A stretch of DNA of 34,739 bases from Caulobacteraceae bacterium (GTDB lineage: Bacteria; Pseudomonadota; Alphaproteobacteria; Caulobacterales; Caulobacteraceae): contig JANXTX010000020.1 of assembly GCA_025352165.1 (NCBI GenBank), positions 1 through 34,739 on the forward strand, given 5' to 3'. The notes beneath the pieces were generated by a model, which searched no databases, had not been told where the DNA came from, and worked only from the letters and a program-made list of their open reading frames with translations. This document shows positions 1-34,739 of the stretch, in pieces. Each line of letters starts with the position of its first letter. Positions within the stretch are counted from its first letter, which is position 1. The position numbers and the translations under genes are program-made.

Positions 1-632
1 TCGGCCGGGTCGGAATAGATGATGCAGCCAACTGCCCCGTGCTGATAGGCCAGCTTCGGCTTCAGACCGCGCCAGCCCGCACCATAACGCGCAATGACGA
101 TCTTGCCCTTGACGTCGATGCCCAGCCTTTGCAGCGCCGCATAATCCTCGGGCATGCCGTAGTTGACGTAGACCAGCGGCGCAGTGACGTCGCCCTCGCC
201 CCCATAGGCGACATAGGCGGGCAATACCCCTTCGGTCCGCGAGGAAGTCTCATCGCCCGGGATCGGTGGTTCGACCAGCGTTGCCGAAAATGGTTGGGGG
301 CCGGTCAGATCGAGCTGTTCAATCTTCGGCGTCGGATAGAGCACGCTGAAGACCTCGATATGCGCGTCCCAGCCCCATGCCCTGAACTGCTCCAGCGTGA
401 ACTCGGCATTTTCCTTGTCGTGTGGCGAACCGACATTATTGGCCTGCGACGCCATTTGTTTGAGCCGTTCCCGGATCGCCTGAGCCGAAAGCCCGGCGTC
501 GAACTTCGCTTCAAGAGCCCGCTGCGCGTCGGCGCCGGACGCCGTAAACCCCAGCATCGGCGAAGCGGCAGCGCCTGAAGCCGTCAGCACCAGCGCCGCC
601 ACGGACGTCATCAAAATCTGGTTCACTCGCAT
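1..632 (-). CDS. M28-family peptidase, glutamate carboxypeptidase II-like (amino-terminal part)
   Basis: The first 210 codons of a gene that continues past the left edge. It starts at ATG 632 with a signal peptide (about residues 1-23, basic MRVNQ then a hydrophobic run ending in ASGAAA), so the product is exported. The segment around residues 40-60 and the later stretch with APLVYVNYGMPEDY, GKIVIARYG and GAVGCIIYSDP read as the protease-associated (PA) insert domain of glutamate carboxypeptidase II / NAALADase-like M28 zinc peptidases. The zinc-binding catalytic residues lie outside the window, so activity cannot be judged here. It is divergent from the Lgt-like gene, with a 126-bp spacer. 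Family assignment rests on the PA-domain pattern and overall arrangement. Confidence 0.8.
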   Translation of the reverse strand, partial: MRVNQILMTSVAALVLTASGAAASPMLGFTASGADAQRALEAKFDAGLSAQAIRERLKQMASQANNVGSPHDKENAEFTLEQFRAWGWDAHIEVFSVLYPTPKIEQLDLTGPQPFSATLVEPPIPGDETSSRTEGVLPAYVAYGGEGDVTAPLVYVNYGMPEDYAALQRLGIDVKGKIVIARYGAGWRGLKPKLAYQHGAVGCIIYSDPA

Positions 633-758
633 GCCCGATCCTTCTTTCGCCTGACAATTCAGCCGTCTGCGTAACACCGCCGGGAGGCTGGTTACAATTC
701 CGTAATTCGAATGTGGTGCGAGGCTTCCATCAGGCTTCGGGCGACGTCATGCTAAATC

Positions 759-1529
759 ATGATCCATCTGCCGACCTCGCCCCTCGTACACCCGCTGTTC
801 GACCTGGCTGCGTGGGCGTTTGGCGCGGCGACGGGGTGGGCGCTCTATCGGTGGCGATTGCGGGAGGCGGTCGAGCGACTGTCGGTGCGAACGGGACCGG
901 GTTACTTTGTGGCGCTGGCGACGGGCGCCGTCGTCGGCGCATGGCTGGCAGGCTCTCTCAATACGTTGCGCGACCATGCGCCGACGCTTTCGCATAGCAT
1001 CGCGGGCGCCCTGGCCGGAGCCATCGTCTCGGTCGAGGTCTACAAGTTCGTCCGGGGGATCAAGGGTTCGACCGGGGGCGTCTTCGTCGGTTCGATCGCG
1101 GTCGGCGTTATCATCGGCCGCTTCGGTTGCCTGTTTGCCGGATTGCCGGACCGCACCTACGGCGTGCCGACAGGCCTGCCATGGGGCGTTGATCTGGGCG
1201 ATGGCATCGCCCGGCATCCGGTCCAGCTATACGAGAGCCTCTCGGTCGCTCTATTTCTCGCGCTCTATGTTGCGGGTCTGGCGGGGCGCGCGCCTTGGGC
1301 GATCAGGCGCGGATTCTATGTCTTCGCGATCTGGTACGGCGCGCAGAGGTTCGCCTGGGAGTTTCTCAAGCCCTATCCCAAGCTGATCGGGCCATTTAAC
1401 GTCTTCCACCTGATCTCGCTGGGGCTGGTGGTCTATGGATGCATCTGGTTTGCTCGCGACTTTCGCGACGAAGCCCGTGCGCAAGAGCGCGCCGTATCTT
1501 TTCCTGGGCCAGACCACCAGCCTGTGTGA
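759..1529 (+). CDS. Lgt-like integral membrane protein (prolipoprotein diacylglyceryl transferase superfamily)
   Basis: A 256-residue multispanning membrane protein. The central part, GRFGCLFAG followed by RTYGVPTGLPWG and HPVQLYES, matches the conserved core of Lgt, which moves diacylglycerol from phosphatidylglycerol to lipoprotein cysteines. Genuine Lgt normally reads GRxGNFxNGE here and HGGLxG upstream. This protein has GRFGC without the Asn, and STGGVFVG where the His-containing loop is expected. It is therefore probably a divergent paralogue rather than the housekeeping enzyme. Its end overlaps the radical SAM gene, implying translational coupling and a joint role, plausibly in membrane-lipid modification (inference). 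The ATG at 759 has only a weak ribosome-binding site. Confidence 0.8.
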   Translation: MIHLPTSPLVHPLFDLAAWAFGAATGWALYRWRLREAVERLSVRTGPGYFVALATGAVVGAWLAGSLNTLRDHAPTLSHSIAGALAGAIVSVEVYKFVRGIKGSTGGVFVGSIAVGVIIGRFGCLFAGLPDRTYGVPTGLPWGVDLGDGIARHPVQLYESLSVALFLALYVAGLAGRAPWAIRRGFYVFAIWYGAQRFAWEFLKPYPKLIGPFNVFHLISLGLVVYGCIWFARDFRDEARAQERAVSFPGPDHQPV

Positions 1530-2880
1530 GACCTGCCTGGCGCTGGTTCCCGCGAAGGTGACAGCCGAGGACGGCTGCGTGTTCTATCTGAAACGGTGCC
1601 CCGAGCATGGCGTGCAGAAGACGCTGATTTCCGATGACATCGCCTATTGGAAATCCCAGCGCGATTGGCTCAAACCCGGCGATCGTCCTCTGGCGCCGCA
1701 GACGCGCACGGACCACGGCTGCCCATACGATTGTGGCCTGTGTCCCGACCACGAGCAGCACTCCTGCCTGGCGATCATCGAGATCAACGACGCTTGCAAT
1801 CTTTCCTGTCCGGTCTGCTTTGCCGAGTCGTCGATCAAGCGCGACACACAACGCTCGTTGACTGAGATCGAAGCGATGCTTGATGCGGTGGTGGCGTCCG
1901 AGGGCGAGCCGGATCTGGTGCAGATCTCCGGCGGCGAACCGACGATCCACCCGCGGTTTTTCGAGATACTCACCGCCGCCAAGGCGCGCCCGATCCGACA
2001 TCTGATGATCAACACCAACGGGGTTCGCATCGCGCGCGAACCGGGTTTTGTTGAACGCCTGGCGGAATTCATGCCGGGCTTCGAAGTTTATCTGCAGTTC
2101 GATTCCCTGCGCCGCGAGGCGCTGATGGATCTGCGGGGCGCCGACCTGACCCGGGTGCGCATCGAAGCCCTTGAGGCGCTGGAGCGGCTAAACATCTCGA
2201 CCACACTGGTGGTGACGCTGAAGAAGGGCGTCAACGAGGGCGACATCGCCGACATCGTCCGTTTCGCGCTCAAGTGGCGCTGCGTACGCGGTGTGACGTT
2301 TCAGCCGATCCAGGACGCCGGTCGCAACGACGGCTATGATGCCCTCAAGAATCGCATGGTGCTGTCGGAGGTGCGACGGGAGATCGCCGGGGCAGGGGTT
2401 TTCGCTCTCGAGGATATGATTCCGCTGCCGTGCAATCCCGACCAGATCTGCATCGGCTATGGCCTGCGGAACGGCGAAACGGTTGCGCCGATCACGGCGC
2501 TGTTGCCGCGCGATATCCTCGTCGACGCCGCGCCGAACTCCGTCACTTTCGAGGGCTATCCGGAATTGCGCGAGCGGGTGTTCAACCTGCTGTCGCTGTC
2601 TACGGCCCAGGCGGACACCTCGGACAAGCTCGCCGAGGTGCTCTGCTGCCTGCCCGACGCGGTGGTTCCCGAGGGCCTCGCGTACGAGAACACATTCCGG
2701 GTCGTGGTGATGCAGTTCCTCGATCGCTTCAACTTCGACATCGCCACGGTGAAGCGGTCCTGCGTCCACTTCGTCCAACCGGATGGCCAGATCATCCCGT
2801 TTGATACCTTCAATACATTCTATCGGCCGGGCGCGGCGGGTGCGCGCTCGCTTGCGAGGGCAAAGGGAGCCGCGAGATGA
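1435..2880 (+). CDS. Radical SAM enzyme of the tetraether lipid synthase (Tes)-like family
   Basis: 481 residues from ATG 1435. GTG 1477 (467 residues) is an alternative that reduces the overlap with the upstream gene. An amino-terminal cysteine-rich region has C31/C34 and C48/C55, a rubredoxin-like spacing, then C96, C100, C103 and C111 in a GCPYDCGLCPDH context. The radical SAM motif CNLSCPVCF follows (C121, C125, C128), with ISGGEP at about 165-169. Further cysteines near 334-340 (LPCNPDQIC) could bind auxiliary clusters. This order is that of archaeal Tes, which joins lipid chains by radical C-C coupling, and of its uncharacterised bacterial relatives. The substrate here is unknown; coupling to the Lgt-like and two-helix genes suggests a membrane lipid. 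The family call is fairly firm; the reaction is inferred. Confidence 0.82.
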   Translation: MDASGLLATFATKPVRKSAPYLFLGQTTSLCETCLALVPAKVTAEDGCVFYLKRCPEHGVQKTLISDDIAYWKSQRDWLKPGDRPLAPQTRTDHGCPYDCGLCPDHEQHSCLAIIEINDACNLSCPVCFAESSIKRDTQRSLTEIEAMLDAVVASEGEPDLVQISGGEPTIHPRFFEILTAAKARPIRHLMINTNGVRIAREPGFVERLAEFMPGFEVYLQFDSLRREALMDLRGADLTRVRIEALEALERLNISTTLVVTLKKGVNEGDIADIVRFALKWRCVRGVTFQPIQDAGRNDGYDALKNRMVLSEVRREIAGAGVFALEDMIPLPCNPDQICIGYGLRNGETVAPITALLPRDILVDAAPNSVTFEGYPELRERVFNLLSLSTAQADTSDKLAEVLCCLPDAVVPEGLAYENTFRVVVMQFLDRFNFDIATVKRSCVHFVQPDGQIIPFDTFNTFYRPGAAGARSLARAKGAAR

Positions 2881-3179
2881 TGCAGACGCCTCCCGAGAGT
2901 GTTGAGGCCTACAATCGCCGAATGGCGGGCAAACGGTTTCTCGGCTGTCTGCTGATGGCGACCGGAGGCATGGTTGCTTTGCTTTGCGGCCTTTGCACTA
3001 TCTGGGTAGGCGCGACGATGTTCAGTCCGGGGCAGGGAGATCTGGGCGCCGCGTTGCTGATACCGTTGGTTATCGGCGGCGTGCCGGCCGCGGGTGGCGT
3101 CGCACTGTTCGTCGTGGGGCTGCAGATGTTCCGGGAGGGTCAGAAACGCCGAAACCCGTCAGCGGTGATCTTCGATTGA
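2877..3179 (+). CDS. Small two-helix membrane protein of the radical SAM operon
   Basis: 100 residues. The start overlaps the radical SAM stop as ATGA (2877-2880), so the two are very likely translated together. Two hydrophobic segments (about residues 20-48 and 57-84) are joined by a short loop with FSPGQGDLG and followed by a basic tail (REGQKRR), which suggests both termini are cytoplasmic. I recognise no family and no catalytic motif. It may anchor the radical SAM enzyme at the membrane or present a lipid substrate; this is inference from context only. Confidence 0.75.
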   Translation: MMQTPPESVEAYNRRMAGKRFLGCLLMATGGMVALLCGLCTIWVGATMFSPGQGDLGAALLIPLVIGGVPAAGGVALFVVGLQMFREGQKRRNPSAVIFD

Positions 3180-3570
3180 AGCCCGAGTTTCCCTTTTTCC
3201 GACTTTGATCGCCAGGATCCCTTGGAGCCCTCTGGCAGGCGACCGCCCTAACAGTCGCGCCAGTCGTATAGACGATTGGGAATGTGGATTTGCGGGCTCC
3301 AGCATCGATCGATTTCGGACCGGCGAATGTCTTCCCGACGAAACTAGGCCGGCATCCCGAGCAGAGCGCCTCCCTGGCGGAATCATTCGGGCTTTGTCGG
3401 CGCTTCGCAATTCGCGAGATGATGGTGGACCGGGACGCCTCGGTCCGGCTAGCGTTCGTAACTCGACTCTCGAGCTATGACGCCAGCTACCTCTGGCTAG
3501 GCTGTGATCTGGGGATCGAATTGATCATCCTGGACAAGCGGCTGGCCGCTGATTTTGCACAGGTACCTCC
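3180..3570. other. Intergenic stretch before glpK, holding a toxin-gene remnant
   Basis: The first 240 bases show no convincing gene, hairpin or promoter. The last 150 bases encode the carboxy-terminal part of a VapC-like PIN domain (listed separately). No antitoxin (vapB) reading frame is visible. Confidence 0.5.
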
Positions 3571-3574
3571 ATGA
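3419..3574 (+). pseudogene. Remnant of a VapC-type PIN-domain toxin (carboxy-terminal part)
   Basis: The frame carries SSYDASYLWLGCDLGIELI followed by ILDKRLA, the hallmark end of VapC PIN-domain ribonucleases, where YDASYL holds an acidic metal-binding residue and LDKRLA is the last strand and helix. The usual first half, with the DTSV-type first aspartate, is missing. The preceding codons in the same frame and in the other frames do not resemble it. No vapB partner is present. The stop codon overlaps the glpK start (ATGA). I interpret it as a decayed toxin gene left beside glpK. A short expressed peptide cannot be excluded. Confidence 0.55.
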
Positions 3575-5055
3575 CCACCCGTTACATTGCCGCCATCGAC
3601 CAGGGGACGACGTCCTCGCGCTGCATGATCTTTGACGCCGCCGGCGCGGTGGCTGCCAGCGCGCAGGTGGAGCATCGGCAGATCTATCCGCGGCCTGGCT
3701 GGGTCGAGCATGACGCCATGGAGATCTGGGCCAATGTCTCCGGCGTGGTGTCGGCCGCGATGGCCAAGCTGGGGATCGCTCCGCGCGATCTGGCGGCCGT
3801 CGGCATCACCAACCAGCGCGAAACGACACTGCTGTGGGACAGGGCGACCGGCGTTCCCATCGCAAACGCCATCGTCTGGCAGGACACGCGGACTGATACA
3901 CTTTGCCAGGAGCTTGGCGCACGGGACGGACAGGATCGCTTCAGGACGCGGACAGGGCTTCCGTTGGCGACCTATTTCTCGGGCCCCAAGATACGCTGGC
4001 TGCTCGATAACACCCCCGGTGCGCGCGAAGCGGCGGAGCGGGGCGATGTGCTGTTCGGCACCATGGACAGCTGGCTGATCTGGAAGCTCACCGGGCGCCA
4101 CGTCACCGACGTGACCAACGCCAGCTGCACGATGCTCATGAGCCTGGCCACGCTGGACTGGGACGATGAACTGTTGGAGGCGATTGGCGTACCTCGCGCG
4201 GTGCTGCCGCAAATTCGCTCCTCGGCGGAGATCTATGGAATCGCGACCGGCGTGCTGGAAGGCGTGCCGGTGGCTTCGGCCCTGGGCGACCAGCAGGCGG
4301 CGCTGTTCGGGCAAACCTGTTTCTCGCCGGGCGAGGGGAAATGCACCTACGGAACCGGGGCATTCCTGCTGGTGAATACAGGCGCATCCGCCGTGCAGTC
4401 CACGCATGGCCTGCTGACCACCGTCGGTTATCGGATTGGTGACGCGCCGCCGGCTTATGCTCTCGAAGGGTCGATCGCCGTCGCCGGGTCGGTCGTGCAG
4501 TGGCTACGGGATAACCTTGGATTGATTTCCTCGGCATCGGAAATCGAGGCGCTGGCCCGGTCGGTTGAGGACAATGGCGGCTGTTACTTTGTCCCGGCCT
4601 TTTCCGGATTGTTCGCGCCCCATTGGCGCTCGGAGGCGCGCGGTGTGATCGCCGGGCTGACCGCCTACGTCGGCAAGGGACATATCGCCCGCGCCGCGCT
4701 CGAAGCCGTCGCCTGGCAGGTCAGGGAGGTGGTGGACGCGATGGCCGCCGATTCCGGCCAGCCGCTGACCCTGCTAAAGGCCGACGGCGGCATGACCGCC
4801 AACAACCTGCTGATGCAATTCCAGGCCGATGTGCTCGATGTTCCCGTTGCGCGACCTGCGATCGCCGAGACCACTTGTTTGGGGGCCGCCTACGCCGCCG
4901 GCCTTGCGGTCGGCTTCTGGCCCGACCTGGAAACATTGCGTGGCCAATGGCGCCAGGACGCCTCGTGGCGACCGGCAATGGCCGCCGAAAACCGTGGTCG
5001 CGCCTACGCCAATTGGAACAAGGCCGTGCAGCGAACGTTGGGCTGGATAAGCTAG
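3571..5055 (+). CDS. glpK: Glycerol kinase
   Basis: 494 residues, normal length for the FGGY-family glycerol kinase, which makes sn-glycerol-3-phosphate from glycerol and ATP in the cytoplasm. The amino end [10 protein letters not shown] is the first phosphate-binding loop. GITNQRET and IVWQDTRT carry the glycerol-binding Arg, Glu and Trp. [12 protein letters not shown] carries the catalytic Asp and neighbouring Gln. The FGGY second signature is [12 protein letters not shown] near the carboxy end. There is no adjacent glpF or glpD. Its product could feed glycerolipid synthesis or glycolysis; the neighbouring Lgt-like/Tes-like module makes a lipid link attractive but unproven. Confidence 0.96.
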
Positions 5056-5111
5056 GACTTGCTTCCAACCGTTGCTAGCCGCTAAGCCGCGCCCCTTGCC
5101 GGAGGGCTGAC

Positions 5112-5936
5112 ATGCCGCAAGTTCAAAACCTGATCGACACCCTGGCGCTGGAGCGCATCGAGGTGAACCTGTTCCGTGGCGTTGCGCCGCGGGACCAGGG
5201 GCCTCGTATCTTTGGCGGGCTGGTGATCGGCCAGGCTCTCCTGGCTGCCTACAAGACCATCGATACCCGGGTCTGCCATTCGCTGCACTGCTACTTCATT
5301 CGACCTGGCGACCCGTCGGTGCCGATCCTCTATGAGGTGGACCGCTCGCGCGACGGCAAAAGCTTCACCACGCGCCGGGTCACCGCGATCCAGCATGGCG
5401 CTCAGATCTTCAACCTCGCCGCTTCCTTTCAGGATGAGGAGCCCGGCTACGATCACCAAAACCCGATGCCGGTCATGCCGGCGCCGGAAACGCTGCCTGA
5501 GGACGTCAACGACTGGGGCGGCGCGCGGCCGATCGACATGCGCTGGGTTGACGCCCGCGACTTTGATGCGGCGCCGGTCGCCGGTCCTCCGGCGCAGAAT
5601 GTCTGGATGCGGGTGATCTCGCCGATCGGCGACGACATCGCTACGCAGCAGGCGGTGCTCGCCTATGCCTCCGACATGTCGCTGCTCTCGACCGCAATGC
5701 GACCGCACGCGATCAACTGGCGGACGCCCGGCTTCCAGTCCGCCAGCCTCGACCACGCGATCTGGTTTCATCGCCGGTCCAGCTTCAATGACTGGCACCT
5801 CTATTCGCAGAAGAGCCCCTCGGCGTCGGGCGCGCGGGGCTTCAATCTAGGCGAGATCTACAATCAGGACGGCCGGCTTGTGGCCTCGACCGCGCAGGAA
5901 GGCCTGATGCGCATGCGGCCGCCGCCGCGAGGCTAG
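5112..5936 (+). CDS. tesB: Acyl-CoA thioesterase II
   Basis: 274 residues with the double hot-dog architecture of TesB, which hydrolyses acyl-CoA to free fatty acid and CoA. Visible hallmarks are FRGVAPRDQGPRIFGGLVIGQ at the start, HSLHCYFIRPGDP, and in the second half SLDHAIWFHRR (catalytic Asp), DMSLLSTA and AQEGLMR (catalytic Gln near the end). A good ribosome-binding site (GGAGG) precedes ATG 5112. It lies 56 bases after glpK and could be cotranscribed. Its TAG stop shares the tetranucleotide CTAG (5933-5936) with the stop of the convergent FTR1 gene. Confidence 0.95.
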   Translation: MPQVQNLIDTLALERIEVNLFRGVAPRDQGPRIFGGLVIGQALLAAYKTIDTRVCHSLHCYFIRPGDPSVPILYEVDRSRDGKSFTTRRVTAIQHGAQIFNLAASFQDEEPGYDHQNPMPVMPAPETLPEDVNDWGGARPIDMRWVDARDFDAAPVAGPPAQNVWMRVISPIGDDIATQQAVLAYASDMSLLSTAMRPHAINWRTPGFQSASLDHAIWFHRRSSFNDWHLYSQKSPSASGARGFNLGEIYNQDGRLVASTAQEGLMRMRPPPRG

Positions 5937-6757
5937 CCTTGCTGGCTTGCATGGACGTGCCGTCGCGCACGACGGCTGGCCGCCAGAAGCGTCACCAGAA
6001 CGAGTCCCCAGGCGAGTAGTTGGATGCCCATGGGCCGGTCGGCATAGCCGGTCAGGACGTGTAGCGCGCGGCCGACAACGCTGTCGTCGGCCAGAATTCT
6101 CGACGTATCCCACAGCTGGTCGCCGAGGCTTGGTGCCAGGCTGGCCTTGTTGAGGAACACCGCGGCCTGACCGGCCATGCCCGCCGCCAGCAGCGCGATC
6201 AGCAGGTTGGTCACGGCGAACAGTCGTTTCGGCGGGATGATCAGCAGGCCGCGGTAAAGCACCCAGGAGGTCGCGGCGCCGGCCGCCAGACCAAGCATCG
6301 ATCCTGTGATCATTGCGGTCGGCGTTTCGCCACCGCCCGCGGCGATGCCGAACAGAAACAGCACCACTTCGGCCCCTTCGCGAAGGATGGCAACGGCGAC
6401 GACAACGGCCATGGCCGCCAGGGTCTTGGAACCAGATGCGACATCCCGGCCGAGCGCCTTGAAAGCGCCGGCCATCTCGCGGCCGTGTTTCGCCATCCAC
6501 AGGCAATGCCAGGACAGCATGGCCGCCGCGATGATCAGCACCGTGGCGTTGAAGGCTTCCTGCCCGACCCCGGCCAGAGCGTTGGAAATGGCATCGGCCA
6601 GTATCGCCACCAGAGCCGCGCCCGCCAGGCCCGCGATGACGCCGCCTGCGATCCAGCGGCCGCGCCCGGCAATGCCCTCGGTCGCCGCCAAGACGATCCC
6701 GACGATCAGGCCGGCCTCAAAAACCTCTCGAAAGACAATGAGTAAGGCGGCGAGCAT
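5933..6757 (-). CDS. FTR1-family high-affinity iron permease (EfeU-like)
   Basis: 274 residues with about seven hydrophobic spans. Two REXXE iron-binding motifs are present: REVFE near residue 10 in the first span and REGAE in the fourth. These are the signature of FTR1/EfeU permeases that move ferric iron across the inner membrane. ATG 6757 lies 3 bases after the stop of the periplasmic cupredoxin gene, so the two form an operon. A full EfeO M75 imelysin domain and an EfeB peroxidase are not present; the small cupredoxin may be the only dedicated partner. A Fur-box-like site sits upstream of the operon. Confidence 0.92.
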   Translation of the reverse strand: MLAALLIVFREVFEAGLIVGIVLAATEGIAGRGRWIAGGVIAGLAGAALVAILADAISNALAGVGQEAFNATVLIIAAAMLSWHCLWMAKHGREMAGAFKALGRDVASGSKTLAAMAVVVAVAILREGAEVVLFLFGIAAGGGETPTAMITGSMLGLAAGAATSWVLYRGLLIIPPKRLFAVTNLLIALLAAGMAGQAAVFLNKASLAPSLGDQLWDTSRILADDSVVGRALHVLTGYADRPMGIQLLAWGLVLVTLLAASRRARRHVHASQQG

Positions 6758-6760
6758 GCG

Positions 6761-7087
6761 TCAGTGACCGGCCGCGATAACATGGCCCTGCGCGGTTGCG
6801 GGGTGGAATTCGCCCATAAAGCTGTAGGTTCCAGGCGTCAGCGGTCCGATGGTGAACGTCGCATGTCCGCCTGGCGTCACCAGTTTTTCCACCTTCAGGT
6901 CGTGACTGTCGAATTCCTCGGTAGCCATATCGTGGTTGGTCAGGTCGATGGTGATCTTTTCGCCTGCGGGCACCGTCACCGATGCAGGCGAAAATACGTG
7001 ATTTTTCAGGCTCATGATCACGGGCGCGGACGCCGCCAGCGCCGGGAAGGCGAGCAGCGCGGTCAGCACTAGGGCGGCGAGACGCAT
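6761..7087 (-). CDS. Periplasmic cupredoxin-domain protein, EfeO-Cup-like
   Basis: 108 residues from ATG 7087, preceded by AAAGG. A longer reading frame extends upstream, but the signal peptide (MRLAALVLTALLAFPALAAS) begins here. The mature part is a single cupredoxin fold: NHVFSPASVTVPAGEKITID, DSHDLKVEK, then GTYSFMGEFHPATAQGHVIA. The usual type 1 copper Cys is absent; the remaining His and Glu residues could bind iron or copper as in the cupredoxin domain of EfeO. Together with the FTR1 gene just downstream it probably delivers iron to the permease (inference). Confidence 0.85.
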   Translation of the reverse strand: MRLAALVLTALLAFPALAASAPVIMSLKNHVFSPASVTVPAGEKITIDLTNHDMATEEFDSHDLKVEKLVTPGGHATFTIGPLTPGTYSFMGEFHPATAQGHVIAAGH

Positions 7088-7113
7088 TGGGGAACCTTTC
7101 AAGTGAGGGGTTG

Positions 7114-7142
7114 TTAGTAGTGCGATTGACAATCGCTCGCAA
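7114..7142 (-). promoter_or_regulatory. Candidate sigma-70 promoter of the cupredoxin-FTR1 operon
   Basis: On the minus strand, TTGCGA (7142-7137) and TACTAA (7119-7114) are separated by 17 bases, a sensible -35/-10 pair about 27 bases before ATG 7087. The perfect inverted repeat GCGATTG-A-CAATCGC (7122-7136) fills the spacer, a position where a bound repressor would block polymerase. Confidence 0.45.
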
Positions 7143-7152
7143 GACAGAATAT

Positions 7153-7171
7153 GCGAATAATTCTCATTAGC
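7153..7171. promoter_or_regulatory. Fur-box-like operator
   Basis: Read on the minus strand the site is GCTAATGAGAATTATTCGC. By eye it matches about 14 of 19 positions of the classical Fur consensus GATAATGATAATCATTATC. It sits between two divergent genes, upstream of the iron permease operon and just before the ATG of the barrel protein, so iron-dependent repression of both is likely (inference). Confidence 0.6.
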
Positions 7172-7184
7172 GGAGTACGAATTG

Positions 7185-7937
7185 ATGAAATGGTCCCTCC
7201 CGGCGACAGCCCTCGCATTGATCCTGGTCAATACCGGCGCCGCGCGCGCCGATCCCCGACTCGATGAGGTCGTCTATTCGCCCTACATCCAGAACGGCGT
7301 CGCCGAGCTTGAAGTGCGCAACGCCCAGGCCTTGGGAGGCCCGATCGGCGGCAGCGCCACCACTGTCCTCGAAGCTGAATACGGACTCAATGACCGCTTC
7401 AGTCTCGCTCTGGTCGGTACTGTCGCGCGCGACCCTGATCGTTCGCTCGGCCTGTACGGCATTGGCCTGGAAGGCATCGCCTATCTTGGCCAGATTCCGG
7501 CAGTCGGCGTCGATACGAGCGTCTATCTTGAATACACAAAGGGGCTGCGCGGCCAGGACGATGTCCTCGAAAGCAAGCTGCTGTTCGCCAAGACGTCCGG
7601 GCGCTTCCAGGGCCTTCTGAACCTCATTCTGGAACGACCGCTCGGCGTCCCGGCGGGGCAGGGGTTCGGTTCGTACGGTTATGCCGCCTCCGCGACATGG
7701 GAAACCGTCGGTGCGCTACGCCTGGGGGCCGAGGCCGTGGGAGACCTCGGCGACGACCACGCCTTCCTGGGGCGCCAGGGCGCCTATGTCGGTCCTCAGA
7801 TAAAGTGGGAAGGTCACATTGGTTCGTCCAAATATGACCTCGGTATCGACGCCGGCTGGCTCGCCGCCGTTGGAACCGATCGAAATGAGGCCTCAAGCCA
7901 AGTCCGTATCGCGCTGGAGCTTGAGCGCAGGTTCTGA
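7185..7937 (+). CDS. Small outer-membrane beta-barrel-like protein, iron-locus associated
   Basis: 250 residues from ATG 7185, preceded by GGAG. The TTG just upstream is less likely to be the start. A signal peptide (MKWSLPATALALILVNTGAA, cleaved near RADP) precedes a protein rich in alternating hydrophobic and polar strands, such as RFSLALVGTVAR, GVDTSVYLEYTKGL and KYDLGIDAGWLAAVG. It ends in ALELERRF, whose terminal phenylalanine is typical of outer-membrane barrels recognised by BamA. I do not recognise a named family. It shares its upstream region and the Fur-box-like site with the divergent cupredoxin-FTR1 operon, so it may act in the same metal uptake route. Confidence 0.75.
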   Translation: MKWSLPATALALILVNTGAARADPRLDEVVYSPYIQNGVAELEVRNAQALGGPIGGSATTVLEAEYGLNDRFSLALVGTVARDPDRSLGLYGIGLEGIAYLGQIPAVGVDTSVYLEYTKGLRGQDDVLESKLLFAKTSGRFQGLLNLILERPLGVPAGQGFGSYGYAASATWETVGALRLGAEAVGDLGDDHAFLGRQGAYVGPQIKWEGHIGSSKYDLGIDAGWLAAVGTDRNEASSQVRIALELERRF

Positions 7938-8269
7938 CTGCCAGCCTCACCCCGCGTCTGGCAACTCACTGGGCTTGGTCACGTCCCTATCTTGTGCCTG
8001 CATCGTTCGCGGGGAATCTGTAAATCACAAAGAATTGTTTGCTGGCGAATGGCAATCCCTTGCGAGATCCGTCCCGAAACTCGATCAATCTGAAGCAGAA
8101 ATTGCCAAATATTTTGACTATCTGACTGAAATCGAAGGAAGTTTGTCAACGACAGATTGCTGGCATTGTCTCGTTTGCTCGCGGCCAATGCTCTGTCAAG
8201 CTCATAGGCTAATCAGAAAAGGGGGACTACTGATCGGAAATCCAAAAATCATTCCGGAGGCCTCAAGAA
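7938..8269. other. AT-richer intergenic region before the secreted-protein gene
   Basis: 332 bases, lower in GC than the neighbours. A reading frame from 8022 onward (VNHKELFAGEW) lacks a convincing start and runs into the next gene in another frame, so I leave it out. I see no clear terminator; GGAGG at 8256-8260 is the ribosome-binding site of the gene at 8270. Confidence 0.5.
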
Positions 8270-9850
8270 ATGCGAAAACCGAACCTCTCGTCGCTCGGCG
8301 TGCTATGCGTCGGCGCCATCGCGTCGTCGTCGTTAGCGTTACCCGTATGCGCCGCGCCTAACAGTGCGGTCGAAGTCACCAGCGAAGTGCACCATGATGT
8401 GTCGCCACCTTTGCGCCTCCTGGTGAAGCTTGCTCCTCCGGTCCGCCACGGAGCGCCGCGGGTCGTCCGGCTACGACAGATCCCGCAGTTGTTTTCCTAT
8501 AATCCTGATCAACAGGACGGTGTCATGCAAAAGACCTCCGGCCCCTTGGTCGGCACGGTGGATGGCCTGAACATCGCCGGAGTAGGTCAGGGCGACTACG
8601 GATTTGCCGACTTCTATGCCCCACCCGATACCAACGGGGCGGTTGGCGCCACCCAATATGTTCAGATCGTGAACGCGAATTTCGGGATTTTCGATAAGGC
8701 AACCGGGGCATTGCTGATGCCCATTGCCGCGAACAACACAGTCTGGGCTGGCTTCGGCGGGGCCTGCGAAACCAACAACGATGGCGACGGCGTACTGAAA
8801 TACGATCGAATCTCTAACCGGTGGGTCATTACCCAGCTTTCCGTTTCCTCGACGCCCTATACGGAGTGCGTCGCTGTCTCCAAAACAAGCGATGCAACCG
8901 GTGCGTGGAACCGGTACGCGTTCAGCTACGGTACGGACTTTGACGACTACCCCAAAGTCGGTGTCTGGCCCGACGCCTACTACATAACCTATAATATATT
9001 TGCGAACGGCTCTTCTTTCAGCGGCGCGAAACTGTGCGCCCTTGATCGCGCGAAAATGTTGAAGGGCAAAAAGGCGAAGCAGCAATGCTTCCAGCTGTCT
9101 ACTGCTTACGGTGGCGTCTTGCCCGCGGACCTTGACGGGGCCAAAGCACCGCCCGCCGGTTCACCGAACTACATGGTGAACTACGGCTCCAACTCGCTCA
9201 ATCTTTGGAAGTTCCATGTCGACTGGGCGACGCCGGCCAACACCACGCTTAGCAGCCCTGTCAATATACCGGTTGCGGCATTCGCGCCCACGTGCGGCGG
9301 CGGCACCTGCGTTCCTCAAAATGGCACCACCCAGAGGCTTGATAGCCTGGCGGACCGACTGATGTATCGCCTGGCCTATCGCAACTTCGGCACATTCGAG
9401 TCCCTTGTGGTCGATCACTCGGTCGCGGCGAACGGTGGCTCCGGAGTCCGCTGGTACGAACTGCGCAGTCCGGGCGGTACGCCGACGGTGTACCAGAGCG
9501 GCACTTTTGCGCCTGACTCATCCTACCGCTGGATGGGCAGCATCGCGATGGATAAGGTGGGTGATATCGCGGTGGGCTATAGTCTTTCCGGAAAGAAGAT
9601 CTATCCAACCATTGCCTATACGGGCCGTGTTCCTACCGATGCTCTCGGTACGATGGAATCGGAAAAGATCGTCAAGGCTGGCGCGGGCTCCCAAACTGGC
9701 GGCCTGACCCGTTGGGGTGACTACAGCGCCATGTCACTTGATCCGGTAGACGACTGCACCTTCTACTATACCAACGAGTACCTGAAGGCCTCCGGCAGCT
9801 TCAACTGGAGCACGGAAATCAACTCCTTCAAGTTCCCGGGCTGCAGCTAG
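8270..9850 (+). CDS. Secreted protein of unknown function, probable beta-propeller
   Basis: 526 residues from ATG 8270, with GGAGG ten bases upstream. A signal peptide (basic MRKPNLSS, hydrophobic core, cleavage near CAAPN) indicates export. The mature protein has repeated aromatic and small-residue strands: VGATQYVQIVNANFGIFDKATG, DDYPKVGVWPDAYYITYN, SYRWMGSIAMDKVGDIAVGYS, and near the end GLTRWGDYSAMSLDPVDDCTFYYTNEY. These look like blades of a propeller, as in sialidase/BNR-type or similar secreted proteins, but I recognise no catalytic residues. Paired cysteines suggest disulfides in the periplasm or outside the cell. It is a single-gene unit with its own terminator. Confidence 0.8.
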   Translation: MRKPNLSSLGVLCVGAIASSSLALPVCAAPNSAVEVTSEVHHDVSPPLRLLVKLAPPVRHGAPRVVRLRQIPQLFSYNPDQQDGVMQKTSGPLVGTVDGLNIAGVGQGDYGFADFYAPPDTNGAVGATQYVQIVNANFGIFDKATGALLMPIAANNTVWAGFGGACETNNDGDGVLKYDRISNRWVITQLSVSSTPYTECVAVSKTSDATGAWNRYAFSYGTDFDDYPKVGVWPDAYYITYNIFANGSSFSGAKLCALDRAKMLKGKKAKQQCFQLSTAYGGVLPADLDGAKAPPAGSPNYMVNYGSNSLNLWKFHVDWATPANTTLSSPVNIPVAAFAPTCGGGTCVPQNGTTQRLDSLADRLMYRLAYRNFGTFESLVVDHSVAANGGSGVRWYELRSPGGTPTVYQSGTFAPDSSYRWMGSIAMDKVGDIAVGYSLSGKKIYPTIAYTGRVPTDALGTMESEKIVKAGAGSQTGGLTRWGDYSAMSLDPVDDCTFYYTNEYLKASGSFNWSTEINSFKFPGCS

Positions 9851-9866
9851 CACTGTCTGAAGCCGT

Positions 9867-9898
9867 CTCACGCCTCGGTCTGTCCGAGGCGTGAGTTT
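9867..9898 (+). terminator. Rho-independent terminator
   Basis: A perfect 12-bp stem (9867-9878 with 9884-9895) and a 5-base loop are followed by TTT, 17 bases after the stop codon of the secreted-protein gene. Confidence 0.85.
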
Positions 9899-9906
9899 CT
9901 CCATCG

Positions 9907-9945
9907 CGACCATCCCGGCGCAGGCTTTGAATGCCGGGGTGGTCG
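9907..9945. terminator. Second hairpin, possible terminator
   Basis: Arms 9907-9919 and 9933-9945 pair over 13 positions with one mismatch around a 13-base loop. There is no strong T-run, so it may be a backup, or serve the minus-strand efflux operon. Confidence 0.4.
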
Positions 9946-10051
9946 TTGTCATTCAGAGGCGCCCCAGGCGGTTGAATTTTTGGCCGGCCTGTCCACAGAA
10001 GTTGCCTTGCTAAAAGTAAATCCAGCTAAACACCCCGGAATTACAGTGAAA

Positions 10052-10100
10052 GTGCACTAATAAGCCGACCGCAAAGCGCATACATAGAAAATTAGTGCAC
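10052..10100. repeat. 10-bp perfect inverted repeat, GTGCACTAAT / ATTAGTGCAC
   Basis: The arms 10052-10061 and 10091-10100 are exact reverse complements separated by 29 bases, and each contains the palindrome GTGCAC. It lies downstream of both flanking genes. Two dispersed protein-binding sites or a long-loop RNA hairpin are both possible. Confidence 0.55.
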
Positions 10101-10172
10101 CGTCACCGTATTCCCGTATTCCGATGTCATTGTGGGCGGACTGGTGCGCACCGGTCATGATGGAATTGTCTG

Positions 10173-11111
10173 TCAGTGCCGCGAAACGCCAGTACGAAAG
10201 AACTTCACCAACACGCGCTGGCCGACCAGGAACGGAGCGCCGTCGGCGCTGACCACCACTTCGACGACGCGTTCGTCCGTGCGCTCGGAAGGGTCATCCG
10301 ACTGCAGCTTGCGGGCGCCGAAGACGGCGGCCTCGCGTAGCACCTTGCCGGGCCAGGCCTTGGATTGATCGGCTTCGGCGACGATGCTGACCAGCTGACC
10401 CAGGTTGACGGTGGGCAGGTCGGTCTCGGTGACCTCGGCGCGCACGATCCTCGCGCCGGCGGGTTCCAGGTCGAACATCGGCGTCACATTGAGGGTGGAG
10501 GCGCCGGTGCCGGGGTTGGCGTAACGGCGCACGATCACCCCGTCGGACGGAGCGCGGACGATGGTCTGTTCGAGCCGATAACGGGCCTCGTTGAGCTGGG
10601 TCTGGGCCACGGCGACAGCGGCTTGCTCACTCACCAGGGTGGCTTGCGCGCTGGCGATGGCGTCGGACGCCTGGTCGACCTGTTGGCGGGAAACGACGCC
10701 GGTGAGGTTGTTCAACCGCGCCCGCTCGCGCTGCGCGGTGGCGAGCTGGACCTGGGTCTGGCCGATCTGCGCCTTGACCTGATTGAGATTTGCCACGGCG
10801 GTGTCGACCGCGAGGCGGGGGGCGTCGTCCTCCTGACGGGCGAGAACCTGGCCTTTGTGGACGTGATCTCCCTCGAGCACGTCGACCTCACGGACAACGC
10901 CAGCGGTGCGCGAGGCGACCTGGATGATGCCGCCTTCGACATCGGCCTTTCCTTCGGCCACGGCAGCATAGGGGGAGGGCGCCTCGGCGTGTGTGGCGGC
11001 TTTCGACCTGGCCGCCTTCGAGCCGTTCAGCATCGACACGCCCAGTCCAGCGGCGATCAGGATCGCCAGGGCGACTACCCAGAACATGGGACGGCGTAAC
11101 AGAGCGGGCAT
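10173..11111 (-). CDS. Periplasmic adaptor (HlyD/MacA/DevB-type membrane fusion protein)
   Basis: 312 residues. One amino-terminal membrane anchor (about 9-29) is followed by a split biotinyl-lipoyl domain: GIIQVASRTAGVVREVDVLEGDHVHKGQVLA before, and TIVRAPSDGVIVRRYANPGT after, a coiled-coil hairpin of about 100 residues rich in Ala, Gln and Leu. The beta-barrel region follows. Such adaptors bridge an inner-membrane ABC exporter to an outer-membrane channel. It is the last gene of the four-gene operon, 5 bases after the ATPase gene. Confidence 0.9.
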   Translation of the reverse strand: MPALLRRPMFWVVALAILIAAGLGVSMLNGSKAARSKAATHAEAPSPYAAVAEGKADVEGGIIQVASRTAGVVREVDVLEGDHVHKGQVLARQEDDAPRLAVDTAVANLNQVKAQIGQTQVQLATAQRERARLNNLTGVVSRQQVDQASDAIASAQATLVSEQAAVAVAQTQLNEARYRLEQTIVRAPSDGVIVRRYANPGTGASTLNVTPMFDLEPAGARIVRAEVTETDLPTVNLGQLVSIVAEADQSKAWPGKVLREAAVFGARKLQSDDPSERTDERVVEVVVSADGAPFLVGQRVLVKFFRTGVSRH

Positions 11112-11116
11112 GACGA

Positions 11117-11815
11117 CTAATCTCTCCCCGGCGCGAGAATGCGGCCGTCTTCGATATGGATGATGCGATCGGCGAAGGCTTCCAGGCGGGGATCATGGGT
11201 GACGCAGATCACCGCCGCATTGTGTTCGGTAGCCGCGCGGCGCAGCAGGCGGATCACCACCTGGCCGTTCTCGCCATCGAGCGCCGAGGTTGGCTCATCG
11301 GCGAACAGCAGCGTCGGCCGTTTGGCGATGGCCCGGGCGATAGCGATGCGTTGTTTCTCACCGCCGGACAGCTCGCTCGGACGCTGATGCATCCGCGGTT
11401 TTAGGCCGACTTCATCGAGCGCCTCGATGGCGACACGCCGGGCCTCGCTCCGTGAAAGGCCCTGATACTTCAATACCGTGGTTACTTGCTGAAGCGCGGT
11501 CAGTGCGGGAAAAAGGTTGAAGCCCTGGAAGATGAAGCCGCAGTGATCGAGCCGGAAGCGGTCGATCTTGCCGGCGCCGCGGCTCCACAGGTCCTGTCCC
11601 ATGGCGCTGACCTTGCCTTCGTCGGGCTTCAACAGCCCCGAAAGCGCCGCGATCAACGTGGACTTGCCTGAGCCTGACGGACCCATGACCATGGTGACAT
11701 CGCCATGTCGGGCATGGAAATCGACGTTCTTGAGCACCTCGACATGGGTGCGCCCGGTCTTGAACCGCTTGACGAGGCCCTGCGCGGAAAGGGCGGTTGG
11801 CGTCGGTGCGGTCAT
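11117..11815 (-). CDS. ABC transporter ATPase (MacB/LolD/DevA-type)
   Basis: 232 residues from ATG 11815, whose first bases overlap the permease stop as ATGA. A longer upstream frame exists but lies within the permease gene. The Walker A motif is GPSGSGKST, the Q-loop FIFQGFNL, the signature LSGGEKQRIAIARA, Walker B LLFADEPTSALD and the H-loop CVTHD. Length and motifs fit the ATPase that pairs with FtsX-fold permeases for mechanotransmission-type export of lipids, peptides or drugs. Substrate unknown. Confidence 0.94.
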   Translation of the reverse strand: MTAPTPTALSAQGLVKRFKTGRTHVEVLKNVDFHARHGDVTMVMGPSGSGKSTLIAALSGLLKPDEGKVSAMGQDLWSRGAGKIDRFRLDHCGFIFQGFNLFPALTALQQVTTVLKYQGLSRSEARRVAIEALDEVGLKPRMHQRPSELSGGEKQRIAIARAIAKRPTLLFADEPTSALDGENGQVVIRLLRRAATEHNAAVICVTHDPRLEAFADRIIHIEDGRILAPGRD

Positions 11816-12957
11816 CGCAGCAGATCCGCTGGCTGGCTGCGCTTCAGAATGCCCATCGCCATGGCCCCGGAAATCACCGCGATGATCATCAGCATGACGG
11901 AGATGAAGATCGCTGGTCCGCTGCGGATGATCAGCGGCAGCCCGGCGGCTCCGGCCGCGATCGACGCCAGCCAGGTCAACAGAAGGGCAAGTCCGACGCC
12001 GGCGACACCGGCCCAAACCGAGAGCTCCATGACGATCAGACGCAATGAACCCATCGAGATGCCGAGGGCGCGCAGGCTGGCGAATTCGCGGATGTTCGAC
12101 AGGATGGCGCCGCGAAGTGTTTGCGATGTGATGCCTACGCCGATCAGTGCGGCCATTATCGTGAGGAACAGCAGCAATACGCCGATGATCTGCTCCTGCA
12201 TTATTGCGCCCTCGTTCAGCTTGTTGAACTCTGCCGCGGTCGACGCGTGGTAGGCGCCGTGCGAGGCGGCGTTGATCTGGTCCCTGACCATCTCGGCGTT
12301 GGCGGGATTGTCGATGCGGACCATCAGTGGACCGGTGTCGGTGGCGCCGGAGCCGCCGGCGCGGCTGAGTCTGCGCTCGGTCTCCCGAGAGGCGACCACC
12401 GAGGTCTGGTTGATGCTCTGGTAGTTGTGCAGGATGGCGCGGACACGGACCGCGTGACCGTTAATCGAGGCCTTGCTGCCGATCTTTACGCCCAGTGTTG
12501 CAAGGTCGCTGGCGTCGACCAGGATGGCGCCCGGCTCCATGAGCGCGAGGCGTTGTTCCTCGGTGTAGTCGACGGGCAAGGTCACCGCATTGGGGATCGG
12601 ATCGACTGCCCAGATTGAGACGAACTTTTGCACCTGCTTTTCGCCAGGGCCTGGCGTGTTGGTCCATGAGCCAAACGCCTCTTCGATGCTGCGGACCTCG
12701 GTGACGTGAGGATTGAGGTAGATCCGCGGCTGCACGCGGGCGGGCAGCGTCGGGTCGCCATCCACCAGCGTCGGAGTCTTGATCGGCATGATGAAGAGAT
12801 CGGCGCGAGCCCGCTCACTGGTAGCCAAAACCGAGTGGATGATGCCAGTGAAAAAACCGATCATAACCAGCACCAGCACACCTGAGAAGGCGAGGGCGAT
12901 GATCGCGGCCATATAGCGCCGCCACTCGTAGATCAGGGTTGCGAGAGCCAGGGACAT
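11812..12957 (-). CDS. FtsX/MacB/DevC-type ABC permease
   Basis: 381 residues from ATG 12957. The reading frame continues 16 codons upstream, but the membrane protein proper begins at MSLALATLIYEWRRY. One amino-terminal span (about 17-38) is followed by a large periplasmic domain of about 220 residues, then three carboxy-terminal spans (IIGVLLLFLTIMAALIGVG, SVWAGVAGVGLALLLTW, AIFISVMLMIIAVISGAMA). This is the four-helix FtsX topology. No ATPase domain is fused, so it resembles DevC rather than full MacB. It starts 4 bases after the stop of the outer-membrane factor gene. Confidence 0.9.
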   Translation of the reverse strand: MSLALATLIYEWRRYMAAIIALAFSGVLVLVMIGFFTGIIHSVLATSERARADLFIMPIKTPTLVDGDPTLPARVQPRIYLNPHVTEVRSIEEAFGSWTNTPGPGEKQVQKFVSIWAVDPIPNAVTLPVDYTEEQRLALMEPGAILVDASDLATLGVKIGSKASINGHAVRVRAILHNYQSINQTSVVASRETERRLSRAGGSGATDTGPLMVRIDNPANAEMVRDQINAASHGAYHASTAAEFNKLNEGAIMQEQIIGVLLLFLTIMAALIGVGITSQTLRGAILSNIREFASLRALGISMGSLRLIVMELSVWAGVAGVGLALLLTWLASIAAGAAGLPLIIRSGPAIFISVMLMIIAVISGAMAMGILKRSQPADLLR

Positions 12958-12961
12958 GCGA

Positions 12962-14437
12962 TCAGGATCCGCTCGCCGAGGCGATGTAGACCCAGCCGCC
13001 GCCAAGCGCCTTATAGGTCTGCACGGCGTGACGCAGGCTTGCCACCCGTTCGGCGGTCAGCGCGGATCGGACCGATCGCCATCCCTGCTCGGCGTTCAGG
13101 GTGGAGGCCAGGTCATCCAGACCCGCGTCATAGCGCCGTTTTGATCCCTCATAAGCGCGGAGCGCGCTCACCTCGCCATCAGCCAGCTCGCCGGTGGCCT
13201 GTTCGCTCGCGGCCAGCTGGGTAAGGGCGTTCTGCGCCTCGCCGTAGGCCGTCCGCACTGTCCGTTCATAGGCGATAGCGGCCTGCCGGGTGCGGGCGTC
13301 CTCGGCGCGGGCCTGATAGAGCAGTTTTGGGATGTCCAGGGTCGGAACGTTGAGGCCCGCCGCCAGGCTCCAGAAGCCCTGGTTGGTGCTGACTTCGCTG
13401 GGAATGATGGTCGCCGGCGGAATGAACGACACGCCCGGAGAGACCACGCGAGACACGCCCAGTCCCGGCAGCAGCGTGATGGTCGGGAACACGGCCAGAT
13501 GCCGCAGCTTCGCCGTGCCGATCTGCGAGCGCAGGCGGTACTCCGCCTCGCGGACATCGGGGCGTCGGGTCAGCAGGTCCGCTGGAAGTGTCGCCGGTAT
13601 TGCGGGCATCTCGGGCGTCGTGTCAGCCAGCGACAATTCGGCATCAGGGGCCAGGCCGCGACCGACCAGGATCAGGATCTGCCGTCTGACAGTGCGAAGC
13701 TGCGCGGCAAGATCGTCCGCCTGGGCTTTGGCCTGTGACAGGCTCCCCGCGATCCGGTCGACGTCATCCTCGGGCCCGGCGCCTGCGTCCGCCTTGCGGT
13801 GGGCCACGTCGAGCAGATCGTTCTGGATGCGAACGGTCTCGCGGGCGTCTTCGAGCTGGATCGCCAGCCCGGCGGCCTGGAAGTAGCTATCGGCAACCGC
13901 CGCGGCGAGGCTCGCCCGCGTACCTTCGATGTCGAAGCGGGCCTGAGCGGCGTCGCTGGCCGCCACCCGCCGGGCAACTTTCAGTCGCCCGAAAAGATCC
14001 AGTTCCCAGGAGACATTGAAGTTCGCGCCGAGCGTATCGGTGATGCCGCTGGTCGGCGTCAGGTTCTGGCTTCCGCCGCTGAGGTCGTAGGTTTTCTGCC
14101 TGCTGGCCGTGCCGCTGATCGAACCGGAGGGCAGCGTCTGCGCCGTCTGCGCCTGGCGGGTCTCCTTCGCCTCGATGATGCGGGCGGCCGCTGTCAGCGC
14201 GTCAGGCCCGTTGCGCATCGCCTCGTCTTCCAGCGCATTCAGGGCGGGATCGTTGAACAGCAGCCACCATCGATCGAGCGTCGCGGGTGCGGCCGCCTGG
14301 GCCGCGCCCTGGTCTTCATATGCGCCCGGCATGCGAACCCGCGGGACCGACACATTGTCAGCCGCGCAGGCGGGGGACGCCAACGCGATCAGGATCGCCG
14401 CCCGCCTCGCCGCCCGATAATGTTCCCCGCCAGCCAC
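12962..14437 (-). CDS. NodT/TolC-type outer-membrane efflux factor
   Basis: 491 residues from GTG 14437, with AGAGG upstream. A signal peptide ends near SPACAAD; the Cys could be lipidated but the lipobox is poor. Then come the typical RND/ABC outer-membrane factor features: DRWWLLFNDPALNALEDEAM, the coiled-coil repeats with Ala-rich helices, NVSWELDLFGRLKVAR, RRPDVREAEYRLRSQIGTAK, and the second-half mirror ending with RRYDAGLDDLASTLNAEQ. It forms the outer-membrane channel for the downstream permease, ATPase and adaptor. First gene of the operon. Confidence 0.93.
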   Translation of the reverse strand: MAGGEHYRAARRAAILIALASPACAADNVSVPRVRMPGAYEDQGAAQAAAPATLDRWWLLFNDPALNALEDEAMRNGPDALTAAARIIEAKETRQAQTAQTLPSGSISGTASRQKTYDLSGGSQNLTPTSGITDTLGANFNVSWELDLFGRLKVARRVAASDAAQARFDIEGTRASLAAAVADSYFQAAGLAIQLEDARETVRIQNDLLDVAHRKADAGAGPEDDVDRIAGSLSQAKAQADDLAAQLRTVRRQILILVGRGLAPDAELSLADTTPEMPAIPATLPADLLTRRPDVREAEYRLRSQIGTAKLRHLAVFPTITLLPGLGVSRVVSPGVSFIPPATIIPSEVSTNQGFWSLAAGLNVPTLDIPKLLYQARAEDARTRQAAIAYERTVRTAYGEAQNALTQLAASEQATGELADGEVSALRAYEGSKRRYDAGLDDLASTLNAEQGWRSVRSALTAERVASLRHAVQTYKALGGGWVYIASASGS

Positions 14438-14528
14438 AACCCGCCTCTTTCCGGCTCAATTCGTGCCTGAAGCACCATGCTGTTGCTCATGGCAGCAAGT
14501 GAATTAGCGGTAATCGTTGATGGATTTT

Positions 14529-14545
14529 CGCTACTGAAAGTAGCG
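14529..14545. promoter_or_regulatory. Operator-like palindrome CGCTACT-GAA-AGTAGCG
   Basis: A perfect 7-bp inverted repeat with a 3-base centre, about 92 bases before the efflux operon start. Its size and symmetry suit a TetR-type or similar dimeric regulator. No regulator gene is adjacent. Confidence 0.45.
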
Positions 14546-14822
14546 CGACGAACGCAATCCGAGAGATCGAGTTGTGATTTCACGGGCGTAGGAAAGTCGA
14601 GACTTATTGAAAATCAATATGTTAAAGCTCAATGGAATCTGTGCTTATCCGTCATGGGGGTGGGAAGGGTCCCACCAATTCATCAATCATTTAAAAATCG
14701 TAATGTTTTGCCCAGGGATAATGACGCTTGGCTCCCGATTTCCCGTCCCGTGCGCGCCGGGTCCGACAACGATCCGGCGGAGGGGAGATGCGTCGCCATG
14801 AAATGCGCAACAGAGTTTTGTT

Positions 14823-14851
14823 TTGACAGTGTCTGGAGCGCTACCTAAGAC
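14823..14851 (+). promoter_or_regulatory. Candidate promoter of the VOC gene
   Basis: TTGACA (14823-14828) is a full -35 match. TAAGAC at 14846-14851, 17 bases on, is a mediocre -10. It lies 80 bases before the ATG at 14931. Confidence 0.4.
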
Positions 14852-14930
14852 TGGGCAAAACACAAGAACGCTGGCTGTCGCGGAAATTTCCGGGCGGCTC
14901 CGTAAGAGATCAGCCTGGAGGAGCGCCGCG

Positions 14931-15452
14931 ATGGCTCAATTAATGTCTCACTATCCGATTTTTCAATATGCCTATTATGTGAACGACCTGGAAGAATCTA
15001 TCAATAAATGGGCCAAGCTATACTACGCCGGGCCCTTTGTAATGGTGCCGCACCACAAGACCGACAAATTCCATTATCGCGGAACACCGCAGGAGGCGGA
15101 TGTCTCCTATGCTTTTGGCTACCTCGGCGACATGATGATCCAGTTTATCCAGCAACACGACGATACGCCGTCGATCTATCGCGATATGTATAAGGCCGGT
15201 GAAGAAGGCTACCACCATCTCGGCCTGCTGGTGCACGATTTCGAGGCCGAATATGCCCGCCTGCGGGAAGCCGGCTTCGTCGATGCGTGCCGCCTTTATG
15301 CGGATGAGGTCGATGCCTGCTACTTCGATACCCGTTCGGTCAGCGGCGGATTCACCGAACTGCACGGCGACCCGGCGCACATCCTGGCGACGTTTGCTCA
15401 ATGGAAGCGCGCGCACGAACTGTTCCGGCCGGGCGACAGTCCCTTCCTGTAG
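14931..15452 (+). CDS. VOC-superfamily (glyoxalase-like) protein
   Basis: 173 residues from ATG 14931, preceded by GGAGGAG; a longer frame upstream lacks such a site. The fold reads as one vicinal-oxygen-chelate module: FQYAYYVNDLEESINKW at the start, an aromatic strand with GDMMIQFIQQ, then GYHHLGLLVHDFEAEYARLREAG and GGFTELHGDP. The conserved His/Glu positions (YHHLG, FTELHG) could bind a metal. Substrate unknown. It precedes pqqA by about 106 bases on the same strand, so it may be coexpressed with PQQ synthesis, although pqqA seems to have its own promoter. Confidence 0.82.
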   Translation: MAQLMSHYPIFQYAYYVNDLEESINKWAKLYYAGPFVMVPHHKTDKFHYRGTPQEADVSYAFGYLGDMMIQFIQQHDDTPSIYRDMYKAGEEGYHHLGLLVHDFEAEYARLREAGFVDACRLYADEVDACYFDTRSVSGGFTELHGDPAHILATFAQWKRAHELFRPGDSPFL

Positions 15453-15489
15453 CATTGAGCGCAAGCACACGGATCGCCGCGCAATTGCG

Positions 15490-15519
15490 TTGAACATCTC
15501 GGCGCGACATGTCTTAATC
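15490..15519 (+). promoter_or_regulatory. Candidate promoter of the pqq operon
   Basis: TTGAAC (15490-15495) and TTAATC (15514-15519) are spaced by 18 bases, 39 bases before the pqqA ATG. Plausible sigma-70-like elements seen by eye only. Confidence 0.35.
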
Positions 15520-15558
15520 ACCCTAGGCCAGCGATTGGCCAGTTCCAGGAGATATCCT

Positions 15559-15639
15559 ATGGTTTGGAAGACCCCGAAGATCGTCGAGATCGTCTGCGGC
15601 GCCGAAATCAACGCTTACGTCAGCGCCGAGATCGCCTGA
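15559..15639 (+). CDS. pqqA: PQQ precursor peptide PqqA
   Basis: A 26-residue peptide beginning MVWKTPKIVEIV, with AGGAG ahead of the ATG. The Glu16 and Tyr20 in the context AEINAY are the two residues that PqqE crosslinks and that become the carbon skeleton of pyrroloquinoline quinone. The spacing Glu-x-x-x-Tyr is the family hallmark. The peptide is short but sits directly before pqqB, which makes the call secure. It ends with SAEIA, as is common in alphaproteobacterial PqqA. Confidence 0.95.
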   Translation: MVWKTPKIVEIVCGAEINAYVSAEIA

Positions 15640-15648
15640 CACTAGGCC

Positions 15649-16548
15649 ATGAGGATCGCGGTGCTGGGGGCTGCGGCGGGGGGTGGTTTCCCGCAGTGGA
15701 ACTCCAATGCCGAGGGGTGTCGGCGCGCCCGTGCTGGTGACCCGGCGGCGCGATCCCGAACCCAGGCCAGCATCGCCGTCAGTATCGACGACGAGCGCTG
15801 GTATCTGATCAATGCTTCACCCGATCTGCGCGAACAGATCGGGTTTTCTGCGTTTCTGTGGCCGAGATATGGATTGAGATCTTCGCCGATCGCTGGCGTT
15901 GTTCTCACCGGCGGAGATGTTGACGCGATCGCGGGGTTGCTGACCTTGCGCGAACGCCAGCCTTTCACACTCTATGCCACCAGCCGCATCCACGCGGTGC
16001 TGGACGCCAATCCCATATTCGAGGTGCTGGCGAAAGCCGTCGTTCAGCGGGAAGTCGTCGCGCTGGACCGTTCTACCGAACTCGAGGACGGCCTGTCTTT
16101 TGAATTGTTCGCGGTGCCTGGAAAGACCCCGCTCTATCTAGAGGACTCCGACACTCCCGCGATCGAGACCAATGAGACGACCGTTGCAGTCGCCTTAACC
16201 CACGGAACAACCACGGCTTTCTACATTCCTGGGTGCGCGCGGATGACGCAGGAACTGGCGGATCGGTTGCGCGGGGCGACGCTGGTGTTCTTTGATGGGA
16301 CGCTCTGGCGGGATGACGAGATGGTTGTCGCGGGGCTCGGCTCGAAGACCGGCCGGCGCATGGGGCACATTAGCCTGGACGGCCCTGACGGGACGCTGGC
16401 AGCGTTCGAAAATCTCGGCGTGGCTCGCAAGATCCTGATCCATATCAACAACTCCAACCCGGTGCTGCTTGAGGACTCACCCGAACGGGCGCATGTCGAG
16501 GCCCGTGGCTGGGAAGTCGCATACGACGGCCTGGAGGTGAGACTTTGA
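15649..16548 (+). CDS. pqqB: PQQ biosynthesis protein PqqB
   Basis: 299 residues, metallo-beta-lactamase-like fold. PqqB hydroxylates the crosslinked tyrosine late in PQQ synthesis. Recognisable parts are GAAAGGGFPQWN, WYLINASPDLREQI, GLLTLRERQPF, FFDGTLW, MGHISLDG and ILIHINNSNP (His265). At the usual metal-binding Asp-x-Asp-His the sequence is D90-V-D92-A93, so the His appears replaced by Ala. Codons are clear (GAC GCG). The gene begins 9 bases after pqqA and ends overlapping pqqC. Confidence 0.94.
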   Translation: MRIAVLGAAAGGGFPQWNSNAEGCRRARAGDPAARSRTQASIAVSIDDERWYLINASPDLREQIGFSAFLWPRYGLRSSPIAGVVLTGGDVDAIAGLLTLRERQPFTLYATSRIHAVLDANPIFEVLAKAVVQREVVALDRSTELEDGLSFELFAVPGKTPLYLEDSDTPAIETNETTVAVALTHGTTTAFYIPGCARMTQELADRLRGATLVFFDGTLWRDDEMVVAGLGSKTGRRMGHISLDGPDGTLAAFENLGVARKILIHINNSNPVLLEDSPERAHVEARGWEVAYDGLEVRL

Positions 16549-17285
16549 CGCGTGAACCGCTTTCTCCGGCCCAACTGGAGGCGGCGCTGCGGGCGATTGG
16601 CGCCGAGCGCTATCACAATCTACACCCATTCCATCGGCTGCTGCATTCGGGCAGGCTGAACCGTGGCCAGGTGCGCGCCTGGGCGTTGAATCGTTATTAT
16701 TATCAAAGCAATATCCCCGTGAAGGACGCCTATCTGACGGCTCGGCTGCCGACATCGGAGTTGCGCCGTGAGTGGCGCAGGCGGCTGGTCGACCATGATG
16801 GCGAGGGTGATTTGCCTGGCGGCATCAAGCGTTGGCTGAAGCTCACCGAGGGCGTCGGCCTCGATCGGCAATACGTTGAAAGTACTGAAGGAATCCTGCC
16901 GGCGACGCGGTTCGCGGTGGACGCCTATGTCCACTTTGTACGTGATCGCACGCTGCTGGAGGCGGTGGCGTCATCGCTGACCGAGCTGTTCTCGCCAACC
17001 ATCATCGCCGAGCGGGTTTCGGGCATGCTGGCCAACTACGATTGGATCACGGCCGAAACACTGAGCTATTTCAATGCCCGGATCACCCAGGCGCCCACTG
17101 ACAGCGCGTTCGCCCTAGCCTATTGCAAGGAGCGCGCCCTGACGGTGGAACAACAGGACGCCGTGCTTGATGCGTTGCGATTCAAGTGCGCGGTCCTGTG
17201 GTCCCAGCTTGATGGGTTGTATCTGGCCTATGTCGACCCGGGACTTATCCCGCCGGGAGCCTACGATCCAGGCGCTGAGCCGTGA
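16545..17285 (+). CDS. pqqC: PqqC, pyrroloquinoline-quinone synthase
   Basis: 246 residues. PqqC is a cofactorless oxidase that closes the ring and performs the final eight-electron oxidation to PQQ. The all-helical family pattern is clear: YHNLHPFHRLLHSGRLNRGQ, WALNRYYYQSNIPVKDAY, ILPATRFAVDAYVHF and SLTELFSPTIIAERV. The start is TTG 16545, which overlaps the pqqB stop as TTGA. An excellent ribosome-binding site (GGAGGTGA, 16531-16538) at the right distance supports this rare start. Translation is probably coupled to pqqB. Confidence 0.95.
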   Translation: MTREPLSPAQLEAALRAIGAERYHNLHPFHRLLHSGRLNRGQVRAWALNRYYYQSNIPVKDAYLTARLPTSELRREWRRRLVDHDGEGDLPGGIKRWLKLTEGVGLDRQYVESTEGILPATRFAVDAYVHFVRDRTLLEAVASSLTELFSPTIIAERVSGMLANYDWITAETLSYFNARITQAPTDSAFALAYCKERALTVEQQDAVLDALRFKCAVLWSQLDGLYLAYVDPGLIPPGAYDPGAEP

Positions 17286-17554
17286 TCCATATCGACTCAA
17301 TTCCCAAGCTAAAACAAGGGGTTAAGTTTCGTTTCGATCGCGCGCGCGACGCGTGGATTCTGCTTGCGCCCGAGCGCCTGTTCATGCCCGACGAGGTTGC
17401 AGTCGAGGTGCTGAAGCGAGTTGATGGCGTGAGGAACGTCACCGCGATCGTCGATGAACTGGCGGCGGCGTTCAATGCGCCCAGGGAAGAAATCGAGAGC
17501 GATGTGCTGGGCATGCTGGAGGATCTCAGCCGGAAGGGAGCCGTGAGCGCGTGA
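17282..17554 (+). CDS. pqqD: PqqD, PqqA-binding chaperone
   Basis: 90 residues starting at GTG 17282, overlapping the pqqC stop as GTGA. PqqD is a RiPP recognition element that binds PqqA and presents it to PqqE. Family hallmarks are PKLKQGVKFRFDRARDAWIL, LAPERLF, DEVAVEVLKRVDG and a final winged-helix segment with MLEDLSRKG. It remains a separate gene here rather than fused to PqqC or PqqE. Confidence 0.95.
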   Translation: MIHIDSIPKLKQGVKFRFDRARDAWILLAPERLFMPDEVAVEVLKRVDGVRNVTAIVDELAAAFNAPREEIESDVLGMLEDLSRKGAVSA

Positions 17555-18630
17555 CCTCGCAGCCGCTGGCGCTGATCGCTGAGCTGACTCATCGGTGTCC
17601 GCTAAGTTGCGGATATTGTTCAAATCCTTTGGAACTCGAGCGGGCGAGCGCCGAGCTTCCGACGGAGATCTGGACTCGGGTTTTCGCCGAAGCGGCCGAT
17701 CTGGGCGTTTTGCACGCGCACTTTACCGGTGGCGAGCCGATGTCGCGGCGGGATCTTTCCGAGCTGATCGGCGCGGCTTCGCGGGCGGGGCTCTACACCA
17801 ATCTGATCACCTCGGGGGTGACGCTGGACGACCGGGCGCTCGGGGCGCTGATCGATGCCGGCGTTGACCACGTGCAGTTGAGTTTCCAGGACTCCGAGCC
17901 GGCCACCGCCGACGCCATTGGCGGCTATCGCGGCGGGCACGCCAGGAAGCTGGCGGCTGCGGCGCGGGTGACGGCGGCGGGTCTGCCGCTGACCGCCAAC
18001 TTCGTGGTTCACCAGAGTAACTTGCACCATATCAATGAGATGCTGTCGCTGGGCGACGACATTGGCGCCTCCCGGATCGAGATCGCCCATGTGCAGTATC
18101 ATGGCTGGGCGTTAAAGAATCGGGCGAGGCTGATGCCGACGTTCGCACAACTTGAAGCGGCAACCGCCGCTGTCGAAGCGGCGCGCGAAAGGCTCCGCGG
18201 AAGGGTGGTTATCGACTATGTGATCCCCGATTATTTCGCCAGCCGGCCGAAAGCCTGCATGGGCGGTTGGGGTCAGCGGATCATCAATGTCTCGCCGGGC
18301 GGTCTGGCGATGCCGTGCCATGCGGCGATGAGCCTGCCGGGGCTAACTTTTCCGTCGGTGCGCGATCGGTCGCTTGCTGACATCTGGAATAATTCCGAGG
18401 TATTTCAACTGTTTCGCGCACCGGCATTCGCTCCGGAGAGCTGCAGGGGGTGCGAGCGGCTGGAGATCGATTTCGGCGGGTGCCGCTGTCAGGCGCATGC
18501 CTTGACGGGGGATGCGACGCGCGCTGATCCGGTGTGCGAGCTTGCGCCCGATCATGGGCTGATCGCGGCGGCTCTCGGAGAGACAGCCTCGGACACCGTC
18601 ATTCCACGGCGCATGACAGCGCGGGACTGA
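17551..18630 (+). CDS. pqqE: PqqE, radical SAM PqqA Glu-Tyr crosslinking enzyme
   Basis: 359 residues from GTG 17551, overlapping pqqD as GTGA. The radical SAM motif is C16-x3-C20-x2-C23 (CPLSCGYC), followed by FTGGEP. The carboxy-terminal SPASM domain is shown by CMGGWGQ, MPCHAA, CRGCERLEIDFGGCRC and a last CELAPDH, which hold the auxiliary iron-sulfur clusters. It forms the Glu-Tyr C-C bond of PqqA using S-adenosylmethionine. No pqqF or pqqG protease gene follows, so peptide trimming must be done by a gene elsewhere. Confidence 0.96.
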   Translation: MTSQPLALIAELTHRCPLSCGYCSNPLELERASAELPTEIWTRVFAEAADLGVLHAHFTGGEPMSRRDLSELIGAASRAGLYTNLITSGVTLDDRALGALIDAGVDHVQLSFQDSEPATADAIGGYRGGHARKLAAAARVTAAGLPLTANFVVHQSNLHHINEMLSLGDDIGASRIEIAHVQYHGWALKNRARLMPTFAQLEAATAAVEAARERLRGRVVIDYVIPDYFASRPKACMGGWGQRIINVSPGGLAMPCHAAMSLPGLTFPSVRDRSLADIWNNSEVFQLFRAPAFAPESCRGCERLEIDFGGCRCQAHALTGDATRADPVCELAPDHGLIAAALGETASDTVIPRRMTARD

Positions 18631-18657
18631 CTTTCTCGGCGGAAGACTGTAGCTGGG

Positions 18658-18687
18658 TTGACGGGGCGCGGCGCAGCGTCCGAGAAT
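18658..18687 (+). promoter_or_regulatory. Candidate promoter of the flavin-reductase-like gene
   Basis: TTGACG (18658-18663) and GAGAAT (18682-18687), 18 bases apart, form a reasonable sigma-70-like pair. A small hairpin CCAGCC/GGCTGG (18699-18717) follows. The arrangement argues that translation starts at GTG 18742 and not at the TTG inside the -35. Confidence 0.4.
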
Positions 18688-18741
18688 GTTTTCACTGCCC
18701 AGCCAATAGCTGGCTGGCTTTCGCGGGAGGATAGCAACGCT

Positions 18742-19269
18742 GTGACCGGCCAGTCCTCATGTCCGGAGTCGGCCGATCCCGCGGAATTGCTCGACGATTT
18801 CCGTCAGGCGATGCGCGGTGTCGCTTCGACTATTCACATCGTCACCTTGCTGGTCGAGGGCGCGCCCAAGGGCATGACCGCAACGGCGGTCTCGTCGCTT
18901 TCCATGCAGCCGCCGAGCCTGCTGGTCTGCATGAACGAGAGCGTGTCGATGCATGAGGCGATGGCCGGGGTCGACTGGTTCTGCGTCAGCGTCCTGAGCG
19001 CTCGTCATGTCTCGGTGGCCAGGACCTTTTCCGACAGCCGGCTGCGCGACGTGCGCTTCGAAACGGGCGAATGGAACATCGATGACGAGCACGCGCCGCG
19101 GCTGGCCGACGCGCAGGCGGCCATGTTGTGCAAGCGCGTCGGCCATCACCGGTTCGGCACGCACAGCATTTTCCTTGGTGAGGTATGCAAGGTCTGGCTG
19201 CATGGCGCGCCCGATCCGCTGATCTATCTCGACGGGTCGTTCCAGACGCCGGGGCCGGTCGCGGACTAG
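18742..19269 (+). CDS. Flavin reductase-like FMN-binding protein
   Basis: 175 residues from GTG 18742, with GGGAGG about 11 bases upstream. It has the split-barrel FMN-binding pattern of NAD(P)H:flavin oxidoreductases (HpaC/ActVB-like): FRQAMRGVASTIHIVTLLVEG, GMTATAVSSLSMQPPSLLVCMN, FCVSVLSARHVSVARTFS and a final HRFGTHSIFLGEVCKV with LIYLDGSF. It supplies reduced flavin to a partner. Candidates in the window are the halogenase-like protein (far away) or, speculatively, reduction of PqqE. It ends sharing CTAG (19266-19269) with the stop of the convergent glk. Confidence 0.88.
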   Translation: MTGQSSCPESADPAELLDDFRQAMRGVASTIHIVTLLVEGAPKGMTATAVSSLSMQPPSLLVCMNESVSMHEAMAGVDWFCVSVLSARHVSVARTFSDSRLRDVRFETGEWNIDDEHAPRLADAQAAMLCKRVGHHRFGTHSIFLGEVCKVWLHGAPDPLIYLDGSFQTPGPVAD

Positions 19270-20261
19270 CTCGAGAGGCCCAACAGCAGTCGGGCCGCGC
19301 CGAGCAGGGCGGGCTCGGGATGGGCGATCAGGGCGATCGGGATCGTGGTCAGCAAGCCGTGTGCGCGGCCCTTGGCCTCGAAACGGGCGCGGACAGCGGC
19401 CGTGTCGAGAAACTCCAGCATGCGCGGGGCGATACCGCCGGCGATGGCCACCGCGCCGCCGCCCTGGACCAGGGCGACGTCGCCCATCGCGCCGCCTAGA
19501 ATGAGGCAGAAACGTTCGAGCGTATCCCTGGCCAGCGGGTCATCGCCGCGCTGCGCGGCCTGCATGATCGCCGGAGCCCCGGCGAGCGTCGCGGGCTGAC
19601 CGCGAACAACTCCCATCGCCTCATACAGGTTTTGTAGTCCCGGGCCCGACAGCAGTCGTTCATTGGAAACCCGGGGGAAGCGTTTCAGCAGTACACGAAG
19701 TATCTCGATTTCCATGGCGTCCAGGGGAGCGAAACTGCCGTGGCCGCCTTCGGTCGGAATGACAATGAAGCCCTCGCCGTCGCGAGCTACCGCGCCGACG
19801 CCCAGCCCGGTGCCGGGCCCGATCAGTGACACGACCGTGGGCAGGGCGTCGGGCCAGGCGGGGCCGGTGAGCGGGCGCCAGTGCTCAGCCCTCAGAGCCG
19901 GGACGGCGTGGCCGACAATGGCGAAGTCGTTGACGACCAGCAGCCGACCCCAGCCGAACGCGGTGCGCAGCGCCTCTATGCTGAACGACCAGTCGCGGTT
20001 TGTCAGGCGGACAATGTCGCCAGTGACGGGCGAGGCGACGCCGAACGCCGCCTGGCCAGGCCTTGGCGCCTCGGGACCGAGGCCCGCGAGATAGGAGGCG
20101 ATACAGGCGGCGAGGCCCGGATGATCGTCGGCGCGCAGATCCTGGCGCATGGCGGTCGCCACCTCGCCGTCGGGCGTGCGGCCGGCCAGCGCGAACCGCA
20201 CATTGGTGCCGCCGATGTCGGCGACGAGACCGACCGGACTATCGATGGCGAAGGGGCTCAT
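19266..20261 (-). CDS. glk: Glucokinase
   Basis: 331 residues from ATG 20261, which overlaps the eda stop as ATGA; codons upstream belong to eda. The E. coli-type glucokinase pattern is plain: ADIGGTNVRFAL (phosphate loop), NRDWSFS, VVNDF (catalytic Asp), LIGPGTGLGVG, PTEGGHGSFAP and a late AIAGGIAPR. It phosphorylates cytoplasmic glucose to glucose-6-phosphate, the substrate of Zwf. Last gene of the Entner-Doudoroff operon. Confidence 0.95.
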   Translation of the reverse strand: MSPFAIDSPVGLVADIGGTNVRFALAGRTPDGEVATAMRQDLRADDHPGLAACIASYLAGLGPEAPRPGQAAFGVASPVTGDIVRLTNRDWSFSIEALRTAFGWGRLLVVNDFAIVGHAVPALRAEHWRPLTGPAWPDALPTVVSLIGPGTGLGVGAVARDGEGFIVIPTEGGHGSFAPLDAMEIEILRVLLKRFPRVSNERLLSGPGLQNLYEAMGVVRGQPATLAGAPAIMQAAQRGDDPLARDTLERFCLILGGAMGDVALVQGGGAVAIAGGIAPRMLEFLDTAAVRARFEAKGRAHGLLTTIPIALIAHPEPALLGAARLLLGLSS

Positions 20262-20875
20262 GCCTTGCGCCAGGCGGCGGCCTCTCGGGCGCGGGCTTCG
20301 ATAGCGGCGAGGTCCGGCGCGCCGGGCGGGACCAGCCAACTGCCGCCAACGCAACAGACGCCGGGCATCGCCAGCCAGTCGGGAGCGGAGGCCGCGGTGA
20401 TGCCGCCGGTGGGGCAGAAGCGCGCCTGATGGAATGGGCCGGCGAGAGCTTTCAGCGCCGGGCGTCCGCCGGAGGTTTCGGCCGGGAAGAACTTGAAATG
20501 GGTCAGGCCGAGTTCAAGGCCGCGCATGATGTCGCCGGCGGTTGCGACGCCTGGCAGGAAGGCAACCCGCGCGGCGATGACTGCGCTGGCCAGCGACCCG
20601 GTAAGGCCAGGGCTGACGATGAAGGTCGCCCCGGCGTCGAGGCTGGCGGCGAGGTCCGCGGCGTTTAGCACGGTCCCGGCGCCGACGATGGCGCCCTCGA
20701 CGCGCCTCATTTCGGCGATGACCTCAAGCGCCGCGGCGGTGCGCAGGGTGACCTCGAGCACGGTCAGCCCACCGGCGACCAGCGCGCGTGCGATGGGCGC
20801 GGCATGAGCGGGATCGTCGATGACCAGCACCGGGATGACCGGGGACAGGCGCATGAGGGAGGCGATGGGGGTCAT
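20258..20875 (-). CDS. eda: KDPG aldolase (2-dehydro-3-deoxy-phosphogluconate aldolase)
   Basis: 205 residues from ATG 20875. The frame upstream of it runs into an intergenic repeat and is not part of the gene. EVTLRT carries the catalytic Glu, VGAGTVLN and FIVSPGLTG line the barrel, THFKFFPAE holds the Schiff-base Lys, and CPTGGI the phosphate site. It splits KDPG into pyruvate and glyceraldehyde-3-phosphate. It is separated from edd by a 163-base gap filled with a repeat element. Confidence 0.95.
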   Translation of the reverse strand: MTPIASLMRLSPVIPVLVIDDPAHAAPIARALVAGGLTVLEVTLRTAAALEVIAEMRRVEGAIVGAGTVLNAADLAASLDAGATFIVSPGLTGSLASAVIAARVAFLPGVATAGDIMRGLELGLTHFKFFPAETSGGRPALKALAGPFHQARFCPTGGITAASAPDWLAMPGVCCVGGSWLVPPGAPDLAAIEARAREAAAWRKA

Positions 20876-20896
20876 GGGGGGCCTTTGCGCGGAGGG

Positions 20897-21020
20897 ACCC
20901 TCATCCGGCCCTTCGGGCCACCTTCTCCCAGGGGGAGAAGAGAGGGAAACCAATGGGCGGCGGTGATTGGCGGTCTCTTCTCCCTCTGGGAGAAGTACGG
21001 CCGAAGGCCGGGATGAGGGT
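20897..21020. repeat. Composite palindromic intergenic repeat
   Basis: Outer arms 20897-20919 and 20999-21020 are near-perfect reverse complements, with the core CCTCATCC...GGCC. Two inner hairpins of the CTTCTCCC/GGGAGAAG type lie at 20921-20946 and 20975-20995. It belongs to the same family as the element at 26921-27068. It sits inside the zwf-edd-eda-glk operon and could affect mRNA processing or stability. Confidence 0.75.
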
Positions 21021-21038
21021 GTCGCCGCAACAGCTGAC

Positions 21039-22859
<1,821 letters not shown>

Positions 22860-22871
22860 CGGGTGGCTTCC

Positions 22872-24347
22872 TCACTCATGCCAGGTGACCCCGTCGCGCT
22901 CGGCCAGGCCGATGCCGGCGGATGGCCCCCATGAACCGGCGGTATAGGGCCTGGGCTTCATGTGGTTGTTTTCCCAGCCGTCGCGGATTGCGTCGACCCA
23001 GGCCCACTGCGCCTCGACCTCGTCGCGACGGACGAACAGGGTCGGCTGGCCTTCGATCAGGTCGATCAGTAGCCGCTCATAGGCGATGCGACGGCGCACG
23101 CCGGCGAAGGCGTCGGTTAGGCTGAGATCCAGCGCGACCTCGCGCAGCCGCAATCCTTCCCGGTCAAGGCCGGGTTGCTTTGCCATGACCAGCAGACGGA
23201 TGTTTTCCTCGGGCTGCAGGCTGATGACCAGCTTGTTGGGGCAGAGCGCGGCGCCGGCGCCGACGCCCGCGTCGGCGAACATCGAGTGCGGCACGGGCTT
23301 GAACTGGATGAAGATTTCCGACTTGCGCACGGGCAGGCGCTTGCCGGTGCGCAGATAGAACGGCGCGCCTTGCCAACGCCAGTTGTCGATATGCGCCTTC
23401 AACGCGACAAAGGTCTCGGTGTCTGACGGGCGCTCGAGATCAGCGACATAGCTGGCGGCCGGCTGACCCAAGGCGCTGCCCTGCGTGTACTGGCCGATCA
23501 CCGAATTGGCCTGCGCCGTGGCGCGCTCGATCGGACGTAGCGAGCGCAACACCTTGACCTTCTCGTCACGCACCGAAGTGCCGTCGAAGTGGGCGGGCGG
23601 CTCCATGGCGACCAGGCTGAGCAGCTGCAGCATGTGGTTCTGCACCATATCGCGCAGGGCGCCGGCGCCGTCATAGAAGTCGCCCCGGCCCTCCAGGCCG
23701 ACCGTCTCGGCGATGGTGATATGCACGTGGTCGATGCCGCGGGCGTTCCACAACGGCTCGAACATGGCATTGGCGAAGCGCAGGGCGATCAGGTTCTGGA
23801 CGGTCTCCTTGCCCAGGTAGTGGTCGATGCGGAAGGTGCGCGCCTCCGGGAACGCGGCGGCCACCGCGTCGTTTATCGCCATCGAGGACGCGAGATCGTG
23901 GCCGAGCGGCTTTTCCAGGCCGATGCGCACATTGGGCCCGGCGAGGCCGGCGCCGACCAGGCCCTGGATGGTCGCCTCGAACAGGCTGGGCGCCGTGGAA
24001 AGGAAAATGGCCACCCCGGCGTCGGGGCCCGCATCGACGGTGGCGGCGAGCTCGGCGAAATGCTCCGGCTGGGTGACATCGAGCGTGCGGTACGAGACGC
24101 GGTGGAGGAATTTCTCGATGTCGAAAGCCTTGGCGCGTTCGCCGGGCAGAAAGCGCGCCAGGCTGGCGCTGACCATCTCGCGGAACTCGGCGTCGTCGTG
24201 TTCGCTGCGCGCGGTGCCGATGATGCGCAGGCCCGGCGCGAGCAGTCCGTCGGCATGCAGGTTGAAGAGCGAAGGCAGCAGCATGCGCTGCGACAGATCG
24301 CCGGTAGCCCCGAACAGCAGCAGTTTCGTAACGGTGGGCGATGTCAT
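22872..24347 (-). CDS. zwf: Glucose-6-phosphate 1-dehydrogenase
   Basis: 491 residues. LLLFGATGDLSQRMLLPSL is the NADP-binding start. GLEKPLGHD and FRIDHYLGKETVQNL carry the substrate-binding and catalytic residues (Asp-His pair). YLRTGKRLPVRKSEI and the last third complete the family pattern. It makes 6-phosphogluconolactone, feeding Edd. It is the first gene of the operon and has a palindromic operator over its probable promoter. The 6-phosphogluconolactonase gene (pgl), often placed next to zwf, is absent. Confidence 0.96.
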   Translation of the reverse strand: MTSPTVTKLLLFGATGDLSQRMLLPSLFNLHADGLLAPGLRIIGTARSEHDDAEFREMVSASLARFLPGERAKAFDIEKFLHRVSYRTLDVTQPEHFAELAATVDAGPDAGVAIFLSTAPSLFEATIQGLVGAGLAGPNVRIGLEKPLGHDLASSMAINDAVAAAFPEARTFRIDHYLGKETVQNLIALRFANAMFEPLWNARGIDHVHITIAETVGLEGRGDFYDGAGALRDMVQNHMLQLLSLVAMEPPAHFDGTSVRDEKVKVLRSLRPIERATAQANSVIGQYTQGSALGQPAASYVADLERPSDTETFVALKAHIDNWRWQGAPFYLRTGKRLPVRKSEIFIQFKPVPHSMFADAGVGAGAALCPNKLVISLQPEENIRLLVMAKQPGLDREGLRLREVALDLSLTDAFAGVRRRIAYERLLIDLIEGQPTLFVRRDEVEAQWAWVDAIRDGWENNHMKPRPYTAGSWGPSAGIGLAERDGVTWHE

Positions 24348-24373
24348 GGCGCGTCTCTTAGTCCACCGCGCCA

Positions 24374-24401
24374 GTCATAACGACATGGAGCGCCAATGCA
24401 A
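24374..24401 (-). promoter_or_regulatory. Candidate promoter of the zwf operon
   Basis: On the minus strand, TTGCAT (24401-24396) and TATGAC (24379-24374) are 16 bases apart, 27 bases before the zwf ATG. The -35 box lies inside the palindrome listed next. Confidence 0.45.
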
Positions 24402-24412
24402 TCGATTGCATT
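24395..24412. promoter_or_regulatory. Perfect 18-bp palindromic operator AATGCAATCGATTGCATT
   Basis: An exact palindrome with a central CG, the form used by LacI-family sugar regulators. It overlaps the -35 of the candidate zwf promoter, so repression of the Entner-Doudoroff operon is the natural reading. No LacI gene is in the window; the only sugar-type regulator nearby is the ROK protein. Confidence 0.65.
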
Positions 24413-24456
24413 CGCGCCTTGCTTGTCGATTGACGCCGAGGCGCGCTGGGCGTGAC

Positions 24457-26901
<2,445 letters not shown>

Positions 26902-26920
26902 CAGGCCTCCATGGTTGTTT

Positions 26921-27068
26921 CCTTCTCCCCTTGCGGGAGACGTTGGCCGAAGGCCGGATGAGGGGCTTTCGACGCTCTTTCCGCCAGTCCGTTGCAGAGG
27001 CGCGAAGGGGAATGCTTGACCGATCATCCGTCAGCTTCGCCGACACCTTCTCCCGCAAGGGGAGAAGG
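26921..27068. repeat. Composite inverted repeat reaching into the halogenase 3' end
   Basis: Left arm 26921-26940 is the exact reverse complement of 27049-27068 within the right element 27046-27068 (CCTTCTCCCGCAAGGGGAGA core). The segment 26943-26966 repeats the GGCCGAAGGCCGGATGAGG motif seen at 20999-21019. The last codons and stop of the halogenase-like gene lie in this repeat. Confidence 0.75.
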
Positions 27069-28556
27069 AGGTTGAAACCAGCTGTCGTGGGTGGGGACGT
27101 TCTGGGCGGCGTCGAGCGTCGAGCGGGCGAAGGTAGCGAGGATTTCGCGCAGCCGGGCGGGTTCGACGATGTCCATCAGCGGATCGGTGCGGGCCGGTTC
27201 GAGACCCAGCCCCTCGAAGATGTAGAACCAGCTGAGGTCGGTGAACAGTTCGCCCGGCCTCACACGGATTCTGCCGCTCTCCCGGTATTGCTCGATGCGC
27301 TCGATCAGGCTGTCGGGGAGGGCCATTGCGCGGCAGTCTCGCCAGAACGGCGTGTCATCGCGACTGACGGCGCAATAGTGCAGCACGATGAAATCGCGGA
27401 CGCGTTCGATCTCGGCAATGAGATCATTGTTGTAAGAGGCGATGTTCGACGGCTCGAAATCGCGGTCCGGGAAGTGTTCCAGCAGGTTGTAGACACCGCT
27501 CATGGCGAGATGGATGCTGGTCGACTCCAGGGGTTCGAGAAAGCCGGAGGACAAGCCGATGGCGATGCAGTTCTTGTTCCAGAACTGCCTGCGCCGTCCG
27601 GTAACAAAGCGCAGCACGCGTGGATCGGCGAGCGGCTTTTCACCGACCTGGGCGAGAAGGTCGTCGGCGGCAGCGGCGTCGCTGATGTGGGCGCTGCTAT
27701 AGACATAGCCGTTGCCGGCGCGATGCTGCAGTGGGATGCGCCAGCGCCAGCCGGCGGCGCGGGCGCTTGACTCGGTATACGGCGAACGGGGCCGGTTCAT
27801 CCGCGTGGGAACGGCGACGGCGCGATCGCAGGGCAGGAAGTTGGTCCAGTCGATATATCCGGTCTTCAGGATCTGCTCGATCAGCACGCCGCGAAAGCCG
27901 CTGCAGTCGATGTAGAGATCGGCGCGCAGGACCGAGCCGTCGGTGAAGCATAGGTCCTCCAGGAATCCGTCCGGGCGCTGGGTGGCGTGGGCGACGGTTC
28001 GCTCCATGCGCACCACGCCGAGCTTCTCGGCGTAGGCGCGCAGATATTGCGCCACGAGGCCGGCGTCGAAATGCAGGGCATAGCGCAGGCCGGCAAGCGG
28101 CCCGCCCGCGGCCGGGTCGGGGCGGCGGAAACGGCCCGCGTCGCCCAGCGTCGCGCACAGGCTGAAATCGTTGAAACGGGGCGCCAGCCCCTCCGACCTG
28201 CCCTTCAACCAGGCATGAAAGAACGGACGGCGATTGACCGGCGCGCCGAAGGACCCGAAGGGATGCCAGTAGCTGTGGCCGATCGCGCGCCAGTCGGTGA
28301 ATTTGATGCCCAGCTTGTAGGTCGATCGGGTGTGGCGAATGAAGTCCGCCTCGTTGATGTCGAGGAAACGCAGGAAGTCGATGAACGGCGGAATAGTCGC
28401 CTCGCCCACGCCGATCGTGCCGATGTCCGGCGACTCGATGACGGTGATCTCGCAACCGTAGCCGGGCAGGGCGCGGGCGAGGATGCTGGCGGCAACCCAA
28501 CCGGCCGTGCCTCCGCCGACGATGGCGATACTTCTTATTCGCCTGTCATGCGTCAT
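27024..28556 (-). CDS. Tryptophan-halogenase-family flavoprotein
   Basis: 510 residues. The FAD-binding start is IVGGGTAGW. GIKFTDW carries Lys85, the likely equivalent of the halogenase lysine that forms the chloramine/HOCl adduct. The WxWxIP motif is WRWRIP (270-275), and the catalytic Glu is probably Glu344 in PLESTSIH. All hallmarks of flavin-dependent halogenases are thus present. In Caulobacter and relatives such genes recur next to TonB-dependent receptors in sugar uptake loci, with no proven substrate. The last 14 residues (PSPLAGEGVGEADG) derive from an intergenic repeat. It needs reduced FAD from a reductase. Confidence 0.92.
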   Translation of the reverse strand: MTHDRRIRSIAIVGGGTAGWVAASILARALPGYGCEITVIESPDIGTIGVGEATIPPFIDFLRFLDINEADFIRHTRSTYKLGIKFTDWRAIGHSYWHPFGSFGAPVNRRPFFHAWLKGRSEGLAPRFNDFSLCATLGDAGRFRRPDPAAGGPLAGLRYALHFDAGLVAQYLRAYAEKLGVVRMERTVAHATQRPDGFLEDLCFTDGSVLRADLYIDCSGFRGVLIEQILKTGYIDWTNFLPCDRAVAVPTRMNRPRSPYTESSARAAGWRWRIPLQHRAGNGYVYSSAHISDAAAADDLLAQVGEKPLADPRVLRFVTGRRRQFWNKNCIAIGLSSGFLEPLESTSIHLAMSGVYNLLEHFPDRDFEPSNIASYNNDLIAEIERVRDFIVLHYCAVSRDDTPFWRDCRAMALPDSLIERIEQYRESGRIRVRPGELFTDLSWFYIFEGLGLEPARTDPLMDIVEPARLREILATFARSTLDAAQNVPTHDSWFQPPSPLAGEGVGEADG

Positions 28557-28620
28557 TGCGCCGGGACCTCACACCACCTGAGCCGCTCAGTAACGCAGCT
28601 CACTCGCGCCCTCCACCCCT

Positions 28621-28684
28621 TGCACCTTCGCCAGGGCTTTGGCGGACAGGCCGGGGTCCTCCTCCACCGTTTCACGGAGGAGGA
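28621..28684. repeat. Short palindromic repeat and hairpin downstream of the receptor gene
   Basis: CGCCA-GGGCTT-TGGCG (28629-28644) resembles a repeat common between genes of Caulobacterales (from memory). Next to it, TCCTCCTCC (28657-28665) pairs with GGAGGAGGA (28676-28684). No T-run follows on the minus strand, so this is a possible processing or attenuation hairpin between receptor and halogenase. Confidence 0.5.
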
Positions 28685-28698
28685 GGATATAGTTCAGG

Positions 28699-31600
28699 CT
28701 AGAATTTGAATTTCACGCCCAGGAAGTAACGGCGGCCGCTGTTGTCGTAGGTGAAGGGAAGGTTCGGCCACTGCAGATAGGTGTGCAGGGCCGCGGAGGC
28801 GATGTTCTGTACGGAGAAGATGACGCCGATCCGCGAGTTGATGTCGTAGCCGATCTGGCCGTCGAGCTGGCCGTAGGGGGCGGCGAACACCTGGTAGACT
28901 TTCGAATTGCCGTTCTGATCGGCGAAGGCGAAGGAGGAGCCGACCAGGGAGTCGTTGATCGCCGTGTCGCGCCACGAATACGACAGCCTGGCCGAGAAGC
29001 CGGCGTGCTCATAGTAGCCGGTCAGCGTCAGGGCGTCCTTGGAGACCCCAGGGATCGGGGCCTTGGTGGAGAAGGCGGTCACCTGATCCGAGGAGGACTC
29101 GGAACGGGTGTAATTGGCGAAGATGCCGAAGCCTTTCAGCAGCGGAAGGAAATCATCGCCGAACGCGTACTGGAAGTTCAGCTCGGCGCCATAGATGTAG
29201 CCCTTGCCGCCGTTCACCGGCTCGGTGACATCGGCGGTCGTGCCGCCGACGTTTGTCGCCACGTTCTGGGTTTCGACGAAGCTGTCGACCGCCTTGTAGA
29301 AGCCGCCGACACTGATGATGGCGCCGCGGGCGAAGTAGTTTTCGTAACTCAGGTTCACCTGGTTGGCGCGATAGGGATCGAGGTTCGGATTGCCGGACGA
29401 ACCGCCGGCGAACACGAAGTTCGTGCCGCTGCCGCTGCGGGTGAAGTTGTAGGAATTGCCGAGGCCGAGCGAGAAGAGGTCCTGGGGAGCGACCACCCGC
29501 GCCGCGCCGAAGCGGATCTTCTGGGAATCGCTCACGTCGAGGACGAAGTTGAACGACGGCAGTATGTCGACGTAGTTGCGCTGGGTGGAGACCGCCACGA
29601 CGTTGGAGTCGACACCGTTCCACGAGGCCGTTCCGTAGTAGGTTGGGCTCTGGTTGGCCTGGCCGTTGTCGATGGTCAGCGCGGTATCGACGATGCGGAC
29701 GCCGAAGTTGATATGGAAACGGTCGGTCGGGCCGCCGACGTCACCCATCAGATAACCGGCGGTGGTGGTTTCGCTGACGTGGAACGAGCTCAGCCCATCG
29801 ACGAAGAAGCGCTCGGTATTGTTGGTGAGGGCCGGATTGCCGCCGTTGTTCCACACCGTGTTGAGGTAGGTCGACGGGTTGGTCATACCGCCGGTATAGG
29901 GGTTCTTCACCAGGATTGCGCCGGCCCCGAAGTTGTTGACCATCTGAGCCAGCGAGGGGTTGGACACGGCGGTCGAGTAGGGAATGCCCGCATAGCCCGG
30001 GTCCTGGTAGTACAGCCACGGGCCAGTGACGCCGGGTGATTGGCAGCACACCGGAATGGTGGTCGTGCCGTTGTTACTGTTGATCAGGTAGCGCCCGAAG
30101 GTCTGGTCGACATCGCGGCCGGCGACCCGGAAGCCCGCGGTCAGGGTGGTGTCGACGTTGGCGATGAAGACCGGCTTGTAGGCGAGGTTACCTCGCACCG
30201 CCCATTGCTTTTCCTTGGTCAGGTTGGCCCAGGCCCAGTTTGACTTGAAGGTGGTGTAGTTGGGGTTGCTGAGAACATCGGCGAAGGGCGCGAGATAGGA
30301 GACCGACGGCAGACCCGATGTGCCCCCGTTGTTCCAGGCGAATTCATAGCCGTGATTGCCGTTGGCGCAGGTCGAGCCGCCATTGTTGCAGCCCGGCGCC
30401 GTCGGCGATGTGCCCACGCCGGAGAAGTTGTTGTAGAGGCCATGTTCGACGTCGGCCTGGGCGGCCTGCAGATTGGACGTCGCATAGGCATAGGACCCGT
30501 TGAGCGTCGCGGTCAGCGGGCCGCCGTTGTTCCACTTCAGGAAAGCCTGGAAGTTGTTCGCCTGACTGACGTCGTGCTGGTAGAGCGTCGCGGTTTCCGC
30601 GCCGTTGGCGTTGAAGGTTCCGTTCTGCACGACGCCGTTCGAATCGATGTGACTGCTCTTCGACGGGTCGATGCCGGGAAGCGCGTAGAACGGATTGGTG
30701 GCCAGCGCCGCATTGAGCTGAGCAGACGTGTAGCAACCGGTGGAATTGACGGCGCAGCCGCCTGGATAGCCGCCCTGCAGAATCTGTTCGGCGTTCGACT
30801 GACCCTGACCATCGAACCAGACCTTGTCCGAATAGCTGATGTTGGTGTCGGTTTCCCGCGAGAAGAACCAGTTGGCGCCGGCGGTAAGGCTGTCGCTGGC
30901 TTTCCATTCGACGCCGGCCGAGGCGCCGATGGTTCGGCGATTGTCATACTCGTCGGTGAAATAGGCCAACTGCGGATCGATATAGAGTTGGTTGTTGGGC
31001 AGGGCGGTGATGCCCGCCGCCGTCAGGCTGCCGGTATAGGGGCCTGTCGCCGAGTCGGTGATGACCCATTGGTTGCGGTTCTGGTCCTGGAACTCCTTGG
31101 TGTGGGTGTCCTCGGAGTCGTACGAGACGCTGGCGGTGACGGCCAGGCGGTCATTGAATTTGTAGGACCCCACCAGCGCGCCGACCGGGGTCCAGGAGTG
31201 GTCGCCCTGGGCGACGGTGGCGCGGGCGTTGCCGCCGAAATGAAAGCCGTTGGATTGGGCGAGGGGGTCGCGGGTCTTCAGGTCGATGGTGCCGCCGAGA
31301 CCGCCTTCGGTCATCGATGACTGCGGGTTCTTATAAACGTCGATGCCGCTGATCTCTTCCGATGGGATGCCTTCGAGCGAGCCGTACTGAGAGTTGCCGC
31401 CGGCGCCACCGCCGGATGCTTCGCCCGAGACATAGAATTCCTTGCCGGTGAGGAAGACATCGCCGTTGAGGGTGGTGAGGTTCTGGCGCAGGCCGTCGAT
31501 CAGGACGGCGGTGCCCTGTCCCTGGGAGCGATCGATCTGAATGCCCGGCAGGCGTTGCAGCGATTCCGCCACGTTCTGGTCGGGCAGCTTGCCGATGTCC

Positions 31601-31836
31601 TCGGCGGCCACCGATTCGATCGGCAGGTTGGAAGCGCGCTTCAGATGCAAAGCGGATTCCAGCGAGGCGCGGAAGCCGGTGACGACGATTTCCTGGACCT
31701 CGGTCCCGTTTGCCGGCGCGGCGGCTGGCGCGGCGGCGGACGTGCTCTGGGCGGCGGCCGGCAAGGCGACCGCGAGGGTGAGGAGCGAGGCCGCCGACAA
31801 GAGGGCGGCGCGGGCGGAAAGATGGCGTCGATACAT
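28699..31836 (-). CDS. TonB-dependent outer-membrane receptor, carbohydrate type
   Basis: 1045 residues from ATG 31836, with an AGGGGGA ribosome-binding site. The signal peptide covers residues 1-29 (ending PAAAQ). A TonB box-like EVQEIVVTGFR (about 46-56) precedes a plug domain with SVAAEDIGKLPDQNVAESLQ, RLPGIQIDR and GGTIDLKTRDP. The long barrel ends in RRYFLGVKFKF with a terminal Phe. It matches the large receptors of Caulobacterales and Xanthomonadales that import oligosaccharides. Several cysteine pairs in extracellular-looking loops (CAVNSTGC, CNNGGSTC, VCCQ) may form disulfides. First gene of the receptor-halogenase-GH3 unit. Confidence 0.95.
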   Translation of the reverse strand: MYRRHLSARAALLSAASLLTLAVALPAAAQSTSAAAPAAAPANGTEVQEIVVTGFRASLESALHLKRASNLPIESVAAEDIGKLPDQNVAESLQRLPGIQIDRSQGQGTAVLIDGLRQNLTTLNGDVFLTGKEFYVSGEASGGGAGGNSQYGSLEGIPSEEISGIDVYKNPQSSMTEGGLGGTIDLKTRDPLAQSNGFHFGGNARATVAQGDHSWTPVGALVGSYKFNDRLAVTASVSYDSEDTHTKEFQDQNRNQWVITDSATGPYTGSLTAAGITALPNNQLYIDPQLAYFTDEYDNRRTIGASAGVEWKASDSLTAGANWFFSRETDTNISYSDKVWFDGQGQSNAEQILQGGYPGGCAVNSTGCYTSAQLNAALATNPFYALPGIDPSKSSHIDSNGVVQNGTFNANGAETATLYQHDVSQANNFQAFLKWNNGGPLTATLNGSYAYATSNLQAAQADVEHGLYNNFSGVGTSPTAPGCNNGGSTCANGNHGYEFAWNNGGTSGLPSVSYLAPFADVLSNPNYTTFKSNWAWANLTKEKQWAVRGNLAYKPVFIANVDTTLTAGFRVAGRDVDQTFGRYLINSNNGTTTIPVCCQSPGVTGPWLYYQDPGYAGIPYSTAVSNPSLAQMVNNFGAGAILVKNPYTGGMTNPSTYLNTVWNNGGNPALTNNTERFFVDGLSSFHVSETTTAGYLMGDVGGPTDRFHINFGVRIVDTALTIDNGQANQSPTYYGTASWNGVDSNVVAVSTQRNYVDILPSFNFVLDVSDSQKIRFGAARVVAPQDLFSLGLGNSYNFTRSGSGTNFVFAGGSSGNPNLDPYRANQVNLSYENYFARGAIISVGGFYKAVDSFVETQNVATNVGGTTADVTEPVNGGKGYIYGAELNFQYAFGDDFLPLLKGFGIFANYTRSESSSDQVTAFSTKAPIPGVSKDALTLTGYYEHAGFSARLSYSWRDTAINDSLVGSSFAFADQNGNSKVYQVFAAPYGQLDGQIGYDINSRIGVIFSVQNIASAALHTYLQWPNLPFTYDNSGRRYFLGVKFKF

Positions 31837-32387
31837 GAGGTATCCCCCTAATGAGAGTTTCTATGCACGGCCCTTTACTGGGGCCCTTAACGTAGTGAAC
31901 GCTGGTCGGCCGGTGTTCGCGAGATTGCTCGCCGAACGCCCCCGCGGATCGATCCCGTTGTGGTCACGAGCCTTGAGAACGCCGCAATCTCCCACTCATT
32001 CCGGATATCTGTCAAGGGATTCATAAATCAATTTGGCTATTTTTTTATATCACACAGGAGGAATGGAAAGTGACCGACGGGTGGGGGCCCCGTGAGAAAT
32101 CGGCGCTGGGTCCTGGGCAGCCGCTCAGGCGCGGGGGCCTCATGCATTAAGAAGTCGAGTAGTAGAAATGGCGCTGATCGATGAAATATTCTTGAAACCC
32201 AGCGTTCGACTGACACTATCGCGCCCGGTAAGGGCCGGTGATTGCATCGATCCCGGCGGTGACGAAAATATGACATGCAAGTTAGCTTCAAAAATTCTCC
32301 GCATCCATACTAATATTTCAATTTGGGTTATTGGCGCTCAGTGAATGGGAGTGCTATACGAGAGCGGTGAGCAGAGAATTCGCCAAG
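31837..32387. other. Divergent regulatory region between receptor and ROK regulator
   Basis: About 550 bases without a convincing gene. A minus-strand TTGACA (32015-32010) is followed by only a poor -10. The region 32031-32060 is very AT-rich. No clear palindromic operator like that at zwf was found, so the site bound by the ROK regulator is not identified. Confidence 0.5.
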
Positions 32388-33626
32388 ATGGATGAAACGT
32401 CGCGCCTGGGGCGGCAGGATCGTCAGAAGACGTTCGCCGGCGGCCTTTCAGGGTCCAATCTGGAACGCGCCGGGGATCACAATCAGAGGGTCACGCTGCA
32501 GGCGATTCGCGTCAACGGGCCGATCACCCGCACTGAACTGACTGATATCATCGGCCTGACCGCGCCGACCATCGCCAACATCACCAAGCGCCTGCTGGCG
32601 GAGGGCCTGATCGTCGAGGCCGGACGCCTGCACGGCGCGCGGGGTCAGCCGGCAATGTGTCTGGCGATCAACCCGGAGGGCGCCTATTCGTTCGGGCTGA
32701 ACATCGATCGCGATCACGTGACGCTGGTGGCGCTCGATTTCGTCGGCCGGGTCCGGGCGCGGGCGACACGCGAGGTCGATTTCGCGCTGCCCGATGCGAT
32801 CCTGGCGTTTGTCCGCGCTCAGGTGGGCAAGATCGTCAAGGCCGGCGCTGTCGATCCGGCGCGGCTGGCCGGCATCGGCGTGGCTCTGCCGTTCGGTCCT
32901 GGCGGGGCGACTCTGCCGCATCGGCCGGAGGCCTATAGTGTGTGGGACGAGACCGACGTCGCCGAACTGCTGGCCAACGTTCTGCCGCATCCGGTGCTGA
33001 TCGAGAACGACGCGGCAGCCGCGGCGATCGGTGAGCTTCGGTTCGGCCATGGCCTGCGGACCCGCAGCTTTGTCTATCTGCTGATCAGCGCCGGCCTTGG
33101 CGGCGGACTGGTGGTGGACGGGGCCTATTTCCGCGGCGCGCATGGTCTGAGCGGTGAGATCGGCTTCCTGCCGGTGAGGAACCTGCCGGCGAATGCGCCG
33201 GCCAACGCGCGCAATTTGCAGGATATCGTCTCCCTGTCGGCGCTCTATGACTATCTGAGTGAACGAGGGGTTTCGGCCGCCACGCCCAGCGAGCTGACCA
33301 AGGTCGACGCACGGGGGGAGGGCCTTATCGACGAGTGGCTGGACCTCTCGGCCGAAGTGCTCTGCGAGCCGCTGCTGGTGCTGAACTGCGCGATAGACCC
33401 GGAAGCCATTCTGATCGGCGGCCGGCTGCCCACCAGGATCGTCAATGGGCTGTGCGAGCGCATCAACCACCGCCTGCTGCGCCGCGCGCAGAACGTACCC
33501 ACCATCGCCCCGGTGATGCGCGCGGCCCTGGCGGCCGACGCGGCTGCCATCGGTGCGGCGATCCTTCCGTTCAGCGACAGGTTTTTGCCGACGCCGACAG
33601 CGTTGTTGAAGACGACGGAGGGGTAG
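32388..33626 (+). CDS. ROK-family transcriptional regulator
   Basis: 412 residues from ATG 32388; GTG 32367 or TTG 32331 are possible earlier starts. An amino-terminal winged helix-turn-helix (VTLQAIRVNGPITRTELTDI, then GLTAPTIANITKRLLAEGLI) is joined to a ROK sugar-kinase-like domain with GIGVALPFGP, VLIENDAAAAAIGE and a glycine-rich LISAGLGGGLVVDG. The usual ROK zinc site (GEIGH followed by CxCGxxGC) is missing: GEIG is followed by Phe and no cysteine cluster. It is divergent from the receptor operon and probably controls it in response to a sugar or sugar phosphate. Confidence 0.88.
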   Translation: MDETSRLGRQDRQKTFAGGLSGSNLERAGDHNQRVTLQAIRVNGPITRTELTDIIGLTAPTIANITKRLLAEGLIVEAGRLHGARGQPAMCLAINPEGAYSFGLNIDRDHVTLVALDFVGRVRARATREVDFALPDAILAFVRAQVGKIVKAGAVDPARLAGIGVALPFGPGGATLPHRPEAYSVWDETDVAELLANVLPHPVLIENDAAAAAIGELRFGHGLRTRSFVYLLISAGLGGGLVVDGAYFRGAHGLSGEIGFLPVRNLPANAPANARNLQDIVSLSALYDYLSERGVSAATPSELTKVDARGEGLIDEWLDLSAEVLCEPLLVLNCAIDPEAILIGGRLPTRIVNGLCERINHRLLRRAQNVPTIAPVMRAALAADAAAIGAAILPFSDRFLPTPTALLKTTEG

Positions 33627-33964
33627 GGGGTGGGCTGGTTTTGGACGGTTGCTGACTCGCTGCGGACCTTGGGATGGTCGGTTTTGTGGTCTCTTCAAAG
33701 CGCGCAGCCAAACATGAGAACTGTCTCGTCATGGCGGCCGCAAGCCGACTTCCCAATCGGCGGCAGTGGGTGGAAAACAGTCTATCGCTAGGTGATCGCG
33801 CGTCGCGGCGAGACCAAAAGAGAGATTCGGAGAGATTCGGATAGATTCGGTGACAGTGCATTTATATGCGAGAAAAATGCGCTGCCACCGAAATGGGAAA
33901 GCCGCATGTCCGGATCTGTGCGTAGGGCGGCGAGTAGTGGCAGTCCCTACCGCGACCCGCATAT
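33627..33964. other. Intergenic region with a tandem repeat
   Basis: 338 bases between the convergent ROK and sigma-factor genes. No convincing coding frame and no clear terminator hairpin. The only distinct structure is the 10-bp tandem repeat at 33821-33850. Confidence 0.5.
33821..33850. repeat. Three tandem 10-bp units, AGAGATTCGG
   Basis: 33821-33830 and 33831-33840 are identical; 33841-33850 differs by one base (ATAGATTCGG). The period equals roughly one helical turn. Confidence 0.75.
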
Positions 33965-34585
33965 TCAAGCGACCAGGCGCCGCTCCTGGCCGGACCGACC
34001 GTCTGGGGGCCCGTCGGCAAATGACAGGATCGAAGCCATGGCGTCACTCGCCAATCCCCTCTCGCCAGCTATATTTCCTGAGGCCAACGTGGCCATCAGC
34101 GCTTTTCGCGCCCGGCTGACGCGACTCTTGATCGTGCCTTCGGCGCAGTTGTAGAGCCTCGCCACCTGAGCGTAACCAAATCCGTGCACGGCGACCAGCG
34201 TCAATGCGCTGCGTTGTTCTTCTCTTAATTGCAGCATCGCCCGGCGGACGTCTTCCAGTTCGAGTGGCGCCGTCGGGTTCGACACAGCCATCAACCTCTC
34301 CTCCGCGACATGAGGATCGAGTTGCTGGACCCGCCGTGAGCTGCGAATGTCCGAGTAGAATTGATTGCGGAGGATCATCAACACCCAGGCCACCAGATTG
34401 GTGCCTTGTTGGTATCTGTCACGGTGGCGCCAGGCGTTCAGCAGGGCATTCTGCGTCAGGTCATCCGCCTGCGCATGATCGCGGCACAGAGCGCGTGCGA
34501 GCGATTTCATTTTGGGAATGAGCGCGGTCAGTTCCTGCTTCTCGAATGGTTCGACGGTGCAATCTTTTTGTATAGCAAATGCCAT
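33965..34585 (-). CDS. ECF sigma factor, EcfG-like
   Basis: 206 residues from ATG 34585; a longer upstream frame lacks support, and GAGGGA precedes this ATG. Region 2 reads LIPKMKSLARALCRDHAQ, DDLTQNALLNAWRHRDRY, then GTNLVAWVLMILRNQFYSD. Region 4 reads LREEQRSALTLVAVHGFGYA and NCAEGTIKSRVSRARKAL. The GTNLxAWxxxILRNxFYS block is typical of EcfG (ECF15), the general stress sigma factor of Alphaproteobacteria, but NepR and PhyR genes are not in the window. It may be an EcfG paralogue. It ends with an unusual Gly/Arg-rich tail (DGPPDGRSGQERRLVA). Confidence 0.87.
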   Translation of the reverse strand: MAFAIQKDCTVEPFEKQELTALIPKMKSLARALCRDHAQADDLTQNALLNAWRHRDRYQQGTNLVAWVLMILRNQFYSDIRSSRRVQQLDPHVAEERLMAVSNPTAPLELEDVRRAMLQLREEQRSALTLVAVHGFGYAQVARLYNCAEGTIKSRVSRARKALMATLASGNIAGERGLASDAMASILSFADGPPDGRSGQERRLVA

Positions 34586-34682
34586 GTGGGTTTTTCCCTC
34601 GTAATTGCTCACCCCCCTTGAATCTGACCGGGCGCTGAATTTTCCGGTTGCGGCGGGTGGCTGGATGTGAGTCAAGGTATGG

Positions 34683-34739
34683 ATGACACCGCCGCCTGAT
34701 TTGGTCGACAGGGACGCCTTGATCGCGACGCTGATGGCG
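34683..34739 (+). CDS. Possible start of a gene leaving the window
   Basis: An open frame from ATG 34683, preceded by AAGG, encodes MTPPPDLVDRDALIATLMA and is open to the right edge. It is divergent from the sigma-factor gene. Nineteen codons are too few to name it. Confidence 0.3.
   Translation, partial: MTPPPDLVDRDALIATLMA

Follow-up and report, generated by a model that had tools for sequence, protein, structure and literature searches.

The window, the whole 34,739-nucleotide stretch of Caulobacteraceae DNA that was analyzed, carries near its start three overlapping genes, all on the + strand. The first (759..1529) encodes a membrane protein with seven long helices which is a relative of PF01790 by its Pfam LGT match, the second (1435..2880) encodes a radical SAM enzyme with the predicted fold of archaeal tetraether lipid synthase (Tes), assigned from profile, sequence and structure matches, and the third (2877..3179) encodes a small membrane protein with two helices from an unnamed family. 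The Lgt-like and radical SAM genes share a 95-base overlap and the radical SAM and small-protein genes a 4-base one, an ATGA start/stop overlap. An earlier note, made from the letters of the DNA, had described these ORFs as one coupled set, an observation which was confirmed. The three overlapping genes are one real conserved module. Literature searches found no paper on this gene combination, and a bacterial gene set made of an Lgt relative, a Tes relative and tiny membrane proteins with one Cys is apparently undescribed.

The three families, which the earlier note had placed in one operon, co-occur well beyond the window. Among the best 80 of 566 relatives, which form the locus set, the Lgt-like gene lies upstream and on the same strand in 80/80 named loci, and it is present at the locus in 25/25 whole genomes positive for the radical SAM gene. 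In a phylum sample of 398 genomes, both genes are carried by an identical set of 12 and, among 60 relatives, the 12 radical SAM positives all have the Lgt-like gene at the locus (12/12). Two sampled genomes (G003 and G383) contain the Lgt-like gene without the enzyme gene, and in both it is broken. The small-protein profile matches 11 of the 12 positive relatives, every match being at the locus, with weak matches in two genomes devoid of the enzyme (G052, E 0.0045; G047, E 0.0075). The pairing of Lgt-like and radical SAM genes recurs in other phyla and is found in Mycobacterium, Nonomuraea and Persicobacter. Ten plasmid records reached 80% query coverage, of which eight were examined (H7 and H8 were left out). 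These co-occurrence counts place the gene order far outside chance. An ordinary Lgt is encoded separately in the window genome (C246, 238 bits) and in other carrier genomes, which could suggest unrelated neighbours, with the module's Lgt-like gene as a surplus lipoprotein enzyme; the identical 12 of 398 genomes, the joint decay in two genomes and the recurrence in other phyla contradict such chance linkage and make it hardly credible. Two further genes were considered as module parts and rejected: glpK adjoins the module in only 1/11 relatives' loci (L016), and both glpK and tesB are absent from the 80 loci (best 80 of 566), in a search of up to 6 kb on either side in which many contigs were shorter.

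The radical SAM enzyme matches the Pfam Radical_SAM family (79.3 bits) and the HMPTM zinc ribbon (66.7 bits), and, among solved structures, archaeal Tes is the nearest to it in sequence (7TOL, E 1.5e-61). Its AF2 model (mean pLDDT 75, pTM 0.81, residues 365-415 below pLDDT 50) has Tes as top Foldseek match (7TOM, E 7.1e-37, TMq 0.77, rmsd 5.9, 500 columns). The rubredoxin-type site (1525..1608) follows the pattern C31-x2-C34-x20-C55-x2-H58, invariant in 36/36 rows of the enzyme alignment; the same spacing, C9x2C12x20C33x2H36, has been reported for Tes (PMC9433317). The Cys layout proposed in the earlier note holds for C31, C34 and C55 but not for C48, a variable position (E, D, K, A, R or another residue among the 36 rows), H58 completing the site. 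Its two other blocks stand: C96xxxC100xxC103, at the N-terminal auxiliary cluster site (1720..1761), is kept in 36/36 rows together with H106 and H109, and C121xxxC125xxC128, the radical SAM cluster (1795..1818), is likewise kept in 36/36. The three N-terminal cluster cysteines are missing in the actinobacterial Lgt-linked rows and in the haloarchaeal rows. Comparison with Tes thus yielded the predicted fold and three of the four Tes metal sites in sequence, but the tree appears to put the window's group apart: 25 rows group with the window (97/98) without Tes, the Tes row being a long branch assembled from two typed pieces. L112 and M. vanbaalenii also form long branches in this tree, and the L129 row is a 326-residue fragment.

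Several features distinguish the enzyme from Tes itself. With the Tes equivalog NF045702 it reaches 269.7 bits, under the 450 cut-off. Among NCBIfam models it scores highest with TrsS (NF045646), at 302.9 bits and with almost the full model covered, but the cut-off of 490 rules out TrsS orthology. Met439 and Tyr459 have been reported as conserved across 1,000 archaeal Tes (PMC9433317). At the corresponding positions of the window enzyme, 426 and 446, the alignment has V 16, S 9, L 5, M 3 and I 3 (36 rows) and F in 36/36 rows, respectively; the Tes variants M439A and Y459F are reported to retain activity. Of the four cysteines of the Tes row at 438, 455, 456 and 470, the window's group retains that at 456 alone (C443 of the window enzyme), and it has Ser442 (36/36) and Asp/Glu457 (36/36) where Tes has Cys. 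Cysteines at the 442 and 457 positions are present in Tes, the actinobacterial rows, L112 and the methyltransferase-linked rows, the window's group alone being without them among the rows compared, and window C333, C404 and C405 are without counterpart in the Tes row. In Tes, the coupling intermediate sits on the C-terminal cluster, which the window's group probably holds in another way, and this makes Tes-type coupling less sure. Owing to the missed cut-offs, the loss of Met439 and Tyr459 and the changed C-terminal Cys set, the enzyme is a Tes relative and not Tes, and on this point the earlier note's interpretation, supported as regards the module itself, finds no support; the NCBIfam cut-off and the replaced key residues rule out Tes orthology. 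A function in anti-phage defence was rejected, since PADLOC matched only the radical SAM core, with two viperin models (46 and 41 bits).

The upstream gene does encode an Lgt relative, as proposed earlier (Pfam LGT, 67.5 bits, above the 24.9 cut-off), though one distinct from the housekeeping Lgt: it scores only 18.6 bits with the NCBIfam lgt equivalog (cut-off 118.9). Its profile matches the Lgt structure 5AZB by sequence (E 7.4e-5). Foldseek and VIA-align searches with its AF2 model (mean pLDDT 92.8) did not have 5AZB among the returned rows, so the assignment rests on sequence. One wrongly picked ORF row in the alignment was kept out of the residue counts. The Lgt donor-site residues are kept, R143 in 79/79 aligned rows, Y235 and R239 in 80/80 and E243 in 81/81, as is E202 of E. 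coli Lgt. The residue equivalent to R143 is R121 of the window protein, within a GRFGC motif (1116..1130) in which C124 replaces N146, a position occupied by Cys in 79/79 rows. Lgt H103, from the HGGL motif, is lost (A 30, E 29, V 16 and L 4 in 79 rows), R246 is Lys in 81/81 rows and E151 is mostly Leu. In E. coli Lgt, R143 and R239 have been placed at the lipid donor and the HGGL motif has been proposed for the peptide, and no tested H103 or R246 variant, R246K included, was reported to complement (PMC4728403). The loss of H103 and the Lys at R246 make plain Lgt activity doubtful.

At E 0.01, the window's small protein has no match in Pfam or NCBIfam, and a profile search of its own genome gave one match, the window copy. 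Its ORF (2877-3179), its two helices and its conservation at the locus agree with the overlapping small membrane protein which the earlier note had counted as the third part, while overlooking its G-x-C motif and tandem copies. In the window copy, the motif is G38-L39-C40 (2988..2996), predicted close to the outer end of helix 1. G38 and C40 are invariant in 27/27 rows, although these were chosen on the motif and are no test of conservation. With selection on position only, 76/80 loci (best 80 of 566 relatives) have an ORF that contains a hydrophobic segment and overlaps the enzyme stop, and G-x-C occurs inside the segment in 63 of these 76 by script and just outside the scored segment in 8 more by eye. 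In the control, G-x-C was found in 3/331 segments, a rate per segment to be read against about two segments per small protein. The 13/76 ORFs without script match are these eight, with GLC or GGC outside the segment, three of the Reyranella type with LGC, and two with none (L061 and L100), the next ORF having LGC at L061 and G-x-C at L100. At the four loci without overlapping ORF (L064, L067, L075 and L085), the motif lies in an ORF further along or with another start; the G045 copy reads S-I-P-A-C, without Gly. Each locus has 1-4 tandem copies with a median identity of 41%, and the small protein is the fastest diverging component (median 34% vs 49% and 65%). The near-invariant G-x-C and the tandem copies point to an acceptor or substrate and not to a mere third membrane part.

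The position of this cysteine was analyzed in 113 small ORFs, from 118 selected on the motif after 5 were dropped as non-membrane. From the charges, the Cys helix is predicted to have its N-terminal side inside in 102/113, and a median of 10 uncharged residues follows the Cys. A lipobox has A, G or S at position -1. Here this residue is L in 62, G in 29, A in 7, I in 6, S in 3, T in 3 and V in 2; 39/113 small proteins thus fit at this position, the window copy, with Leu, not being one of them. G-x-C at the predicted outer helix end resembles a lipobox but is not a standard one. In actinobacterial copies, the Cys comes after the last helix, in G-x-CTG-x-NP. A holin assignment was rejected: Pfam Phage_holin_3_6 weakly matches 9/27 rows (best 1.9e-5), which we take as a match of hydrophobic composition and which does not include the window copy at E 0.01.

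Proteins that are short, evolve fast, often occur in tandem and share one fixed motif are reminiscent of precursors, and many radical SAM enzymes perform peptide maturation. The enzyme could therefore modify the small protein itself in a RiPP-like route, for instance by forming a carbon-sulphur bond at the Cys, with the Lgt-like protein presenting or exporting it, and the changed C-terminal Cys set would permit non-Tes chemistry. We consider this route quite unlikely, since full-length Tes is the best structural match, far ahead of maturases such as the peptide maturase SkfB (Foldseek E 3.3e-10), the Cys is predicted outside whereas the enzyme should be cytosolic, and the kept Lgt donor-site residues would be left without a role. 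The strong conservation of both the small-protein Cys and Cys124 of the Lgt-like protein, along with the loss of Lgt H103 and R246, would also suit a thiol/disulphide relay or a metal site serving the enzyme, with no lipid transfer; such a redox role is very unlikely, as it leaves the multiple copies and the lipobox-like surroundings unexplained, and the lipid-donor residues are kept.

The interpretation which we favour, tentatively and at somewhat below an even chance, is a dedicated protein-lipid modification module, in which the Lgt paralogue would lipidate the Cys, and modification or coupling of the lipid tails would fall to the Tes-fold enzyme. The small membrane protein would be the acceptor: its helix is predicted to run from inside to outside, and the G-x-C cysteine at the helix end is predicted close to the outer face, the place at which Lgt would encounter the cysteine of a lipobox. 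With a phospholipid as donor, the paralogue would place a diacylglyceryl-type lipid on this cysteine, using the Lgt donor site and an altered acceptor site. At the cytoplasmic face, the Tes-fold enzyme would generate a radical in one acyl tail of this lipid, either ahead of the transfer or afterwards, and would then couple or otherwise modify the tail. Tes has been reported to bind two phospholipids with their tails inside hydrophobic pockets (PMC9433317). The lipid on the Cys, the lipid tail as radical substrate, the step order and the product are what we infer from this gene set. A bolder proposal, which we hold to be unlikely, is a new lipidation pathway in which the paralogue would add a phospholipid-derived group to G-x-C proteins and the enzyme would forge C–C (or carbon-sulphur) bonds on the tails; in ordinary bacteria, the product would be a covalently bridged or macrocyclic protein-lipid anchor, which might span the membrane.

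Alternatively, the Lgt-like protein and the radical SAM enzyme could make a modified or membrane-spanning free phospholipid, the small proteins being unlipidated scaffolds, regulators or subunits. This possibility, close to the view of the earlier note, has to be taken seriously even if it appears rather unlikely. We know of no such lipids from Caulobacter, Sphingomonas or Bradyrhizobium, and a free-lipid pathway would leave unexplained both the Lgt-relative partner and the retention of one Cys in fast-evolving, often duplicated proteins. In its favor are the Tes fold, the lipid-binding precedent and the proposal that bacterial Tes homologues make branched tetraethers (PMC8941075; PMC11868695).

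Bacterial Tes homologues, of which 456 were reported in one survey (PMC8941075) and 281 metagenome-assembled genomes in another (PMC11868695), are so far unexplained and only tentatively tied to branched tetraether lipids. With an Lgt paralogue and a Cys-bearing mini-protein, one group of them gains a genetic context which makes its function testable in culturable bacteria, carriers among them being Caulobacter sp. BK020, Sphingomonas aerophila and Bradyrhizobium sp. BTAi1, and which cautions that bacterial Tes matches are not all membrane-spanning-lipid genes. What is new here is the small protein's fast-evolving G-x-C family, with 1-4 copies, and the retention of the Lgt donor residues with H103 lost. 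The module may reveal radical chemistry within protein lipidation, and its product may be a lipid-modified membrane protein of a new kind.

Compared with known systems, the window enzyme resembles Tes/GDGT-MAS (7TOL, 7TOM; NF045702) in its full-length predicted fold, rubredoxin-type site, N-terminal 4Fe-4S site with His and radical SAM site but, unlike Tes, adjoins genes for Lgt-like and G-x-C proteins. TrsS gives it the best NCBIfam score, although under cut-off; the homologues from M. vanbaalenii and Salinirubellus (L124 and L126) also score best with TrsS under its cut-off and, like two more haloarchaeal homologues, adjoin a methyltransferase, no Lgt-like gene being annotated nearby. The upstream protein shares with Lgt (5AZB; PF01790) an above-cut-off Pfam score and R143, E202, Y235, R239 and E243, and differs from it at H103, N146, R246 and E151. 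As in lipobox lipoprotein precursors, the small protein has a predicted inside-to-outside helix and a Cys after small residues, but with Leu often at -1, a hydrophobic stretch past the Cys, usually a second helix and no long periplasmic domain. Finally, Mss, a bacterial membrane-spanning lipid synthase whose models show Tes architecture according to its authors (PMC13274423), is likened here by description only, as a bacterial example of lipid-tail coupling.

The three overlapping genes that the earlier note had claimed at 759-3179 are borne out, all on the forward strand: an Lgt-like membrane protein gene (759-1529; Pfam LGT, 67.5 bits, cut-off 24.9), a radical SAM enzyme gene (1435-2880; Pfam Radical_SAM and HMPTM zinc ribbon) and an ORF overlapping the latter (2877-3179), which encodes a two-helix protein of 100 residues. 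An ordinary Lgt is also found in this genome on a different contig, scoring 238 bits in a profile search versus 66.7 for the window copy. By sequence, the nearest solved structure to the radical SAM protein is the archaeal tetraether synthase Tes (7TOL, E 1.5e-61). A glycerol kinase gene lies immediately 3' of the module (3571-5055); the related locus L016 has the same neighbour (81% identical), which is absent from the other ten loci compared alongside it. Between the module and glpK, positions 3460-3574 presumably hold what is left of the C-terminal region of a PIN/VapC-like gene (by eye), and a related locus, L013, carries beyond its small proteins what we take to be a fuller antitoxin-PIN-like pair. 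Farther along, by eye, we assume a pqq cluster (about 15550-18630; pqqB, pqqC and pqqE), with a likely pqqA, ending CGAEINAYVSAEIA, just 5' of pqqB inside a listed ORF, and, on the reverse strand (19266-24347), a presumed Entner-Doudoroff set (glucokinase, aldolase, dehydratase and glucose-6-phosphate dehydrogenase) followed by a beta-glucosidase-like gene.

In 25/25 distinct enzyme-positive genomes from three samples, an Lgt-like gene accompanies the enzyme at the locus. Among 60 relatives, the enzyme gene is present in 12, and Lgt-like matches above 100 bits occur in the same 12 and in G003, the remaining listed matches being at most 51 bits, in the range of ordinary Lgt. In the phylum sample, 12/398 genomes have the enzyme and those same 12 an Lgt-like match above 120 bits. 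In the class sample, each occurs in 4/337 (Lgt-like above 200 bits) with three genomes in common; of the others, G258 carries a diverged Lgt-like gene about 0.6 kb 3' of the enzyme, past small proteins, and G383 an Lgt-like gene without the enzyme. The Lgt-like gene is broken in both genomes having it without the enzyme: in G003 (83% complete), it diverges after about 178 residues and is followed by the tail of a small-protein gene, as after a deletion, while in G383 it is frameshifted and shortened. In G541, one other gene separates the pair. Among the best 80 of 566 relatives, which are close kin and thus non-independent (including Caulobacteraceae, Sphingomonadaceae, Reyranella, Bradyrhizobium, Rhodoplanes and Devosia), an Lgt-like match lies 5' of the enzyme on the same strand in 80/80 loci; it ends 458-473 bases (five loci) or 1438 bases (one) before the enzyme in six of them and is cut by the contig end in L069 and L070.

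The trio or pair is also present in Persicobacter, Mycobacterium branderi, M. avium and Nonomuraea. Persicobacter (Bacteroidota) has an enzyme (51% identical), an Lgt-like gene and a 59-residue protein with a TGICGSLLS end; identity of the enzyme is 32-33% in the three actinobacteria. Of the ten plasmid records with 80% query coverage, eight were examined. In M. vanbaalenii, Salinirubellus, Halorarius and Haloarcula, a Tes/TrsS-like homologue adjoins a methyltransferase, with no Lgt-like gene annotated nearby; the methyltransferase represents a further kind of partner for this enzyme family. In the tree, the wider group to which the window belongs (25 rows, including Persicobacter) falls together with support 97/98 and is separate from both Tes and the methyltransferase-linked rows, while the actinobacterial Lgt-linked rows and L112, the locus of G258, are placed elsewhere on long branches. 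L112 encodes a radical SAM protein 28% identical and, 1.3-3.5 kb after its start, two small proteins (A-G-T-C, F-G-T-C), the diverged Lgt-like protein (GKIGC) and a protein resembling a membrane methyltransferase, their genes standing one after another; this is possibly an extended form of the module.

Neither Pfam nor NCBIfam gave a family for the window's small protein at E 0.01, and 9/27 small-protein rows gave a weak holin match. Its conspicuous feature is a cysteine with a glycine two residues before. When ORFs were picked by a start overlapping the enzyme's stop and not by motif, 76/80 loci (best 80 of 566 relatives) had one with a hydrophobic segment; 63 of these have G-x-C inside such a segment by script, a further 8 have it just outside the scored segment, three (Reyranella type) have L-G-C, and two lack it, such a cysteine being in the next ORF. 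As the control, other genes of the same loci show G-x-C in 3/331 hydrophobic segments. In 113 copies selected on the motif, the consensus is L-[LF]-[PS]-G-[LG]-C-[ATS]-L, the cysteine and the last polar residue are a median of 19 residues apart, and charges place the N-terminal side inside in 102 (6 opposite, 5 ties). Loci hold one copy (51), two (23), three (4) or four (1), the remaining locus, L088, having one; identity between tandem copies is 22-61% (median 41%). In pairwise comparisons over 38 loci, the enzyme has a median identity of 65%, the Lgt-like protein 49% and the small protein 34%. The small-protein profile recovered 11/12 positive genomes among the 60 relatives with E no higher than 3.3e-6 and always at the locus; its other matches are the remnant in G003 and two weak hits. 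At the locus, each of the 25 enzyme-positive genomes encodes a small membrane protein that contains a cysteine of this kind, G045 having S-I-P-A-C in place of G-x-C. The cysteine follows the last helix near the C-terminus in Actinobacteria (G-x-CTG-x-NP) and the second helix in Persicobacter, on the same predicted membrane side (by inspection). This recurrent cysteine could also be read as part of a thiol relay, which we consider very improbable.

Of the Tes cysteine layout previously proposed for the enzyme, C31, C34 and C55 stand, as do C96/C100/C103 and C121/C125/C128, while C48 is not conserved. C31, C34, C55 and H58, spaced as in Tes, form the rubredoxin-type site; C96, C100 and C103 with H106/H109 correspond to the second Tes site and C121, C125 and C128 to the third, all invariant in 36/36 aligned rows (Tes sites as described in parts of PMC9433317). 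Six homologues (L125, L127 and L133, actinobacterial; L126, L134 and L135, haloarchaeal) have the rubredoxin-type cysteines without the three N-terminal auxiliary-cluster cysteines. The C-terminal region differs: Tes cysteines 438, 455, 456 and 470, numbered from our alignments, become V/I425, Ser442, C443 and Asp/Glu457 in the window's group, while, in a 34-row comparison, all nine rows outside it (Tes, three actinobacterial, L112, four methyltransferase-linked) have cysteine at 442 and 457. C333 is found in 33/34 rows, including the window's group, Tes being the exception; C404 and C405 occur in 29/34, again including this group, and are missing from Tes, L112 and the actinobacterial Lgt-linked rows. 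A look through published text on Tes turned up no mention of its C-terminal ligands. The altered cysteine set makes Tes-like chemistry less sure. Tes Met439 is not retained and Tyr459 becomes Phe446, but since the M439A and Y459F variants of Tes are still active, according to sections of PMC9433317, these changes do not exclude such chemistry. An AlphaFold2 model built from 36 sequences (mean pLDDT 75, pTM 0.81; residues 365-415 poor) aligns with 7TOM over 500 columns at TMq 0.77 and E 7.1e-37; SkfB follows as the next family (E 3.3e-10). The Tes fold and Tes lipid pockets suggest that the enzyme may modify lipid tails; that it would modify the peptide directly is improbable.

The Lgt-like protein was modeled with confidence (pLDDT 92.8, seven long helices). 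The Lgt crystal structure was not among the listed matches of this model (Foldseek, VIA-align), and the family profile matches 5AZB by sequence (E 7.4e-5). E. coli Lgt R143 is retained in 79/79 rows, E202, Y235 and R239 each in 80/80 and E243 in 81/81, while H103 is replaced by A/E/V/L, N146 by an invariant cysteine, N149 mostly by alanine and R246 by lysine. In the portions of PMC4728403 that concern these residues, the phospholipid is held by R143 and R239, binding of the lipobox peptide is proposed for the HGGL motif, which includes H103, and no tested H103 or R246 variant complemented. The donor half is therefore retained, whereas the proposed acceptor half is altered; this suits a new cysteine acceptor but also argues against plain Lgt activity.

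The motif and where it lies, together with the tandem copies and the kinship with Lgt, suggest that the small protein could serve as substrate and the Lgt-like protein as its lipid transferase; the radical SAM enzyme is the putative modifier of the lipid tails. We favor this scheme only tentatively. A free-lipid pathway leaving the small proteins unmodified would likewise accommodate the Tes-like features of the enzyme, though not the recurrent motif, and appears somewhat less likely.

In openly licensed literature, no paper on the combination of an Lgt-like protein, a radical SAM enzyme and a small protein was found. Bacterial Tes homologues have been seen in surveys and tentatively tied to branched tetraethers, as stated in parts of PMC8941075 and PMC11868695. 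The Lgt-like and radical SAM proteins are divergent members of known superfamilies, while neither the module nor the family of small proteins appears to have been described; the proposed product would represent a novel type of lipidated protein.
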